Shown piece after piece: positions 1-64,000 of a stretch of 64,000 nucleotides of DNA. The DNA lies in the NCBI RefSeq assembly GCF_017308015.1, contig NZ_JAFKFW010000022.1:25288-89287 (forward strand), in the 5' to 3' direction. The stretch's first letter is position 1. Each line of letters begins with the position of its first letter. Source of the DNA: Allobosea sp. GTDB taxonomy: Bacteria > Pseudomonadota > Alphaproteobacteria > Rhizobiales > Beijerinckiaceae. Below the pieces are notes generated by a model. That model was not told where the DNA came from and searched no databases. It saw only the letters and a program-made list of their open reading frames with translations. Made by a program: the position numbers and the translations under genes.

Positions 1-133
1 CGCGCGACAGGCCCGCCTCGGCGGCCTCGACATGCTCGACGAGGTAGTTGTGGCGCGCGAGCATGCGCTGCACGAGCCGCCCCAGCGTGGCGTCGTCGTC
101 GATATAGAGGACGTTGATCGGCCGGTTAGGCAT
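1..133 (-). CDS. Response regulator receiver domain, partial
   Basis: Only the first 44 codons are in the window; the gene runs off the left edge. The peptide starts MPNRPINVLYIDDDATLGRL, with the beta-1 strand followed by the acidic DDD triad that binds Mg2+ in CheY-like receiver domains. It begins 22 nt after the stop of the preceding response-regulator gene on the same strand, so it is probably the third gene of a kinase/regulator operon. The output domain is not visible: it could be a stand-alone regulator, a hybrid kinase or a receiver-effector protein. Confidence 0.8.
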   Translation of the reverse strand, partial: MPNRPINVLYIDDDATLGRLVQRMLARHNYLVEHVEAAEAGLSR

Positions 134-155
134 CAGCGGTGGCCACGCAAGCCGG

Positions 156-599
156 TCATGGCGTTTCCGGAACCTGGATGACGGAGAAGAACAGCCCGAG
201 CTGGCGGATCGCATGGGCGAAGCCGTCATAGTCCACGGGCTTGGTGATATAGACATTCGCGCCGAGATCGTAACAGCGTTGAATCTCGCGGCTGTCGTCG
301 GTCGTGGTCAGCACGACGACCGGCGAGCGTTTCGTATGCGTGTTCGCCTTCACCTTCTCGAGGATGTCGACGCCGCCCATGTCGGGCAGGTTGAGGTCGA
401 GCAGGATCAGGAGCTGGCGGCCGGCGCTGACGGTGCCGGAGCCGTCGGCGCCGAACAGGTAGTTCAGCGCATCCGTACCGTTGGCGAAGGGGATGATCTC
501 GTTGCTGACGCCGGCGCGACGGATGTTCTTCTCGATGAGGCGGGCATGGCCTTCATCGTCCTCGATCATGATGATCGAGACGGGCTTTCCTTTGGTCAT
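156..599 (-). CDS. Rcp1-type single-domain response regulator
   Basis: A 147-residue stand-alone receiver domain. The acidic pocket is E13-D14-D15, the phospho-acceptor is D68 in LLDLNLPD, the switch threonines are in VVLTTTDD and the conserved lysine is in YITKPVD. There is no output domain, and the length and the LDLNLPDMGG block resemble the Rcp1/phytochrome-associated class, which relays phosphate rather than binding DNA. The start codon overlaps the stop of the upstream histidine kinase gene (ATGA), so the two are translationally coupled and this is the likely direct phosphate acceptor of that kinase. Confidence 0.9.
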   Translation of the reverse strand: MTKGKPVSIIMIEDDEGHARLIEKNIRRAGVSNEIIPFANGTDALNYLFGADGSGTVSAGRQLLILLDLNLPDMGGVDILEKVKANTHTKRSPVVVLTTTDDSREIQRCYDLGANVYITKPVDYDGFAHAIRQLGLFFSVIQVPETP

Positions 600-2092
600 G
601 CTTCGGCACTCCGTCTGTCGGCCGCGAGATTGGGGGGCAGGGTCACGGTAAAGGTCGTGCCCTTCCCGAGTTCTGAGCGCACGGCGATGTCGCCGCCGAG
701 ATTGCGCACCATCGTGCGGACATGGGCGAGGCCGATGCCTTCGCCTGCCGTGTTCTGAGTGCCTGAGCGCCGGAACAGCTCGAAGATGCGCTCGTGATCC
801 GTCGCCGCGATGCCGCGGCCATTGTCTTCGATCTCGATCTTCACCCAGCCGCGGCGCTCCCTGCGCGTGCGGACGGCGATCCGGATCGGGCGCTCCGGCG
901 CCCTGTACTTGATGGCGTTGTCCAGGAGATTGCCCATGACCTGATCAAGCGAGAGGCGATCGCTCGTGATGCGGGGAACCTGCGAGTCGATCTCGATCCC
1001 GCCACCTTCCTCCGCGCTTGCCTGATGATGGACTGCCGCTGCCGCGGTCTCGATGAGTGCGGTCAGATCGACGCTTTCAACCCGCAATTCACGCCGGCCC
1101 TCGCGCGAGATCTTGAGGATGGCGTTGATGAGGCCGTCCATCTTGCGCGTCGACGAGCGGATGAAGCCGATTGCCTCGGCGACATCGACGCGCAGCGCCT
1201 CTTCGGCCGCTGCCTTCTGCTCCGGGGAGGCTGTGCTTCCGGCGGTGACATAGGAGTCGATGGGCTTGAACATCGCCTCCAGTTCGCTGGTGAAGCCCAT
1301 GATGTTGACCAGCGGGGCCCGCAGGTCATGCGTCACGATATAGGCGAAGCGCTGGACCTCCTCGTTCGCCTTGACGAGTGCGTCGGTGCGCTCACGCACG
1401 CGCGCTTCGAGACCGACATTGAGCGTTTCGACTTCGCGGCGCGCGGCGACGAGTTCACGCGTATAGCCGATAATGGTCCAGCTCGCGGCGCCGGCCATGG
1501 CGAGGATCAGGATCGCGCCGATGGTCGTTGTCCAGCGCAACCTCGCCGAAGCGGTAAGCTGGGCATCGATCGCCTCCCCGAGCTCCTTTTCCGAGGTCTC
1601 GAGAATGGCGTTGAGATCGGTGCGCAGTTCGTCCATCAGGCGCTTGCCGGTGCCGTTGCGGACGAGATTCAGCGCGGTCTCGGTATCGCCTTTGCGGGTG
1701 GCTTCGACAGTTGCGGCCAGCTCCGCCATCTTTTGGTCGAGCTCTCTCGTCACCCGCTGCAGGAGGGGATCGATCTCGGGCAGCCTCGCTGCAGCCCGTT
1801 CAAGTCGGGCGCGCTGATCCGGAAGCCGTGAGACCGCGGCTTGATAGGGCGAAAGGTAGCTTTCGTCGCGCGTCAGCAGGTAGCCGCGCTGGCCTGTCTC
1901 GGCATCCTGCACCAGTGACAGCAGATCGGCAGTGGCGCTCCGGACCGCGCGTGTCGCCGTCACTTCGCCGAAATAGCGCTCGCTTGCGTTCGTCAACCAC
2001 AGCGACGTCGCTACGATGGCGACCAGCACAGCGATGCCGATGGCCAGAAGCAGGGCGTTCGAGCGTTGGAAGAACGCCTGGGAGATAGGCAT
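596..2092 (-). CDS. CHASE3-domain membrane histidine kinase
   Basis: 498 residues from the ATG at 2092; the frame stays open further upstream, but that extension has no kinase-like features. Order: transmembrane helix (about 12-33), a periplasmic four-helix CHASE3-like domain containing the signature DAETGQRGYLLT (about 63-74), a second transmembrane helix (about 188-209), a coiled-coil linker, a HisKA domain with phosphorylated H255 in THDLRAPL, and a HATPase_c domain with N box (NLLDNAIKY), G1 (EDNGRGI) and G2 (GEGIGLAHV). It presumably senses an unknown signal across the membrane and phosphorylates the overlapping Rcp1-type regulator. The signal cannot be told from sequence. Confidence 0.9.
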   Translation of the reverse strand: MPISQAFFQRSNALLLAIGIAVLVAIVATSLWLTNASERYFGEVTATRAVRSATADLLSLVQDAETGQRGYLLTRDESYLSPYQAAVSRLPDQRARLERAAARLPEIDPLLQRVTRELDQKMAELAATVEATRKGDTETALNLVRNGTGKRLMDELRTDLNAILETSEKELGEAIDAQLTASARLRWTTTIGAILILAMAGAASWTIIGYTRELVAARREVETLNVGLEARVRERTDALVKANEEVQRFAYIVTHDLRAPLVNIMGFTSELEAMFKPIDSYVTAGSTASPEQKAAAEEALRVDVAEAIGFIRSSTRKMDGLINAILKISREGRRELRVESVDLTALIETAAAAVHHQASAEEGGGIEIDSQVPRITSDRLSLDQVMGNLLDNAIKYRAPERPIRIAVRTRRERRGWVKIEIEDNGRGIAATDHERIFELFRRSGTQNTAGEGIGLAHVRTMVRNLGGDIAVRSELGKGTTFTVTLPPNLAADRRSAEA

Positions 2093-2327
2093 GCAGAGTA
2101 CCAGAGGGTGAGCGCCGATTTCGTGATCAAACCCCGCTTGAAAGCAATAGCAAATGACATTGCATTCCATGCAGTGCGTACATATTCGCCTCGCGCGCGA
2201 ATCCGCGGTCGTTACAGAACTCGGTGCGGTGCCGTCCGCCCGTTTGGCCGGAGTAACGGGCCGGCAATGTCGGAAATCGCGTGGAAAAACAGGTTGCCTT
2301 CAACGCAGCGGCGCGTTTCGGGCGGCT

Positions 2328-2852
2328 CTATCGAAGCTGGTCCTGGAACAGGGCGAGAAACCGATCCTGATCCGGCAGGGCCTCCATCCGGAACAGCTCG
2401 CGATCCCGCGGCTGTTTTGCAGAAAGGCCTTCGGCCTTTTCGGGAAAGAACTGAATCGCTGGCGTCCCGACGATCCCGTAATGTGCGGCGAAGCGCTTTT
2501 CGGTGAATCGGGCCCCGTCGAAATCGGTCACCTCGCGAGAACCCAGAATGTTGAGGTGAAGAATGGCGAAATGGTCGCGGATATAGGCCTCGACCGCTGG
2601 GTCGGCCATGTAGACTTCATGCATGCGCCGGCAGGCGGGGCAGTTGCGCAGTCCCCACAGGATCGCGAAACGCTTGCCGTCCCGTGTGGCCGCGGCGAGA
2701 TCGTCGGCGAGGTCGAGAAAGCTCTTCAGATACCAGTCGAATTCGTAGAGTCCATCCTCGCTGAGCCGCGCCTTGCCGAGGGCCGGAAGCAGGTCGGAGA
2801 CGGCGAGGACTGCCCCCAGGGCCGGAGCAAGCAAGCGTCTACGGGTAATCAT
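2328..2852 (-). CDS. soxW: SoxW-type periplasmic thioredoxin
   Basis: 174 residues from the ATG at 2852, which starts a classic signal peptide (MITRRRLLAPALGAVLAV). The thioredoxin-like domain carries the redox motif NCPAC in WGLRNCPACRRMHEVY and the cis-Pro loop GTPAIQFF. In Paracoccus, SoxW is a periplasmic thioredoxin that helps keep the Sox system reductively active. It is divergently transcribed from soxS across a 66-bp gap holding an AT-rich inverted repeat, consistent with control by SoxR. Its membrane electron donor SoxV (CcdA-like) is not in the window. The longer open frame upstream overlaps soxS and is not coding. Confidence 0.85.
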   Translation of the reverse strand: MITRRRLLAPALGAVLAVSDLLPALGKARLSEDGLYEFDWYLKSFLDLADDLAAATRDGKRFAILWGLRNCPACRRMHEVYMADPAVEAYIRDHFAILHLNILGSREVTDFDGARFTEKRFAAHYGIVGTPAIQFFPEKAEGLSAKQPRDRELFRMEALPDQDRFLALFQDQLR

Positions 2853-2887
2853 CGGCAGCCTCCCGCAGCAGTGTGGAAGTCTCTGGT

Positions 2888-2914
2888 ATAAACATATGAA
2901 TACGACTATGTTAT
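2888..2914. promoter_or_regulatory. Candidate SoxR operator between soxW and soxS
   Basis: The AT-rich inverted repeat ATAAACATA (2888-2896) and TATGTTAT (2907-2914) sits in the soxW/soxS divergent gap. The minus strand also reads TATTCATATG here (from 2902), a word that recurs in front of the tauE-like gene (4893). Such AT-rich imperfect palindromes are usual for ArsR-family repressors; the assignment to SoxR is inferred from position. Confidence 0.5.
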
Positions 2915-2918
2915 CGGC

Positions 2919-3326
2919 ATGATTGCAAGCTGGCTTCTTGGGTGCAAGAGCATTGCGGCAGCGGCCGTGCTGTCGGCTCTGTGCTGCGCCTCGGCAGGTG
3001 GCGCCGAACTCGCCGTATACCGGCGGGACGGGTGTCCGTACTGCGCCCGGTTTGAGCGCGAGGTCGCTCCGATCTATCCGAAGACGCGGCAAGGTGCGCT
3101 TGCGCCGCTCAAATGGGTTCAGCTTCCCGCCGGCGGCGTGCGGGGCGGTGGTCTCAAGGAACCGGTCATAGCGACGCCGACCTTCGTGCTGTTCGAAGGC
3201 GGACGCGAGATCGGGCGCATCACCGGCTATCTGAACGACGACATGTTTTGGGGTTTGCTTGGATCGCTCGTTGCTGGCATTGACCGAAGCGAAGAAAATC
3301 CACGCCTTCAGGTGAATTCACGATGA
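2919..3326 (+). CDS. soxS: SoxS thioredoxin-like protein
   Basis: 135 residues: a hydrophobic signal segment (about 1-28), then a compact thioredoxin-like domain with CPYC in RRDGCPYCARFEREV and a cis-Pro loop ATPTFVLFEGG. In Paracoccus, SoxS is a periplasmic thiol-disulfide protein that reactivates SoxYZ by reducing the SoxY swinging-arm cysteine. The gene overlaps soxR by 4 nt (ATGA) and opens the plus-strand run soxS-soxR-soxT. No strong ribosome-binding site precedes the ATG at 2919; it lies right behind the inverted repeat at 2888-2914. Confidence 0.85.
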   Translation: MIASWLLGCKSIAAAAVLSALCCASAGGAELAVYRRDGCPYCARFEREVAPIYPKTRQGALAPLKWVQLPAGGVRGGGLKEPVIATPTFVLFEGGREIGRITGYLNDDMFWGLLGSLVAGIDRSEENPRLQVNSR

Positions 3327-3703
3327 CTGCGATCGTCTCGAAGGTCCTAGAGGACGAGATGCGCGATGGCGCCGAGTTCTCCTTCGAACTCGACCAGCTC
3401 ATGCGGAAGGCGCGCAAGGCGAGCGACTTCCTCAAAGCCTTGTCACACGAGAACCGGCTTCTGCTGCTCTGTCTTCTGGCGGAACGCGAGCGCTCCGTGA
3501 CCGAGCTGGAAAACCTGCTCTCGCTCCGCCAGCCGATGGTGTCCCAGCAGCTTGCACGGCTGCGACTCGATCAGTTGGTGACCACCCGTCGCGATGGCAA
3601 GACGATGTATTACAGCATCGCCAATGACGACGTTCGCCGCGTCGTGGCCTTGATCTACGACATCTTCTGCGGGGCCAACGCGGCCGACAATCCGAGGTCG
3701 TGA
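3323..3703 (+). CDS. soxR: SoxR, ArsR-family persulfide-sensing repressor
   Basis: 126-residue ArsR-family winged-helix protein with recognition helix region SLRQPMVSQQLARLRLDQLV and wing RRDGKTMYYSI. It has exactly two cysteines, C50 (NRLLLLCLLAE) and C116 (IYDIFCGAN), 66 residues apart, the same spacing as the two sensing cysteines of BigR and SqrR, which form an intramolecular tetrasulfide with reactive sulfur. SoxR of sulfur oxidisers represses sox genes until thiosulfate or sulfide appears. The start overlaps soxS. Candidate operators lie at 2888-2914 and 4893-4907. Confidence 0.92.
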   Translation: MTAIVSKVLEDEMRDGAEFSFELDQLMRKARKASDFLKALSHENRLLLLCLLAERERSVTELENLLSLRQPMVSQQLARLRLDQLVTTRRDGKTMYYSIANDDVRRVVALIYDIFCGANAADNPRS

Positions 3704-3734
3704 CGAAGCCCGGCCCAGTTCTGCGAGAACCGCC

Positions 3735-4808
3735 ATGACAGGTCTCTCGGTCTGGGCTTCGACACTGATCGGCGTCGTCGTCGGTGCCGCTTGCGGTTTC
3801 ACGGTGCGTCGCGCGCGGCTGTGCTCCTTCGGAGCGATCGAGGACGCATGGATGGGCGGCGACACGCGCCGCCTGCGGATTTTCGGTCTCGCGCTGGCGA
3901 TCGCGCTGATCGGCGCGCAGTCCCTGGTCGGGCTCGGCTGGCTCGATCCGTCGAACTCGACCTATGTGCAGCCGGCCTTGCCCTGGCTCTCGATCGTCGT
4001 CGGAAGCAGCATGTTCGGCCTCGGCATGGCGCTGGTAGGCACCTGCAGCTTCGGCTCGCTTGTGCGGCTGGGTTCGGGGGACCTGCGCAGCCTGATCGTG
4101 ATGATGGTGTTCGGGTCGGTCGCCTATGCGACGCTGCGCGGCATGCTGGCGCCGGTCAGGATCGAAATCCTCGAAAAGGTCGCGTGGCCCGTTCCCGGCG
4201 GCCTGAAAGGCGATTTCAACAGTGTGCTTGCCTATCTCGGCGCACCGCATTCCCGCCTGGCGCTCACGGCCATCGCGGTGCTGGTGCTGGTGGCGGCAGT
4301 CGCGGTCGATTCGAGGCTGCGCCGGTCGCCGCGCCTGTTGATGGCCGGCGCGACATTAGGCCTCGGCGTGGTGGCGGGGTGGTGGGTTACAGGGGTTGCG
4401 GTCGATGCCTTCGATCATGTTCCGCGGGCACAGAGCCTGACATTCGTCTCCCCGGTCGGGCGCGCCCTCTATGCCGTTCTGTCAGTGCCGGCCGCCTTGC
4501 TCGAATTCGGCATCGGGGCACTTGTCGGGGTTGTATCTGGGTCCTTTCTGTCCGCCCTCTACGATCGGGAGTTCCGCTGGGAGGCCTTCGACGACGACCG
4601 GGAGATGAGACGTCACCTCGTCGGTGCGGTGCTGATGGGAGGCGGCGGCGTGCTGGCCGGTGGCTGCACGATCGGCCAGGGGATATCTGCGGGATCGATG
4701 ATGGCGCTGTCCTGGCCGATATCCGTCGCCGGCATGATGGTCGGAGCGCGCATCGGCATCGCCTTTCTGATGGAAGGCTCGCTCAGGGGCCTCTTGCAGA
4801 GACGTTGA
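3735..4808 (+). CDS. soxT: SoxT, YeeE/YedE-family sulfur-compound transporter
   Basis: 357-residue polytopic membrane protein with about nine to ten hydrophobic helices and the two family cysteine motifs: GTCSFGS in the first half and GGCTIGQG in the second, marking the pseudo-twofold repeat of YeeE/YedE proteins. Characterised relatives take up thiosulfate through these cysteines. SoxT genes often adjoin soxSR. It starts 31 nt after soxR and is probably in its operon. Whether it imports thiosulfate for assimilation or supplies sulfur to SoxR and the SoxS/W relay cannot be settled here. Confidence 0.85.
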   Translation: MTGLSVWASTLIGVVVGAACGFTVRRARLCSFGAIEDAWMGGDTRRLRIFGLALAIALIGAQSLVGLGWLDPSNSTYVQPALPWLSIVVGSSMFGLGMALVGTCSFGSLVRLGSGDLRSLIVMMVFGSVAYATLRGMLAPVRIEILEKVAWPVPGGLKGDFNSVLAYLGAPHSRLALTAIAVLVLVAAVAVDSRLRRSPRLLMAGATLGLGVVAGWWVTGVAVDAFDHVPRAQSLTFVSPVGRALYAVLSVPAALLEFGIGALVGVVSGSFLSALYDREFRWEAFDDDREMRRHLVGAVLMGGGGVLAGGCTIGQGISAGSMMALSWPISVAGMMVGARIGIAFLMEGSLRGLLQRR

Positions 4809-4892
4809 GCGGATGGATTGCGGCCTAGATCGTGGATGATCGGCGCCGGACGAGCGCGGACCGGCGATCAAGTTTCGCGGCGAAGATTGAAA

Positions 4893-4907
4893 TATTCATT
4901 TATTCAG
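4893..4907. promoter_or_regulatory. Candidate SoxR-type operator upstream of the tauE-like gene
   Basis: Tandem near-identical words TATTCATT and TATTCAGA lie in an AT-rich stretch (4888-4920) that stands out in this GC-rich DNA, 51-65 bp before the exporter gene. The minus strand of the soxW/soxS gap has the same TATTCAT word. Shared sequence is seen; regulation by SoxR is inferred. Confidence 0.4.
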
Positions 4908-4957
4908 ATATATGATTATAATACGCCGCCAATGGCTCTCCAGCCGGAACATTAGGT

Positions 4958-5752
4958 ATGTTTGCGACACCCGATATCGCCTCGGTCGGTTCCGGCTCTC
5001 TTGTCGGTTTCGTGCTCGGTCTCATTGGCGGCGGCGGTTCGATCCTTGCCGTCCCGCTGCTCGTCTATGTCGTGGGAGTCGCTTCGCCGCATGTTGCCAT
5101 CGGCACCAGCTCGGTCGCCGTGGCACTCAGCGCATTCTCCAATCTGATTGGCCATGCACGGGCCGGCAACGTTCGTTGGCCCTGTGCTCTTGTCTTCTCG
5201 GCGGCTGGCATTGCCGGCGCGGCGGCGGGGTCGTCTCTCGGCAAGCGCTTCGATGGGCAGAAGCTGCTTCTCCTCTTTGGTTTTCTGATGCTCGTCATCG
5301 CGTTCATGATGCTCGTTCGCCGGCAGGAGCACGGCGCGCGGTTCCAGCCGCTCTGCAGGGCGACCGCTGCGACCCTGCTGCCGCGACTGCTCGGAACGGG
5401 CGGCCTTGTCGGCGGCCTCTCGGGCTTCTTCGGTATTGGCGGCGGCTTCCTGATCGTGCCCGGGCTGATGGGTGCCGCGCATATGCCGATGATCGCGGCC
5501 ATCGGCTCGTCGCTGGTCGCCGTCACGGCTTTCGGAATCACGACGGCGGTCTCCTATGCGCTCTCCGGCCTTGTCGATTGGCACATCGCGCTTCTGTTCG
5601 TTGCCGGTGGCGTGGCCGGCGGCATCGGCGGCACGCTGCTGGCTCAGCGGCTTTCGACCCGGAAGGCGGCGCTGACGCGCGTCTTCGCGGGCATCGTCGC
5701 GCTCGTCGGTCTCTATGTCGTTTGGCGCGGATACGCGGTCGTCATGGCCTGA
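4958..5752 (+). CDS. TauE/SafE-family sulfite exporter
   Basis: 264 residues, about eight transmembrane helices in two internally similar halves. Glycine-rich family signatures occur in both: GLIGGGGSILAVPLLVY near the N-terminus and GFFGIGGGFLIVPGLMG near residue 160. TauE/SafE proteins export sulfite, sulfoacetate or related anions. Beside sox genes it would relieve sulfite accumulated during thiosulfate or sulfide oxidation. It is followed after 25 nt by the secreted rhodanese gene. It is not SoxV: the CcdA cysteine signature is absent. Confidence 0.85.
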   Translation: MFATPDIASVGSGSLVGFVLGLIGGGGSILAVPLLVYVVGVASPHVAIGTSSVAVALSAFSNLIGHARAGNVRWPCALVFSAAGIAGAAAGSSLGKRFDGQKLLLLFGFLMLVIAFMMLVRRQEHGARFQPLCRATAATLLPRLLGTGGLVGGLSGFFGIGGGFLIVPGLMGAAHMPMIAAIGSSLVAVTAFGITTAVSYALSGLVDWHIALLFVAGGVAGGIGGTLLAQRLSTRKAALTRVFAGIVALVGLYVVWRGYAVVMA

Positions 5753-5777
5753 GCAGCCGCGCCTGAAGGAGGGCAAC

Positions 5778-6395
5778 ATGAACCGCAGAACCATCCTGTC
5801 TCTTGCGAGCGTCGCGGCCGCCGGTGCGATCGCAGGCCGGGCATATGCCCAGCAGCCGGCTGCTCCACGGGCTGACGCGGTGCCAGGGAGCGTCCCCAAG
5901 CCGAAGCAGACCTCGCTCGGCCTTTACATGACGCCGCGCGAAGCGGCGGATGTGATGGCGAGGGATGGCACCAGGACGCTGTTCGTCGACGTGCGCACGC
6001 GGGCGGAAATGATGTTCACCGGCTGGGCGCCGCTGATCGACGGCAACGTGCCGTTCGTGGAGGTCACCGAGTTCTGGGACTGGGACGACAAGGAAAACCG
6101 CTACAAGCTCGAGCCGAACGCCACCTTCTCCCAGGGTGTCGGCCGTCTGCTCGCCGCGAAAGGTTTGGCCAGAACGGACCGGGTCATCCTGATGTGCCGT
6201 TCGGGCGATCGTTCGGCGCGGGCGGCGGACAAGCTGGCGGAGGCTGGCTACACGCAGGTCTACAGTCAATATGAGGGCTTCGAAGGCGACATGTCCCCGG
6301 CGGGACATCGAAACGTCAACGGCTGGCGGAATGCCGGGCTGCCCTGGACCTACAAGCCCGACAAGGCCAAGTTCTATCTTGGCATTGGCGGCTGA
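5778..6395 (+). CDS. Tat-exported single-domain rhodanese
   Basis: 205 residues from the ATG at 5778, preceded by AAGGAGGG; a longer frame upstream overlaps the exporter gene and is rejected. The N-terminus NRRTILSLASVAAAGAIAG has the twin arginine and hydrophobic core of an export signal ending near AYAQ. The rhodanese domain has an early DVRTRAE motif and the persulfide-carrying cysteine in LMCRSGDRSARAA. Periplasmic rhodaneses move sulfane sulfur between thiosulfate, thiols and carrier proteins. Its place between the sulfite exporter and soxH-like/soxXA suggests a side role in thiosulfate or sulfane metabolism. Confidence 0.85.
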   Translation: MNRRTILSLASVAAAGAIAGRAYAQQPAAPRADAVPGSVPKPKQTSLGLYMTPREAADVMARDGTRTLFVDVRTRAEMMFTGWAPLIDGNVPFVEVTEFWDWDDKENRYKLEPNATFSQGVGRLLAAKGLARTDRVILMCRSGDRSARAADKLAEAGYTQVYSQYEGFEGDMSPAGHRNVNGWRNAGLPWTYKPDKAKFYLGIGG

Positions 6396-6458
6396 GGGCC
6401 GATCATCCCGCTGCGGGCCGCTCGCACGGGCTTGCGTCGGGACGATCGGGATCGTGAG

Positions 6459-7346
6459 TCAGGCACCGACGAAACGATAGGCCGTTCCTTGCCGTTCGAC
6501 GCGTCCGGCGGCGCCGGGCAGGTGGTAGCCGATCGCTCGCGCGCCGCTCCGGCTCAATTCGTCGAGCAGCCGACGGCGGGCCGCGACGGCCTGCTCGGCA
6601 TCCTGGTCCGACGCTGGCCGCCAGTCGGGATGCGCGAAGGAGATCCGCGGATGGGTGAGGGCATCGCCCAGCACCATCACTGGGCCTTCAGCCAGCGCGA
6701 GCGCAAAGGAGACATGGCCCGGCGTGTGCCCGGCCGTGTCGATGGAGGCGATGCCCGGCAGCCATTCGCGCCCCGGTTCCATTCGCTCCAACCGGTCACC
6801 TAAGCCCTTCGCGATGCGTTGCGCCCCGGCGGCGAAGGCGTGCCGGTCCGCGGGCAGACGGTCATAGACCTTGGCGCCGGTCCAGAAATCGATCTCCCGG
6901 CTCGCGGCGAGCCAGCGCGCATTGGGGAAGAGCGGGCTGTCGAATTCATCGAGCGCCCCCCAGAAATGATCGGGGTGAAGGTGGGTGAACAGCACATGCG
7001 TCACCGCTTCGGGCTCGATGCCGGCGGCGCGCAGACTGTCCTGCAGCTGGCCTGTACCGGGCAGGAAATTGGCTCCTGCCCCGCAATCGAACAGAATCAG
7101 CTCCTTGCCGCGTCGCAGACAGGTGACGTTGAGGGGCGTCCGGAAAGGATCGGACGGACCCGCCTGTGCGGTGATCTCGGCGGCCGGCACGTCGCGGGCC
7201 AGGGTCGACAGCGGCATCTCGAAGCCGCCGTCGCTCAGGATGGTGATTCGCTCCGCTTCGGAGCCGAGCGTGGTGACCACCTGTGCCCGCGCCGGGGCGG
7301 CAAGGCCTGCAACCCCGGCGGCAAGGATAAAGCGACGCGTCAGCAT
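6459..7346 (-). CDS. SoxH-like metallo-beta-lactamase-fold hydrolase
   Basis: 295 residues with a twin-arginine signal (MLTRRFILAAGVAGLAAPARA). The metallo-beta-lactamase core shows THLHPDH (about 117-123), TAGHTPGH and GDALTH, the metal ligands of a binuclear centre. SoxH of Paracoccus belongs to this fold and lies at the end of its sox cluster, but is dispensable for thiosulfate oxidation and lacks a settled function. Here it follows soxX by 7 nt as the last gene of the minus-strand soxA-soxX operon. A related family accompanies quinoprotein relay systems, so a function outside thiosulfate oxidation remains possible. Confidence 0.75.
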   Translation of the reverse strand: MLTRRFILAAGVAGLAAPARAQVVTTLGSEAERITILSDGGFEMPLSTLARDVPAAEITAQAGPSDPFRTPLNVTCLRRGKELILFDCGAGANFLPGTGQLQDSLRAAGIEPEAVTHVLFTHLHPDHFWGALDEFDSPLFPNARWLAASREIDFWTGAKVYDRLPADRHAFAAGAQRIAKGLGDRLERMEPGREWLPGIASIDTAGHTPGHVSFALALAEGPVMVLGDALTHPRISFAHPDWRPASDQDAEQAVAARRRLLDELSRSGARAIGYHLPGAAGRVERQGTAYRFVGA

Positions 7347-7353
7347 GCCCGAC

Positions 7354-7962
7354 CTATTTGTTGACCGGAGATTCAGGGTCGAACAGATAGGCCATCACGT
7401 CCTTGATCTGCTCCACGCTCAGCACCTTGTTGACGCCGAAGCGCGGCATGTTCGAGCAGGCCACGACCGCCATCGAATCATAGACCTTGGTGTAGGCGTC
7501 CTTGATGCTCTCGGGATCGTATTTGCGGTCCTTGCCATAGGCGGAGAGGCTCGGGCCCAGCGTGCCGTAGCTCACCTCCTTGGGGTCGAGCTGGTGGCAG
7601 GCGAAGCAGTTCCCGCCCGAAACCGTTCCCGGCGGATCGGAAAACTGGCCGCCGCGGCCATTGTTCGCGACCTGATAGCCCTTCTTCCAGTCGCCGAGGA
7701 ACTTGCCGTCGGCCGGATAGGCCACGCGGGCCGCCTCGCGTTTCAGCATCTCCTCGGATTGCGCCGAGGAGGGGGTGTTGCGCGTCGCATTGCAGACCGC
7801 GAGCGTTTCGTCCGGCTTGATGCGGGCCTGCCATTCGGGGGAGGCCTTGCCGAAGGTCGACTTGATGTAGGCGTCGATGACCGCCTGGCTCGGGCGATCC
7901 TGGGCGCAGGCCTGGCCGGCGACGAGGAGACCGGCTGCGAGGGTGATGGTGAGCTTCAGCAT
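7354..7962 (-). CDS. soxX: SoxX, monoheme cytochrome c subunit of SoxAX
   Basis: 202 residues, signal peptide cleaved near QACAQ. One c-type heme site CFACH (C119, C122, H123) in GGNCFACHQL and the candidate distal Met172 in SNMPRFG. SoxX is the small cytochrome of SoxAX, which couples thiosulfate to the SoxY cysteine and takes the electrons. At about 200 residues it is longer than many SoxX proteins; the extra lies between the signal peptide and the heme and includes a free C57. It sits 10 nt behind soxA, the partner subunit. Confidence 0.92.
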   Translation of the reverse strand: MLKLTITLAAGLLVAGQACAQDRPSQAVIDAYIKSTFGKASPEWQARIKPDETLAVCNATRNTPSSAQSEEMLKREAARVAYPADGKFLGDWKKGYQVANNGRGGQFSDPPGTVSGGNCFACHQLDPKEVSYGTLGPSLSAYGKDRKYDPESIKDAYTKVYDSMAVVACSNMPRFGVNKVLSVEQIKDVMAYLFDPESPVNK

Positions 7963-7972
7963 CGTCAGGTCC

Positions 7973-8803
7973 TCACCGCTTGATCGACGGAACGTTGATC
8001 TCGCCGCCTTCCGCCCGGGTTTCCAGGAAGACGGTGAGGGCGGTCAGCGCGTCCGAGCCATATTCCGGAACGGGCCAGCGCTGCTGGCGATAGCAGTCCC
8101 AGAGCCGATGCTGCATGGTGCGCAGCGCGCTCTGCGAGACGCGATAGGTCGGCCACGAGGCCATCGTCTCCTGCGCGGCCTTACCCTTGACCGAGAGGTT
8201 GGGCAGGCCTTGCAGGCGGATGCGCTTGCCTTCTTCGGCATGGCAGGTGGCGCAGGAGAAATCGTTGACGCCGCCGCGGGTGTAGAACAGCGCTTCGCCG
8301 ACGGCGGCGGCCTCCTTCTCCTTCGGATGGGAGAGCGGCGGCGCAATCTTCATTCCGTTGGACTTGTTGGCGATGAAGGCGACCAGATCCTCCATGTCCG
8401 AGGCCTTGCCCGGGCCGGAGAAGCGGCGGGCGACGACATCCTTGGTGTCGAGGCCCTGCACCTTGTCCATGCACCAGAGAAGGCGCTGTTCCAGATCCAT
8501 GACCTTGTCGCTGTCGGCGAAGTAACGGGGGAGCTTGGCATAGGCGCCGTCCAGCTTTCCGGGGCCTTCGCCGAGATCGCAGCCTTCGAGCGAGACGCTC
8601 TTCGGTCCCCGTGCTTCGCTCCACAGCACCTCGCCGCGGTCGACGGCGAGGAAGCCCGGATTCGAGAACGGGTCTGACAGCATCTGCCGGTAACGCTCGA
8701 TCTCCTTCTCGCTGTCGTCCGGCGGCGACTGCGCGGCCAGACGGGTGCCTGCCAGGCCCATGGCAGCTATCAGTGCGGCTGCCGCAATCAGCGGAATCCT
8801 CAT
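7973..8803 (-). CDS. soxA: SoxA, monoheme-type catalytic subunit of SoxAX
   Basis: 276 residues with an N-terminal signal peptide (about 1-24). A single c-heme motif CATCH (C184, C187, H188) and C237 in [11 protein letters not shown], the cysteine that becomes the cysteine-persulfide heme ligand and catalytic residue. At the position of the first heme of diheme SoxA there is no CXXCH; instead C75 ([12 protein letters not shown]) and C111 (LLWCMDKV) are placed to form the disulfide known from monoheme SoxA. First gene of the minus-strand soxA-soxX-soxH-like operon, divergent from soxY. Confidence 0.93.
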
Positions 8804-8970
8804 TCCTCGCCCTTTCGTTTCCCCATCAGCCGCTTATGCTGCGGCTTGGCGCAAAGCCGTTCCGGGCTTTACATTCAAAAAAAACAATATAACGATACGT
8901 GCAAATGATGTGCGGCGATCGGTCGCTTCGTCAAGCTATAAAAATCGACCAGTTCCAGGGAGGAACACGC
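8804..8970. promoter_or_regulatory. Divergent soxA/soxY promoter region
   Basis: 167 bp between the two divergent structural operons. It includes an A-rich patch around 8876-8895 in otherwise GC-rich DNA and the strong ribosome-binding site AGGGAGGAA just before soxY. SoxR-controlled promoters are expected here, but I see only a weak likeness to the TATTCAT words found upstream of soxS and the exporter, so no operator is called. Confidence 0.45.
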
Positions 8971-9435
8971 ATGAACAAGGGCCTTTCAGGGCTGTCACGC
9001 CGCGATGCCGTTCGGGCTGCGGCCCTGGCTTTCGCTGTCGGGGCGATCTCGCCGCGGCTGGCCTTCGCCGATGAGAAGGCCGTCGCGGCCGAGATCAAGA
9101 AACTCTACGGCGACAAGAAGATGGCCGAGGGGAAGATCAAGCTCGACGTTCCCGAAATCGCGGAGAACGGCCTCGTCGTCCCGGTCAATGTCGAGATCGA
9201 GAGTCCGATGACGGAGGCCGATTACGTCAAGGCGGTACACGTCTTCGCCGACGGCAATCCGCAGCCGGGCATCGTCAGCTACCAGTTCACGCCCGCTTGC
9301 GGAAAGGCTTCCGCGGCGACCCGCATGCGCCTCGCTCAGACGCAGGACGTGATCTGCATCGCCGAGATGTCGAATGGCGATCTCTACTCGGCCAAGGCCA
9401 ACGTCAAGGTCACGATCGGCGGCTGCGGCGGCTGA
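8971..9435 (+). CDS. soxY: SoxY, sulfur-carrier subunit of SoxYZ
   Basis: 154 residues from the ATG at 8971 behind AGGGAGGAA. Twin-arginine signal LSRRDAVRAAALAFAVGA, SoxY fold, and the defining C-terminal swinging arm TIGGCGG with its single carrier cysteine third from the end. This cysteine covalently carries thiosulfate, sulfane sulfur and sulfonate intermediates between SoxAX, SoxB and SoxCD. SoxY carries SoxZ through the Tat system as a heterodimer. First gene of the plus-strand operon soxYZBCD. Confidence 0.96.
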   Translation: MNKGLSGLSRRDAVRAAALAFAVGAISPRLAFADEKAVAAEIKKLYGDKKMAEGKIKLDVPEIAENGLVVPVNVEIESPMTEADYVKAVHVFADGNPQPGIVSYQFTPACGKASAATRMRLAQTQDVICIAEMSNGDLYSAKANVKVTIGGCGG

Positions 9436-9483
9436 CCGGCCGCCCTCCAGCTTGATCAGAAAACCAAGAAGGCGAGGAAACCC

Positions 9484-9813
9484 ATGACCACGAAGCCCAC
9501 GCCCCGGGTGCGCGTTCCCGCGAAGGTCGCCGCCGGCGAGATGATCGAGATCAAGACCCTGATCTCGCACGAGATGGAATCCGGCCAGCGCAAGGATTCC
9601 AAGGGCGAGACCATCCCGCGCAAGATCATCAACAAGTTCACGGCGAGCTTCAACGGCAAGCCCGTCTTCGTCGCGGATTGGAATCCGGCGATCTCGGCGA
9701 ATCCCTACCAGTCCTTCTTCTTCAAGGCGGCCGAGTCCGGTGAGTTCACTTTCGCCTGGAAGGACGACGACGGCTCCGAATACACCGCCAAGAGCAAGCT
9801 GACGGTGGGCTGA
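9484..9813 (+). CDS. soxZ: SoxZ, partner subunit of SoxYZ
   Basis: 109 residues, full length for SoxZ, with no signal peptide of its own as expected for a protein exported with SoxY. Immunoglobulin-like beta fold with the family blocks PRVRVPAKVAAGEMIEIKTL near the start, ISHEMESGQRKD, and the C-terminal FTFAWKDDDGSE. It supports the SoxY swinging arm and contributes to docking of the enzymes. It lies 48 nt behind soxY. Confidence 0.96.
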   Translation: MTTKPTPRVRVPAKVAAGEMIEIKTLISHEMESGQRKDSKGETIPRKIINKFTASFNGKPVFVADWNPAISANPYQSFFFKAAESGEFTFAWKDDDGSEYTAKSKLTVG

Positions 9814-9917
9814 CGCCCGCTTTCCGCCCGGCGGGCGCGAGGGTGCAGCGCCGGGCCCATGCCTGACAATCCGATCACTTTCCGGGGCGCAGCATGCGCG
9901 TGCCCGAAGGATGAGTC

Positions 9918-11615
9918 ATGATCTCGAGACGCGAATTCCTGCAGGCGACTGCTGTCGCCGGGGCATTGACCGTATCCGGTGGGCTGGGGCCGCTCGGGCG
10001 CGCCGCCGCCCAGCAGAGACTCTCACAGGCCGACATCCTGCGCTTCGATCCGCTCGGTACGGTCACGATCCTCTATCTCGCCGACATCCATGCGCAGCTC
10101 ATGCCGCTGCATTTCCGCGAGCCGTCGGTCAATCTCGGCGTCGGGGAGGTCAAGGGCCTGCCGCCGCATCTGACCGACGCGGCCTTCCGCGACCATTTCA
10201 AGGTGGCGGCCGGCACGCCGGACGCCTTCGCGCTGACCTCCGACGATTTCGTCCAGCTCGCGCGCAACTACGGCCGGATGGGCGGTCTCGACCGGGTGGC
10301 TACGCTGGTGAAGGCGATTCGCGCCGAGCGCGGCGACGACAAGGTGCTGCTGCTCGATGGCGGCGATACCTGGCAGGGTAGCTGGAGCGCGCTCAAGACC
10401 AAGGGCCAGGACATGGTCGATGCCATGTCCGCCCTGAAGCTCGATGCGATGACCTCGCATTGGGAGTTCACGCTCGGCGCGGACCGCGTCAAGGAGATCG
10501 TCGAGGCCGCTCCCTTCGCCTTCCTCGCCCAGAACATCCGCGACAAGGAATGGAACGAGCCGGTCTTTCCGCCGCGCAAGGTCTTCGAGAGGGGGGGCGC
10601 CAAGGTCGCGGTCATCGGTCAGGCTTTGCCGCGCACCGCTGTCGCCAATCCGCGCTGGATGTTCCCGGACTGGGAGTTCGGCATCCGCGAGGAGGAGCTG
10701 CAGAAGCAGGTCGAGGAGGCGCGTGCCGAGGGCGCGGGCGTGGTGGTGCTGCTGTCGCATGACGGCTTCGATGTCGACCGCAAGCTCGCCTCGCGGGTGA
10801 AGGGCATCGATATCATCCTGACCGCCCATACCCATGACGCCATGCCGGGTCTGGTCCGGGTCGGGGACACGGTCCTCGTCGCCACCGGCTCGCATGGCAA
10901 GTTCCTGTCGCGGCTCGATATCGCGGTGAAGGACGGCAAGGTCTCCGATATCCGCTTCAAGCTGATGCCGGTCTTTGCCGATGCGATCACGCCCGATGCC
11001 GAGATGGCGGCCCTGATCAGCAAGGCCCGCGAGCCCTTTGCCGCGGATCTCGCCCGGGAGATCGGCCGTACGGATTCGCTGCTCTATCGGCGCGGCAATT
11101 TCAACGGCACCTTCGACGACCTGATCTGCGCCGCGATGATGGAGCAGCGCGATGCCGAGATCACGCTGTCGCCCGGCTTCCGCTGGGGCGGCACGCTCCT
11201 GCCGGACGATCCCATCACCTGGGAGGCGATCACCAACGCCACCGCCATCACCTATCCGAACTGCTACCGGATGGAGATGACGGGCCAGCAGCTCAAGGAT
11301 GTGCTGGAGGATGTCGCCGACAACATCTTCCATCCCGATCCGTATTTTCAGGGCGGCGGCGACATGGTCCGCGTCGGCGGCATGGGCTACGCGATCGACA
11401 TCGCCCGGCCGATGGGCAGCCGCATCTCGGAACTGACCCATCTGAAGACGGGGCAGCCGATCGAGGCCGGCAAGCGCTATGTCGTTTCGGGCTGGGCCAG
11501 CGTCAACGAAGGCACGCAGGGCCCGCCGATCTGGGACGTCGTGCGCGATCACGTCGCCAAGGCCAAGACCATTTTCCTCAAGCCGAACACCGCGGTGAAG
11601 GTCAGCGGCGCCTGA
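9918..11615 (+). CDS. soxB: SoxB, dimanganese thiosulfohydrolase
   Basis: 565 residues, normal length. Twin-arginine signal ISRREFLQATAVAGALTV; a calcineurin-like metallophosphoesterase domain with LADIHAQ, GGDTWQGS, SHDGFD and LTAHTHD supplying ligands for the two Mn ions; and a 5'-nucleotidase-type C-terminal domain (about 380-560). SoxB hydrolyses the terminal sulfone from SoxYZ-cysteine S-thiosulfonate, releasing sulfate. The ATG at 9918 follows GAAGGATGAG. Its presence shows a full periplasmic Sox route rather than a SoxCD-only remnant. Confidence 0.96.
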   Translation: MISRREFLQATAVAGALTVSGGLGPLGRAAAQQRLSQADILRFDPLGTVTILYLADIHAQLMPLHFREPSVNLGVGEVKGLPPHLTDAAFRDHFKVAAGTPDAFALTSDDFVQLARNYGRMGGLDRVATLVKAIRAERGDDKVLLLDGGDTWQGSWSALKTKGQDMVDAMSALKLDAMTSHWEFTLGADRVKEIVEAAPFAFLAQNIRDKEWNEPVFPPRKVFERGGAKVAVIGQALPRTAVANPRWMFPDWEFGIREEELQKQVEEARAEGAGVVVLLSHDGFDVDRKLASRVKGIDIILTAHTHDAMPGLVRVGDTVLVATGSHGKFLSRLDIAVKDGKVSDIRFKLMPVFADAITPDAEMAALISKAREPFAADLAREIGRTDSLLYRRGNFNGTFDDLICAAMMEQRDAEITLSPGFRWGGTLLPDDPITWEAITNATAITYPNCYRMEMTGQQLKDVLEDVADNIFHPDPYFQGGGDMVRVGGMGYAIDIARPMGSRISELTHLKTGQPIEAGKRYVVSGWASVNEGTQGPPIWDVVRDHVAKAKTIFLKPNTAVKVSGA

Positions 11616-11659
11616 GCGCCGCCGTGCCGCATCGCCCCGCAATCGGAGGACATGAGACG

Positions 11660-12934
11660 ATGACCTCGCATCGAGACGATCCGGCCCCGAGCCGGCGCCG
11701 CTTCCTGGGTGGCGCGGCCCTGGCCGGTGCAGGCCTCGTCACGGCCGGTTCCGCCCGCGCCGAGGCAGGCAAGCCCGATCCCCTGATCACCGACGTCCAG
11801 GACTGGAACCGCTATCTCGGCGAAGGGGTCGACAAGCACCCCTACGGTGTGCCCTCGCGTTACGAGAAGAACGTGATCCGGCGCGACGTGCCATGGCTGA
11901 CGGCTTCGCCGGAATCCTCGGTGAATTTCACGCCGCTGCACGATCTCGACGGGATCATCACGCCCTCCGGCCTGTGCTTCGAGCGCCACCACGGCGGGAT
12001 CGCCGATATCGACCCGGCCAATCACCGCCTGATGATCCACGGCCTCGTCGAGAAGCCGCTCGTCTTCACCATGGAGGACATTAGGCGGATGCCGCGCGAG
12101 AACCGCGTCTACTTCCTGGAATGCGCGGCGAATTCCGGCATGGAATGGCGCGGTTCGCAGCTCAACGGCTGCCAGTTCACGCACGGCATGGTCCATAACG
12201 TCATGTATACCGGCGTGCCGCTGCGGGTGATCCTGGCCGAGGCCGGCCTGAAGCCGAAGGCGAAATGGCTGATGCTGGAGGGCGCCGATTCCTCCGGCAT
12301 GAACCGCTCGCTGCCGCTGGAGAAGGCGCTCGACGATGTACTGATCGCCTTCGCCATGAACGGCGAGGCGCTGCGGCCGGAGCAGGGCTATCCGCTGCGT
12401 GCGGTCATCCCGGGCTGGGAGGGCAATCTCTGGGTCAAGTGGCTGCGTCGCATCGAGGTTGGCGACATGCCCTGGATGGCGCGCGAGGAGACCTCGAAAT
12501 ACACCGACCTCCTGGCCGACGGGCGCTCGCGCCGCTTCACCTTCTTCATGGATGCCAAGTCGGTCGTCACCAACCCGTCGCCGCAGGCGCCCCTGAAGCA
12601 CAAGGGCCGCAATGTGCTCTCGGGCCTGGCCTGGTCCGGCCGCGGCACGATCAAGCGTGTCGACATCACGCTCGACGGCGGCAAGAACTGGCAGAGCGCG
12701 CGGATCGACGGGCCGGTGCTCGACAAGTCCCTGACCCGCTTCTACGTCGATTTCGACTGGAACGGCGGGGAGTTGCTGGTGCAGTCGCGGGCGATGGACT
12801 CCACCGGCTACCTTCAGCCGACCAAGGAGGAGCTGCGCAAGATCCGCGGCGCCAATTCGATCTATCACAACAACGGCATCCAGACCTGGCATGTGAAGCC
12901 GAACGGGGAGACCGAGAATGTCGAAATCTCCTAG
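11660..12934 (+). CDS. soxC: SoxC, molybdopterin sulfane dehydrogenase subunit
   Basis: 424 residues from the ATG at 11660, behind CGGAGGAC. Twin-arginine signal SRRRFLGGAALAGAG, sulfite-oxidase-type molybdopterin domain with the Mo-ligating C155 in YFLECAANSG, and the C-terminal Mo-cofactor dimerisation domain. With SoxD it oxidises the SoxY-bound sulfane sulfur by six electrons, so thiosulfate can go completely to sulfate without stored sulfur globules. The 3' end overlaps soxD by 17 nt. Confidence 0.95.
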   Translation: MTSHRDDPAPSRRRFLGGAALAGAGLVTAGSARAEAGKPDPLITDVQDWNRYLGEGVDKHPYGVPSRYEKNVIRRDVPWLTASPESSVNFTPLHDLDGIITPSGLCFERHHGGIADIDPANHRLMIHGLVEKPLVFTMEDIRRMPRENRVYFLECAANSGMEWRGSQLNGCQFTHGMVHNVMYTGVPLRVILAEAGLKPKAKWLMLEGADSSGMNRSLPLEKALDDVLIAFAMNGEALRPEQGYPLRAVIPGWEGNLWVKWLRRIEVGDMPWMAREETSKYTDLLADGRSRRFTFFMDAKSVVTNPSPQAPLKHKGRNVLSGLAWSGRGTIKRVDITLDGGKNWQSARIDGPVLDKSLTRFYVDFDWNGGELLVQSRAMDSTGYLQPTKEELRKIRGANSIYHNNGIQTWHVKPNGETENVEIS

Positions 12935-13664
12935 GATCGCGCTGCTGGCCGGTGCCGCCGGGCTTGCCGTCGCCCTGGTCGGGCCGCTCCTGGCGCAGCC
13001 GGCGCCCAAGAACCACGCGCCGGCGAAGCCTCCTCATGCTGCGCAGGCCGCTGCTCCGGTCGCCCCGGCCGCAGCCCCGAAGCTCGGGCTGGGGCGCGAG
13101 GCGCTGCCCGCGGAGATCAAGGCATGGTCGATCGGTGTGCGGCCGGACGGGCAGGGTTTGCCTCCCGGCAAGGGTACGGTCCGGCAGGGCGACGAACTCT
13201 TCCAGGCGCAATGCGCGGCCTGTCATGGCGAGTTCGGGCAGGGCAACGGGCGCTGGCCGGTCCTGGCCGGCGGGCAGGGGTCGCTCAAGGACGATCGGCC
13301 GGAGAAGACGATCGGCTCGTTCTGGCCGGATCTCTCCACGGTCTTCGACTATATCCACCGCGCCATGCCCTATGGCAACGCGCAGTCGTTGCAGCCGGAC
13401 GAGGTCTATGCCCTGACGGCCTATCTCCTCTATCTCAACGACATCGTGAAGGATGAGGATTTCGAGCTTTCGGACAAGAACTTCACCTCGATCAAGCTGC
13501 CCAATGCCGCGGCCTTCTACGATGACGATCGCGAGACGACCGAGAAGGCGTTCTGGGGCAAGCAGCCCTGCATGAAGGACTGCAAGAGCGAGGTGAAGAT
13601 CACCGGCCGCGCCGCTGTGCTCGACGTCACCCCGGACTCCAAGACGGCGCCGAAGGTGGATTGA
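12918..13664 (+). CDS. soxD: SoxD, cytochrome c subunit of SoxCD, one-heme form
   Basis: 248 residues. N-terminal hydrophobic signal, an Ala/Pro-rich linker (about 28-55), and one cytochrome c domain with heme site CAACH (C99, C102, H103). The C-terminal CMKDCK motif typical of SoxD is present. The Paracoccus protein is about 380 residues with two heme domains; the second is absent here. A separate small cytochrome c is encoded immediately downstream with a 4-nt overlap and may take over electron transfer. The overlap with soxC fits 1:1 SoxCD assembly. Confidence 0.9.
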   Translation: MSKSPRIALLAGAAGLAVALVGPLLAQPAPKNHAPAKPPHAAQAAAPVAPAAAPKLGLGREALPAEIKAWSIGVRPDGQGLPPGKGTVRQGDELFQAQCAACHGEFGQGNGRWPVLAGGQGSLKDDRPEKTIGSFWPDLSTVFDYIHRAMPYGNAQSLQPDEVYALTAYLLYLNDIVKDEDFELSDKNFTSIKLPNAAAFYDDDRETTEKAFWGKQPCMKDCKSEVKITGRAAVLDVTPDSKTAPKVD

Positions 13665-13990
13665 TGCCGGGCCCCCAAGCAGGATCGGGCTGGATGAGTT
13701 TCGCTGCGGTTGCCGCGGGGCTCGCCGCGGCCCCGGCCCATGCAGCGGCCGACCGGGCGCTCGGGGAATATCTCTCGGCCGAGTGCGCGACCTGCCATGC
13801 GGGCACCGCGCCGAAGGCCGGCGCCATACCACCGCTCGCGGGGATGCCCGCCGACCAGTTCACCGCGCTGATCATGACGTATCGCAGCGGTATTCGCGAC
13901 AATGCCGCGATGCGTAACATCGCGAAGCAGCTTTCGGAAGAGGATGTCGCGGCCTTGGCCGCCTATTACGAGGGGCTGAAAGCCCCCTGA
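13661..13990 (+). CDS. Small monoheme cytochrome c (SoxE/FccA-like)
   Basis: 109 residues with a signal segment ending near AHAAA and one heme motif CATCH (C41, C44, H45), followed by PPLAGMPADQF and LAAYYEGLK, typical of the small cytochrome domains of flavocytochrome c sulfide dehydrogenase. Its ATG overlaps the soxD stop and it lies two genes before the flavoprotein, so it is the likely cytochrome partner of that enzyme. It could instead accept electrons from the shortened SoxD. SoxE of Paracoccus is diheme; this protein has one. Confidence 0.8.
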   Translation: MMPGPQAGSGWMSFAAVAAGLAAAPAHAAADRALGEYLSAECATCHAGTAPKAGAIPPLAGMPADQFTALIMTYRSGIRDNAAMRNIAKQLSEEDVAALAAYYEGLKAP

Positions 13991-14024
13991 CCGTCGATAT
14001 GCGGCGGCAAACAGGGAGGAAATG

Positions 14025-14549
14025 ATGACGCACAACGCAGTGATACCCTCGCGCCGTGGCCTGCTCGGGGCTGCCGGCGCCGGTCTCGCGGTCGCGGCCA
14101 CCTCCGCCGTGGCGGCTCCAAAGGCGCTCGATCTCGCGGACATCAAGAAGGAGGCCGATATCGCCTGCGTCTACCACTGCGACTTCGGTGACGCGGCCAG
14201 GTTCGACCAGATGCTGACCAATATCGCGAACCATTATTCGGCGTATGGTGCCGATCCGTTCGCACTGCAACTCGCCATCGTCGCGCATGGCGCAGGCGTG
14301 AAGTTCTTCCTGAAGGACCTCGAGGCGACGGCCTGGGCGGGTGACGGCGCCGCGCTGAAGTCGTTCGAGCGGGTCGAGGGGCTCGCGAAGAACGGCCTCA
14401 AGATTCATCTGTGCGAAATCACCTTCCAGCGGAACAAAATCGACAAGGCGAACGCGAGGGATTTCCCCTTCATCAGCTTCGTTCCCTCCGGCGTCGCGGC
14501 AGTCGCGGTGCTGCAGGCGAAGGGCTTCTCCTATCTGAAGATCGCATGA
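14025..14549 (+). CDS. Tat-exported DsrE-family protein
   Basis: 174 residues from the ATG at 14025 (another ATG at 14022 is too close to the GGGAGGA site). A twin-arginine signal SRRGLLGAAGAGLAVAATSA precedes a DsrE/DsrF-like alpha/beta domain with a cysteine in LKIHLCEITF at the position used by sulfur-trafficking DsrE/TusD proteins, and further cysteines in IACVYHCDF. Known DsrE proteins are mostly cytoplasmic persulfide carriers, whereas this one should be periplasmic. It lies between the two subunit genes of flavocytochrome c, 7 nt before the flavoprotein, suggesting it delivers or accepts sulfane sulfur there. Confidence 0.8.
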   Translation: MTHNAVIPSRRGLLGAAGAGLAVAATSAVAAPKALDLADIKKEADIACVYHCDFGDAARFDQMLTNIANHYSAYGADPFALQLAIVAHGAGVKFFLKDLEATAWAGDGAALKSFERVEGLAKNGLKIHLCEITFQRNKIDKANARDFPFISFVPSGVAAVAVLQAKGFSYLKIA

Positions 14550-14556
14550 GGACGCC

Positions 14557-15828
14557 ATGAAACTCGATCGACGAACGGTTCTGCGCTCCGGGCTGGCGGC
14601 TGCGGCGACGCTGGCGGCGCCGGCCGTGCTCGGCCAAGCCAAACCACGCATCGTGGTGATCGGCGGCGGCGCGGGCGGCGCCACTGCGGCACGCTATCTT
14701 GCCAAGGATTCGAACGGCGCATGGGCCGTGACGCTCGTGGAGGAGAATGAGGTCTATCACACCTGCTTCCACTCGAATCTCTACCTCGGAGGTTTCAAAT
14801 CCTACGGGGAGATCACGCACCGCTACGATGCGTTGACGGATCGATACGGCGTTGCGCTCGCCCGGGCGCGGGCCATGCGGATCGATCGGGATAAACGCGA
14901 GGTCGTTCTCGCGCAGGGACAGCGCCTGCCTTACGACCGCCTCGTCGTCTCGCCCGGTATCGACCTCAAATATGATTCCGTGCCCGGCTGGTCGAAGGCG
15001 GCCGAGGAGACCATGCCGCATGGCTGGAAACCCGGCCCGCAGACGCAGCTCATCAAACGGAAGCTCGACGCCGTGCCTAATGGCGGAACGATCGTGATGA
15101 TCGCGCCGCCCAATCCCTATCGCTGCCCGCCGGGGCCTTACGAGCGCGCCTCGATGTTCGCCCATGTGCTGAAGAGCACCGGGCGCGGCGACGCCAGGAT
15201 CGTGATCCTTGACCCCAAGGAGAGTTTCTCCAAGCAGGGCGTCTTCCAGGAAGGCTGGGAGAAACACTACGGCACGATGATCGAATGGCTCGGGCCGAAG
15301 GTGCATGACGGAATCAAATCGGTCGATCCCGCGACGAATACCGTCGTCACCGGTTTCGAGACGTATCGTGACTGCGCCCTCGTCAATGTCGTGCCGGCAC
15401 AGATGGCCGGTGAGATCGCCCGCAATGCGGGGCTCGCACCGGAGGGCGGCTATTGTGCCATCGATCCGGCGACGATGAAGTCGACGGTCGATGCGAATAT
15501 CCATGTTCTGGGGGATGCCTGCATCGCCGGCGATATGCCGAAATCGGCCTTCGCCGCCAACAGCCAGGCCAAGGTCGCCGCGATGACGATCCGGGCGGAG
15601 CTGGCGGGGGCACGCAGCTTCCCGCCGCGCTACCTCAACACCTGCTGGTCGCTGGTCGATGCCGATGATGCGATCAAGGTCGGTGGCCGTTACGAGCCGC
15701 GCGACGGCCGCATCGCGGCGGTCGAAACCTTCGTCTCCCAGAAAGACGAGCCCGCTGATCAGCGCCGGCAGAACCAGGCCGAGAACCTCGGCTGGTACGC
15801 TGCGATCACCGCGGACATGTTCGGGTAG
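14557..15828 (+). CDS. soxF: Flavocytochrome c sulfide dehydrogenase flavoprotein (SoxF)
   Basis: 423 residues. Twin-arginine signal KLDRRTVLRSGLAAAATLAA, FAD-binding GGGAGG at 36-41, and C70 in YHTCFHSNLYLGG, equivalent to the cysteine that binds FAD covalently in Allochromatium FccB. C190 (NPYRCPPGPYERAS) and C363 (NTCWSL) match the redox disulfide facing the flavin. The enzyme oxidises sulfide to sulfur or polysulfide and passes electrons to its cytochrome subunit; SoxF also stimulates thiosulfate oxidation through SoxYZ. It ends the soxYZBCD operon. Confidence 0.92.
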   Translation: MKLDRRTVLRSGLAAAATLAAPAVLGQAKPRIVVIGGGAGGATAARYLAKDSNGAWAVTLVEENEVYHTCFHSNLYLGGFKSYGEITHRYDALTDRYGVALARARAMRIDRDKREVVLAQGQRLPYDRLVVSPGIDLKYDSVPGWSKAAEETMPHGWKPGPQTQLIKRKLDAVPNGGTIVMIAPPNPYRCPPGPYERASMFAHVLKSTGRGDARIVILDPKESFSKQGVFQEGWEKHYGTMIEWLGPKVHDGIKSVDPATNTVVTGFETYRDCALVNVVPAQMAGEIARNAGLAPEGGYCAIDPATMKSTVDANIHVLGDACIAGDMPKSAFAANSQAKVAAMTIRAELAGARSFPPRYLNTCWSLVDADDAIKVGGRYEPRDGRIAAVETFVSQKDEPADQRRQNQAENLGWYAAITADMFG

Positions 15829-15938
15829 CGTATTTTCGAGTGAGGCGGACACCCGTTCGCGAAGACAATGCGACAAAACTGGACCGGCTCTGGCCGCTGG
15901 ACATCAATGCTCGTGGATTGAAGCTCAGGGAACTACGC

Positions 15939-16325
15939 ATGAAGATTTTGACTTCCGTGACCCTCCTGCTCGCCTTGGCGACCGTTCATGTCGCCAAGGC
16001 GCAGGACATCGCCGCCGGCGAGCGTTCATTCAACAAATGCCGCGCCTGTCATCAGGTCGGTGAAACCGCGAAGAACGGCGTCGGCCCGCAGTTGAATGGC
16101 TTGTTCGGGCGCCATACCGGCGCCGTCGAAGGCTATAGCTACTCGGCAGCGAACAAGGCCGCGAATCTGAACTGGGATGAGGCGATCTTCGCGGAATACA
16201 TCAAGGATCCGAAAGCGAAGATTCCGGGCACCAAGATGGTCTTCGCCGGGATCAAGAACGAGAAGGAAGTCGCGGACCTGACGGCCTTCCTCAAGCAGTT
16301 CGGCAAGGACGGCAAAAAAATGTGA
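15939..16325 (+). CDS. Class I cytochrome c (c2/c550 type)
   Basis: 128 residues from the ATG at 15939, which starts a signal peptide (MKILTSVTLLLALATVHVAKA). One heme site CRACH (about 40-44) and a distal methionine in PGTKMVFAGIK, with the C-terminal helix ADLTAFLKQF. This is the standard soluble periplasmic cytochrome that carries electrons from SoxAX/SoxCD/SoxF to a terminal oxidase; the cbb3 oxidase encoded at the other end of the window is a plausible acceptor. It lies 110 nt behind soxF and may have its own promoter. Confidence 0.92.
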   Translation: MKILTSVTLLLALATVHVAKAQDIAAGERSFNKCRACHQVGETAKNGVGPQLNGLFGRHTGAVEGYSYSAANKAANLNWDEAIFAEYIKDPKAKIPGTKMVFAGIKNEKEVADLTAFLKQFGKDGKKM

Positions 16326-16404
16326 GGCTCGTCGCTTCGGCGGCGATTAATTCGAAATTAGCGAATTTATGAATATGTTTCCTTGCGGCAGGTGGGGAAA
16401 CGTC

Positions 16405-18576
16405 ATGTTGGCTGCTGAAATCGGCAAGGGACGACAGGCAAGGCTCGGCATAGGAGGGGTGCTGGGGGTGGCGTTGACGGCGGCCGTTGCCATCGTTGCC
16501 GCTGCGGGCGCCCTATCGACGCAGTTGCTCGGCAACCGCATTCTGCATGAGACGATCAACCGTGAAATGGCTGGCGCGCGCGACAGCCTGTTGACCAGTC
16601 TGGAGGGGGAAGCCAAGCGCGCGCTGTCCATGGCGCATATGATCGCGCGCAATGCACAGGTTCAGTCTCAGTTCGCCATGGGCGACCGGGCTGCGCTCGC
16701 TGCCGCGATGGTCCCCGGTTTCCCTGCGTTGAAGGAGGCCGATGGCGTTACGCAGCTTCAGTTCCATCTGGCGCCTGCCACCTCGTTCCTGCGTGTGCAC
16801 AGACCCGAGAAGTTCGGCGACGATCTCGCTTCTTTCCGCTTCACGGTCGTGGAGGCGAACAAGACGGGCAAGCCCGTCCATGGTCTCGAGAACGGTGTCG
16901 AAGGCTTGGGTGTCCGTGGTGTGGTCCCGGTTGCATCGGCCGCCGGAAAGCAGATCGGTACGGTCGAAATCGGGCTAAGCTTCGGGCAGCCTTTCTTCGA
17001 CAGGTTCAAGAAGACGTTCCGGCAGGACATCGCCTTCTTCCTTCTTGCGGACGGCAAGTTGAAGCGCTTCGCCTCGACGCTGCCGGACGATTTCCAGCTC
17101 TCGGAGGCCATGCTTCGGCGAGGCATCGAGGGCGTAACCGATATCGAGCACGCCCGGATAGCCGGGCGCGACAGCGCGCTGGTTTACGCTCCGGTCCGGG
17201 ACTATCGCGGCGACGTCATCGGTGTCTATGCGCTCGCCTCGGACGTATCGAGCTTCAGTTCGATCATGGATGCCGCCAAGCTCGCCTCGATCGGCATTGC
17301 GCTCGTCAGCTTGATGGCGGCGCTGGGTTGTGCCTGGCTGTTGCGTCGCTGGATCGCGGCGCCGATCCGCGGCATGACCCGCACGATGACGCAACTGGCC
17401 GGCGGCGACAGGGCGGTGGAAATCCCGTCGCTGTCTCGCCGCGACGAGATCGGCGAGATGGCTCGCGCGGTCGAATCCTTCAAGCTCGCCGCGGTCGAGA
17501 ATGAGCGCCTGCAGCTCGCGCAGAAGGAGGCCGAGCGCGAGATCGACGGTCAACGCCGCTCGGCGGACGAGCAGCAACTGCGAAACGAGGCGGAGCGCCA
17601 GCAGGCGATGGTTCAGCTCGGTCTTGTCGTCGATGCGCTCGGCGAGGCGCTGGCGGCGCTGGCCAACGGCGATCTGAGCGGACGAATTTCCGCCGAGTTC
17701 TCGGCCGAGTACGTCAAGCTCAAGGATGATTTCAACGCCGCTATCGCCAAGCTTCAGGAAACGATGCGGCAGATTGCGCAGAATACCGACAGCATGAAGG
17801 CGGGATCGACGGAAATCCGTCAGGCGGCGGACGATCTCGCCAGCCGTACCGAGCAGCAGGCCTCTTCCGTGGAGGAGACCGCGACGGCGCTCGACCAACT
17901 CACCGCCACGGTGCGTCAGACTGCCGAGAGCGCGCGTCTCGCGAACCAGGCGACGGAGCAGGTCAAAGGCGAGGCCGAGCAATCGACCAGTATCGTCCGC
18001 GATGCCGTGATCGCGATGGGAGGCATCGAAAAGTCGGCACAGGAAATCGCGCAGATCGTCGGGTTGATCGACGAGATCGCCTTCCAGACGAATCTGCTGG
18101 CGCTCAATGCCAGTGTCGAGGCCGCGCGGGCCGGCGATGCCGGAAAGGGTTTCGCGGTCGTCGCCTCGGAGGTGCGCGCCCTGGCGCAACGCTCGGCCAC
18201 CGCGGCCAAAGAGATCAAGGTCCTGATCGACGCCTCGACCCTCGAGGTCGAGAAAGGGGTCGATCTCGTCGGGCAGACAGGCGGGGCGCTTCAGCGCATG
18301 GCGACGGAGATTGCGCGCGCCACCGATCTCGTCGCAGAGATCGCCGGCGCCGCGCAGGAACAGGCCTCCGGCCTTCAGGAGGTCAACTCGGCCGTCGGCG
18401 AGATGGATCAGGCGACGCAGCAGAACGCCGCAATGGCGGAGCAGTCGACGGCCGCGGCCCATTCTCTCGCGGTGGAGGCAGATAAACTCGCGGCTTTGGT
18501 TTCGTTCTTCAAGCTGGACCGAGGCTCTGTCTCAAGCGGAAAGCCCGTGAAACTGCCGCAAGACAGGGCTGCCTGA
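16405..18576 (+). CDS. Methyl-accepting chemotaxis protein, dCache_3-like sensor
   Basis: 723 residues from the ATG at 16405, which follows AGGTGGGGA; an ATG at 16369 has no ribosome-binding site. Transmembrane helix (about 15-38), a large periplasmic sensor with the conserved block [18 protein letters not shown] typical of dCache_3-type domains, a second helix (about 300-320), a HAMP domain, a second HAMP-like helical segment with ANGDLSGRI, and an MCP signalling tip with [21 protein letters not shown]. No pentapeptide CheR tether is visible. The ligand is unknown. An inverted repeat AATTCG (16349) and CGAATT (16362) lies upstream. Confidence 0.9.
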
Positions 18577-18587
18577 GCACGTCTGGC

Positions 18588-18604
18588 CGTGCCCCGCGGG
18601 CACG
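18588..18604 (+). terminator. Hairpin after the chemoreceptor gene
   Basis: Perfect 7-bp stem CGTGCCC/GGGCACG with a 3-nt CGC loop, 12 nt after the stop codon. No T-tract follows, so termination may be incomplete or factor-assisted. Confidence 0.5.
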
Positions 18605-18930
18605 TTCCGGCCGGCGGCGAAACCGGTGGGGAGGCTCGACGGCGTCACCTTGCGATCCCGCCGAATGCGGCAACGCTGGTTTGCGCGTCAGGGGGCGAAC
18701 GAGTGGCTTTGCCTGGCCCGCGCCCCGCGCGCTCGATCATCCCGATCGAGTTTGACGGGTTGCTTTTCCCAGAGCTGCGCAAGGTTGACGGAAGAGCTGC
18801 CCGATGCAGGCGATCGCCGCTCCTGAATGCAGGATTTGCATGCAAGGCGCCCCACTTCCCGTCCTTTGCATTGGACGCGCGAAGGTACTGGGGCGATAAG
18901 GTCAACCAGAAAACCGAGGTGACTTTTCCC

Positions 18931-19935
18931 ATGAATCTGGCTCGCTTTCCCCGCGTCTCGCTGGCGCATCTGCCGACTCCTCTGGAGCGGCTCGACAATC
19001 TGACGCGGGAGCTCAACGGTCCGGAAATCTGGATCAAGCGCGACGATTGCACGGGGCTTTCGACGGGCGGCAACAAGACCCGCAAGCTCGAGTATCTGAT
19101 GGCGGCGGCTCAGGCCGAGGGTGCCGATACCGTGGTGACGCAGGGCGCGACCCAGTCCAACCATGCGCGCCAGACCGCAGCGGCGGCAGCCAGGCTCGGC
19201 ATGGCCTGCCACGTGCTGCTGGAGGACCGTACCGGCAAGACCGATTTCGACTATACGCAGAACGCCAACGTCCTGTTCGACGTCCTCCATGGTGCGGTCA
19301 TCGAGCGCTGCGGGCCGAACCCGGACATGAATGGCGAGCTGGCCAAGCTTGGCGCGAAGCTCACGGCATCCGGCCGCAAGGTCTATTGCATTCCCGGCGG
19401 TGGTTCCAATCCGACCGGCGCGCTCGGCTATGTCAATGCGGCGCTGGAACTGGTGATGCAGGCGAACACGGCCAGCCTCAAGGTCGATCACCTCGTCCAT
19501 GCGACGGGCAGCTCAGGTACGCAGGCCGGTCTGATCGCCGGGCTCGCTGGCGTGCATAGCGACATCAGGTTGCTCGGCATCGGCGTTCGGGCGCCGAAGG
19601 ACAGGCAGGAGGAGAACGTCTTCAAGCTGGGCTGCGCCACGGCGGAGCTGCTCGGCATGCCTGGTGCGGTCAAGCGCGAGCATGTCGTGGCAAATTGTGA
19701 CTATGTCGGTGAAGGATATGGTTTTCCGGCGCCGGGTACGATCGAGGCGATCCGCATGCTGGCCGCGCTCGACGGCATCCTGCTCGATCCGGTTTATTCC
19801 GGAAAGGGTATGGCCGGATTGATCGACCTGGTGCGGAAGGGGCAATTCCGCAAGGGCGAAACCGTCGTCTTCCTTCATACCGGCGGCCAGATCGGGCTCA
19901 CCGCCTATCCGCGGGAATTCCTGACCAATGGCTGA
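18931..19935 (+). CDS. D-cysteine desulfhydrase / L-cysteate sulfo-lyase family PLP enzyme
   Basis: 334 residues from the ATG at 18931 with GAGGTGAC upstream; the frame is open further 5' but that part is not conserved-looking. Tryptophan-synthase-beta-fold PLP enzyme of the ACC deaminase/DcyD group; the PLP lysine is K49 in [10 protein letters not shown]. The surrounding [19 protein letters not shown] resembles CuyA, which cleaves L-cysteate to pyruvate, ammonia and sulfite, more than E. coli DcyD, which has RDDVTPMAMGGNKLRK (recalled, not aligned by program). Both activities release reduced sulfur, fitting the neighbouring sulfur genes. It overlaps the racemase-like gene by 8 nt. Confidence 0.85.
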
Positions 19936-20662
19936 GCCGTCCCAGGCGAGGCCGGCGGTCGTCGGCATTCTGGGTGGCATGGGGCCGGAAGCGACGGTCG
20001 ACCTGATGCGGCGCGTCATCGCGGCGACGCCGGCGCGAGATGACGTCGACCATGTTCACATGCTGGTCGACAACAATCCGGGGGTGCCGTCGCGTATCGC
20101 GGCGCTGATCGACGGGACGGGTGCGAGCCCCCTTCCCGAGCTGGTTCGCATGGCCAAAGGTCTCGCCGCGAATGGCGCCACGATGCTCGCCATGCCATGC
20201 AACACCGCGCATTATTATGCCGACGGCCTCGTCGAGGCCGTGCCGCTGCCTTTCCTGAATATGGTCGCGTTGAGCGTGGAGCGCATTGCGGCTCTGATGC
20301 CGGCTGGCACCCGGGTCGGGCTGCTGGCCTCGACGGCCGTGTTCAAGATCGGCCTCTACGAGCAGGCATTCAAACGTCGGGGCCTATCGATCGGCGCGCC
20401 CGACCGCCAGGATGAGGTCATGGCGCTCATCCGTGCCGTCAAGACCGGTGATACCGGGGCAGCCCAGCGCAGAGTGCTGGCCGAGATCGCGGAGCAACTC
20501 GTGCAAAGCGGTGCGGGGGTCATTCTGGTGGCGTGCACCGAACTGTCGATCATGGCCGATTCGATCGAGGCGCGGGTGCCGGTGCTCGATGCGCTCGACG
20601 TGCTCGCCGAGGAAATCGTCACCCGCGTAAAGGGGGTTGGAACATCGCATCTTCGGACGTGA
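19928..20662 (+). CDS. Aspartate/glutamate racemase-family protein
   Basis: 244 residues with the start motif [17 protein letters not shown] and the two catalytic cysteines of cofactor-independent racemases: C91 in [10 protein letters not shown] and C203 in [10 protein letters not shown]. Members racemise aspartate, glutamate or related amino acids by a two-base mechanism. The 8-nt overlap with the desulfhydrase/sulfo-lyase gene implies co-translation, so it may interconvert enantiomers of that enzyme's substrate (cysteine, cysteate or aspartate-like). Substrate is not readable from sequence. Confidence 0.88.
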
Positions 20663-20770
20663 AATCCACTTGCCGAAGAGTTGCGATGCTGAACAAGGGC
20701 GCAGACCGTTCCACGGCTCCGATGGGGCGTATGCTGAACGACCCTGGCGCTGATCTTAAGGGTTCTCAAT

Positions 20771-21189
20771 CCTCCGGTTGATCAGCGCCTGCAAATCGAC
20801 GGCACGCAGGCGCTCCGGGACCGTTGGTGACAATCTCCTGAATCGTGCGGACACGCGTAGATTGCGACGCCGATGGAATGAAAGAGCGTCCCTTCGTCGA
20901 GTTGCATCATCTGCTCCCGCCCCGGATCGTCGAGCACGAGGCTGCGTGGCAGCCAGGCGAAGCCCGGCCCTGCGAGCAGCAGCTCGCGCAGTGCGCTGCT
21001 GAGCGACTTCACGCAGATCGTTTCGCAACGGTAGCGCTTGATCAGCTGCGGCATGACCTTCTGCCAGATCACCTCGCCGAAAAAGCTGCGCTGGGGACAG
21101 GTCAGGAGCGGCATGGCCTGCGCCTCATCGGGGGCGAGGGCGGCCGGGCCGACCAGGATCATGTCGTCCCGAGCGCTTGCGACACGCAT
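20771..21189 (-). pseudogene. LysR-family regulator remnant (effector domain only)
   Basis: Minus-strand reading from 21189 gives part of a LysR substrate-binding domain: DDMILVGPAALAPDEAQ, a middle block ending KSLSSALRELLLAGPGFAWL, then PRSLVLDD. The helix-turn-helix half is missing upstream. Near 20860 similarity breaks and appears to continue in another frame with RLSPTVPERLRAVDLQAL, which looks like a LysR C-terminus. So the gene is truncated at its 5' end and frameshifted near its 3' end. Confidence 0.65.
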
Positions 21190-21395
21190 GGCGGAAGCGA
21201 AGCGGCGACCGCGGAGGCTCCATCCAGACGGAGCGCTTGGTTGAGGGACGCTGAGGGCTCGCGTGAAAGTCGATCTGGATGTTGGTTCAATGGCTCCGTC
21301 CTTTGCGAGATTCGGCTATGACCGCCGGCCTGATCCTGTCGGGCCGTAACCAGGTGTCGAATTCGATTTCCACCCGGTCTGTTCCGCCTGGTCGT

Positions 21396-21480
21396 CAACT
21401 GTCGTCTGATATCCTCCCGGGTGAGAAGCTGGCCGCGGTCGGTGAATCCGGTTCCGGAAAACCGGTCCAGCTTCAAGGTC
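21396..21480 (+). pseudogene. Oligopeptide ABC transporter ATPase fragment
   Basis: A short plus-strand stretch encodes [20 protein letters not shown], clearly the first strand and Walker A of a DppD/OppD-type ATPase (normally GESGSGKS). Similarity stops within about 30 residues on each side and no Walker B or signature follows. The invariant serine after the lysine is proline here, so this is a relic, not a gene. Confidence 0.65.
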
Positions 21481-21511
21481 CGGATCGTACGCGATTGACA
21501 AGGCGGGCGGA

Positions 21512-21533
21512 GATATTTCAAGTTTAAAATATC
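21512..21533. promoter_or_regulatory. 22-bp palindromic operator upstream of the FAD monooxygenase
   Basis: Near-perfect palindrome: outer arms GATATTT (21512-21518) and AAATATC (21527-21533), inner AA..TT pairs, mismatches only at C8/A15 and the centre. It is centred 33 bp before the ATG at 21556, with TTGACA at 21495-21500 upstream, so a bound repressor would block transcription. An 18-of-22 matching copy lies upstream of the LIV transporter operon (28616-28637). The spacing of TTTCAAG/TTTAAAA resembles MarR-type operators; the regulator is not in the window. Confidence 0.6.
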
Positions 21534-21555
21534 AAGATCGCTGAGGGGCGACGTC

Positions 21556-22803
21556 ATGCGGGTCATCATTGTCGGCGGCGGTATCGGCGGGTTGACGCTG
21601 GCTTTGATGCTCCATGCCCGCGGGATCGCCGCGACGGTCTACGAGCAGTCCGGCGAGATCCGTGAGGTCGGCGTCGGCATCAACACCCTGCCGCATGCCA
21701 TTCGTGAGCTCGCCGATCTCGGCCTGTTGCCGGCATTGGACGAAACCGGCATCCGCACGCGCGAACTGCACTATATGAACCGCTTCGGGCAGACGGTCTG
21801 GAGCGAGCCCCGCGGCCTGTATGCTGGGGCGCCGGTACCCCAATTCTCGATCCATCGCGGCCGGCTCCAGCGCGTTGTTCGCGATGCGGTGGCCGAGCGG
21901 CTGGGCGAGGACGCGATCAGGACCGGGCGCCGGCTGCAGGGCTTCATCCAGGACGAGGGCGGTGTCACCGCGCATTTCAGCGATGCCCGCTTGGGCGAGG
22001 CCGGCGAGACCGCGCGCGGCGATATCCTGATCGGCGCCGACGGCATCCATTCGGCGGTGCGGGTCCATTACTTCCCGGACCAGGGCTCGCCACGCTGGCA
22101 GGGCGTGCAGATGTGGCGCGGCGCCTGCGACTGGCCCGTCTTCCTCGACGGTGAAAGCATGATCATCGCCGGCGGTATGGCCGGCAAGCTGGTGCTCTAC
22201 CCCATCGGTCAGGGCGCGACGCCGCAGACGCGCCTTACCAACTGGGTCGTCAATATCCGCACCGGCGATCCCGAGAGGCCGCCGCCGAAGGAGGCCTGGT
22301 CGAAAGCCGGCCGGCTCGAGGATGTACTACCGTTCGCGCGGCGCTTCAGCGTTCCGGGCGTCGACATCCAGGCGCTGATCCGGGCGACCTCGATCTTCTG
22401 GGAATATCCGATGTGCGACCGCGATCCGCTGCCGCGCTGGACCCATGGCCGCGTCACGCTGCTCGGCGATGCCGCCCATCCGATGTATCCGGTCGGCTCG
22501 AACGGCGCCTCGCAGGCGATCCTCGACGCGCGCTGCCTCGCCGACTGGCTGGCGAAGGCCGAGCACCCGCGTCAGGCGTTGGCTGCCTACGAGGCACAGC
22601 GCCTGCCGGCGACGGCGGAGATCGTTGCGATGAACCGGGTAGGTGGACCGGAGCGGGTGATCGACGCGGTCGAGGCGTTGGCGCCGCAAGGCTTCGACGA
22701 CATCGAACAGATACTCGACCAAGCCAGCCGCGAACAGATCGTCAAGGGCTATGCCGGAAAGGCCGGATTCTCGGCCGAGCAGCTCGCAGGGCGCAAGGGT
22801 TGA
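21556..22803 (+). CDS. FAD-dependent aromatic-hydroxylase-type monooxygenase
   Basis: 415 residues of the class A flavoprotein monooxygenase fold. Dinucleotide-binding GGGIGG at 7-12, the substrate-domain motif LIGADGIHSAVR, and the ribityl-binding GDAAHPMYPVGSNGASQAI. These place it with salicylate- and 3-hydroxybenzoate-type hydroxylases, which use NAD(P)H and O2 to hydroxylate aromatic or heteroaromatic substrates. Its stop abuts the end of the convergent pilZ gene. The operator at 21512-21533 links it to the LIV transporter, suggesting uptake and oxidation of one compound. Confidence 0.85.
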   Translation: MRVIIVGGGIGGLTLALMLHARGIAATVYEQSGEIREVGVGINTLPHAIRELADLGLLPALDETGIRTRELHYMNRFGQTVWSEPRGLYAGAPVPQFSIHRGRLQRVVRDAVAERLGEDAIRTGRRLQGFIQDEGGVTAHFSDARLGEAGETARGDILIGADGIHSAVRVHYFPDQGSPRWQGVQMWRGACDWPVFLDGESMIIAGGMAGKLVLYPIGQGATPQTRLTNWVVNIRTGDPERPPPKEAWSKAGRLEDVLPFARRFSVPGVDIQALIRATSIFWEYPMCDRDPLPRWTHGRVTLLGDAAHPMYPVGSNGASQAILDARCLADWLAKAEHPRQALAAYEAQRLPATAEIVAMNRVGGPERVIDAVEALAPQGFDDIEQILDQASREQIVKGYAGKAGFSAEQLAGRKG

Positions 22804-23157
22804 TCAGCCAGCCTCGGTCAACTGGCGGATGCGCGCCTTCAGGCCGGCATTCGCTGTCTCGTAAGCTTTGAGGCGGCGCATCAGGTCGAGCGGTACCGCC
22901 TCGGCCGGTTCGGTGAAGACGATGCCGATCCGTTCGCCGCGACGCCAGATCGCGCGCGCAGCATATTGACGCTGCTTCGAGGGAATCTCGATCTCGAATG
23001 CCTGGGGCAGTGCAATCGCATCCGACAGCACCATGAGAGCGCCCTCGTCGGAGAGGTTGCGGATCGCACAATCGAGCGTCGAGCGCCGACTGTTGAATGC
23101 TACGACCCCGCCAAGCAACGTGCGCTGGCGCATCGAACGGCGACGTTCGGCATCCAT
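22804..23157 (-). CDS. PilZ-domain protein
   Basis: 117 residues from the ATG at 23157, which has GGGAG eight bases upstream; a second in-frame ATG at 23178 lacks one. The PilZ c-di-GMP-binding pattern is visible: an arginine-rich N-terminal stretch RRRSMRQRTLL and the NLSDEGA motif (D/NxSxxG). A short C-terminal helix follows (LMRRLKAYETANAGL). Stand-alone PilZ proteins act as c-di-GMP-responsive adaptors for motility or surface polysaccharide. The neighbours give no hint of its partner. Confidence 0.85.
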   Translation of the reverse strand: MDAERRRSMRQRTLLGGVVAFNSRRSTLDCAIRNLSDEGALMVLSDAIALPQAFEIEIPSKQRQYAARAIWRRGERIGIVFTEPAEAVPLDLMRRLKAYETANAGLKARIRQLTEAG

Positions 23158-23255
23158 AGCCAAGGCTCCCGATTGCAACGGCCTCGAATTTCAGAACCTA
23201 TTAAGCAGATGCCGAGCGCCGTCTCACCTTTAAGGTTTGATTAGCCTTAATATCG

Positions 23256-23283
23256 GCCGATCCGCAGCAATCGGCGGATCGGC
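23256..23283 (-). terminator. Hairpin terminator after the liv-cupin genes
   Basis: A perfect 10-bp stem GCCGATCCGC/GCGGATCGGC with an 8-nt loop lies 26 bp past the cupin stop on the minus strand. The minus strand beyond it reads CGATATTAAGGC, only mildly T-rich. A second weaker inverted repeat (TAAGG 23231, CCTTA 23245) follows. Confidence 0.6.
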
Positions 23284-23308
23284 TCGGTGTTGCCTGGCGG
23301 GAGCGGCG

Positions 23309-23767
23309 TCAGCCCGCGTCGGGCGGAGGCGGCAGGAAGTCGACCTCGTGCTTGGCCGAGAGCGCGACGACGTCGGCCGGCTTCTGCTCGGCCATCGAAT
23401 GCAGACCCCAGAACAGATCGTAGAGCCGGGCCGTCGGCGAAACCCAGAACAGGCATTTCACGGTCGCGTCGCTCTTGTTGAACAGGCCGTGCGGGATGTT
23501 GCGCGGCAGCCTGATCAGGTCGCCGGCGGTGGCGAAGCTTTCCTTGCCGTCGAGCAGCAGGTCGAGCCGGCCCTCCAGCATGTAGATGAACTCGTCCTGC
23601 GTCGTGTGGATATGCGGTGGCACGAAGGTGCCGGGCGGCAGGGTCGCATGCCAGGAGAAGCTCTCCTGCGTCAGTGTCTTCGGCACATAGGTCTGGCCGA
23701 GGATATTCCAGGAAATGCCGTCGAGGCCTTCATTGGCGCGCGTCACGCCGGCGGTCAGCGGGTTCAT
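23309..23767 (-). CDS. Single cupin-domain protein
   Basis: 152 residues from the ATG at 23767 behind GGAGAG. Cupin motif 1 PPHIHTTQDEFIYMLEGRL provides the His/His/Glu metal ligands, and motif 2 GDLIRLPRNIPHGLFN supplies the second histidine. Small single cupins with this layout include quercetinase-like dioxygenases and pirin-like or isomerase proteins. It lies 56 nt behind livF and is likely the last gene of the transporter operon, so it may act on the imported compound. The exact reaction is not determinable. Confidence 0.8.
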   Translation of the reverse strand: MNPLTAGVTRANEGLDGISWNILGQTYVPKTLTQESFSWHATLPPGTFVPPHIHTTQDEFIYMLEGRLDLLLDGKESFATAGDLIRLPRNIPHGLFNKSDATVKCLFWVSPTARLYDLFWGLHSMAEQKPADVVALSAKHEVDFLPPPPDAG

Positions 23768-23823
23768 GGTCTTGGCTCTCCTCATCTGCCGGCGCGAGGG
23801 CCGGATGGCGGTGACGTGATCTG

Positions 23824-24522
23824 CTAGAAGTGGAGGAAGCGGTCCTTCACGGCAGTGTCGCTACGCAGTTCCGCGCTGGAGCCGCGCCAGACGACGCGCC
23901 CCTTCTCCAGCACGACATGGCGGTCGGCGATCCGGACCAGCGCATCGACGTTCTTGTCGATCACGAGAATCGCCTCGCCTTCCGCCTTCAGGGCAGTCAG
24001 GCAGTTCCAGATTTCCTCGCGGATCAGGGGGGCGAGCCCCTCGGTCGCCTCGTCGAGAATGACCAGCTTGGGATTCGTCATCAGTGCGCGCCCGATAGCC
24101 AGCATCTGCTGCTCGCCGCCGGAGAGCTGATTGCCGCGGTTAGCACGCCTTTCCTTGAGTCGCGGGAAGAAGGCGTAGATTCGTTCGAGGTCCCAGCGTT
24201 CCTTGCCCGAGCGGTTTGCCGCGGTCGCGATCAAGTTCTCCTCGACCGAGAGCGTCGGGAAGATCTGGCGTCCCTCCGGCACGAGGCCGATGCCGGCCTG
24301 CGCGATGCGGAAGGGCGCAGCGCCGGTAAGATCGCGCCCGCCGAAGGAAACGCGCCCCGCTCGGGTCGGCAGCAGGCCCATGATCGAGCGCACCGTGGTG
24401 GTCTTGCCCATGCCGTTGCGGCCGAGCAGGGTCACGACCTCGCCTTCGCCGACGGCGAGGTCGACGCCGAACAGTATCTGCGCCTCGCCATAGCCGGCAT
24501 CGAGCCCTTCGACGCTGAGCAT
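23824..24522 (-). CDS. livF: LivF-type ABC transporter ATPase
   Basis: 232 residues, typical LivF length. Walker A GRNGMGKTTT, signature LSGGEQQMLAIGRAL, Walker B LVILDEATEGLAP and the switch histidine region reduced to VIDKNVDAL (an asparagine where many ATPases have histidine). One of two ATPases of a branched-chain-amino-acid-type importer. Its start lies 2 nt beyond the end of livG. Confidence 0.93.
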   Translation of the reverse strand: MLSVEGLDAGYGEAQILFGVDLAVGEGEVVTLLGRNGMGKTTTVRSIMGLLPTRAGRVSFGGRDLTGAAPFRIAQAGIGLVPEGRQIFPTLSVEENLIATAANRSGKERWDLERIYAFFPRLKERRANRGNQLSGGEQQMLAIGRALMTNPKLVILDEATEGLAPLIREEIWNCLTALKAEGEAILVIDKNVDALVRIADRHVVLEKGRVVWRGSSAELRSDTAVKDRFLHF

Positions 24523-24524
24523 CG

Positions 24525-25274
24525 TTAGCCCTCCTCGCCGAGATAGGCCTGTCGCACCGCCGGATCGGCGCGCACCGCTGCCGGCGCGCCGGAGGCGATG
24601 ACGCCGCCATAGACCAGAACGGTGACACGGTCGGCGAGCGCGAAGACGGCGCTCATGTCATGCTCGACCAGCAGCATGGCGAAGCGTCCCTTGAGGCTGT
24701 TCAGAAGCGCGATCAGGCGCTCGCCTTCCTCATGCCCGACGCCGGCCAGGGGCTCGTCGAGCAGGATGAGCTTGGGCTGCAGGGTCAGCGCCATCGCGAT
24801 CTCGAGCGCGCGCTTCTCGCCATGCGAGAGGCTGCCGGCAGGCGCATGGGCGCGCTCGGTCAGGCCGACCGCATCAAGCGCTTCCCAGGCAGGTTGGTTG
24901 AGCGCCTCGTCGTTGGCCGCGTGGCGGAAGAGCGAGAGCGGATGGGCGCTATGCGCCTGCACGCCGAGCGCGACATTCTCCAGCGCAGAGAGCGAGGCGA
25001 TGGTCGAGGTGATCTGGAAGGTGCGGGCGAGCCCGGCACGCGCCCGTGCCTGCGGCGGCAGGCGGGTGATGTCCTGGCCACCGAACAGGATCGCGCCGGC
25101 ATCCGGCCGGAGCGTCCCGGAGATCTGGTGGACCAGCGTGGTCTTGCCGGCGCCGTTCGGGCCGATCAGCGCGTGCAATTCGCCGGGCGCGATGGTGAGG
25201 TCGACGCCGTTGGTGACCTTGAGCGCGCCGAACGACTTGGCGAGGCCTTTGAGTGCGAGCGCCGCTTCAGCCAT
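24525..25274 (-). CDS. livG: LivG-type ABC transporter ATPase
   Basis: 249 residues. Walker A GPNGAGKTTL, the LivG-type insertion FQITSTIASLSALENV, signature LSHGEKRALEIAMAL, Walker B LILLDEPLAGVGHEE and switch histidine LVEHDM. It pairs with LivF to energise the LivH/LivM channel. It overlaps livM by 8 nt. The SHGEK signature in place of SGGQ is usual for this family. Confidence 0.93.
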   Translation of the reverse strand: MAEAALALKGLAKSFGALKVTNGVDLTIAPGELHALIGPNGAGKTTLVHQISGTLRPDAGAILFGGQDITRLPPQARARAGLARTFQITSTIASLSALENVALGVQAHSAHPLSLFRHAANDEALNQPAWEALDAVGLTERAHAPAGSLSHGEKRALEIAMALTLQPKLILLDEPLAGVGHEEGERLIALLNSLKGRFAMLLVEHDMSAVFALADRVTVLVYGGVIASGAPAAVRADPAVRQAYLGEEG

Positions 25275-26265
25275 CGTGGCGCCCCCTCAGCTTGCTGGCG
25301 AGGCCGGCGATGCCGCCATGGGTGAACAGCACGAAGAGCACGATCAGGGGGCCGAAGATGACCTTCCAGTTCTGCGTCAGGCTGGAGAGCACGTCCTCGG
25401 TGATCAGGAAGGCGAGGGCCCCGAGGATCGCGCCATAGAGCGAGCCGACGCCGCCGAGCACGACCATGAAGATCAATTCACCCGAGCGCGGCCAGGACAT
25501 GTAGGCCGGGCTGACGAAATCGGTCTGATTGGCGAGCAGCAAGCCGGAAAGCCCCGCCATCATGCCGCTGATCACATAGGCGCCGAGCCGGACATGATTG
25601 ACGTCGTAGCCGGTGACGGTGACGCGCACGGCATTCTCGCGCGCCGCCCGCAGCACCCGGCCGAAGCGCGAGGCGACGAGCCGCCGCACCAGCCAGTAGC
25701 AGAAGGCCAGCGTCCCGAGCGCGATATAGTAGAAGCCGGTGCGGTTGCTGAAGATCTCGCGCCCGAGCAGCGTGCTCTTCTCGTAGAGCGTCAGGCCGTC
25801 ATCGCCGCCATAGGCCGAAAGCGCCTGCGCGAGGTAGAAGGCCATCTGCCCGAAGGCGAGCGTGATCATGATGAAGGCGACGCCGCGCGTGCGCAGCGAG
25901 ACATAACCGGTGACAGTCGCGAAGGCGGCGCAGGCGAGCAGGATGACCGGTAGCGCCACCAGCAGCTCGGTCTGGCCTTCGGTGATCAGGATGCCGGCGC
26001 CATAGGCTCCGATGCCGATATAGGCCGCATGGCCGAACGAGATCAGCCCGCCGACGCCGAGGATGAGATCCAGCGAGAGCGCCGCGATCGCGAAGATCAT
26101 CGCCCGCGTCACCAGCGTCAGCCAATGTCCGGGCAGGCCGAGCACGGAGCCGAGCGGCAGCAGGGCAAGCAGGGCGAAGATGACGAGCGGTGCGAGCCGG
26201 CGCATTCTCGGCGCCGGAGGCCGTGTTGCTGCCCCGGAATGCGCGGGTGTGCTCGCCATGCTCAC
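25267..26265 (-). CDS. livM: LivM-type ABC transporter permease
   Basis: 332 residues with about nine hydrophobic helices and LivM signatures SLDLILGVGGLISFGHAAYIGIGAYGAG and a central loop FGRVLRAARENAVR that docks the ATPases. The start is GTG at 26265, overlapping the livH stop, or ATG at 26259. Second membrane subunit of the transporter. Part of the continuous minus-strand run SBP-livH-livM-livG-livF-cupin. Confidence 0.92.
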   Translation of the reverse strand: MSMASTPAHSGAATRPPAPRMRRLAPLVIFALLALLPLGSVLGLPGHWLTLVTRAMIFAIAALSLDLILGVGGLISFGHAAYIGIGAYGAGILITEGQTELLVALPVILLACAAFATVTGYVSLRTRGVAFIMITLAFGQMAFYLAQALSAYGGDDGLTLYEKSTLLGREIFSNRTGFYYIALGTLAFCYWLVRRLVASRFGRVLRAARENAVRVTVTGYDVNHVRLGAYVISGMMAGLSGLLLANQTDFVSPAYMSWPRSGELIFMVVLGGVGSLYGAILGALAFLITEDVLSSLTQNWKVIFGPLIVLFVLFTHGGIAGLASKLRGRHDG

Positions 26266-27188
26266 GAGCGCCCCTTGGCTGGCAGAAGCCCCTCGGGCCG
26301 GACGAACAGCACCGCCGCCATGACGAGATAGATCAGCATCGAGGAGAGTGCTGCGCCCGTGGCGCGGGCCGAGGCCGGCGCCATGAACAGCCGGAGCAGG
26401 TCGTTCATCGAGGAACGACCGAGCGTGTCGACCAGCCCGACGATCAGCGCACCGACGAAGGCGCCGCGGATCGAGCCGATGCCGCCGACGACGATGACGA
26501 CGAAAGCGAGGATCAGCACGGTGTCACCCATGCCGGGCTCGACCGAGAGGATGGGGGCCGCCATTGCTCCGGCGAAGCCGGCGAGCATGGTGCCGAAGGC
26601 GAAGACCACCATGAAGAGCTTGCGGATATCGACGCCGAGCGCCGAGACCATCGGCGCGTTCGAGGCGCCTGCCCTGAGCAGCATGCCGGCGCGGGTCTTC
26701 TCGACCACGAACCAGAGCAGGGCACCGACGCCCAGGCCCGCTGCGATCAGGGCGAAGCGGTAGACGGGATAGAGGATGCCGTCCATCAATCGGACATTGC
26801 CGGACAGGAATTCCGGCACCGGCACCGACAGCGGCGCGGCGCCCCAGATCATCTTCACCGCCTGGTTGAGCAGCAGGATCAGCCCGAACGTGGCGAGCAC
26901 CTGATCGAGATGGTCCCGTTCATAGAGATGGCGGAAGACCAGGAACTCGAGGGCAAGGCCGAGCAGCAGCGCGGCGGCCAGCGCGAGCACGAGCCCCAGC
27001 ACGAAAGAGCCGGTCAGGCTGACGAAGGTCACGGCGAGATAGGCGCCCAGCATGTACTGGACGCCATGGGCGAGGTTGATGAAATCCATCACGCCGAAGA
27101 CCAGCGTCAGCCCGGCCGCGACCAGGAACAGCAGGACGCCGAACTGGAGCCCGTTCAGGAGCTGGACGATCAGGAGGCTGAGGGTCAT
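26262..27188 (-). CDS. livH: LivH-type ABC transporter permease
   Basis: 308 residues, about eight hydrophobic helices, with LivH motifs LVFGVMDFINLAHGVQYMLGAY near the N-terminus and VIVVGGIGSIRGAFVGALIVG near the C-terminus. First membrane subunit of the LIV-type importer. It is separated from the substrate-binding-protein gene by 185 bp that carry a REP-like repeat, so its expression may be set apart from that of the binding protein. Confidence 0.93.
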   Translation of the reverse strand: MTLSLLIVQLLNGLQFGVLLFLVAAGLTLVFGVMDFINLAHGVQYMLGAYLAVTFVSLTGSFVLGLVLALAAALLLGLALEFLVFRHLYERDHLDQVLATFGLILLLNQAVKMIWGAAPLSVPVPEFLSGNVRLMDGILYPVYRFALIAAGLGVGALLWFVVEKTRAGMLLRAGASNAPMVSALGVDIRKLFMVVFAFGTMLAGFAGAMAAPILSVEPGMGDTVLILAFVVIVVGGIGSIRGAFVGALIVGLVDTLGRSSMNDLLRLFMAPASARATGAALSSMLIYLVMAAVLFVRPEGLLPAKGRS

Positions 27189-27227
27189 GGGATCGGTGGC
27201 TCGCTCTGCCGTCGCGATCAGGCTCGA

Positions 27228-27348
27228 CCGTCGTTCCGGGCGTAGCGAAGCGAAGGCCCGGAATCCATCATGGAGCGCATCCCCTGCAGGGTTTGCCCTT
27301 CGATGGATCCCGGATCAGCGCCGCTTCTTGGCTTGTCCGGGATGACGG
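27228..27348. repeat. REP-like palindromic repeat, copy 1
   Basis: Intergenic element bounded by inverted ends CCGTCGTTCCGGG (from 27229) and GTCCGGGATGACGG (27335-27348), with internal complementary words GGCCCGGAATCCATC and GATGGATCCCGG. A related element, ending in the same GTCCGGGATGAC, lies at 47976-48071. Such extragenic palindromes are common between genes of alphaproteobacteria and may stabilise upstream mRNA. Confidence 0.7.
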
Positions 27349-27373
27349 CGGCGGATGTGGTGCCGAGGTACCC

Positions 27374-28546
27374 TTACTTCAGCGCGCAATCCTTGGCGTG
27401 CGGATCGGCGTAGTCCGAAAACACCTTCTGGGCGATCTCGGTCTGGAACTTGCCGTCGGCGCGCTTCGCGACCTTGACGAGGTAGAAGTCCTGGATCGGA
27501 TAACCGTTGGTGTTGAACTTGAACTTGCCGCGCAGCGACGTGAAATCGGCCTTCTTGATCGCCTCGCGCAGCTTGTCCGCATTGCCGGCGCCGCCCGCCG
27601 CCTTCACGGCGGAATCGATCAGCATGGCCGCGTCGTAGGACTGCTGGGCATAGGAGCCGGGCACGATCTTGTAGGCCGCCTCATAGGCTTTGACGAAGTC
27701 CTTCGTCTGCGCGTTGTCCATGTTGGGCGCCCAGGTCATGCCGCCATAGAGGCCGACCGCGGCGTCCTGCTGCGCCGGCAAGGTCGATTCATCGACCGTG
27801 AAGGCGGAGAGGAACGGGATCTTGCCCTGCAGCCCGGCCTGCGACCACTGCTTGACGAAGTTGACGCCGAGCCCGCCGGGCAGGAAGGCGAAGACGACAT
27901 CCGGCTTGGACGAGGCGATCTTGGCGAGGTCGGCCGAGAAATCCATCGCGTTCAGCGGCGCATAGACCTCGTCGACGATCTCGCCCTTGAAGTAGCGCTT
28001 GAAGCCGGCGAGCGAGTCCTTACCCGCCTGGTAGTTCGGCGCGATGATATAGGCCCGCTTGTAGTTCTGGTCCTGCGCATATTTGCCGAGGACCTCGTGC
28101 ACCTGATCGTTCTGGTAGGAGGTGACGAAGAAATTCTTGTTGCAGGCCTTGCCGGCCATGGTCGAGGGGCCGGCATTCGGGCTGATCAGGAAGGCGCCGG
28201 AATCGAGCACGGGCTTGGCGATGGCGCCGAGGATGTTCGAGAAGACCGGGCCGACGACGAAGGCCGGCTTCTCGCTCTCGACGAACGAGCGCACGCGCTC
28301 GACCGCGACATCGGGCTTCAGCTCGTCGTCGATCACCGTGATCTTGACCGGCACGCCGCCGAGCTTGCCGCCGTTCTTGTCGACCGCGAGCTGGAAGCCG
28401 TCGCGGACCTGCTGACCGAGTGAGGCGGCCGGGCCGGTCAGCACACTGACCACGCCGATCTTGATCGGCTCCTGCGCTTGTGCGGAAGCGACGGACAGCG
28501 CCAGCGCGCCGCAACCGAGTGCCAGACCGAACCTGAATGCCGTCAT
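27374..28546 (-). CDS. LIV-type ABC transporter substrate-binding protein
   Basis: 390 residues from the ATG at 28546, preceded by GGGAGAGCATCG. Signal peptide MTAFRFGLALGCGALALSVASAQAQ, then a type I periplasmic binding fold (Peripla_BP_6) beginning PIKIGVVSVLTGPAAS. The C-terminus (PIQDFYLVKVAKRADGK, ending DPHAKDCALK) is the form I recall for binding proteins of aromatic-acid importers rather than true leucine transporters. An operator-like palindrome lies 70-91 bp upstream. It leads the LIV operon. Confidence 0.9.
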   Translation of the reverse strand: MTAFRFGLALGCGALALSVASAQAQEPIKIGVVSVLTGPAASLGQQVRDGFQLAVDKNGGKLGGVPVKITVIDDELKPDVAVERVRSFVESEKPAFVVGPVFSNILGAIAKPVLDSGAFLISPNAGPSTMAGKACNKNFFVTSYQNDQVHEVLGKYAQDQNYKRAYIIAPNYQAGKDSLAGFKRYFKGEIVDEVYAPLNAMDFSADLAKIASSKPDVVFAFLPGGLGVNFVKQWSQAGLQGKIPFLSAFTVDESTLPAQQDAAVGLYGGMTWAPNMDNAQTKDFVKAYEAAYKIVPGSYAQQSYDAAMLIDSAVKAAGGAGNADKLREAIKKADFTSLRGKFKFNTNGYPIQDFYLVKVAKRADGKFQTEIAQKVFSDYADPHAKDCALK

Positions 28547-28615
28547 CGATGCTCTCCCGGACGAAGTTGAAGCGCGGCCCCGTTCCCTCGGATTTCTTCG
28601 GCTCGCGCAGGCCAT

Positions 28616-28637
28616 AATGTTTCAAGCTTAAAATATC
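28616..28637. promoter_or_regulatory. 22-bp palindrome upstream of the LIV operon
   Basis: Contains TTTCAAGCTTAAAATATC with a perfect AAGCTT centre, and matches 18 of 22 positions of the palindrome at 21512-21533. It is centred about 80 bp before the substrate-binding-protein start. Two copies before genes that could form one uptake-plus-oxidation pathway suggest a shared repressor. Confidence 0.6.
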
Positions 28638-28752
28638 TGCAAGGCGCAGTTTACGGAAATTTGCGGAACTCTCCAAGGCCGTAGCATCGGCCACACTCGC
28701 TGCCCGCGGCGGCTTGCTTGCGCGCTGACCTCTGCGGCACCTGCCGTAGAGG

Positions 28753-29640
28753 TCACGATCGCAGGGCCAGCGCAACGCCGCTGATGGTCAGCGTGATCGC
28801 GGCCGCCTCTCGCAGGCCCAGAGTCTCGCCCAGCAGCGGCATGGCGGTCAGCGTTCCCACGACGGGGACGATCAGCATGCTGGTGGCGGCGACGGCCGTC
28901 GGCAGCCTTCTGAGTGCTCCGAACCATGTGAGATAGCAGAGCGCCATCGGGCCGACAGCCATATAGGTCAAACCCAGCGCTCCTTTGGCCGAGAGCGAGA
29001 GGACATTCGGTCGCTCCAGGATGAGGCCCAGCGCAACCATGGGCAGGCAGCCGAGGGCGACCTGCCAGGCCGCGACAGCCGGCCCCGGCATGGCAAGGGG
29101 CTTTCGGGCTTTGACCGTGCCGAGCGCGAACAGCACGGCCGCCGCGAAGGCGAACAGTACGCCGGGGAGCTTGGTCGCCGTGAATTCGGGACCACCCATC
29201 AGAAGGAGCATGCCGGTGATGCTCAGGCCCAGCGCCACCAGGCTGCGTCGGGTCGGACGCGCGCCGAGCAGGGGCCAGGCGAGCATCATCGCCCAGATCG
29301 GCATGGAGTAGGCGATCAGCGCGCCTTCCGAGACCTTGAGCCAGTTCAGCGCGAGCGCAGTGAAACCCATCCAGGCGAAGACGTTGATCGATGCCGCGGC
29401 CAGGAGAGGCGCACGGGCTTCCTTCGGTACGGCGAGGCTGTCGCCGCGCGCCATTGCCAGCAGAGCGAGGCACAGCGCGCCGAGCAGGCCGGCCGTCCCT
29501 CGCGCGAAGAGCGGCGGCCAGTCCTGCAGGACGAACTTCAGGACCGACCAGTTGAGGCCCCAGCCAAGGGCCGTGGCCATGAGGAGGACCTTGCCGACCG
29601 TCTGGCCGGCAGGCATGGGGGCGGAGCCTGTCACGGACAT
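28753..29640 (-). CDS. DMT-superfamily (EamA) exporter
   Basis: 295 residues, ten predicted helices in two EamA repeats: the first starts ATALGWGLNWSVLKFVLQDWPP, the second begins around residue 155. EamA proteins usually export amino acids or metabolites. It starts 10 nt after the PLP-enzyme gene on the same strand and so is very probably co-transcribed with it. A role in exporting a sulfur amino acid or a product of that enzyme is likely, by analogy with RhtA/YdeD-type exporters. Confidence 0.88.
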   Translation of the reverse strand: MSVTGSAPMPAGQTVGKVLLMATALGWGLNWSVLKFVLQDWPPLFARGTAGLLGALCLALLAMARGDSLAVPKEARAPLLAAASINVFAWMGFTALALNWLKVSEGALIAYSMPIWAMMLAWPLLGARPTRRSLVALGLSITGMLLLMGGPEFTATKLPGVLFAFAAAVLFALGTVKARKPLAMPGPAVAAWQVALGCLPMVALGLILERPNVLSLSAKGALGLTYMAVGPMALCYLTWFGALRRLPTAVAATSMLIVPVVGTLTAMPLLGETLGLREAAAITLTISGVALALRS

Positions 29641-29650
29641 GGCAAGCGCC

Positions 29651-30808
29651 TTACGGGCGGTGCCCGGCCTTCAGCGCTCGGTCGAGATCGTCATGGAGGT
29701 CATCGACATCCTCGATGCCGGTGGAGAGGCGCAGCAGGTCGGTCGGGCAGGGCGAGCCGGCGCCTTCGATCGAAGCGCGATGCTCGATCAGGCTTTCGAC
29801 GCCGCCGAGCGAGGTCGCCCTCTTGTACAGTTCGACATGAGCCGCTGTCGCGATTGCCGCACCTTCGCCGCCGGTGACCTGCACCGAGAGCATGAAGCCG
29901 AAGCCGTTCTCCATCTGTCGCGCCGCGATGTCGTGGCCGGGATGCTGCGGCAGGCCGGGATAGAGCACGCGGGCCACCAGCGGATGGGCCGAGAGTCGCT
30001 GCGCCAGCGCCATTGCCGAAGCCGCTTGCCGCTCCTGTCGCACGTGCAGCGTGCGCATGCCGCGCATCAGCAGATAGGCTTCGAATGGCCCGAGAATGCC
30101 GCCCTGGCCCTTCCGGACCGTTTTGACCCGGTTCCAGAACTCATCGTCCTCGCGGGCGCAGAGCGCCCCCGCAACGACATCGGAATGGCCGTTCAGCACC
30201 TTCGTCGCCGCATGCATGACGATGTCGGCGCCGAGCGTCAGCGGACGGGTATGCACCGGCGAGGCGCAGGTCGAGTCGACGGCAAGCCTGGCGCCGGCCT
30301 TGTGCGCGATCTCGGCAGCCGCCGCGATATCGGTGATCGTCCAGAGCGGGTTCGAGGGCGTCTCGATCCAGACGAGCTTGGTCACGCCCGGCTTCACCGC
30401 CGCCTTCAAGGCGGCGAGATCATCGGTCTCGACGAAATCGACCTTGATGCCCCAGCGCGTCGCCTCGTTGAGCAGCCAGGCGCGCAGCGCCCAGTACATC
30501 ACCTTGGAGGCGACGACATGGTCGCCGGGCGAGAGCGCCTGGAACACGGCGGTGGCGGCTGCCATCCCGGAGCCGAACAGCAGGGCGCCGGCCTTGGCCT
30601 CCTCCAGCATGGCGAGCACGGCCTGCGCCTCATGCACCGTCTCGTTGTCCGGCCGGCCATAGATGAAGCCGGTCGAGTAGCCGTTATCCTCGTCGCGGAT
30701 ATAGGTCGTCGAGACATGGATCGGTGGCACGACGCCCCTGGTGGTCGGGTCGATCTTCCCCATGGCCTGCGCGGCAAGGCTTCTCTTGGTCCACTTCGTC
30801 GCAGTCAT
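29651..30808 (-). CDS. Trans-sulfuration-family PLP enzyme (cystathionine gamma-synthase/lyase type)
   Basis: 385 residues of the Cys/Met-metabolism PLP family. The internal-aldimine lysine is K203 in HAATKVLNGHSD, the pyridine-N aspartate D178 in LAVDST, and GSGMAAATA binds the phosphate. The usual YTRxxNPT block is altered to YGRPDNET, so the substrate may differ from cystathionine. Members catalyse beta- or gamma-elimination or replacement on cysteine, cystathionine, homocysteine or methionine. Upstream and divergent is an Lrp-family regulator, downstream an EamA exporter, a common arrangement for amino-acid breakdown and export. Confidence 0.85.
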   Translation of the reverse strand: MTATKWTKRSLAAQAMGKIDPTTRGVVPPIHVSTTYIRDEDNGYSTGFIYGRPDNETVHEAQAVLAMLEEAKAGALLFGSGMAAATAVFQALSPGDHVVASKVMYWALRAWLLNEATRWGIKVDFVETDDLAALKAAVKPGVTKLVWIETPSNPLWTITDIAAAAEIAHKAGARLAVDSTCASPVHTRPLTLGADIVMHAATKVLNGHSDVVAGALCAREDDEFWNRVKTVRKGQGGILGPFEAYLLMRGMRTLHVRQERQAASAMALAQRLSAHPLVARVLYPGLPQHPGHDIAARQMENGFGFMLSVQVTGGEGAAIATAAHVELYKRATSLGGVESLIEHRASIEGAGSPCPTDLLRLSTGIEDVDDLHDDLDRALKAGHRP

Positions 30809-30938
30809 GACCCGTTTTCCGTTTCGTCCCTGCCTATGGAAAAGGCGGCATATGGATCAGATCATGCCAGCAAACGCCTGGCGATAGTCGCCCATTTTTG
30901 CTACTGGATGGCGAATTTCGTCGATCGTGAAGGCTTCG

Positions 30939-31400
30939 ATGGCTAAAAAGGTTGACCTCGACAGGTTCGATCATGCCCTGCTGAAAGAGATGCAGGCCGA
31001 TAATCAGACGCCGGCGCGCGTGCTGGCCGAGCGTGTGGGCCTGTCCCAAAGCGCGGTACTGCGGCGATTGAGGCGCTTGCGCGCGGAGAAGGTCATCACC
31101 GCCGATGTTTCGATCGTCAGCCCCGAAATCATGGGCGTTCCGGTGACGGTGCATGTTACCGTCTCGATCATCCAGGGCTCGCGGACCTATGGCGATTTCG
31201 CCCGGAAGCTCCAGGCCCGGCCCGAGGTCAAGCACGCCTCCTATGTGACAGGCGACGCCGATTTCGTGCTGCACCTGCAGGTCGAGAGCATGGCCGCCTA
31301 CGCTGCCTTCACCCGCGAGGTCTTCCATGATGACCCGAATGTCGCGGAGTACCATAGCTACATCGCCATGCGCGAAGTCGTCGGCCACGGCGCGCCATAG
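30939..31400 (+). CDS. Lrp/AsnC-family regulator
   Basis: 153 residues from the ATG at 30939 with GAAGG just upstream; an in-frame GTG at 30927 is less likely. N-terminal helix-turn-helix (TPARVLAERVGLSQSAVLRRLRRL) and C-terminal RAM effector domain (VTVHVTVSIIQGSRTYGDFARKL, then HASYVTGDADFVLHLQVES). It is divergent from the PLP-enzyme gene across 130 bp and presumably controls that gene and the EamA exporter in response to an amino acid. Confidence 0.92.
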   Translation: MAKKVDLDRFDHALLKEMQADNQTPARVLAERVGLSQSAVLRRLRRLRAEKVITADVSIVSPEIMGVPVTVHVTVSIIQGSRTYGDFARKLQARPEVKHASYVTGDADFVLHLQVESMAAYAAFTREVFHDDPNVAEYHSYIAMREVVGHGAP

Positions 31401-31516
31401 CGCTCTGCGCCGGACGATATGGACGCGAGCCCCGCCTGTGGCTATCGGCTCGAAGCCGTAGAACTCAGCCGGGTGCGCCGGTCTCGTCCGTTCTTTTTCA
31501 CCGGGGATACCGCCAG

Positions 31517-32680
31517 ATGACGCGTGAAGAGGCTCCGAGGAGCGTCAGCGATCTGCCTTCGAAGGCGTGGCTCAGGAAAATCCTGGTCCCGGCCTGGATC
31601 GACCGTGCGGTTCGGCCCGGTCACGCCGGCTTCGTCGAGATGTTCGATCCGGCCGATCCCGCGCGCGATCCAGGGGCGCTCCGAACGACGCTCGTCACGG
31701 CCCGCCTGACCTATGTCTTCAGCCATGCCCACCTGCTCGATCCGCAGGGGAGGGCGCTCGTCGCTGCCCGCCATGGCTTCGCCTTCCTGCGCGACGCCTG
31801 CCGCGAGGACGGGCGAGGGCGCTTCCTGCATTCCGTCCGCGAGGACGGCACGCCGGTCGATACCCGCACTGACCTCTACGATCTCGCCTTCGTGCTCTTC
31901 GCCATGGCCTGGTACTATCGCGCGACGGAGGATGCTGCGGCACTCGCGATCGCCGACGAGGTGATCGGCTTCATCGAAAGCGAGATGGCGCATCCGCAAG
32001 GCGGCTTCGCGGAGGATACGGCGGGTACGCTGCCGCGCCGCCAGAACCCGCATATGCATCTGCTGGAGGCGTTCCACGCGCTTGCCGAAGCGACCGGCGA
32101 ACAACGCTGGCTCGACCACGCCAACGCGATCGTCCGGCTCGCGCGCGAGCACCTGGTCGATGCCGAAACCGGGACGCTCGGCGAATATTTCGCCGATGAC
32201 TGGAAGCCCGCTCCCGATGCGGCAGGCCTGGTTTGCGAGCCCGGTCACCACTTCGAATGGACCTGGCTGCTGCTGCATCACTGGCGCCTGACGGGGGACG
32301 CACAGGCGCGCGATCTGGCAGAGAGACTCTACGGCTTCGCGATCCGGCACGGTCTGGACGATGGCGCAACAGGGCCGCTTGCCGCGTTTGACGTGTTTGA
32401 CCGCACCGGCAATGTCACGGCCTCGACCAAGCTGCTCTGGCCCCAGACCGAGGCGATCAAGGCCTTCCTCGCCCGGATCGAATTTCTGGGTGATGCCGAT
32501 GCCGCCGCACGCCTCGACAGGCATCTTGCCAGCCTGTTCCGCTGGTTCGTCACGCCCGAAACGGGGCTCTGGTTCAACCAGCTCGCGAAGGACGGCACGC
32601 CCACCCAGACGGTGATCCCGGTGCGGGTGCTCTACCATCTCCTGCTCGCTCTGGCGGAACAGGAGCGCGTCCGGAGCTAG
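31517..32680 (+). CDS. AGE-family sugar epimerase/isomerase
   Basis: 387 residues predicted as an (alpha/alpha)6 barrel of the N-acylglucosamine 2-epimerase family. Recognisable catalytic-cleft blocks are RQNPHMHLLEAFHAL (about 178) and CEPGHHFEWTWLLLHH (about 241), bearing the conserved histidines, with TASTKLLWPQTEAIKAF near the C-terminus. Relatives include mannose isomerase, sulfoquinovose isomerase YihS and cellobiose epimerase; specificity is not readable. It stands alone between the Lrp and MFS genes. Confidence 0.85.
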   Translation: MTREEAPRSVSDLPSKAWLRKILVPAWIDRAVRPGHAGFVEMFDPADPARDPGALRTTLVTARLTYVFSHAHLLDPQGRALVAARHGFAFLRDACREDGRGRFLHSVREDGTPVDTRTDLYDLAFVLFAMAWYYRATEDAAALAIADEVIGFIESEMAHPQGGFAEDTAGTLPRRQNPHMHLLEAFHALAEATGEQRWLDHANAIVRLAREHLVDAETGTLGEYFADDWKPAPDAAGLVCEPGHHFEWTWLLLHHWRLTGDAQARDLAERLYGFAIRHGLDDGATGPLAAFDVFDRTGNVTASTKLLWPQTEAIKAFLARIEFLGDADAAARLDRHLASLFRWFVTPETGLWFNQLAKDGTPTQTVIPVRVLYHLLLALAEQERVRS

Positions 32681-32749
32681 CCGGCGGCCCATTGTACATG
32701 GCGGAGGGTACGCCTTGTGAACTGGCCGGCAGTCCGCGCTGCCGCAAGC

Positions 32750-33949
32750 CTATGGTTCCGCCGGAGCTGTTCTCGCTGCCGGCGCGGCCTGCGCCAGGAA
32801 GAAGAACGCCAGAGAGGCGCACCAGACGATCAGGCCGAACACCGTCGCGCCGGCCAGCACCAGCCCGAACCCGCCCTGTGCATGCAGCAAGGCGAGCATC
32901 GGCACGACGAAGCCGCTGACGGTGAAGCCGAGGAAATAGCGCACGCTGAACGCCTTGGCGCGGTGCTGCGCCGGCACGTACCGCGCGACCATCGCGTCGT
33001 TGACGACGACCTGCCCGTAGATCGCGGCCATGGTCATGGCGAGGCCGATGAGCAGCGGCACGCCCGAGTTCGTCGCCGCGAGCGCGAGGCCCAGCGGCTG
33101 GAACAGCGCGAGCCCGACGAACAGCGCCGGAAGCGTGTAACGGTCGACCAGTCGGCCCATCAGCCATTGCGTGGCGGCGCCGAATACGAAGACCAGTGTC
33201 GCCAGCGAGCCGGTCAGCGCCAGCGGCAGGTCGAGGCCGAGGCGCTCGTCGATGACCTTCGGCAATGCGATCGTGGTGATGTTGAAGGTCATGCCGCCGG
33301 CGATGATCGCGACGGCGAAGACGAGCAGCAGCGCGACCGGCCGGCTGACGGGGATGAGTTCGGCCTTGCCGGAACGACCCGTGGATGGAGTTCCGTCGCC
33401 AGGCACGAGGGCGAGGAAAGCCGCGCCGAGCGCAAGGCAGACGAAGCCGGGCAGGACGAAGGCGAAGCGCCAGCCGAAGTTGGCGGCGATCAGCGCCGTA
33501 ACGCCGGCGGCGGAGGCCGCGCCGAGATTGCCCCAGACGGCGTTGACGCCGAGATCGCGGCCGAGCTGACGGGCATGGCTGACCAGCATGGTCGAGCCGA
33601 CCGGATGATAGATCGCCGAGGCGATGCCGAGCACGAGCAGCCAGCCCGCGAACGCCGCTGGGCGATTCGCGCTGGCGACGCCGAGGCAGGAGAGCCCGTA
33701 GCCGATGAAGAACACGGCGAGCATGTTGCGTCGGCCGAACCGGTCCGAGAGCCAGCCCATCGGCAGCGAGCACAGGCCGAAGGCGACGAAGGCGCCGGTC
33801 GCAAGGCCGATGAGTTCGGCATAGCTGAGATCGGTCTGCGCTGCGATGGCGATGACCGCCGTCGGATAAATCAGCAGCACGAAGTGATCGAGCGCATGGG
33901 CCGCGTTGACGAACAGAAGGGTGCGCTTCGACAGGGTCTCGGGGCTCAT
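32750..33949 (-). CDS. MFS transporter
   Basis: 399 residues from the ATG at 33949; the frame continues upstream through the AraC gene but is not coding there. Twelve hydrophobic helices; the loop-2/3 signature is GWLSDRFGRRN. It is divergent from an AraC-family gene with a palindrome in the gap, so that regulator likely controls it. The general architecture is that of a sugar-, drug- or metabolite-exporting member; the substrate is unknown. Confidence 0.88.
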   Translation of the reverse strand: MSPETLSKRTLLFVNAAHALDHFVLLIYPTAVIAIAAQTDLSYAELIGLATGAFVAFGLCSLPMGWLSDRFGRRNMLAVFFIGYGLSCLGVASANRPAAFAGWLLVLGIASAIYHPVGSTMLVSHARQLGRDLGVNAVWGNLGAASAAGVTALIAANFGWRFAFVLPGFVCLALGAAFLALVPGDGTPSTGRSGKAELIPVSRPVALLLVFAVAIIAGGMTFNITTIALPKVIDERLGLDLPLALTGSLATLVFVFGAATQWLMGRLVDRYTLPALFVGLALFQPLGLALAATNSGVPLLIGLAMTMAAIYGQVVVNDAMVARYVPAQHRAKAFSVRYFLGFTVSGFVVPMLALLHAQGGFGLVLAGATVFGLIVWCASLAFFFLAQAAPAARTAPAEP

Positions 33950-33985
33950 AGGCGATCTCGCGGCAATGACGCGCGATCCTAACTT

Positions 33986-34007
33986 GACCCGATAGGCCTG
34001 TCGGGTC
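33986..34007. promoter_or_regulatory. Operator-like inverted repeat between MFS and AraC genes
   Basis: Perfect 7-bp arms GACCCGA (33986-33992) and TCGGGTC (34001-34007) with an 8-nt spacer, in the 93-bp divergent gap. A related word, TTCGACCGGATCGG (from 34012), follows as a partial direct repeat of TTGACCCGATAGG. A binding site for the adjacent AraC regulator is the simplest reading. Confidence 0.55.
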
Positions 34008-34042
34008 GTAATTCGACCGGATCGGGCCAAAATGGACGTGTG

Positions 34043-34798
34043 ATGCGCAGCGAAAGCGAGGCCTACCAAACAGTACCGCGTGCCGTTGCCGTGATGCCGA
34101 AGAGCTATCCGGCTGGCGCAAGCACCGGCTGGCACAGCCATCCGCGCGCGCAACTTCTCTATGCTACTGCCGGCGTGACGCTGGTGCGTGCCGAGGATGG
34201 TACCTGGGTACTGCCGGCCAGGCACGCGCTCTGGATTCCGCCGCGTCTTTCTCACGAGGTCAGGATGCATGGCGCGGTCTCGATGTGCTCGGCCTATATC
34301 GCCCCTGAGGCGGTGGACGTCCTGCCGACGAGATGCCGCGTGCTGGAGGTTTCGCCCCTGTTGGCTTCGGCGCTGGAGGCGCTGGCGGTCGAGCCGCTGC
34401 TTTATGACGAGGCCCGGCGCGGCGGGCATCTCGCCGCGCTGATCCTCGACGAGATCGCGCGTGCGCCTGAAACCGCGCTGACCTTGCCCTTGCCGCGGGA
34501 TGAGCGTCTCCGGCGCATCTGCGAGTCCTTGCTGAAGGACCCTGGCTCGAGCCTCGATATCGACGGTTGGGCGGAGAGGGCGGGCGCGAGCCGGCGTACC
34601 CTGACGCGCGGCTTCCGGGCGGAAACCGGCCTGAGCTTCGGCGATTGGCGCGCGCGCCTGCGCGTGCTGCGGGCCCTGACGATGGCGAGCGACGGCGCGC
34701 CGCCGCACCAGATCGCATCCGCGGTCGGCTATGCCGACCAGCGGGGCCTCCGGACGGCCGCCAGGCGTGTGCTCGGCCGCACGCGGCTGTCCTTGTAG
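34043..34798 (+). CDS. AraC-family regulator with N-terminal cupin domain
   Basis: 251 residues from the ATG at 34043 (a GTG lies one codon earlier). N-terminal cupin-like sensor with SYPAGASTGWHSHPRAQLLYA and LPARHALWIPPRLSHEV; C-terminal AraC DNA-binding domain whose first helix-turn-helix is IDGWAERAGASRRTLTRGF. The second one, GYADQRGLRTAARRVLG, deviates from the usual form and the tail is a few residues short, but the frame is intact. Probable regulator of the divergent MFS gene. Confidence 0.88.
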   Translation: MRSESEAYQTVPRAVAVMPKSYPAGASTGWHSHPRAQLLYATAGVTLVRAEDGTWVLPARHALWIPPRLSHEVRMHGAVSMCSAYIAPEAVDVLPTRCRVLEVSPLLASALEALAVEPLLYDEARRGGHLAALILDEIARAPETALTLPLPRDERLRRICESLLKDPGSSLDIDGWAERAGASRRTLTRGFRAETGLSFGDWRARLRVLRALTMASDGAPPHQIASAVGYADQRGLRTAARRVLGRTRLSL

Positions 34799-34969
34799 GA
34801 ACGCGTCAGCGCGAGCGCAGCATCGCGTCGAGCCGAAGAAAGGCCCGGCCGGACATCGTCATGGCCGTCCGCGCCGGATCGGCGTTTCCATCCGAAATCG
34901 GGCCGCTCGTGAACGGCCATGTGGCGGCCGGCTCGAAAGTCCGCCTGGCTCAAGCGGCCGTCCCAGAGA

Positions 34970-35950
34970 TCACGCCGCCTTTGCCAGGAAATCCTCGGCA
35001 TAGTGGCAGGCGACCTTCCGGCCGTCGATCTCGCGCTTCTCCGGGCGCTCGGCCCGGCACCGATCGGTGACATGCGGGCAGCGGGTCGAGAATACGCAGC
35101 CCTGAGGCGGGTTGAGCGGGGAGGGCAGTTCGCCGCGCAGGATGATGCGCTCGCGCTTGCCGGCATCGACGCGCGGCGTCGAGGCGAGCAGCGCCTGCGT
35201 ATAGGGATGCAGTGGCCGCGCGTAGATGCGCTCCTTCGGGCCATGCTCGATCGCATTGCCGAGATACATCACCATCACGTCATGGGCGATGTGACGGACG
35301 ACGCTGAGATCATGCGAGATGAAGAGATAGGCGAGCTTGAGCTCGTCCTGCAGGTCGGCGAGCAGGTTCAGCACCTGCGCCTGGATCGAGATGTCGAGCG
35401 CCGAGACTGGCTCGTCCGCGACCACGACCTTGGGGGAGAGGATCAGCGCGCGGGCGATCGCGATGCGCTGGCGCTGGCCGCCTGAGAACATGTGCGGATA
35501 GCGGGCATAGTGCTCGGGGCGCAGGCCGACCTTGGCCATCATCGCGCGCGCCTTTTCGGTGCGCTCGGCCGGGGAGAGGTCGGTGTTGATCTTGAGCGGT
35601 TCCTCCAGGATCGTCCCGACCTTCTTGCGCGGATTGAGCGAGCCATAGGGGTTCTGGAACACGAACTGCACCGTCCGGCGCAGGCGTCTGCGCTCGCCGG
35701 CTGGCGGCGAGACGGCATCGACCCCGTCCAGCGTCAGTGCGCCGGAGGTGGGGGCCTCGATCAGCGTCGCCATGCGCGCCAGCGTCGATTTTCCGCAGCC
35801 GGATTCGCCGACGACGGCGAGCGTGCGCCCGGCCTCGACCGCGAAGGAGACCTTGTTCACCGCCTGCAACTGTGCCGGGGCGCGAAAGAGCCCCTGCTTG
35901 ACCGGGTAGATCTGCGTCAGCTCGCGCGCTTCGATCACAGGATTGCTCAT
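34970..35950 (-). CDS. dppF: DppF-type peptide ABC transporter ATPase
   Basis: 326 residues: Walker [14 protein letters not shown]-loop [11 protein letters not shown], signature [15 protein letters not shown], Walker [16 protein letters not shown]-loop FISHDLSVV, and the C-terminal oligopeptide-ABC extension with the cysteine cluster [14 protein letters not shown] typical of DppF/OppF. It overlaps dppD by 4 nt and is the last gene of the dpp operon. It ends 171 bp from the convergent AraC gene; a GGCCG/CGGCC hairpin lies in that gap. Confidence 0.93.
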
Positions 35951-36969
35951 CGCACGGCCTCCTTCGCCTGGCTGGCTTCGTCGCGGGCGCGGGCGGCGTC
36001 GCGCTGGGGATCGCCGAGCGGGTAATGGCAGCGCACGCGCCCGTCGGCCCAGTTCCGCAGCTCCGGCTGGATATTGCGCGAATGCTCGGTTGCATAGGCG
36101 CAGCGCGGGCTGAACAGGCAGCCCTTCGGCCGGTCGTTCAGGCCGGGCACCATGCCGGGAATGGTCGCGAGGCGGGTCGCATGCTCGCTGCGCTCCGGCA
36201 GGGCCGCGAGCAGGGCTGCGGAATAGGGATGCTGCGGGTTGGAGAACAGGGCATCGACCTTGCGCTCCTCCATGATCTGCCCGGCATACATCACCATGAT
36301 GCGCTGCGCCGTCTCGGCGACGACGCCCATGTTGTGGGTGATGAGAACGAGCGCCATGTTGCGTTCGCGCTGCAGCGACATCAGCAGATCGAGGATCTGC
36401 GCCTGGATGGTGACGTCGAGCGCGGTCGTCGGCTCGTCGGCGATCAGCAGTCGTGGATTGCAGGCGATCGCCATCGCGATCATCACGCGCTGGTTCATGC
36501 CGCCGGACATCTGGTGCGGGAATGCCTTGAGACGGCTTTCAGGCGCGGGAATGCCGACCTGCTCCAGCAGTTCGATCGAGCGGCGCTTCGCCGCCTTGCC
36601 GTCCATGCGCTCGTGCTTCCTGAGCGTTTCGGCGAGCTGGAAGCCGATCGTGAAGCACGGGTTCAGGCTGGTGCTCGGCTCCTGGAAGATCATCGCCACG
36701 TCCTTGCCGGTGAGCTGGCGGCGCTCGCGGGCGGACATGGTCAGGAGATCGCGGCCGTCGAAGCGCAGCTTGTCGGCGCGGACGCGGCCGGGATAGCCGA
36801 CGAGGCCCATCAGCGCGAGCATGGTCACGCTCTTGCCGGAGCCGGATTCGCCGACCACGCCGAGCACTTCGCCCTCGTCGAGGGTGAGGTCGATGCGGTC
36901 GACGGCGCGCAGCGTTCCCTGGGAGGTCGGGAATTCGACGCTGAGATTTTCGATTTCGAGAAGGGGCAT
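35947..36969 (-). CDS. dppD: DppD-type peptide ABC transporter ATPase
   Basis: 340 residues: Walker [14 protein letters not shown]-loop [11 protein letters not shown], signature [15 protein letters not shown], Walker [16 protein letters not shown]-loop ITHNMGVV, and the C-terminal cluster [10 protein letters not shown]. Pairs with DppF to drive the DppBC channel. It starts 4 nt after dppC. The ABC-ATPase relic at 21396-21480 resembles this family but is too short to tell whether it came from this gene. Confidence 0.93.
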
Positions 36970-36973
36970 GGGA

Positions 36974-37882
36974 TCAGCGCTTCAGCTTGGGATCGAGCGC
37001 ATCGCGCAGGCCGTCACCAAGAAGGTTGAAGGCGAGCACGGTGATGAGGATGGCGAGGCCCGGGAAGGTGACAACCCACCAGGCGCGCAGCACGAATTCG
37101 CGCGCATCGGCGAGCATCGTGCCCCATTCGGGTGTCGGAGGCTGGGCGCCCAATCCGAGGAAGCCGAGCGCAGCGGCGTCGAGGATCGCGGTGGAGACGC
37201 CGAGCGTCGCCTGCACGATGAGCGGCGCGGCGCAGTTCGGCAGGATCTCGGAGAACATCAGGCGGATCGTCTGCGCGCCCGAGACCTGGGCGGCGACGAC
37301 ATAATCCTTGCTGGACTCGGCGATGACGGCGGCGCGCGTGATGCGCACGTAATGCGGCAGCACGACGATGGCGACGGCGAGCATCGCGTTCATCAGGCCG
37401 GGGCCGAGGATCGCGACGATGACGATCGCGAGCAGCAGGCTCGGCATCGTCATCAGGATGTCCATCAGGCGCATGATCGCGATATCGGCGAGGCCCTTGA
37501 AATAGCCGGCGACCAGTCCGAGCACGATGCCGACGACGATGGCGAGCGCGACGACGGCGATGCCGATCACCAGCGAGAGCCGGGCGCCGAAGAGCAGGCG
37601 CGAGAGGATGTCGCGGCCGATCGCGTCGGTGCCGAGCGGATAGGACAGCGAGCCGCCCTCCTGCCAGAACGGCGGCTTCAGGAAGACCGCGTTATTGGTC
37701 AGATTCGGATCATGCGGCGCGATCCACGGCGCGAACAGCGCGCAGAGCAGCACCAGCACGATGACGGTGAGGCCGGCGACCGCGCCGCGATTGGCGCTGA
37801 AATAGCTCCAGAATTCGCGCAGCGGATGTGGCGGGGTGGCGCTCGGCACGGCGGCCGGAGCTTGCAGGGTTTGGGTGCTCAT
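36974..37882 (-). CDS. dppC: DppC-type peptide ABC transporter permease
   Basis: 302 residues with an N-terminal cytoplasmic segment, six helices and the BPD_transp signature [10 protein letters not shown]-like region [20 protein letters not shown], plus the family block [21 protein letters not shown] in the periplasmic loop. One of two channel subunits of the peptide importer. Its start lies 40 nt after the end of dppB. Confidence 0.92.
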
Positions 37883-37922
37883 GATGCGAGGCTCCGATGG
37901 GAGCGAAGGGAGACGTGACGCT

Positions 37923-38933
37923 TCATCGGGCGTGCCTGATGCGCGGGTTGATCAGGCCGTAGAGCAGGTCGACGAAGAGGTTGACGCTCATCACCACGAC
38001 GCCGAGCAGCAGCGTGCCGCCCTGGAGAACGGGATAGTCGCGCCGGCTGATCGCCTCGATCAGCCATTTGCCGACGCCGGGCCAGGAGAAGATCGTCTCG
38101 GTCAGGATCGCGCCGGTGAAGAGCGCCCCGACCTGCAGGCCGATGACGGTGACGATCGGGATCAGCGCATTGCGCAGCGCATGCAGCGCCACCACCCGGA
38201 TCGGCGCCATGCCCTTGGCGCGGGCGGTGCGGATATAATCCTCGCCCAGAACCTCCAGCATCGCCGAACGGGTCATGCGCGCGATGACCGCGAGCGGCAC
38301 CGTGCCGAGCACGATCGCCGGCAGGACGAGATGCGACAGGGCCGACCAGAAGGCGTCGATATCGCCGGCCAGCAGGCTGTCGACGGTGAGGAAGCCGGTG
38401 ACCGGCTCGATGAAGTACTGAACCGCGATCCGGCCCGAGACCGGCGTGATGCCGAGCTGCACCGAGAACAGCAGGATCAGCAGCAGGCCCCACCAGAAAA
38501 TCGGCATCGAATAGCCGGTGAGCGAAATGCCCATCACGCCATGGTCGAAGATCGAGTTTCGTTTCACCGCGGCAATGATGCCGGCTGGAAGTCCGACGAT
38601 CAGCGCGATCAGGATGGCGCAGATCGCGAGCTCGATCGTGGCCGGGAAGAGCTGGCCGAACTCGGTCAGCACATTCTCGCGGGTCACGATCGACTTGCCG
38701 AGATCGCCCTGGACGACGCGCTCGATATATTTGCCGTACTGGACGAGCAGTGGCCGGTCGAGGCCGTACTCGGTCAGGAGCTGGGCGTGGCGGGCGGCGT
38801 CGATGCCGCGTTCGCCGGCCATGGTCTCGATCGGGTCGCCGGGGACGAGGCGGACGAGAAAAAAGGCCAGCAGCGTGATGCCGATGAAGGTCGGGATGAC
38901 CAGGCTCAGGCGGGTGAAGATGAAGCGCAGCAT
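37923..38933 (-). CDS. dppB: DppB-type peptide ABC transporter permease
   Basis: 336 residues, six helices, with N-terminal FIFTRLSLVIPTFIGITLLAF and the conserved RTARAKGM loop that contacts the ATPases (YIRTARAKGMAPIRVV), followed by ETIFSWPGVGKWLIEAI. Channel subunit of the peptide importer. It starts 62 nt after the M55 peptidase gene, in the same operon. Confidence 0.92.
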   Translation of the reverse strand: MLRFIFTRLSLVIPTFIGITLLAFFLVRLVPGDPIETMAGERGIDAARHAQLLTEYGLDRPLLVQYGKYIERVVQGDLGKSIVTRENVLTEFGQLFPATIELAICAILIALIVGLPAGIIAAVKRNSIFDHGVMGISLTGYSMPIFWWGLLLILLFSVQLGITPVSGRIAVQYFIEPVTGFLTVDSLLAGDIDAFWSALSHLVLPAIVLGTVPLAVIARMTRSAMLEVLGEDYIRTARAKGMAPIRVVALHALRNALIPIVTVIGLQVGALFTGAILTETIFSWPGVGKWLIEAISRRDYPVLQGGTLLLGVVVMSVNLFVDLLYGLINPRIRHAR

Positions 38934-38995
38934 GGTTTGCCGATGTTTTTGGCCGGCGCGAGACGGGGCGTCGCACGCCGGCAGATCGTCTGGAT

Positions 38996-39820
38996 TTATT
39001 GCAATGTCGAGCTGTAGCCCAGCGCAAACACCAAAAAGCGCTGAAGATCAAGGATGTCGTCTGCGACATACCGGATCGTGAAGGCATCCACCCGCTCCAC
39101 GAGCTTCAGCATGACGAGATATTCGACCGGCTGGCGGAACAGGAAATTGACCTCGAGCGAGATCGGCCCGGCGATCCGGTAGGGCTTGATGGAGGCTCGC
39201 CGCGCGATGGCGCGCTTCACGCCTTCCGCGATGAGTTCGTAGGAAGCTTCCGGCATCAGCGTGCGCGCGGACTGGCGGCTATGTGCCCATTTTACCGTCA
39301 CGCCTTCGATATCGGGCAGGAACGCCTTGGTCTCGGCGATGGTGGCGTCGTCGCCACTCACGAGCAGCACCGGCACGTCGAAATGCCCGGCAATGGCGGC
39401 GTTGATGCCGGCTTCCGGCACGGCGACGCCGTTGACCCGGACTTCCCGCAGCGAGGCGCCGCGGAAGGTATGGGCCAGCACGCCTTCGGGGTTGGTCGAT
39501 CCGGTGTGGTAGCCGATGAAGAGCGCCCCGTCATAGGCACCGGTCTCGACCCCCTGCATCATCGAGAGCGGTCGCGGATGAGCCCGCACGAGCTGCACAT
39601 CGCGTGGCAGTCGCTCGAGCAGCAGGTTCTGCGCCCGGCCGTGGCTGTCGGCGATGACGACCTCGCTGGCGCCGCTGTCATAGGCGGCACGCGCTGCGGC
39701 GGTGACGCTGTCGGTCATCCAGATTCGGGCGGTCTGGTATTCGAAGCCCTCGACGAGGGTCTGGTCGCGGGTAACGACCCCGGCGATGCCTTCGATATCG
39801 GCGGAAATGTAGATGCGCAT
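38996..39820 (-). CDS. M55 zinc D-aminopeptidase (DppA-type)
   Basis: 274 residues from the ATG at 39820; the upstream frame overlaps the binding-protein gene. Ligands of the B. subtilis DppA dinuclear zinc centre have matching positions: D8 and E10 in ADIEG, H60 in ADSHG, H105 in GYHTG and E136 in VPEAGIN, with H117 in the place of the nucleophile-activating histidine. DppA releases D-alanine from D-Ala-containing peptides. Its place between the binding-protein and permease genes of a Dpp operon suggests the importer brings in D-amino-acid peptides, for example from peptidoglycan. Confidence 0.92.
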   Translation of the reverse strand: MRIYISADIEGIAGVVTRDQTLVEGFEYQTARIWMTDSVTAAARAAYDSGASEVVIADSHGRAQNLLLERLPRDVQLVRAHPRPLSMMQGVETGAYDGALFIGYHTGSTNPEGVLAHTFRGASLREVRVNGVAVPEAGINAAIAGHFDVPVLLVSGDDATIAETKAFLPDIEGVTVKWAHSRQSARTLMPEASYELIAEGVKRAIARRASIKPYRIAGPISLEVNFLFRQPVEYLVMLKLVERVDAFTIRYVADDILDLQRFLVFALGYSSTLQ

Positions 39821-39918
39821 GGCGAGGGGCTCCGGAAAAGCCGCTGCGCGGCCCGCAAGGACGCGCAGAGAATCGGCCGCGGCAGCCCGAGGCCGCCGCG
39901 ACGAGAGCGTGGAAACGA

Positions 39919-41535
39919 TTACTTGGCGACGGAAACGCCGTAGAAGGGCTGCCCGCCGAAAAAGTGGATCTTGTAGTCCTTCACGTCCTTGCGCACCGGC
40001 GTGAAGGCCTGCGCATTGGCGAAGAGCAGGCCCGCCACGTCCTGGTGGAACAGCTCCTGGAAGCGCTTGTAGAGCTTGGCGCGCTCGCCCTGATCGGTGA
40101 TCGTGCTCGCCTTGGCCAGCGCGTCCGATGCTTCCTGGTTGCACCAGCGGGCGCGGTTGGCGCCGGTCTTCACGCCGTCGCATGTCCAGCCCGAGAGCAG
40201 AATCTGGCTCGGGTCGGGATAATCCCAGGTGTAGCCGAACATGCCGACATCATGGTCGCCGGCCCGGCCGCGCTTGAGATACTCGCCCCACTCGAAGGTC
40301 TGGATCGTTGCCTTGACGCCGATCTTGGCCCAGTCGGCCTGGATCAGTTCGGCCGCGCGGCGCCCGTTCGGCATATAGGCGCGCACCACCGGAATGGCCC
40401 AGAGCGTCGTTTCGAAGCCGTCGGCGAGGCCGGCCTCCTTCAGCAGGGCCTTGGCCTTTTCGGGATCGTAGGGGCGCGGCTTCAGGTCGGCGTCATGCGA
40501 CCAGAGCGAGGGCGGCACCGCCGCGGCGGCGATCTTGCCGGTGCCCTGGTAGACCGCGTCGATGATCGCCGGGATGTTGGTCGCGTAGGCCAGGGCTTCG
40601 CGGACCCGCTTGTCGCCGAAGGGCTTCTTCTGCTGGTTGAAGGCGAGGAAGCTCTGGTCGGCGATGCTGCCTTGCAGCAGGTTGATCGTCGGTTCGGTCT
40701 TCATGGCCGGCAGGTCGCCGGGATTGGGGTAGCGCGCGATCTGGCATTCGCCCGAGCGCACCTTGGCGAAACGAACGGAGGCGTCCGGCGTGATCACGAA
40801 GATCAGGTCGTTCACCAGCGCCATGCGGTCGCGATTGCCGACGGCCTTTGTCCAGTGGTCCTGCACCGCCTTGAAGCGGATCACGGCATCCTTCTGGTAG
40901 GAGAGGAGCGAGAACGGGCCGGTGCCGATCGGCGCGAAATCGAGCTGCTCGGGCGTGCCGGCCTTCAGCATCGCGGCGCCATATTCGGCCGAGAGAATCG
41001 ACATCGGCTCGACCGAGAGTGCCGAGAGCAGCGGCGCGTTCGGCTTGGTCAGGGTCAGCTTGACCGTGAAGTCGTCGACCTTTTCGAGCGCCTTGAGGCT
41101 CGGCTTCACGATCTCGGCGAAGAACTGGTAGTTGCCGCTGCCGATCTTGTTGAAGGGATGGCCGGGGTCGAGCATGCGCTGGAACGAGAAGATCACGTCG
41201 TCCGCGTTGAAGTCCCGCGTCGGCGTGAAGGTCTTGCTGGCGTGCCATTTCACGCCCTTGCGCAGCTTGAAGGTGTAGGTCAGCGCATCGTCGGAGATGG
41301 TCCAGGACTCGGCGAGGCTCGGGATGATCTGCGAGCCGCCGCGTTCCGTCGCGGTCAGCCGCTCATAGATCTGTGCGGCGACGTCATAGGCGGTGTTCTG
41401 GCTGCTGAACTGGGGATTCAGGAAATCGGGGCTGGCCTCGGAGCAGACGACGAGCGCCTGGGCGCCGGCGACGGCGGGCAGCAACAGGGCGCTGAGCCCC
41501 AGCGTCACGGCAAGGGAGCGGGCACGAACGGACAT
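39919..41535 (-). CDS. Peptide ABC transporter substrate-binding protein (second copy)
   Basis: 538 residues; signal peptide MSVRARSLAVTLGLSALLLPAVAGAQA. Family 5 extracellular binding protein beginning VVCSEASPDFLNPQF, with LTYTFKLRKGVKW and the lobe-hinge blocks GTGPFSLLSYQKD and YDPEKAKALLKEAG. It is a paralogue of the next upstream protein and is encoded in the same direction, 150 bp behind it. Two binding proteins serving one DppBCDF channel would widen the substrate range. GC-rich hairpins, including GCCGC/GCGGC at 39840-39852, lie between it and the M55 gene. Confidence 0.9.
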   Translation of the reverse strand: MSVRARSLAVTLGLSALLLPAVAGAQALVVCSEASPDFLNPQFSSQNTAYDVAAQIYERLTATERGGSQIIPSLAESWTISDDALTYTFKLRKGVKWHASKTFTPTRDFNADDVIFSFQRMLDPGHPFNKIGSGNYQFFAEIVKPSLKALEKVDDFTVKLTLTKPNAPLLSALSVEPMSILSAEYGAAMLKAGTPEQLDFAPIGTGPFSLLSYQKDAVIRFKAVQDHWTKAVGNRDRMALVNDLIFVITPDASVRFAKVRSGECQIARYPNPGDLPAMKTEPTINLLQGSIADQSFLAFNQQKKPFGDKRVREALAYATNIPAIIDAVYQGTGKIAAAAVPPSLWSHDADLKPRPYDPEKAKALLKEAGLADGFETTLWAIPVVRAYMPNGRRAAELIQADWAKIGVKATIQTFEWGEYLKRGRAGDHDVGMFGYTWDYPDPSQILLSGWTCDGVKTGANRARWCNQEASDALAKASTITDQGERAKLYKRFQELFHQDVAGLLFANAQAFTPVRKDVKDYKIHFFGGQPFYGVSVAK

Positions 41536-41613
41536 GGGCGGTTCTCTCGGAAAAGGCAGGGAAGGCGGATCGGGCGCGGGGCGTCATGCCTCATCGTCTT
41601 CGCTTCCCGGAGC

Positions 41614-41675
41614 GCGGCCCCGTCGGGGCCGCGTCGTCTGGCAAGGATCGGCCGCGCCAGCTCGTGGCGCGGCCG
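41614..41675 (-). other. Twin perfect hairpins between the two binding-protein genes
   Basis: Two strong stem-loops in the 150-bp gap: an 8-bp stem GCGGCCCC/GGGGCCGC (41614-41632, 3-nt loop) and an 11-bp stem with core GGCCGCGCCA/TGGCGCGGCC (41649-41675, 5-nt loop). No T-tract follows, so they look less like terminators than like structures that slow 3' decay and keep the upstream binding-protein mRNA abundant relative to the rest of the operon. Confidence 0.65.
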
Positions 41676-41685
41676 GTATTGTGGC

Positions 41686-43278
41686 TCACTTGCCGATATC
41701 GACGCCGTAGAAGGTGTGGCGGCCGAACGGCGAGAGCTTGAAGTCCTTCACTTCCTTGCGGACCGGCTTGAGCTGCACCGCATGCGCAATGGTGAACCAG
41801 GGCGACTGCTCCTTGAAGATCACCTGCGCCTGCCGGTAGAGTTTTTCGCGCTCGGCCTGGTCGGTGACGCGCTTCGCCTTCAGCACCAGTTCCTCGAAGG
41901 GCTGGTAGCAGAACTTGGCGACGTTCGAGCCGTTGGTCTTGGCCGATTCGCAGCCCAGCAGCGTGTGCAGGAAGTTGTCCGGGTCGCCGTTGTCGCCGGT
42001 CCAGCCGAGCATGCCCGTCTGGTGCTCGCCCGCCTGCATGCGCTTGCGGTACTCGCCCCATTCGAAGCTCTTGATCTCGGCCTTGACGCCAACCTTGGCG
42101 AGGTCGGCCTGCATCAGCTCGGCGATGCGCTTGGCATTCGGGTTGTAGGGGCGCTGCACCGGCATGGCCCAGAGGTCGATCTCGAGGCCGTTCGGATAGC
42201 CGGCCTCGGCCAGCTCCTTCTTGGCCGCCTCCGGGTCGAAGGGGTCGTCCTTGATGGTCTCGTTATAGGACCACATGGTCGGCGGGATCGGGTTGATCGC
42301 CGCGACGCCGCTGGAGAGATAGACCGCGTCGATGATCGCCTTCTTGTTGATCGCCTTGTTGACGGCGCGGCGCACCTTGACGTCGTCGAACGGCTTCTTG
42401 GTGGTGTTGTAGGCGAGATAGCCGATGTTCAGGCCCGGCTGTTCCAGGATCTCGACATTGGCGTCCTTCTTCATCGCCTCGAGATCGGCCGGGTTCGGAT
42501 AGGGCATGACATGGCATTCGCCCTTCTGGAGTTTGGCCCAGCGCACCGAGGCATCCGGCGTGATCGCGAAGATCAGGTCGTCGATCTTGGCCTTGCCGGC
42601 CCAGTAGTCCGGGTTGGCCTTGTAGCGGATGATCGCGTCCTTCTGGTACTGCACCAGATAGAACGGGCCGGTGCCGACCGGGTCCTGATCGAGCTTCTCG
42701 GGCGTGCCCGCCTTCAGCATGGCGTCGGCATATTCCTTCGACTGCACGCTGGCATATTGCATCGCGAGGTCGGCGAGGAACGGCGCTTCCGGCTGGTTCA
42801 GCGTGAACTTGACGGTGTAGTCATCGACCTTCTCGACCGACTTCAAGAGCTTGGGCATGCCCATGTCGTTGAAATAGGAGTGGTTCGAGCTGGTCACCTT
42901 GAAGAACGGGTGGTCTTCCTTCCACTGCCGCTCGATCATGAACATGATGTCGTCGGCATTGAAGTTGCGCGTCGGCTTGAAGTTCTTGTTGGACTGCCAC
43001 TTGACGTTCTTGCGCAGGTGGAAGGTGTAGGTCAGGCCATCCGGCGAGATGTCCCATTTCTCGGCGAGCGCCGGCTGGACCTTGGTGCCGCCGCGCTCGA
43101 ACTGCACGATCGTGTCGTAGATTTGCGTGTTTGCGTCGAAGGACGTGCCGGTGGTGTTGACGCTCGGCGCGAAGTTCTCGGGGCTGCCCTCCGAGCAATA
43201 CACCAGGGTCTTGGCCATCAGCGGCTGCGCCGCCATCAGCGCGGAGGCCGACAGCGTCGCCAACAGAATTTTCTTCAT
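41686..43278 (-). CDS. Peptide ABC transporter substrate-binding protein (first copy)
   Basis: 530 residues; signal peptide MKKILLATLSASALMAAQPLMA, then a DppA/OppA-type family 5 binding protein with LVYCSEGSPENFAP, GLTYTFHLRKNVKW, PVGTGPFYLVQYQKDA and the C-terminal HTFYGVDIGK. It is the first gene of the dpp operon; the 280 bp upstream (43279-43558) hold no gene and must carry the operon promoter, but no clear motif stands out. It is similar end to end to the following binding protein. Confidence 0.92.
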   Translation of the reverse strand: MKKILLATLSASALMAAQPLMAKTLVYCSEGSPENFAPSVNTTGTSFDANTQIYDTIVQFERGGTKVQPALAEKWDISPDGLTYTFHLRKNVKWQSNKNFKPTRNFNADDIMFMIERQWKEDHPFFKVTSSNHSYFNDMGMPKLLKSVEKVDDYTVKFTLNQPEAPFLADLAMQYASVQSKEYADAMLKAGTPEKLDQDPVGTGPFYLVQYQKDAIIRYKANPDYWAGKAKIDDLIFAITPDASVRWAKLQKGECHVMPYPNPADLEAMKKDANVEILEQPGLNIGYLAYNTTKKPFDDVKVRRAVNKAINKKAIIDAVYLSSGVAAINPIPPTMWSYNETIKDDPFDPEAAKKELAEAGYPNGLEIDLWAMPVQRPYNPNAKRIAELMQADLAKVGVKAEIKSFEWGEYRKRMQAGEHQTGMLGWTGDNGDPDNFLHTLLGCESAKTNGSNVAKFCYQPFEELVLKAKRVTDQAEREKLYRQAQVIFKEQSPWFTIAHAVQLKPVRKEVKDFKLSPFGRHTFYGVDIGK

Positions 43279-43558
43279 GGATGTCTCCTTGAACGCCTCT
43301 CCGCCCTGTGAGGGAGGTGAACGGCCCCGTTGTATCGGAAGCTTCGTGGGCGGAAGTCCCCGAGCTGCCTTGTCTACAGCTTATTGAAAGAAAAGGAGCG
43401 CGGATAGCCGTTTCGGCGGGCGCCAAGGCCGGTGCCGGGGGCAGCGTAAACGATTGTGCAGGAATGGATTCGGCTGGAGCGGGAGGGTTGTGTGGTCGCC
43501 GCGGGCTTATTCGAAAGTCTTAAGGCCTCCAGGCGATCCCGATGGTCCCTGCCGGCCC

Positions 43559-44224
43559 TCAGAGAACCTCACGTACCCGCACCAGGGTCGTGTCCATGTG
43601 GCGGCCGATCGCCTCGGACAGGGCGTCCGCGTCGCGTCTGAGCAAGGCCGCCATCATGTCCTGGTGTTCTGCGACCGCGCCCGCCCATTTCTCAGGGCCT
43701 TCATTGCCGACGAAGCGCAGCCGCTTGATCCGGGCCTGCAGGGTCGTATGCATCTCGGCCAGCACGGCGTTGCCGGATGCTGCGACGATGGCGCTGTGGA
43801 TCGCCTGGTTCAGCTTGAAATAGTCGAGCCGCTCGCGCGTCGCGTAGAGCGCGAGCATGTCCGCGTGCAGCTTGTGGATCGCCTCGATCGTCGAGTCGCT
43901 GGCCTGCGCACAGGCGATGCGGCCGCCGAGCTGCTCGAGGCTTTTGATGACCTCGAGGATGTCGGCGAGATCGCGCGCCGAGAATTTCCGGACGATCGCG
44001 CCCTTGGCCGGCAGAATCTCGACGAGCCCCTCGCTGGCGAGCGTCTTGATCGCCTCGCGCAAGGGCGTCCGCGACACGCCGAGCTGGGCGCCGACCTGGC
44101 CCTCGTTGATGCGCTGGCCGGGTTCCAGGCGCCCTTCGATGATCATGTCGCGCACACGCTCCAGCACCTCGTCATGGAGTGTGCGGCGCGTGATCGGGAT
44201 ATAGTTGGCCGCCGTTTCGCTCAT
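43559..44224 (-). CDS. GntR/FadR-family regulator with FCD domain
   Basis: 221 residues. Winged helix-turn-helix with GQRINEGQVGAQLGVSRTPLREAIKTLASEGLVE, then an all-helical FCD effector domain with KLNQAIHSAIVAASGN and a HxxxM/H-type metal site region AVAEHQDMMAALLRRD. FCD-type GntR proteins usually repress sugar-acid or organic-acid catabolic genes and release DNA on binding a carboxylate. It lies 51 nt behind the SAF-domain dehydrogenase gene, and a matching palindrome occurs in the divergent promoter at 45747-45764. Confidence 0.92.
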   Translation of the reverse strand: MSETAANYIPITRRTLHDEVLERVRDMIIEGRLEPGQRINEGQVGAQLGVSRTPLREAIKTLASEGLVEILPAKGAIVRKFSARDLADILEVIKSLEQLGGRIACAQASDSTIEAIHKLHADMLALYATRERLDYFKLNQAIHSAIVAASGNAVLAEMHTTLQARIKRLRFVGNEGPEKWAGAVAEHQDMMAALLRRDADALSEAIGRHMDTTLVRVREVL

Positions 44225-44275
44225 CGTTGCTCCCGTGTTCCGGCCTCTCCGTTACGGCATGCGCCTTCCGTGCTG

Positions 44276-45682
44276 TCAAACGGGCGCGCCGTTCCCGAGG
44301 GAAAACAGCGCATCCTGCCGCCGGCGCATTGCCAGCAACCCGGAATCCTCGGGGATTGCGACATCGCCGAGGCGGATCGGCTGGCCGGTCTTGACGGGGC
44401 GGACGAGAATTCGGTCGGCCACGAGGTAGAAGGGGGCGGGGCGCTCGGCTGCGAGCGCCGTCGCCGGCCGCACCTCGGCTCCGACGCCGTCGATGCTGTG
44501 ATGATGCCCGCCCATCGTGAGCACCGTCCCGGCCGCGAGGTCGCATTGCGCGACCGCGACGAGGTCCTGCCGCGGCTGGTAGTCGTCGCCATAGCCCGAG
44601 CGCCCGAGAACGGCTGCATCGAGAATGGACGTCGCAACCTCGACGCCCAGCAGGTGGCGCGGCAGGTAGAGCGCCGCCGTTTTGCCGCTGCGGCTGACGA
44701 CATGCCCCTTTCCGGCAAGCATCTCCCAGGTTTCGGCATTGTCGCAACGTACGACGATGAAGACGCCGCCGGCGAAGCTGGCTTCCTCGGCCAGTCGCAG
44801 ATGGTGGAACACGTCGATCCGGCGCGTGCCGCCCGTCAATCCGCCTTCGGCGCGCTCCGCGAACAGATCGGCCAGCTCGGGAATGCGGGCGGGCGGCGCA
44901 TGGAAGCCGGCCGCGTCGGCGGAAAAGTTCAGGGCATTGGCGACGAGCGTCATCTCGCAGAGATCGGGTACGGCCCTCAGGGGAAAGGCCTCGCCGAGGA
45001 TGCGCGCGCGTTCCGCCGCGTTGGCGACGATCGAGCGCGAGCCCGGAAGCCAGTGTTCGCGCAGCGTCGGCAGGGCGCGGGTCACGCCGTTGCAGGTGAC
45101 ATGGCCGGTCGCGGCATCGAGGATGAAATCGTACTCGCTCGACTTGCCGGCCGCGATGATTTCGAGGCCGATGACTTCGGCCCAGCTCGCCAGCGCGATC
45201 AGCAGACTCGGCTGGTCGCCATCGACCGGAGTCACCACGACGCCGTTGTCGCGGGCGAGCCGCGCCAGCCCCGGCCCGACGACGCTGTCTGCCTCCTTCG
45301 AGACCAATGCGACATGGCGGCCCGCCTCGATCGCGGCGAGGCTGTGCCGCGTCGCGGCTTCGGGGCTGCCGGTCGCTTCGACGAGGAGCGTGAAAGGCAG
45401 CTCCATCGCGACATCGAGGCTCGCCGCGGCGACGCAGCGTCCGGCATTCCAGGCAGCCTTCGCTTCGGCCTGGGTCGTGCACAGCGCGATTTCGCCAGGC
45501 TCAAAGCCGGCTGCAGCGAAAGCCTTGCCCGCCGCTTCGGCGGTTACGTCGACTGCGATGCGCGCATTGACCAGCCGCGTCCGGCGCGACTGCGCGAGAT
45601 AGCTGCGCCCGAAGCTGCCGCTGCCGACGAGGCAGGTTTCGACCGGTTCGGTGATCCCCGCGTAGTGCGCATGAAAATTCAT
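44276..45682 (-). CDS. NAD(P)-dependent dehydrogenase with C-terminal SAF domain
   Basis: 468 residues from the ATG at 45682 behind GGAGGAGGG. A Rossmann domain with VGSGSFGRSYLAQ at about 21-33 resembling homoserine-dehydrogenase N-domains, a central homoserine-dehydrogenase-like region (EATGSPEAATRHSLAAIEAGRHVALVSKEADS), and a C-terminal SAF domain starting near LVADRILVRPVKTGQPIRLGDVAIPED. The substrate is unknown. It is divergent from the pdxA2-like gene and shares its promoter region, so the two should act in one pathway. It might oxidise or reduce a hydroxy- or oxo-acid. Confidence 0.8.
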   Translation of the reverse strand: MNFHAHYAGITEPVETCLVGSGSFGRSYLAQSRRTRLVNARIAVDVTAEAAGKAFAAAGFEPGEIALCTTQAEAKAAWNAGRCVAAASLDVAMELPFTLLVEATGSPEAATRHSLAAIEAGRHVALVSKEADSVVGPGLARLARDNGVVVTPVDGDQPSLLIALASWAEVIGLEIIAAGKSSEYDFILDAATGHVTCNGVTRALPTLREHWLPGSRSIVANAAERARILGEAFPLRAVPDLCEMTLVANALNFSADAAGFHAPPARIPELADLFAERAEGGLTGGTRRIDVFHHLRLAEEASFAGGVFIVVRCDNAETWEMLAGKGHVVSRSGKTAALYLPRHLLGVEVATSILDAAVLGRSGYGDDYQPRQDLVAVAQCDLAAGTVLTMGGHHHSIDGVGAEVRPATALAAERPAPFYLVADRILVRPVKTGQPIRLGDVAIPEDSGLLAMRRRQDALFSLGNGAPV

Positions 45683-45746
45683 CGGCCCTCCTCCGGCGCG
45701 GCTTGATCGATGCACTGCGCCGGTCGGAGGAGTACAGCAATCTTGA

Positions 45747-45764
45747 TATGCTGCATACAGCATA
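45747..45764. promoter_or_regulatory. Palindromic operator for the GntR-type regulator
   Basis: TATGCTG (45747-45753), spacer CATA, CAGCATA (45758-45764): perfect 7-bp arms, extended by partly matching GATATG and CATACTTG flanks. It lies in the 150-bp divergent gap between the SAF dehydrogenase and pdxA2-like genes. Short AT-biased palindromes of this size are typical of FadR/FCD-type GntR sites. Confidence 0.65.
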
Positions 45765-45832
45765 CTTGAGCGGTCGGGCCGCCTGTGTTAGCCAACGGGC
45801 CAGACGAGCGGACAGGCAGCGGAGTGGCGGCC

Positions 45833-46867
45833 ATGAATGAGCGCACGAATGACGCCTTGCCGGTGATCGCCGTGGCGATGGGGGATCCTTCCGGCATCAG
45901 TCCCGAATTGACGGCCCGTATCCTGTCCGAAGCCGATCTGCGCGCCGCTGCCCGCTATGTTGTCTTCGGCGACAAGCGCCTGCTCGATCTCGGCATCGAG
46001 GACGGCGGTGTCGATCCGCAGGTTCAGGTCGTGAAGGACGGCGAGGCGCTGCCGCTCGGCGACAGGCCGGTCTTCGTCGATCTCGCCAATCACGACCCCG
46101 CCGATCTCAAGCGCGGCACGGCGACGCTCGCGGGCGGCAAGGCTGCGACCGAGAATTTCCGCCGCGCCTTGCGGTTCGCGGCCTCGGGCCAGGCCGGCGC
46201 GGTGTTCTTCACGCCCTTCAACAAGGCGGCGATGCGCTTCGCCTATCCCGGCTATGACGACGAGATCCGCTTCGTGCGCGATGTCATTGGCTTCGAGGGC
46301 GCGGCGAGCGAGTTCAACATCCTCGACAGGCTCTGGAACGCGCGCGTCACCTCGCATATCCCGCTTTCCGAGGTGGCGCAGAACATCACGCAGGAGCGCA
46401 TCCTGCGGGCGCTGACGCTGGCGGATGCCAATCTGCGGGCGGCCGGCTTCAATCCGCCGCGCATCGCGGTCGCGGGCATCAATCCCCATGCCGGCGATGG
46501 CGGCAATTTCGGGCGCGACGAGATCGAGACGATCGAGCCGGCAGTGAAGGCCGCCAAGGCGAAGGGCTTCGTCGTCGAGGGGCCGTTCCCGTCGGACACG
46601 GTCTTTCTTCGAGCGAAGAACGGCGATTTCGACGCCGTGCTGACGATGTATCACGACCAGGGCCAGATCGCGATGAAGCTGATCGGCTTCGACCGCGGCG
46701 TCACCCTGATCGGCGGCTTCCCGTTCCCGATCTGCACGCCGGCCCATGGCACGGCCTACGAGATCGCGGGCAAGGGCGTCGCCAATCTCGGCGCGACGCG
46801 CGCGGCGCTCGCGCTCGCCATCAAGATGGCCCGGGACGGAAAGGGCAGCGCCCGCGCCGCCGCCTGA
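45833..46867 (+). CDS. pdxA2: PdxA2-like 4-hydroxythreonine-4-phosphate dehydrogenase family protein
   Basis: 344 residues from the ATG at 45833 with GGAGTGG upstream (an in-frame GTG at 45785 is weaker). PdxA-fold motifs in order: MGDPSGISPEL near the start, TPFNKAAMRFA, INPHAGDGGNFGRDE, LTMYHDQGQIAMK with a metal-ligand histidine, and CTPAHGTAYEIAGKG. PdxA2 proteins oxidise 4-phospho-threonate/erythronate in sugar-acid catabolism; terephthalate DCD dehydrogenase is another relative. No DUF1537 kinase or ring dioxygenase is nearby, so neither pathway fits directly. It leads the plus-strand TTT-transporter run. Confidence 0.82.
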   Translation: MNERTNDALPVIAVAMGDPSGISPELTARILSEADLRAAARYVVFGDKRLLDLGIEDGGVDPQVQVVKDGEALPLGDRPVFVDLANHDPADLKRGTATLAGGKAATENFRRALRFAASGQAGAVFFTPFNKAAMRFAYPGYDDEIRFVRDVIGFEGAASEFNILDRLWNARVTSHIPLSEVAQNITQERILRALTLADANLRAAGFNPPRIAVAGINPHAGDGGNFGRDEIETIEPAVKAAKAKGFVVEGPFPSDTVFLRAKNGDFDAVLTMYHDQGQIAMKLIGFDRGVTLIGGFPFPICTPAHGTAYEIAGKGVANLGATRAALALAIKMARDGKGSARAAA

Positions 46868-46939
46868 TTTTTCCAAGTATTTTCGACAAAGCCGCCGGCA
46901 AGAGCGGCCTCGCAAGATCAAAACCCAGGGAGAGAAACC

Positions 46940-47935
46940 ATGAAGACCATCGCTATCTCGGCTGCATTTGCCGGCGCGCTCACGCTTGGCGGCGTCGGCG
47001 TCGCCCAGGCCTGGGAGCCGACCAAGCCGATCGAGTTCGTCGTGACCTCGGGCGCCGGCGGCGGCACCGACAATTTCGCCCGCATCATCCAGTCGATCAT
47101 CACCAAGCACAAGTTCACCGAGCAGCCGATCGTGGTGGTGAACAAGGGCGGCGGCTCCGGCGCCGAGGGCTATGTTTACGGCAAGAGCGCCAAGGGCGAT
47201 CCGAACCGCGTCATCTTCGGCACCAACAATGCCTATCTGCTGCCTTACGTCGCCAAGCTCGGCTACAAGTTCTCGGACCTGACCCCGGTTGCGGCGCTGG
47301 CGCTCGACGAGTTCCTGCTCTGGGTCAAGGGCGATGCCCCTTATGCCGACGCCAAGGCCTATATCGAGGCGGTCAAGGCCAAGCCGATGGGCTTCAAGAT
47401 GGGCGGCAGCCAGTCGAAGGATACCGACCAGACGCTGACCTCGATGATCCAGGACGCAACCGGCGTGAAATGGATCTATGTGCCGTTCCAGGGCGGCAGC
47501 GCCGCGGCCGTACAGCTTGCGGGCGGCCATATCGACTCCAACACCAACAACCCCAACGAGAATATCGGCCAGTGGAAGGCCGGGCAGGTGAAGCCGCTCT
47601 GCGTGTTCTCGCCGGTGCGTCTCGCCAAGGGCGAACCGGTCTTCGAGGGCAAGGGCTGGGGCGACATCCCGACCTGCAAGGAGGCGGGCCTCCCGCTCGA
47701 GACCTTCCAGATGCCGCGCACCGTCTGGCTGCCGGCTGACGTCCCGGCCGATGCCGTGGCCTATTATGCCGGGCTGCTGGAGAAGGTCTCCAAGACGCCG
47801 GAATGGCAGGAATTCGTGACGCGCACCGCGCAGACCGGCAAGTTCATGAAGGGCAAGGAGCTCGCCGATTTCGTCGCCAAGGACGAGGCTGCCAACAAGA
47901 AGGTCTTCGAGAACGAAGGCTGGGTCGCGAAGTAA
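46940..47935 (+). CDS. tctC: TctC/Bug-type periplasmic binding protein
   Basis: 331 residues with a signal peptide (about 1-25, ending VAQAW). Bug-family signatures PIEFVVTSGAGGGTDNFARII, VVVNKGGGSGAEGY and VPFQGGSAAAVQLAGGHID, the loops that grip carboxylates through ordered waters. It delivers its ligand to the TctAB channel encoded downstream. It is slightly longer than the classical family and precedes tctB by 192 bp, a gap largely filled by a REP-like repeat. Confidence 0.9.
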   Translation: MKTIAISAAFAGALTLGGVGVAQAWEPTKPIEFVVTSGAGGGTDNFARIIQSIITKHKFTEQPIVVVNKGGGSGAEGYVYGKSAKGDPNRVIFGTNNAYLLPYVAKLGYKFSDLTPVAALALDEFLLWVKGDAPYADAKAYIEAVKAKPMGFKMGGSQSKDTDQTLTSMIQDATGVKWIYVPFQGGSAAAVQLAGGHIDSNTNNPNENIGQWKAGQVKPLCVFSPVRLAKGEPVFEGKGWGDIPTCKEAGLPLETFQMPRTVWLPADVPADAVAYYAGLLEKVSKTPEWQEFVTRTAQTGKFMKGKELADFVAKDEAANKKVFENEGWVAK

Positions 47936-47975
47936 GGTGGGATCGGCGCGTGCCGGTCGACCTCGGAAACACGCG

Positions 47976-48071
47976 GTCATCCCGGGCTTGACCCGGGATC
48001 CATGCCGGAACCTTCATCGGGTCCGCTCAGGCATAGGTCCCGGATCTCCGCATCGCTCCGTCCGGGATGAC
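47976..48071. repeat. REP-like palindromic repeat, copy 2
   Basis: 96-bp element between tctC and tctB, bounded by inverted ends GTCATCCCGG (47976) and CCGGGATGAC (48062-48071), with an internal palindrome CCCGGGCTTGACCCGGG. It shares its terminal GTCCGGGATGAC with the element at 27228-27348. As there, it sits just after a binding-protein gene or between it and its permeases. Confidence 0.75.
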
Positions 48072-48127
48072 ACGCCTCTCCTTATAGCCGTGCCTTCCCG
48101 CCGCTCCCGCAAGGAGGAATCCACCGC

Positions 48128-48616
48128 ATGATCACCCGCTTCTGGGCAGAGATCGGGGCGGCCGTCCTGACGCTGGTCTTCGGGCTCGTCATCGTGAAGG
48201 GATCGCTGGAGTTCGGCATCGGTTGGGATACGTCCGGCCCGCAGCCCGGCGCCTTTCCGTTCTATGCCGGAGCGCTGATCGCGCTGGCGAGCCTCGGCAC
48301 GATCGCCGTGACGCTTGGACAGCGCGTCGCCGGAAAAGTCTCGCTCGCAGAGGCTTTCCTCGACGCCGAGCGCGGCAAGCGGGTGCTTGCCTTCCTGCTG
48401 CCGCTCGTCGCCTTCGTCGTGCTGAGCGCAACGCTCGGCATGTATGTCGCGACGATCCTCTATCTCGTCTTCGCGATGCGCTTCCAGGGTGGCTATGGCT
48501 GGCTGCAGAGTCTTGGCACCGCCTTCGTGACGGCGGCGTTCTTCTATTTCGCGCTCGAGAAATTCTTCCAGATCGGTCTGCTCAAGGGGCCGATCGAGCC
48601 GCTCATCGGTCTCTGA
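48128..48616 (+). CDS. tctB: TctB-type small permease subunit of a TTT transporter
   Basis: 162 residues, four hydrophobic helices: about 8-25 (VLTLVFGLVIVKGSLEFGI), 38-58, 80-105 and 118-140. The block GWDTSGPQPGAFPFYAGALIA after the first helix is the usual TctB feature. Small membrane subunit of the sodium-coupled tripartite tricarboxylate transporter. It lies 18 nt before tctA. Confidence 0.88.
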   Translation: MITRFWAEIGAAVLTLVFGLVIVKGSLEFGIGWDTSGPQPGAFPFYAGALIALASLGTIAVTLGQRVAGKVSLAEAFLDAERGKRVLAFLLPLVAFVVLSATLGMYVATILYLVFAMRFQGGYGWLQSLGTAFVTAAFFYFALEKFFQIGLLKGPIEPLIGL

Positions 48617-48634
48617 GACGGCGGGGATATCAGC

Positions 48635-50146
48635 ATGGATAACATCGCCAACCTGATGCACGGCTTCTCGGTCGCGCTCACCACGCACCATGTCCTGCTG
48701 ATGATGGCGGGGGTCCTCCTCGGGGTGCTCGTCGGCGTCCTGCCGGGGCTCGGCGCGCCGAACGGCGTCTCGCTCCTGCTGCCGCTGACCTTCTCGATGG
48801 ACCCGGTCTCGGCCATCATCCTTTTGACCTCGCTCTACTGGGGCGCGCTTTTCGGCGGCTCGACCACCTCGATCCTGTTCAACATTCCGGGTGAACCTTC
48901 ATCGGTGGCGACCACGTTCGACGGTCACCCGATGGCCAAACAGGGCAAGGCCACCGAGGCACTGTCCTTCGCCTTCCTCTCGGCCGGCTTCGGTGCCATG
49001 GCCGGTGTCATCCTGATCACGCTGCTCTCGGGCTGGGTCGCGAAATTCGCTTTGCGCTTCTCCTCGCCCGAATATTTCGCCGTCTATTTCATGACCTTTG
49101 CGAGCTTCATCGGGCTCGGCGGCGCCTCCCCCTTCAAGACCGTCGTCTCGATGGCGATCGGCTTCGCGCTGGCGACCATCGGCATGGACTCGGTCTCCGG
49201 CAATGTCCGCCTCACCTTCGAGTTCGACGTGCTGCTTGCCGGCGTCAGCTTCCTGATCGCGGTCATCGGGCTCTTCGGCATCGGCGAGTTGCTGCTGACC
49301 ATGGAGGAGGGGCTGAAATTCGAGGGTGTCGCCGCCAAGGTGCGCATCGGCGATGTGCTGCGGACCGCGGCGAAGCTCCCGCGCTACTGGCTCGCCCTGC
49401 TGCGCTCCTCGCTGATCGGCATCTGGATGGGCATCACGCCGGGTGGGCCGACGGCAGCCTCGTTCATGAGCTACGCAATGGCCAAGCGCTCCTCGCGCCA
49501 GCCCGCGAAATTCGGCAAGGGCGAGCCCGAGGGCGTGATCGCGCCCGAGACCGCCGACCATGCCGCCGGTTCCGCTGCCATGCTCCCGATGCTGGCGCTC
49601 GGCATTCCCGGCTCGGCGACTGCGGCCGTGATGATGGGCGGCCTGATGATCTGGGGCCTCAATCCCGGCCCGACGCTCTTCACCGACAGGCCGGATTTCG
49701 TCTGGGGCCTGATCGCCTCGATGTATCTCGGCAATGTCGTTGCGGTCGTGGTCGTGCTGGCGACGGTGCCGCTCTTCGCTTCGATCCTGCGCATTCCCTT
49801 CTCGATCATCGGGCCGGTCATCGTGGTGATCTGCTTCATCGGCGCCTTCACCGCTGCCAGCAAGGAATTCGACATCTGGCTCGCGCTGGTCTTCGGGCTC
49901 GTCGGCTATCTCTTCAAGAAGCTCGACTACCCGATCGCACCGCTCGTGCTCGCGATGGTCATCGGCGACAAGGCCGAGGATGCCTTCCGCCAGTCGATGA
50001 TCTTCAGCCAGGGCTCGCTTTCGATCTTCTGGTCGAACCCGCTGGTTTCGACGCTGATGGCGATCGGTCTGGCTCTGCTGATCATGCCCGTCGCCGGCTC
50101 GGTCGCCCGCCGTCTGCGCGGCGTTAAGGCCGCCAGTACTGTCTGA
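48635..50146 (+). CDS. tctA: TctA-type large permease subunit of a TTT transporter
   Basis: 503 residues, eleven to twelve helices. Family signatures: GVLVGVLPGLGAPNGVSLLLPLTF, LYWGALFGGSTTSILFNIPGEPSSVATTFDGHP, and the repeat LALGIPGSATAAVMMGGLMIWG. The channel subunit that imports the carboxylate ligand of the TctC protein. With PdxA2, DapA-like and RraA-like genes on the same strand, the imported compound is probably an aldonic- or related hydroxy-acid. Confidence 0.93.
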   Translation: MDNIANLMHGFSVALTTHHVLLMMAGVLLGVLVGVLPGLGAPNGVSLLLPLTFSMDPVSAIILLTSLYWGALFGGSTTSILFNIPGEPSSVATTFDGHPMAKQGKATEALSFAFLSAGFGAMAGVILITLLSGWVAKFALRFSSPEYFAVYFMTFASFIGLGGASPFKTVVSMAIGFALATIGMDSVSGNVRLTFEFDVLLAGVSFLIAVIGLFGIGELLLTMEEGLKFEGVAAKVRIGDVLRTAAKLPRYWLALLRSSLIGIWMGITPGGPTAASFMSYAMAKRSSRQPAKFGKGEPEGVIAPETADHAAGSAAMLPMLALGIPGSATAAVMMGGLMIWGLNPGPTLFTDRPDFVWGLIASMYLGNVVAVVVVLATVPLFASILRIPFSIIGPVIVVICFIGAFTAASKEFDIWLALVFGLVGYLFKKLDYPIAPLVLAMVIGDKAEDAFRQSMIFSQGSLSIFWSNPLVSTLMAIGLALLIMPVAGSVARRLRGVKAASTV

Positions 50147-50200
50147 TACCTGCCCCACTCCTTCGCCGTCCGACCTGCCAGCCACCGACGAGATGACGCC

Positions 50201-51118
50201 ATGACCGAACCCTACAAGGGCATCCTGCCGATCGCGCCGACCATCTTCCACGAGAATGGCGACCTCGATATCGAGGGCAACAAGCGCGTCATGGACCTGA
50301 TGGTCGATCAGGGCGTCGACGGCATCTGCATCCTCGCCAATTATTCGGAGCAGTTTCTGCTGACCGACGAGGAGCGCGACCAGGTCATGCGCCTCTCGCT
50401 GGAGCAGGTTGCAGGCCGCGTGCCCGTCATCGTCACGACATCGCATTTCTCCACGCGCATCGCTGCCGCCCGTGCCAGGGCCGCCGCCGATGCGGGCGCG
50501 AGGATGCTGATGATGATGCCGCCTTATCACGGTGCGCTGCTCAAGGCTGACGAGCAGGGCATGATCGAGCATTTCCAGGCGGTCGCCGATGCCTGCGGCA
50601 TTCCGATCATCCTGCAGGATGCGCCGCTTTCGGGCGTCACCATGACCGTGCCCTTCATGATCCGGCTGGCGAGGGAGGTTCCGCTCGTCCGCTATTTCAA
50701 GATCGAGGTGCCGGGTACGGCGAACAAGCTGCGCGCGCTGATCGAGGCCGGCGGCGATGCCGTGGTCGGCCCCTTCGACGGCGAAGAGGCAATCACGCTG
50801 ATGGCCGATCTCGACGCCGGTGCCACCGGCACGATGACCTCGGCGATGATTCCCGATCTCATCAAGCCGATTCTCGCTGCCCATGCCGCGGGTGACCGCA
50901 AGCAGGCTGCGGCGCTCTACGCCCGGGTCCTGCCGATCATCAACTATGAGAACCGCCAGTGCGGCCTGCGCGCGACCAAGACCGTGATGAAGGAGGGCGG
51001 CGTGATCCGTTCTGACGCCGTGCGCCACCCGCTGACGCCGTTGCATCCGAAGACCCGCGAAGGCCTGATCGAACTCGCGCGCGAGCTCGACCCGCTGGCG
51101 CTGCGCTGGGGCAAATAG
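50201..51118 (+). CDS. DapA-superfamily enzyme, 2-keto-3-deoxyarabonate dehydratase-like
   Basis: 305 residues of the DHDPS/N-acetylneuraminate lyase barrel. The Schiff-base lysine is in LVRYFKIEVPG. The usual GTTGE loop is replaced by LANYSEQFLLTDEER and the helper tyrosine of YNxP by ILQDAPLSG. This is the pattern I recall for L-2-keto-3-deoxyarabonate dehydratase, which turns keto-deoxy-pentonate into 2-oxoglutarate semialdehyde, rather than for true DapA. It lies between tctA and the rraA-like gene. No aldonate dehydratase or semialdehyde dehydrogenase is in the window. Confidence 0.75.
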   Translation: MTEPYKGILPIAPTIFHENGDLDIEGNKRVMDLMVDQGVDGICILANYSEQFLLTDEERDQVMRLSLEQVAGRVPVIVTTSHFSTRIAAARARAAADAGARMLMMMPPYHGALLKADEQGMIEHFQAVADACGIPIILQDAPLSGVTMTVPFMIRLAREVPLVRYFKIEVPGTANKLRALIEAGGDAVVGPFDGEEAITLMADLDAGATGTMTSAMIPDLIKPILAAHAAGDRKQAAALYARVLPIINYENRQCGLRATKTVMKEGGVIRSDAVRHPLTPLHPKTREGLIELARELDPLALRWGK

Positions 51119-51129
51119 GCGGGCATCTC

Positions 51130-51168
51130 CGAAGCGGGGGCGGGTTGCATTTTTCGCATCCCGCTTCG
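51130..51168 (+). terminator. Large hairpin between the DapA-like and RraA-like genes
   Basis: Perfect 9-bp stem CGAAGCGGG (51130-51138) and CCCGCTTCG (51160-51168); the loop contains TGC/GCA pairing around ATTTTT. It starts 12 nt after the dapA-like stop. A short run of T follows at distance only, so it may weaken rather than end read-through into the rraA-like gene. Confidence 0.55.
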
Positions 51169-51250
51169 CCTTTACAAAGCGGGTCGTAACGCGGGAACCT
51201 CCGCGCCGCCTGCCGGCCGGCGGGAAACCACGGACGGAAAAGGTGAACGC

Positions 51251-51970
51251 ATGCCCAGTCTCAAGCCGGAAACCCGCGAGAAGCTCCGCACGGTTTCCGT
51301 CGCCACGCTCTGCACCGCCCTGTTCAAGCGTGGGCTGCGCAACCAGTTCATCCAGGACGTCCGCCCGCTCAATCCCGATGCGGGGACGATGGTCGGCGAG
51401 GCCTTCACCCTGCGCTACATCCCGGCGCGCGAGGACCTGAATCCGCTTTCCGTCTTCCAGGACCGCGCGCATCCGCAGCGCAAGGCGGTCGAGGACTGCC
51501 CGCCCGGCGCCGTGATGGTCATCGACAGCCGCAAGGATCCGCGCGCGGCCTCGGCCGGTGGCATCCTCGTCTCACGGCTGATGAAGCGCGGCGTCGCCGG
51601 TGTCGTCACCGATGGCGGCTTCCGGGATTCATACGAGATCGCGCGGTTGCCTTTCCCGAGCTATCACAACCGCCCCTCGTCCCCGACCAACCTCACCCTG
51701 CACCAGGCGATCGAGATCAATGGGCCGATCGGTTGCGGCGATGTCGCGGTCTTCCCGGGCGATATCGTGGTCGGCGACGCCGAGGGCGTCATCGTCATCC
51801 CCGCGCATCTCGCCGACGAGGTCGCGGCTGAAGCCGTCGAGATGACCGCCTTCGAGGATTTCGTCACCGAGGAGGTCCTGAAGGGCCGCTCGATCCTCGG
51901 CCTCTACCCGGCGACCGAGGAGCAGACCAAGGTCGATTTCGCCGCATGGCGAAAGGTCAATGGCCGCTGA
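51251..51970 (+). CDS. RraA-like family protein (aldolase/decarboxylase type)
   Basis: 239 residues with the RraA/HMG-aldolase core: SVATLCTALFKRG near the start, the substrate/Mg site GGILVSRLMKRGVAGVVTDGGFRD (about 98-121) and IVVGDAEGVIVIPAHLADEV. The conserved DGxxRD motif is that of 4-hydroxy-4-methyl-2-oxoglutarate/4-carboxy-4-hydroxy-2-oxoadipate aldolases; the same fold also gives oxaloacetate decarboxylases. The longer N-terminal region resembles family members found in sugar-acid clusters, not RraA of E. coli (about 160 residues). Last gene of the locus, after a 132-bp gap. Confidence 0.8.
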   Translation: MPSLKPETREKLRTVSVATLCTALFKRGLRNQFIQDVRPLNPDAGTMVGEAFTLRYIPAREDLNPLSVFQDRAHPQRKAVEDCPPGAVMVIDSRKDPRAASAGGILVSRLMKRGVAGVVTDGGFRDSYEIARLPFPSYHNRPSSPTNLTLHQAIEINGPIGCGDVAVFPGDIVVGDAEGVIVIPAHLADEVAAEAVEMTAFEDFVTEEVLKGRSILGLYPATEEQTKVDFAAWRKVNGR

Positions 51971-51998
51971 TCCGGGCCCGCTTCCGACTTGAGGCAGG

Positions 51999-52472
51999 TC
52001 AATTGCAGGCCGTCGGCGCCAGCCGCGCCCGGCCGAGCACCATCATCCGGTCGACCTGGAAGCCCGAGCGCTGCAGCGCGTCATGGTCCTGAGGCCAGGC
52101 GGCCGAACGCTCGAGCGAGATCGCGATCCGCGGCAGGTCGAGCTCGATGGCGAGCTGGTTGGCGAAGCGCAGCAGCGCATTAACGAGATAGGTTCCCGGC
52201 AGCCTCAGCATCGCGAGCTCCGATATCTCCAGCGCCGTGCCGCCCGTGATCGTCTGGGCGACGCGGAATGTGAAGACGGCATGCGGCATGGCGCGCGCGT
52301 CACGCAGCGCGAAGACTCCGCGCGGCCGCGCGCCATCCTGCGAATTGTCGCGCACGAATTCGGCCCAGCCTTCCGGCGTCACCTCGGGATGCAGCATCGC
52401 GACGAGGCTGAAGACCGTGTCGGCGCCGGCCGGCGCTATGCGCGCGACCTCGAAGATATCATCGCCAGTCAC
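51999..52472 (-). CDS. Small GNAT-like protein of unknown function
   Basis: 157 residues from the GTG at 52472, preceded by GGAG at ideal spacing; a longer frame upstream overlaps the fnrN promoter. I do not recognise the family with certainty. The pattern of strands and helices (FEVARIAPAGADTVFSLVAML, then IAISLERSAAWPQDHDALQRSGFQVDRMMVLGRA) suggests an acetyltransferase-like fold. It is divergent from the fnrN-type gene, and the Fnr box at 52529-52542 lies between them, so it could be oxygen-regulated. Confidence 0.6.
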   Translation of the reverse strand: MTGDDIFEVARIAPAGADTVFSLVAMLHPEVTPEGWAEFVRDNSQDGARPRGVFALRDARAMPHAVFTFRVAQTITGGTALEISELAMLRLPGTYLVNALLRFANQLAIELDLPRIAISLERSAAWPQDHDALQRSGFQVDRMMVLGRARLAPTACN

Positions 52473-52528
52473 GAACGCTCTCCAGAATGGGGGAAACGCA
52501 CCGTGATTGCGGGGCTGGCCAAGGCGCA

Positions 52529-52542
52529 TTGATTTGGATCAA
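52529..52542. promoter_or_regulatory. Fnr/FixK box upstream of the fnrN-type gene
   Basis: TTGATTTGGATCAA, a perfect match to the anaerobox TTGAT-N4-ATCAA, 83 bp before the GTG start of the regulator and 57 bp before the divergent GNAT-like gene. Autoregulation of fnrN-type genes through such boxes is well known. Confidence 0.88.
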
Positions 52543-52624
52543 ATCGACAGCCTGCGGCCGGAAGCGCACTTTGTCGCCTCGCGCGCATGCGGTATGGTCC
52601 GCTGATGATCAGAAAGGTGCGATC

Positions 52625-53344
52625 GTGAACTGTCACCCCACGGCCTGCAGTGCTTCGACCTGCGCTGAAGGCGGCTGCCGCAGTTGCATGGTGCGTCTCG
52701 TCAGCGTCTGCGCGTCCCTGACGGATGATGAGCTCGCGCTGCTGGAATCCCTGGCGCATCCCACGCAGTTCGCTGCGGGAGCGACGCTGTTCACGCAGGG
52801 GCGCGAGGCGCATTCGGTCTACAACGTCACGGCCGGCGTCGTGCGCCTCTACAAGCTCCTGTCGGACGGCCGTCGCCAGGTCGTCGGCTTCGCGCTGCCG
52901 GGAGACTTCCTCGGGCTCGCCATGCGCGATGCCTATGGCTTCTCGGCCGACGCCATCGGCGAGGTCTCGGCCTGTGCCTTCTCGCGGGGTGCCTATACCG
53001 CGCTGGTCGACGCCAAGCCGCACCTGTTGAAGCGGCTCCATGAATTCGCCACCCATGAGCTGACGCTCGCTCATGAGCAGATGATGCTGCTGGGCCGGCG
53101 GACGGCCGAGGAGAAGCTGATCTGCTTCCTGCTCGGCATGCAGCAGCGCTGGGCGCGGCTCGGCAAGCCTTCGGTCACGGTTCCGCTGCCGATGACGCGG
53201 CAGGACATCGCCGATTTCCTCGGGCTGACCATCGAGACCGTGAGCCGCACCTTCACGCGCCTCGCCCGCGAGAAGACGATCCTGATCGTCCCCGGTGGCG
53301 TGCGCGTGATGAACCCCGAGCGCATGAGCGCGGTCGCGGCCTGA
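52625..53344 (+). CDS. FnrN-type Crp/Fnr regulator with Fe-S cluster
   Basis: 239 residues from the GTG at 52625 with AAAGGTG upstream. The N-terminus has C18-X2-C21-X7-C29, the spacing of FnrN/AadR iron-sulfur regulators, plus extra C3, C8 and C13; a fourth ligand candidate lies in GEVSACAFSRG. A cyclic-nucleotide-binding-type domain is followed by a helix-turn-helix TRQDIADFLGLTIETVSRTFTRL with the E-x-x-S-R that reads TTGAT. It should switch on ccoNOQP-GHIS when oxygen falls. Confidence 0.92.
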   Translation: MNCHPTACSASTCAEGGCRSCMVRLVSVCASLTDDELALLESLAHPTQFAAGATLFTQGREAHSVYNVTAGVVRLYKLLSDGRRQVVGFALPGDFLGLAMRDAYGFSADAIGEVSACAFSRGAYTALVDAKPHLLKRLHEFATHELTLAHEQMMLLGRRTAEEKLICFLLGMQQRWARLGKPSVTVPLPMTRQDIADFLGLTIETVSRTFTRLAREKTILIVPGGVRVMNPERMSAVAA

Positions 53345-53382
53345 GCCTGCGCTACCGCGCCGCACCCTGCGCGGTGCTCCCG

Positions 53383-53396
53383 TTGACCTGAATCAA
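53383..53396. promoter_or_regulatory. Fnr box upstream of ccoN
   Basis: TTGACCTGAATCAA, one mismatch from TTGAT-N4-ATCAA, 87 bp before the ccoN start and 38 bp after the end of the regulator gene. Links the oxidase operon to the adjacent FnrN-type protein. Confidence 0.85.
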
Positions 53397-53470
53397 CGCC
53401 GCGCCTTTTCCCGTTCGATAAGCCTCCCGCGAAGGGCGCGCTCATGCGCCGGAGACGAAGCGGGAGTCGA

Positions 53471-55141
53471 ATGGTGACGGCAACGGCAAGCCCTGTCAGG
53501 CAGGCGACTGTCGGCGAATTGTTGGGGATGCTGATCGCGGCGGCCTGTGTGCTGCCTCTGATCGTCATCGCGGCGCTGACCGAGAGTTCCGGTTACGCCT
53601 TCCACGCCATGCTCGGCGTCCTCGCCTCCGTCGCGGCCATCGTTCTGATCGCCAATCGCTGCTTCGACGGAACCGTTGCGGTCGAGCCGCAGGAAATCGA
53701 CGGCAAGCCGAACTACAACATGGGGCCGGTGAAGTTCGCGACCGTCGCCTCGATGGTCTGGGGCATCGCCGGTTTCACGGTCGGGCTCATCATCGCGCTC
53801 CAGCTCGCCTTCCCGGCTCTCAATTTCGATCTGCCCTGGACCAATTTCGGCAGGATGCGGCCACTGCACACCTCGGCTGTGATCTTCGCCTTCGGCGGCA
53901 ACGTGCTGATCGGGACGTCCTTCTATGTCGTGCAGCGCACCTGCCGCGCGCGGCTGGCCGGCATCCTGTCACCCTGGTTCGTCGTGCTCGGCTACAATTT
54001 CTTTATCGTCATCGCCGGCACCGGCTATCTGCTCGGCATTACCCAGAGCAAGGAATATGCCGAGCCGGAATGGTATGCCGATCTCTGGCTGACTGTCGTC
54101 TGGGTCGTTTATCTGCTGGTCTTCCTGGGCACGGTGATGAAGCGCAAGGAGCCGCATATCTATGTGGCGAACTGGTTTTATCTCGGCTTCATCCTGACCA
54201 TCGCGGTCCTGCATGTCGGCAACAACGTCGCCGTGCCGGTTTCGCTGCTGTCGCCGCGCTCCTATGGCCTCTGGTCGGGCGTGCAGGATGCGATGTTCCA
54301 GTGGTGGTACGGCCATAATGCGGTCGGCTTCTTCCTCACTGCCGGCTTCCTCGCGATCATGTACTATTTCGTGCCCAAGCGCGCGGAGCGGCCGATCTAC
54401 AGCTACCGGCTCTCGATCATCCATTTCTGGGCGCTGATCTTCATCTATATCTGGGCCGGCCCCCACCATCTCCACTACACTGCGCTGCCGGACTGGGCGC
54501 AGACGCTGGGCATGACCTTCTCGATCATGCTGTGGATGCCTTCCTGGGGCGGCATGATCAACGGCATCATGACCTTGTCCGGCGCCTGGGACCGGCTGCG
54601 TACCGACCCGGTGCTGCGGATGATGGTGGTCTCGCTCGCCTTCTACGGCATGTCGACCTTCGAAGGTCCGCTGATGTCGATCAAGGCGGTCAACGGCCTG
54701 TCGCACTATACCGACTGGACCATCGGCCACGTCCATTCCGGCGCGCTCGGCTGGGTCGCCTATATCTCCTTCGGCGCGATCTACTGCCTCGTGCCCTGGC
54801 TCTGGAATCGCAAGGGGCTCTATTCGCTCAAGCTGGTGAGCTGGCACTTCTGGATCTCGACGCTCGGCATCGTCTTCTACATCACCGCGATGTGGGTCTC
54901 CGGCATCCTCCAGGGCCTGATGTGGCGCGCCTACACCGCGCTCGGCTTCCTCGAATATTCCTTCATCGAGACGGTTGCGGCGATGCATCCCTTCTACGTG
55001 ATCCGCGCGCTGGGCGGCGCGCTCTTCCTGATCGGCGCGCTGATCATGGCTTTCAACCTCTGGATGACCGTGCGCTCGGAGAGCGCGGCCGAGATGCCGC
55101 GCACCGACGAGGCGCCGGCGCCGCTGGCCATGGCCGTCTGA
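53471..55141 (+). CDS. ccoN: CcoN, catalytic subunit I of cbb3 cytochrome c oxidase
   Basis: 556 residues from the ATG at 53471 with GGGAG upstream (an ATG at 53444 is in frame). Twelve transmembrane helices; heme and CuB histidines in [52 protein letters not shown] and the final [10 protein letters not shown]. The proton-pumping heme-copper oxidase with high oxygen affinity, for microaerobic respiration. First gene of ccoNOQP-GHIS. Confidence 0.96.
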
Positions 55142-55154
55142 GGAGTTCCGGGCA

Positions 55155-55919
55155 ATGACGAGCATCGAACACAAGCCCGTGCGCAAGTCGCTCTGGGCCA
55201 AGCACAAGATCTTCGAGACCAACTCGATCATCCTGGTCATCGGCGTGCTGCTGGTGATCTCGGTCGGCGGCCTCGTCGAGATCGCGCCGCTCTTCTACCT
55301 GAAGAACACGATCGAGACGGTGCAGGGCATGCGCCCCTACACGCCGCTCGAGCTGGCCGGCCGCGCGATCTATGTCCGCGAGGGTTGCTACAACTGCCAC
55401 AGCCAGATGATCCGGCCGCTGCGCGACGAGGTCGAGCGCTACGGGCATTACTCGCTCGCGGCCGAGAGCATGTACGACAAGCCGTTCCAGTGGGGGTCCA
55501 AGCGCACCGGTCCGGATCTCGCCCGCGTCGGCGGGAAGTATTCCGACGAGTGGCAGCGGGCGCATCTGGCCGAGCCGCGCGCGGTCGTCCCGCAATCGAT
55601 CATGCCGGGCTATCCCTTCCTGGCGAAGACCGAGCTGAAATACAGCGACATTGCGGACGAGCTGCGCGCCAACCGCGCCGGCGGTGTGCCCTACACGGAC
55701 GAGATGGTCGCCCAGGCGCAGAGCGACCTGAAGGCGCAGGCGACACCGGATCATCCTGGCCAGTCCGATCTGGAGAAGCGCTACCCGAAGGCGCAGTCGC
55801 GCGATTTCGACGGCGACCCGCAGCGCATCACCGAGGCCGACGCCCTGATCGCCTATCTCCAGGCGCTCGGCACGCTCGTCGACTTCAAGCTCTACGACGA
55901 CAAGGCCAACATCCGCTGA
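55155..55919 (+). CDS. ccoO: CcoO, monoheme cytochrome c subunit of cbb3 oxidase
   Basis: 254 residues: one N-terminal anchor helix (about 25-45) and a periplasmic domain with heme motif CYNCH (C78, C81, H82) in [17 protein letters not shown] distal methionine is in [12 protein letters not shown]. It passes electrons to CcoN and is the core assembly partner. 13 nt behind ccoN. Confidence 0.96.
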
Positions 55920-55930
55920 GCGAGGCTGCC

Positions 55931-56086
55931 ATGCAAACGACCTATCACTGGCTCGCCGGCTTCGCCCAGTCCGTCGGCCTTCTCTACTTCGTCGCCGTCT
56001 TCCTCGGCGTCTGCGTTTACGCCTTCTGGCCGAAGAACCGCGCCCGCTTCGAGCAAGCTGCGCTCAATCCGCTGCGGGAGGACTGA
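55931..56086 (+). CDS. ccoQ: CcoQ, small cbb3 oxidase subunit
   Basis: A 51-residue single-helix protein, MQTTYHWLAGFAQSVGLLYF onward, ending KNRARFEQAALNPLRED, the typical CcoQ length and charge pattern. It sits between ccoO and ccoP, the usual place, 11 nt after ccoO and 4 nt before ccoP. CcoQ stabilises the CcoNO-CcoP complex. Confidence 0.92.
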   Translation: MQTTYHWLAGFAQSVGLLYFVAVFLGVCVYAFWPKNRARFEQAALNPLRED

Positions 56087-56090
56087 GATC

Positions 56091-56978
56091 ATGGACCAGA
56101 AGAACCACGACGCTCCACATATCGACCCGCATACCGGCATCGCCACGACCGGCCATGAATGGGACGGCATCCGCGAGCTCAACACGCCGCTGCCACGCTG
56201 GTGGCTCGGCATCTTCTACGCGAGCATCCTCTGGTCGATCGGCTACTGGGTCGTCTATCCCGCCTGGCCGCTGCTGACCGACACCACCAGGGGCGTCATC
56301 GGTTATGCCAGCCGCGCCGATATCAGCGCCGACATGGCGCAGTTGAAGGCGCAGCGCGCGGTCCAGGCAGCCGGGATGGCGGATGCGACCCCCGCCCAGA
56401 TCAAGGCTGACCCGACCCTGTTCCAGATCGCCATGGCGCAGGGCAAGGCCGCCTTCGGCGACAACTGCGCCGCCTGCCATGGCGTCGGTGGCGCCGGTGC
56501 CAAGGGCTATCCGAACCTGAACGACGACGACTGGCTTTGGGGTGGCTCGCTCGAAGCGATCCAGCAGACCATCGTCCACGGCATCCGCGCTGCCGGCAAC
56601 GACGAGACGCGGGTGAGCCAGATGCCGGCCTTCGGCCGCGACGGCATGCTCAAGCGTGACGAGATCGTCGCCGTTGCGAGCCATGTCCGTGAGCTCGCCG
56701 GCCTTCCGACCGAGCCCAAGGCCGATCTGGCGCTCGGGCGCAAGCTCTTTGCCGACAACTGCGCCTCCTGTCATGGCGAAGCCGGGAAGGGCAATCCGGA
56801 GATGGGCGCACCGAACCTCACCGACGCGATCAGCCTCTACGGCATGGATATGGCCTCGCTGACCGAGACCATCGCGAACAGCCGCAATGGCGTGATGCCG
56901 GCCTGGGGCGGTCGTCTCGATGCGACGACGATCAAGGCGCTGACCGTCTATGTCCACTCGCTGGGGGGAGGGCAGTAG
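56091..56978 (+). CDS. ccoP: CcoP, diheme cytochrome c subunit of cbb3 oxidase
   Basis: 295 residues: an N-terminal helix (about 38-58), then two cytochrome c domains with CAACH (C126, C129, H130) and CASCH (C224, C227, H228), each followed by its distal methionine (SQMPAFG, GVMPAWGG). It receives electrons from soluble cytochrome c, possibly including the sox-linked one encoded at 15939. Ends 1 nt before the ccoG start. Confidence 0.96.
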   Translation: MDQKNHDAPHIDPHTGIATTGHEWDGIRELNTPLPRWWLGIFYASILWSIGYWVVYPAWPLLTDTTRGVIGYASRADISADMAQLKAQRAVQAAGMADATPAQIKADPTLFQIAMAQGKAAFGDNCAACHGVGGAGAKGYPNLNDDDWLWGGSLEAIQQTIVHGIRAAGNDETRVSQMPAFGRDGMLKRDEIVAVASHVRELAGLPTEPKADLALGRKLFADNCASCHGEAGKGNPEMGAPNLTDAISLYGMDMASLTETIANSRNGVMPAWGGRLDATTIKALTVYVHSLGGGQ

Positions 56979-56979
56979 C

Positions 56980-58434
56980 GTGTGCACCGCCGGGGCCGAT
57001 CCAGACGACATCCCGCTCTTCGCGGCGTCGCGGAAGGTCTATCCGCAGAGCGTGTCCGGCCCGTTCCGGCGCGCGAAATGGGCGATCCTGTTCCTGTGCC
57101 TCGGCATCTATTACCTGCTGCCGTTCCTGCGCTGGAATCGCGGCCCGCACCTGCCGAGCCAGGCGGTGCTGGCCGACATCGCCAATGGCCGCTTTTATTT
57201 CTTCTTCATCGAGATCTGGCCGCAGGAGGTCTATTATTTCACCGGCCTGCTGATCCTGGCCTCCTTCGTCCTGTTCCTGATGAATGCTCTCGCGGGCCGG
57301 GTCTGGTGTGGCTATCTCTGCCCGCAGACGGTCTGGACCGATCTGTTTCTTGCCGTCGAGCGCTTCTTCGAGGGCGACCGTCGCGAGCGCATGCGCCTGG
57401 ATGACGCGCCGTGGAGCTTCGACAAACTCTGGCGCAAGAGCGCCAAGCACGCGGTCTGGATTGTCATCGCCTGGTGGACCGGCGGGGCCTGGGTGCTTTA
57501 TTTCGCGGATGCGCCGACGCTGGTGCGGGAGCTCGCGACCTTCACCGCGCCGCTCTCGGCCTATGTCTGGATCGCGATCCTCACCTTCACGACCTATACG
57601 CTCGCCGGCATCATGCGCGAGCAGGTCTGCAAGTTCATGTGCCCCTGGCCGCGCATCCAGGCGGCGCTGACCGACGACGAAGCGCTCAACGTCACCTATC
57701 GCTACGATCGCGGCGAGCCGCGCGTCTCGGTCAAGCAGGGATTGCGGCTGAAGGCGCAGGGTGCGCTGGCCGGCGACTGCATCGATTGCCATCAATGTGT
57801 GGCGGTTTGCCCCGTCGGCATCGACATCCGCGATGGCGCCCAGCTCGACTGTATCCAGTGCGGGCTCTGCATCGACGCATGCGACACCGTGATGGCCAAG
57901 GTCGACCGGCCCAAACGCTTGATCGCCTACGACACGGAGACCAACGTCAAGCGCCGGCTGGCCGGTCTGAAGGCGATCTACCGCCCGTTCCGGGCACGCA
58001 CGGCGATCTATGTGACGTTGATCGTCGTGGTCGGCGGGGCGATGCTCTGGCAGCTCGCCACGCGCCGCACTGCCGATATCTCGGTCCTGCATGAGCGTGC
58101 GCCGCTTTTCGTGACGCTGAGCGACGGCTCGATCCGCAACGCCTATGCGGTCCGCCTGCTGAACAAGCGCCCGGAAGTCCGTCCTTTCGCGCTGACCGTG
58201 GACGGCTTGCCCGGCATCCGGATCGAGGTCGTCGGCGTCGTGCAGACTGCCGATGTCAGGCCGGTCGTGACGGTCGATCCCGATTCCTCGCGCGAGGTGC
58301 GCGTACTCGTCACCGTGCCGGCCGGCGTCCCGTTGGAAGCGTCGCAGGCGATCACCATCACCGCCTCGGATCTCTTCGCCGGGGAGACCGTGCGCGCCGC
58401 CGACCACTTCATGGCGCCCGGAGCCAAACCATGA
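56980..58434 (+). CDS. ccoG: CcoG, cbb3 oxidase assembly protein (FixG)
   Basis: 484 residues from the GTG at 56980, which follows GGGGGGAGGG with correct spacing; an ATG at 56950 lies within ccoP. Five helices, two 4Fe-4S ferredoxin motifs (CIDCHQCVAVCP and CIQCGLCIDAC) and a C-terminal beta domain. CcoG reduces Cu2+ for the CcoN CuB site. Overlaps ccoH by 4 nt (ATGA). Confidence 0.93.
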   Translation: MCTAGADPDDIPLFAASRKVYPQSVSGPFRRAKWAILFLCLGIYYLLPFLRWNRGPHLPSQAVLADIANGRFYFFFIEIWPQEVYYFTGLLILASFVLFLMNALAGRVWCGYLCPQTVWTDLFLAVERFFEGDRRERMRLDDAPWSFDKLWRKSAKHAVWIVIAWWTGGAWVLYFADAPTLVRELATFTAPLSAYVWIAILTFTTYTLAGIMREQVCKFMCPWPRIQAALTDDEALNVTYRYDRGEPRVSVKQGLRLKAQGALAGDCIDCHQCVAVCPVGIDIRDGAQLDCIQCGLCIDACDTVMAKVDRPKRLIAYDTETNVKRRLAGLKAIYRPFRARTAIYVTLIVVVGGAMLWQLATRRTADISVLHERAPLFVTLSDGSIRNAYAVRLLNKRPEVRPFALTVDGLPGIRIEVVGVVQTADVRPVVTVDPDSSREVRVLVTVPAGVPLEASQAITITASDLFAGETVRAADHFMAPGAKP

Positions 58435-58976
58435 GCTGCTGCGGAGTTTTTCTGATGTCCTGCGACACCCCTGCCGCCCCGCGCTCGCGCCGCCCCTTCG
58501 AATTGACCGGCTGGATGGTCGCGGCGATGCTGGTGCTGTTCTTCGGTGTCATCGTCTCGGTCAATGCGACGATCCTGACGGTGGCACTGCGCACCATGCC
58601 GGGCGTCGAGACGAAGAGCGCCTACGAAACCAGCCAGCATTTCAACGAGGAGATCGCCCGCCAGCACGAGCGCGACGCGCGCGGCTGGAAGGCTGTGGCC
58701 ACCCTCGCGCGGCAGGGCGAGGGCGCCTCGCTTGGTGCAACCCTGGCGGATCGCGCCGGCCAGCCTCTCTCCGGCTTCACGGTAACCGGGCGCTTGCGCC
58801 ACCCCGCCACTTCGGCGCGCGATCACGCGGTCGCGCTGAACGAGCGCCAGCCCGGCCGTTATGAGGCGAATGTCGAGCGCATCGAGGCCGGCTCCTGGAT
58901 TCTCGAATGGCAGGCGAAGCGCGGCGAAGAGGTCGTGTTCGTCTCGCGCAGCCGCGTCACCCTGCCGGAGAAGTGA
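58431..58976 (+). CDS. ccoH: CcoH, cbb3 oxidase assembly factor (FixH)
   Basis: 181 residues: one transmembrane helix (about 24-46, WMVAAMLVLFFGVIVSVNA) and a periplasmic FixH domain with a NxYETSQHFNEEI-type block. The first ATG overlaps the ccoG stop and is preceded by CGGAGCCAAACC; a second in-frame ATG lies at 58455. FixH binds CcoN/CcoP late in assembly. Two nucleotides separate it from ccoI. Confidence 0.9.
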   Translation: MSCCGVFLMSCDTPAAPRSRRPFELTGWMVAAMLVLFFGVIVSVNATILTVALRTMPGVETKSAYETSQHFNEEIARQHERDARGWKAVATLARQGEGASLGATLADRAGQPLSGFTVTGRLRHPATSARDHAVALNERQPGRYEANVERIEAGSWILEWQAKRGEEVVFVSRSRVTLPEK

Positions 58977-58978
58977 TA

Positions 58979-61177
58979 ATGGCGGCGCAGGATCTCTCCG
59001 TCTTCGTGCGCCATCGCGATGGCGGCATCGCCAGCATGGAACTGGCGGTCGACGGCATCCGCTGCGCCGGCTGCATGCAGGCGATCGAGAGCGGGCTCGG
59101 CCGCGAGCCCGCCATCCTCGGCGCCCGCGTCAACCTCGCGCTGAAGCGCGTCTCGGTCGAATGGCGCGAGGCGCTGCTCAGGCCGGAGGCGGTGGTCGAC
59201 AAGCTCGGCGCGCTCGGCTTCAAGGCCTACCCTTTCGTCGCCGAGAGACAGGAGGACGATGCGGTCGCGGAGGAACGCAGCCTGATGCGCCGGCTCGGCG
59301 TCGCCGGCTTCGCCTCGATGAACATCATGCTGCTCTCGGTCGCGGTCTGGGCCGGAAATAGCGGCGATATCGACCCGACGACGCGTGATTTCTTCCACTG
59401 GCTCTCGGCTCTCATCGCCCTGCCGACGGCGGCCTATGCGGGCCGTCCCTTCTTCGAGAGCGCGCTCAGGGCGCTGAAAGCCGGCGCGGTCAACATGGAC
59501 GTGCCGATTACCATTGGCGTTGTGCTGGCGCTCGTCATGTCCGTCGCCGAAACCTGGACCCATGGCCGCCATGCATATTTCGACGGCGTGGTGATGCTGC
59601 TCTTCTTCCTGCTGATCGGCCGCTATCTCGACCAGCTCATGCGCCGCCGTACCCGCGATCTCGCCGGCAATCTCGCCGCGCTCAAGGCCGAGACCGCAAC
59701 GAAACTCGCCGACGACGGCAATTGGACGATCACGCCGATCGCAGCGATCGCACCCGGCGACCGCGTCCTCGTGCGTCCGGGCGAGCGCGTCTCGGTCGAT
59801 GGCATCGTCGAGGCCGGCCGCTCAGAGCTCGACCAGAGTCTCGTCACCGGCGAGACGGCGCCCGCCGCGATCGGTGAAGGCGAGCGCGTCCATGCCGGCA
59901 CGCTGAATCTCACGGGCGCCCTCACCATCCGCGTCGAGGCGGCTGGTCAAGGCACGTTGCTCGACGAGATCGACCGCCTGATGAGTCAGGCCGTCGGCAG
60001 CCGCTCGCGCTATGTCCGCCTCTCGGACCGCGCCGCGCGCCTCTATGCGCCGATGGTTCATACCCTCTCGGCCGTGACCTTCCTCGGCTGGCTTGCCTGG
60101 GGGCTCGCATGGCCCGAGGCACTGATGATCGCCGTGACCGTGCTGATCATCACCTGTCCCTGCGCGCTCGGGCTGGCGATTCCCGCAGTGCAGGTCGTGG
60201 CGGCTTCCGCCCTGTTCAAGCGCAAGATCATGCTGAAGGAGGGAGACGCTCTGGAGCGCCTCGCCGAGGCCGATATCGCCGTCTTCGACAAGACGGGAAC
60301 GCTGACCCTGCCGGAGCCCGACATTCTCAATCCTGAGGCATTGGCGCCTGAGCGCCGGGCCGAGATCGGCGCGCTCGCTGCGGCCAGCACCCACCCGCTG
60401 GCGCAGGCTCTGGCCCGCGCGCTCGGCAACACCTCTCCACGAACGGATGTTCGCGAGGAGCGTGGGCAAGGGCTGTCGGCGGGGAAGGGCGATGACGAGC
60501 AGCGCCTCGGCAGCCTTGTCTTCTGCGATGCCGAAGCCGAGGCGGTTTCGGTGAAGACTCTGCATCCGGGCGCTTCGCTGATAGCCTATCGCCACGGCGC
60601 CTATCGCACCGTTCTGGCGCTGGGGCAGAGCCTGCGTCCGGACGCGCGCGCGACGATCGACGCCCTGCGCGCGGCGGGGTTGGAAATCGCGATCCTCTCC
60701 GGCGACCGGGCGGAAGCGGTGGCGCCGATCGCGGCCGAGCTCGGCATCGCGCATGTCCAGGCCGGGCTGCTGCCGGCCGACAAGCTCAACCTGCTCGACA
60801 GCATGGCGGCCAACGGACGCAAGGTGCTGATGATCGGCGATGGACTGAACGATGCGCCGGCGCTGGCGGGCGCGCATGTTTCGCTCTCGCCTGTCAGCGC
60901 CACCCATCTCGCGCAGGCGGCGGCCGATATCGTCTTTCTCGGTGACAGCCTCGCACCGGTCGCGGCCGCACTCGGCATCGCACGGAAGGCGCGCGGTCTG
61001 ATGCTGCAGAATCTCTGGTTCGCGGTGCTCTACAACGCGGTCGCGGTTCCGATCGCGATCGCCGGGTTCGCGACTCCCCTGGTCGCCGCCGTCGCCATGT
61101 CGGGCTCGTCGCTGGTGGTGACCCTCAACGCCCTGCGCGCCCGTGGTCGCAAGGCCTTTTGGGAGGCAGAGGCATGA
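58979..61177 (+). CDS. ccoI: CcoI, Cu+-exporting P1B-type ATPase (FixI)
   Basis: 732 residues from the ATG at 58979. N-terminal heavy-metal domain with CAGC (C29, C32), the CPC copper site in ITCPCALGLAIP, phosphorylation motif DKTGTLT, the TGES-type motif VTGETAP and the hinge GDGLNDAPALAGA. FixI/CopA2 delivers copper across the membrane for cbb3 assembly. Overlaps ccoS by 4 nt. Confidence 0.94.
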   Translation: MAAQDLSVFVRHRDGGIASMELAVDGIRCAGCMQAIESGLGREPAILGARVNLALKRVSVEWREALLRPEAVVDKLGALGFKAYPFVAERQEDDAVAEERSLMRRLGVAGFASMNIMLLSVAVWAGNSGDIDPTTRDFFHWLSALIALPTAAYAGRPFFESALRALKAGAVNMDVPITIGVVLALVMSVAETWTHGRHAYFDGVVMLLFFLLIGRYLDQLMRRRTRDLAGNLAALKAETATKLADDGNWTITPIAAIAPGDRVLVRPGERVSVDGIVEAGRSELDQSLVTGETAPAAIGEGERVHAGTLNLTGALTIRVEAAGQGTLLDEIDRLMSQAVGSRSRYVRLSDRAARLYAPMVHTLSAVTFLGWLAWGLAWPEALMIAVTVLIITCPCALGLAIPAVQVVAASALFKRKIMLKEGDALERLAEADIAVFDKTGTLTLPEPDILNPEALAPERRAEIGALAAASTHPLAQALARALGNTSPRTDVREERGQGLSAGKGDDEQRLGSLVFCDAEAEAVSVKTLHPGASLIAYRHGAYRTVLALGQSLRPDARATIDALRAAGLEIAILSGDRAEAVAPIAAELGIAHVQAGLLPADKLNLLDSMAANGRKVLMIGDGLNDAPALAGAHVSLSPVSATHLAQAAADIVFLGDSLAPVAAALGIARKARGLMLQNLWFAVLYNAVAVPIAIAGFATPLVAAVAMSGSSLVVTLNALRARGRKAFWEAEA

Positions 61178-61347
61178 ACATCATCGTGATCCTGTTCCCC
61201 CTTGCACTGGGGCTCGGCCTTTTGGGGCTGGGCGCCTTTTTCTGGTGCATGCGATCAGGCCAGTTCGCTGATCTGGAAGGCGCTGCCTGGCGCGTGCTTC
61301 AGGACGACGACGCTGCCGTACCGCCCTCGGAAAAGCAGGCGCGCTGA
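61174..61347 (+). CDS. ccoS: CcoS, small cbb3 oxidase assembly protein
   Basis: 57 residues, single hydrophobic helix, starting MNIIVILFPLALGLGLLGLG and with GQFADLEGAAWRVL after it, the CcoS hallmark. Last gene of the operon, overlapping ccoI (ATGA). CcoS is needed to insert heme and copper into CcoN. Confidence 0.9.
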   Translation: MNIIVILFPLALGLGLLGLGAFFWCMRSGQFADLEGAAWRVLQDDDAAVPPSEKQAR

Positions 61348-61472
61348 CGCTTGCTACGAGCCTGAGCGCGCCACCTTCGGACACCGAAAGCGAGGCCTCC
61401 GGAACGGTCTCTTAACCCTGCCGGGCTAGGACTGGGTCTCAGGTTAACGAAGCGTAGTGTTCGCCTAAGCCC

Positions 61473-64000
61473 ATGCAAAAACCGGATCGTCTCCGCCGCG
61501 CGAACGCCGTGGCTATCGAGGATAATCGCCTCGCTCAATCACAGCAGACCGCGCTGCCAGAAAGCCCGGAAACCCCTGCCTCAGAGCCGCTTTACAGCGA
61601 GCCGGCATCGTCCAGCCTCTGGCCGACCTATGTCCGCCCCTCGCGTGCTGCTGACGTCCAGCGGAAGCTTGCGCAGGCCGAGCGGGAGCTCTCTGTTTCG
61701 CCGGTCCTCGGACAGCGATTCGACATCAGCCTGTCTCCGAACGCGTCTGCACAGGGCGAGAGCCGCGTCCGTTTCTGGCGCACGCCGGACCACTTGATCA
61801 GACAGGTCTGGGGCGCCCCCGGTGACGAGCCGGCGCCCGAACAGGCAATGGACGAGCCCGCCGATGTCGAGCTGACCTTCGACGCTGACGAGAACGCCTT
61901 CGTCGATGAGATGCAGCCTGCCGAAATGGCTGTCGAGGCTTCCGAGGAGGCCGATGCCTTCCCGGAGCTGGACGTCGCGACGCCGCTCGATTTCATCTCG
62001 GATCACGCCTTCTGGGAATGCGTGCCAGAGGCCGAGCGCGACGATGCCGATTTCGCATTCGAAGCCGTCGCTTCGTCGACGATGCCGGACGCAACGCTTC
62101 ATACCCCGGTCATGACCTTCGACGAAGAGCCGCAGGTCGCCGTGCGAGAAGCCGTGCCGTTGGCGATGACGGCCCCGGTCGTTGCGCCCGCCTGGTCCGG
62201 TTTCGGCTGGGGCCAGAGCTATCAGGTAAGCTTCCAGATCACCGCGCCGTCCTGGTCTGTGCCGGCGGCTGAAGAGCCTGTTGTCGAGGATGAGGCTCCT
62301 ATTCCGGCCGAACCCGTTGCTGCAGCAAAGCCCGGCGTACCACTGGCGCGCAGTACACGGCCTGTGGTCGAGCCCAAGCCTGTGTTGTCCAGGCCCGCTC
62401 AGCCCGAGCCCGCTCGGCCTGAACCCATTCGTCCCGAGTCGGTCGCGGTCGAGTCCGCCAAGGTGACGCCGTTCCGGGCCAAGCTCCGCCTCGTCGAATT
62501 GCCCGTCGTGCAGGATGCCGGCTTCCAGCTTCCGCCGATCGAGTTCCTGGCCGAGCCGCCGCAGGCGCAGGCCGAAACCATGCCGGTCGAGATGCTCCAG
62601 CAGAATGCCGGCCTGCTCGAAGGCGTGCTCGAGGACTTCAACATCCGCGGCGAGATCGTCCAGGCCTGCCCCGGTCCGGTTGTTACGCTTTACGAACTCG
62701 AACCAGCTCCCGGCACGAAATCCTCCCGCGTGATTTCCCTGGCGGACGACATCGCGCGTTCGATGAGCGCTGTGTCGGCACGCGTCGCGGTGGTTCAGGG
62801 CAAGAACGCGATCGGGATCGAGTTGCCCAACACCCGCCGCGAGACCGTCTTCCTGCCAGGATTTCGAGGCAACCAAGCACAAGCTCGCGCTCTGCCTCGG
62901 CAAGACCATCGGCGGCGAGCCGGTGATCGCCGACCTCGCCCGCATGCCGCATCTGCTCGTCGCCGGCACCACCGGCTCGGGCAAGTCCGTCGCCATCAAC
63001 ACCATGATCCTGTCGATCCTCTACCGGCTGAAGCCGGAAGAGTGCCGCCTGATCATGGTCGATCCCAAGATGCTCGAACTCTCCGTCTATGACGGCATCC
63101 CGCATCTGCTCACCCCCGTCGTCACCGATCCCAAGAAGGCGGTCGTCGCCCTCAAATGGGCGGTGCGCGAGATGGAGGAGCGCTACAAGAAGATGTCGAA
63201 GCTCTCGGTGCGCAACATCGACGGCTTCAACGCCAGGGTCGGCGAGGCCAAGGCCGCCGGCGAGGTCATCACGCGGACCGTCCAGACCGGCTTCGACAAG
63301 CATTCGGGCGAGGCGATCTACGAGGAGGAGGTCATGGACCTCGAGCCTCTGCCCTATATCGTCGTCATCGTCGACGAGATGGCCGACCTGATGATGGTCG
63401 CCGGCAAGGAGATCGAGGGCACGATCCAGCGCCTCGCCCAGATGGCGCGCGCCGCCGGCATCCATGTCGTGCTCGCCACGCAGCGCCCCTCGGTCGACGT
63501 CATCACCGGCACGATCAAGGCGAACTTCCCGACCCGCATCTCCTTCCAGGTCACCTCGAAGATCGACTCGCGCACGATCCTGGGCGAGATGGGGGCCGAG
63601 CAGCTGCTCGGCCAGGGCGACATGCTCTACATGGCCGGCGGCGGCCGCATCACCCGCGTCCACGGTCCCTTCGTCTCGGACAACGAGGTCGAGAAGGTGG
63701 TCGCCCATCTCAAGACCCAAGGGCGGCCGCAATATCTCGACGCGGTCACCTCCGAGGAAGACGAGGGCGGGGAGGACGAGGACGGCGCCGTCTTCGACAA
63801 GACCGGCATGGGCTCGGCCGAGAGCGACGACCCCTACGAGCAGGCGGTCGCGGTCGTGCTGCGCGACAAGAAGGCTTCGACCTCCTACATCCAGCGCCGC
63901 CTCCAGATCGGCTACAACCGCGCCGCATCCATCATGGAGCGCATGGAGAACGAGGGCATCGTAGGACCAGCAAACCACGCCGGAAAACGCGAGATCCTCG
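61473..64000 (+). pseudogene. ftsK: FtsK/SpoIIIE-type DNA translocase, frameshifted, partial
   Basis: Frame 1 (61473 to about 62858) encodes a long Pro/Ala/Glu-rich N-terminal region without the usual four membrane helices, then the start of the alpha domain (LLEGVLEDFNIRGEIVQACP through [14 protein letters not shown]). At about 62858 the coding signal jumps frame: [20 protein letters not shown] onward, Walker [13 protein letters not shown], Walker [13 protein letters not shown] and a gamma-like [17 protein letters not shown] continue to the window end. About six residues (usually RELLAS) are missing, consistent with a 17-nt deletion. Possible causes are a true mutation or an assembly error. 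A membrane-free paralogue of ftsK is also possible. Confidence 0.78.

Follow-up and report, generated by a model that had tools for sequence, protein, structure and literature searches.

A Bosea locus pairing a DXR-II-like oxidoreductase with a distinct PdxA-like dehydrogenase as a possible segment of a GntR-controlled regulon for small aldonic acids

Two routes for the breakdown of small aldonic acids serve as background here: the D-threonate pathway, which relies on PdxA2 and the kinase DtnK, and the non-phosphorylative L-arabonate/D-xylonate pathway. A four-step threonate pathway composed of LtnD, OtnI, OtnK and OtnC is described in the available part of PMC12540250, and a variant with DenD in that of PMC10580937, while the accessible text of PMC10733421 deals with an L-erythrulose route through LerK and LerI. 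A further point of comparison comes from isoprenoid biosynthesis, with the Brucella enzyme DXR-II/DRL (structures 3upl and 3upy). According to the portion of PMC3847144 available, DXR-II derived from two sister families, DLO1 and DLO2, whose proteins were termed "previously uncharacterized", and its activity is tied to T229 (substrate/fosmidomycin site) and R320 (dimer).

The window considered here is the whole 64,000-nucleotide stretch of DNA analysed, from a Bosea bacterium of soil. An open reading frame list and Pfam/NCBIfam assignments confirmed, at positions 43559-51970, the eight genes reported in the initial annotation, in which families of sugar-acid metabolism lie together with a dedicated GntR regulator and a TTT transporter (Table 1). 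The GntR gene starts 51 bp past the stop of the DLO gene on the same strand, GntR matches were found in 62 of 77 mapped DLO loci, and the GntR/FCD protein is the probable local regulator of the cluster. We give even weight to the reading that a regulon under GntR control serves to break down small aldonic acids and that the locus is its main but incomplete segment. The substrates would most likely be L-series pentonates (C5) and possibly tetronates (C4), with one arm proceeding by dehydration and another by oxidative decarboxylation of an unphosphorylated substrate.

Table 1. Features of the locus, with positions in the window
Feature	Position	Strand	Basis
GntR/FCD regulator	43559..44224	-	Pfam GntR + FCD
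DLO, DXR-II-like NAD(P)-dependent oxidoreductase	44276..45682	-	ORF open to 45763; Pfam DRL_cat/NAD_binding_3
Operator-like palindrome TATGCTGCATACAGCATA	45747..45764	.	Divergent DLO/PdxA gap
PdxA-like metal/NAD dehydrogenase, distinct subfamily	45833..46867	+	ORF open from 45785; Pfam PdxA 269 bits
TctC solute-binding protein	46940..47935	+	Pfam TctC
TctB small membrane subunit	48128..48616	+	Pfam TctB
TctA large membrane subunit	48635..50146	+	Pfam TctA 484 bits
L-2-keto-3-deoxyarabonate (L-KDA) dehydratase-like, DHDPS-family	50201..51118	+	PDB 3fkk/7c0c E ~1e-111
Accessory RraA-like protein, class II aldolase/decarboxylase family (PRK08245)	51251..51970	+	351 bits vs cut-off 208

The association of the DLO and PdxA-like genes is beyond chance. 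Among 61 Bosea genomes (this one and 60 others), a DLO of at least 67% identity occurred in 35, all of which also carried a PdxA-like protein of at least 82% identity; PdxA alone was found in 16, neither in 10 and DLO alone in none, these being raw genome counts that ignore kinship, with a lower-identity DLO present in some of the 16. Wider comparisons used 81 loci, namely the window and the best 80 of 102 relatives, from which four (L106, L116, L125, L154) had no DLO reading frame after overlap resolution, leaving 77. The overlap filter also masked true genes (LtnD in L132 and several OtnC), and counts of RraA, OtnC, LtnD and OtnI therefore use unfiltered matches. Five of the 80 relatives (L078, L107, L109, L111, L123) had a stop within the tblastn span, and the DLO alignment thus comprises 76 rows (75 and the window).

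The product initially described as a SAF-domain dehydrogenase shares, in its predicted structure, the Brucella DRL fold and is a DXR-II-like oxidoreductase (DLO). The protein matched Pfam DRL_cat with 80 bits and PDB 3upy and 3upl with E-values of 3.5e-28 and 9.1e-28. An AF2 model (pLDDT 89.4) had 3upl and 3upy as its best Foldseek matches, and its superposition on 3upl covered 457 aligned columns (TM 0.71/0.80, rmsd 6.6). For the structure alignment, 40 of the 76 rows were used. The start adopted in Table 1 is probably the true one, since Met28 lies among nearly invariant columns and residues 1-29 of the model have a pLDDT below 50; that of the PdxA-like gene is likewise the probable one. Pfam SAF (PF08666) gave no match to DLO at E<=0.001, and none of the five SAF matches in the genome lies on the contig of the window. 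Relatives of DLO carry the annotation "SAF domain-containing protein" or "FlgA". The initial view that this family had no assigned chemistry agrees with the available part of PMC3847144, and no function for any DLO was found among the matches listed; what that view missed was the kinship with DXR-II. Likeness to Brucella DRL extends to E232, D245 and H250, kept in all 76 rows. In contrast to DXR-II as described in the accessible part of PMC3847144, DLO lacks both T229, replaced by D in 76/76 rows, and R320, where L, I or N stands in 76/76 and R in none, and its genomic context is catabolic. A DXR-II or isoprenoid role was rejected on the loss of these two residues.

The same fold invites a reading in which DLO is an oxido-isomerase that would convert a branched acid (apionate-like or 2-hydroxymethylglycerate) into a linear 3-oxo acid for OtnK, in the reverse sense of DXR chemistry. 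The retained DRL residues and the lack of an OtnI-like gene in 18 of the 25 loci with OtnK are in its favour. We nevertheless judge it improbable: the DXR-II-specific residues are missing throughout, the associated kinases are of the OtnK type (OiaK 124.9 against a cut-off of 700, one member shown), and a plain C3 dehydrogenase accounts for the operon equally well.

The PdxA-like protein belongs to the PdxA superfamily, with the Pfam domain and three metal histidines, and it shares with the PdxA2/DtnK pathway the fold family, His166/211/266 and K274. On its residues it is nonetheless not PdxA2, a name that is a misnomer here. Its bit scores fall under every NCBIfam PdxA or D-threonate-4-phosphate cut-off matched; T283 and I292 stand in place of N and R, and the GHTE motif is gone. 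Both N283 and R292 are replaced in 57/57 PdxA proteins of these loci by alignment and in 56/56 by an aligner-free recheck (L097 left out, its anchor motif missing), and GHTE occurs in 0/56, whereas all are kept in four of four references (6e85, E. coli PdxA, 4jqp and the housekeeping PdxA of the same genome). The alignment is firm for two of four PdxA positions only; at 136/137, MAFFT pairs E and mostly I (with T137 retained in relative L112) and HMMER pairs Y and D. In PdxA, N283, R292 and the GHTE motif are taken to contact atoms of the ligand; no residue-level source for the substrate site was found among the papers listed. The PDB matches of the protein include 4aty, the structure of TphB, which is related to PdxA but uses a substrate that carries no phosphate. 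The suggestion of a phosphate-free substrate is upheld insofar as the replacement of N283 and R292 indicates that the protein may well work without phosphate.

Were the protein an ordinary PdxA2, the D-threonate-4-phosphate route could still operate with D-threonate phosphorylated by a kinase encoded in trans, given that the genome contains one DUF1537 gene and that the best PDB match is the D-threonate 4-phosphate dehydrogenase 6e85. This is disfavoured and very unlikely: apart from the lost residues, the sole DUF1537 kinase, on another contig and with no operator site among the matches listed, is of the OtnK type (586 vs 350 bits) and not DtnK (136 vs 450), and the genome has no DtnK over the cut-off. 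The initial observation that no DUF1537 kinase adjoins the gene holds, even if the name PdxA2 does not.

In relatives, 25 of the 77 DLO loci have a gene for a 3-oxo-tetronate kinase (OtnK) no more than about 10 kb away, and all 30 kinases scanned match the 3-oxo-tetronate kinase model NF043035, with two of the 30 also matching the OtnC model. A separate OtnC reading frame, of the Aldolase_II type, accompanies OtnK in 22 of the 25 loci, which is the likeness to the four-step pathway in the accessible part of PMC12540250 and to its DenD variant in that of PMC10580937. By comparison with the former, LtnD was not found beside DLO in 23 of the 25 (present in 2), nor an OtnI-like gene in 18 (present in 7), and OtnK itself is not in the Bosea cluster; DLO-OtnK-OtnC operons exist without any LtnD or OtnI among the matches listed, and Paracoccus versutus has a minimal GntR-DLO-TRAP-otnK-otnC operon. 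These data favour a C4 tetronate system in which DLO would oxidise C3 of a tetronate to 3-oxo-tetronate, the PdxA-like enzyme would turn another tetronate in a direct step into dihydroxyacetone and CO2, OtnK or a DHA kinase elsewhere would finish the pathway, and the KDA dehydratase would be a side enzyme. Such a system appears rather unlikely, as it accounts neither for the KDA dehydratase of the Bosea operon, nor for an IlvD/Edd gene that shares its operator (see below), nor for the epimerase that accompanies single-chain DAK in all 15 loci, and the genome has no OtnC over the cut-off (best 112 vs 250 bits). In the clade to which the window belongs, none of the 28 rows has OtnK near DLO. Co-occurrence of OtnK and DLO within Bosea was uninformative, with OtnK in 60/61 genomes, DLO or not.

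A different neighbourhood characterizes the rhizobia. GntR-PdxA-TctCBA-epimerase-DAK operons occur in S. meliloti, Shinella and Pararhizobium, with no DLO or DUF1537 within the stretch shown; OtnK/OtnC and DAK/epimerase neighbours were both seen in relatives at 49-57% DLO identity. The partner of the rhizobial PdxA-like protein is thus a DHA-kinase-family enzyme with an epimerase, unlike in the PdxA2/DtnK pathway. A chiral ketose product would account for the epimerase; dihydroxyacetone would not. LerK is presumably a DAK family member, and we take 5tnv to be a LerI-type protein. The order of a DAK-family kinase and an isomerase/epimerase after PdxA resembles the LerK/LerI route in the available text of PMC10733421, from which it differs in that the proposed source of erythrulose is an acid and not a tetritol, and in that both genes are missing from the Bosea operon. 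The only Dak1 gene of the genome sits in another cluster, and this Dak1 pair is a possible candidate for the absent kinase.

By sequence, the DHDPS-family enzyme is L-KDA dehydratase-like: it closely resembles the enzyme of structure 3fkk along its whole length, with 170 of 302 aligned residues identical. Of ten Bosea PdxA loci retrieved that have no adjacent DLO, nine carry its gene. The initial annotation correctly saw no aldonate dehydratase adjoining it. The palindrome in the intergenic region of the divergent DLO/PdxA pair has a 16-base core. Two exact copies of this 16-mer occur in the 4.89 Mb genome, one here and the other some 135 bp ahead of the ATG of an IlvD/Edd gene (C24) whose product is similar to the galactonate dehydratase 7m3k (1017 bits) and to 5oyn (810 bits). 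The reversed pattern, searched as a control, had no occurrence in the genome. The palindrome also precedes PdxA in Bosea loci without adjacent DLO. Among 29 non-PdxA sites in relatives, hand-picked from the matches listed with sites at PdxA genes and many two-mismatch sites left out, 14 (in 14 genomes) precede an IlvD/Edd gene of 91-99% identity, seven precede a TctC-like gene, and six are flanked by a DLO paralogue (44-45%) on one side and by an operon of lactonase-like amidohydrolase and TRAP genes on the other. Because the same operator precedes IlvD/Edd in this genome and at 14 of the 29 sites, the "missing" aldonate dehydratase is probably encoded in trans. An IlvD/Edd dehydratase and the L-KDA dehydratase-like enzyme would then share one apparent regulon through a putative common operator, rather than one operon, as in the non-phosphorylative pentonate pathway, from which the Bosea system differs by its scattered genes and by the additional PdxA-like and DLO proteins. 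The operator at C24 could alternatively serve a divergent aminotransferase gene.

In Roseomonas, an IlvD/Edd dehydratase lies within the PdxA-TctCBA-DLO operon itself. The initial claim that no known pathway uses this gene set is accordingly not supported: no kinase or aldonate dehydratase adjoins the locus, yet each stands next door in clusters of relatives, which by the initial annotation's own reasoning would place the set within a known pathway, and the genome has its own IlvD/Edd gene behind the same operator.

From the gene families, their neighbours, the conservation of the operator, the residue changes and the predicted fold, we infer the substrates and reactions that follow, together with binding of the operator by the regulator and the fate of the second arm's product in Bosea. 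The acid would enter through the TctCBA transporter. In the dehydration arm, which is non-phosphorylative, the IlvD/Edd enzyme would yield 2-keto-3-deoxy-pentonate, which the L-KDA dehydratase-like enzyme would convert to alpha-ketoglutarate semialdehyde. In the other arm, the PdxA-like enzyme would act on an unphosphorylated aldonate, oxidising its 3-hydroxyl group, and decarboxylation of the 3-oxo acid would release a free ketose, erythrulose from a C5 and dihydroxyacetone from a C4 substrate. In rhizobia, the kinase and epimerase/isomerase of the same operon would handle this ketose, phosphorylation following decarboxylation. DLO would act as an NAD(P) dehydrogenase, perhaps an oxido-isomerase, turning another isomer into a 3-oxo acid that passes in relatives to OtnK and OtnC. 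The OtnK equivalogs point to C4 substrates, the KDA dehydratase and IlvD/Edd to C5. The RraA-like protein, assigned to its family by Pfam/NCBIfam, contains GGFRD, which may correspond to the Arg-Asp catalytic pair of RraA-like aldolases; its gene occurs in 8 of the 81 loci, the window counted, was rejected as a core enzyme on that count, and has no place in the model.

More specifically, and only tentatively, the PdxA-like subfamily with T283 and I/L/V292 could represent an undescribed activity, a kinase-independent decarboxylating aldonate 3-dehydrogenase converting unphosphorylated pentonate to erythrulose, phosphorylated afterwards by a DHA-kinase-family enzyme, with DLO as a DXR-fold oxidoreductase or oxido-isomerase feeding 3-oxo acids into the same regulon. 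The dehydratase, located by a DNA switch and not by neighbourhood, illustrates how an operator can complete a seemingly incomplete cluster. If the reading of the PdxA-like and DLO proteins is true, two orphan families would gain functions together: a first function for a PdxA subfamily whose members in rhizobia and relatives now carry a vitamin B6 biosynthesis annotation, and a first function for the DLO proteins, sister families of the alternative isoprenoid enzyme DXR-II according to the available part of PMC3847144.

The eight genes of the sugar-acid locus were placed by ORF calls, Pfam and NCBIfam where the initial annotation had put them. Genes for a DXR-II-like oxidoreductase (DLO) and a GntR regulator lie on one strand, and those for a PdxA-like protein, the TTT transporter (TctC-TctB-TctA), an L-2-keto-3-deoxyarabonate (KDA) dehydratase-like protein and an RraA-like protein on the other; the two groups diverge from a short intervening gap. 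The KDA dehydratase-like protein and the L-KDA dehydratase 3fkk are identical at 170 of 302 residues. Since TctA occurred in all ten Bosea PdxA loci read that lack an adjacent DLO, and the KDA dehydratase in nine, PdxA-TctCBA-KDA dehydratase seems to be the core Bosea operon, to which DLO looks like an addition; RraA is even less common than DLO in this operon. No single-chain kinase of the DHA-kinase family (DAK) or epimerase adjoins the Bosea locus. The neighbouring minus-strand stretch of the window is ordinary; ORF reading names there a D-aminopeptidase-like gene and components of a dipeptide ABC transporter, namely a DppB-like permease and two DppA-like binding proteins.

The protein first described as a SAF dehydrogenase is composed of a DRL_cat domain and a homoserine-dehydrogenase-type NAD domain (Pfam), and its AlphaFold model has a pLDDT of 89.4. 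The Brucella DXR-II enzyme DRL matches it by sequence and by predicted model (22% identity, rmsd 6.6). PMC3847144 sets DXR-II apart from two "previously uncharacterized" groups of the family, DLO1 and DLO2, and counts T229 and R320 as two of the key changes. In 76 of 76 members of the window's subfamily, the first position is D and the second L, I or N, which rules out DXR-II and identifies the protein as a DLO; none of the open PMC papers listed in the literature searches appeared to assign a function to any DLO. The nearest named loci by DLO (87-90% identity) are nearly all from Bosea, the genus to which the source genome therefore probably belongs. A second, distant DLO-like protein of the source genome (31% over a part) matches the Pfam SAF model, whereas the window's DLO does not. 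In the tree, the DLO of a contig filed as the cyanobacterium Kaiparowitsia pairs with that of an alphaproteobacterial MAG (L113 versus L116), a placement probably due to binning contamination.

The PdxA-like proteins also depart from the PdxA references. In a MAFFT alignment, all 57 from the 81 loci carry T283 and I, L or V at 292, whereas E. coli PdxA, the D-threonate-4-phosphate dehydrogenase 6e85, 4jqp and the housekeeping PdxA of the source genome have N283 and R292; H166, H211, H266, D267 and K274 are retained. An aligner-free count from the MYHDQ motif confirmed both changes (56/56), and all 17 additional PdxA proteins taken from other loci share them. The GHTE motif, in which the four references carry H136 and T137, is missing from 56 of 56 PdxA-like proteins, its replacement being uncertain because MAFFT and HMMER pair the region differently. 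From UniProt, we take positions 136, 137, 274, 283 and 292 to be PdxA substrate-binding sites. The window protein matched seven PdxA-type NCBIfam models, each with a score below the cut-off.

DLO neighbourhoods were sampled in the window and 80 named loci (the best 80 of 102 relatives), 77 of which were mapped. TctA was found in 65, PdxA in 44, the 3-oxo-tetronate kinase OtnK in 25, the KDA dehydratase in 17, DAK in 16 (L088, L093 and L148 scoring below 300) and RraA in 7; OtnC reached 12/77 after an overlap filter that undercounts genes in this map, and the unfiltered list gave an OtnC-matching ORF in 22 of the 25 OtnK loci. All 30 kinases scanned (29 from relatives and that of the source genome) matched NF043035, three with scores of 600.8, 553.2 and 585.9 for a cut-off of 350. 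Two matched both the OtnK and OtnC models; these are presumably the 633-aa ORFs of L141 and L150, downstream of DLO, which would then be natural kinase-decarboxylase fusions. In the tree, OtnK occurred in none of the 28 rows of the window's clade but in 23 of the 48 rows outside it; it was present in 60 of the 61 genomes of the genus, with or without DLO. That of the source genome lies beside malonyl-CoA synthetase-like and malonyl-CoA decarboxylase-like genes (ORF-read names), and a profile search of this genome returned no OtnC above cut-off.

A free-standing GntR/DLO-TRAP-cyclase-otnK-otnC operon occurs on Paracoccus versutus pTAV3, and DLO, otnK and an aldolase are grouped in Comamonas antarctica. 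LtnD was detected in 2 of the 25 OtnK loci and the OtnI-like family c29 in 7; the c29 member scored 286, under the OtnI cut-off of 325. According to an extract of PMC12540250, the four-step pathway requires OtnI because LtnD oxidises C2; DLO operons devoid of OtnI suggest that DLO itself would deliver the 3-oxo acid.

In Sinorhizobium meliloti pSymB, Shinella and Pararhizobium, a GntR-PdxA-TctCBA-epimerase-DHA kinase operon was found, with no DLO or DUF1537 gene in the stretch shown. An epimerase likewise adjoins in all 15 DLO loci with a single-chain DAK, and its top PDB match is 5tnv (E 2.5e-96), presumably a Mycobacterium protein of LerI type. L-erythrulose and its 1-phosphate are given as substrates of LerK and LerI in an extract of PMC10733421. 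An epimerase would be superfluous for an achiral product such as dihydroxyacetone, so our preferred reading is that the PdxA-like pathway starts from a C5 acid and yields erythrulose. The PDB matches of the kinase, which are named dihydroxyacetone kinase or its subunit, count against this. The source genome also has a DhaK-DhaL pair in an unrelated-looking cluster, flanked by a large dimethylformamidase-like protein on one side and by a kinase and a class III aminotransferase on the other (ORF-read names).

A near-perfect palindrome in the DLO/PdxA gap is a putative operator. The site lies ca. 120-230 bp ahead of the PdxA motif in most Bosea loci scanned, and variants CTGTATACAG or TGTATACA occur in Rhizobium, Ensifer, Salinicola and Paracoccus. 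At least one TG[C/T]AT[A/G]CA palindrome was located within 9 kb of DLO in 70 of 76 named loci, mononucleotide-shuffled copies of the loci yielding 9 sites in 1.5 Mb. All 12 OtnK loci without a PdxA match have instead palindromes of another type, often two or three spaced by ca. 62 bp and unlike the window's operator, a pattern suggesting that a second regulator type may operate there.

Coordinates of the features discussed (C, contigs of the source genome G000; L, loci from relatives or the source genome)
Feature	Location	Remark
DLO	window 44276-45682 (-)
PdxA-like	window 45833-46867 (+)
Putative operator	window 45747-45764	TATGCTGCATACAGCATA
ABC transporter stretch	window 37923-43278 (-)
Second DLO-like protein	G000:C4:53354-54538
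OtnK of source genome	G000:C16:394345-395592	L157
Double-matching kinase ORFs	L141:14120-16018; L150:14615-16513
DhaK-DhaL cluster	G000:C55	L187:6392-12865
Operator 16-mer in trans	G000:C24:4417-4432
Second palindrome type	upstream of DLO	TGCATGCA-type; L115, L117, L119, L120, L122, L123, L128, L130, L141, L143, L145, L150

The exact 16-mer of the putative operator occurs once more in the source genome (two mismatches as an 18-mer), ca. 135 bp before the chosen ATG of an IlvD/Edd dehydratase gene. This candidate in-trans aldonate dehydratase belongs to the PRK13017 subfamily (1028 versus 684 bits) and is nearest to the galactonate dehydratase 7m3k and to 5oyn. As a divergent aminotransferase gene starts near the site, it could be served as well. 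Weaker matches lie on contigs C54 and C47. Among 29 non-PdxA sites fetched from relatives, hand-chosen among the matches listed, 14 are upstream of an IlvD/Edd orthologue, 7 ahead of a TctC-like gene, and 6 flanked by a second DLO (44-45%) on one side and an amidohydrolase-TRAP operon on the other; one more separates a cyclase gene from TRAP genes, and the last has nothing recognised nearby. The TctC-like gene (27-29% identity), preceded by a site with 1-2 mismatches in seven Bosea loci (L244-L246, L250, L254-L256), possibly encodes a further transporter of the regulon. Operator-like sites with two mismatches are also found elsewhere, including in genomes of other families.

The substrates implied by these enzymes differ, OtnK and OtnC indicating a C4 acid and the KDA dehydratase, IlvD/Edd and epimerase a C5 acid, and the two lines of evidence are drawn partly from different clades. 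The initial annotation had envisaged an undescribed route outside any known pathway; its observation is confirmed and this interpretation partly supported. Two enzyme subfamilies have no assigned chemistry, but the set is not categorically new, as known modules are joined. The locus is probably a variant sugar-acid regulon combining such modules, and both subfamilies, DLO and PdxA-like, are now open to direct testing.
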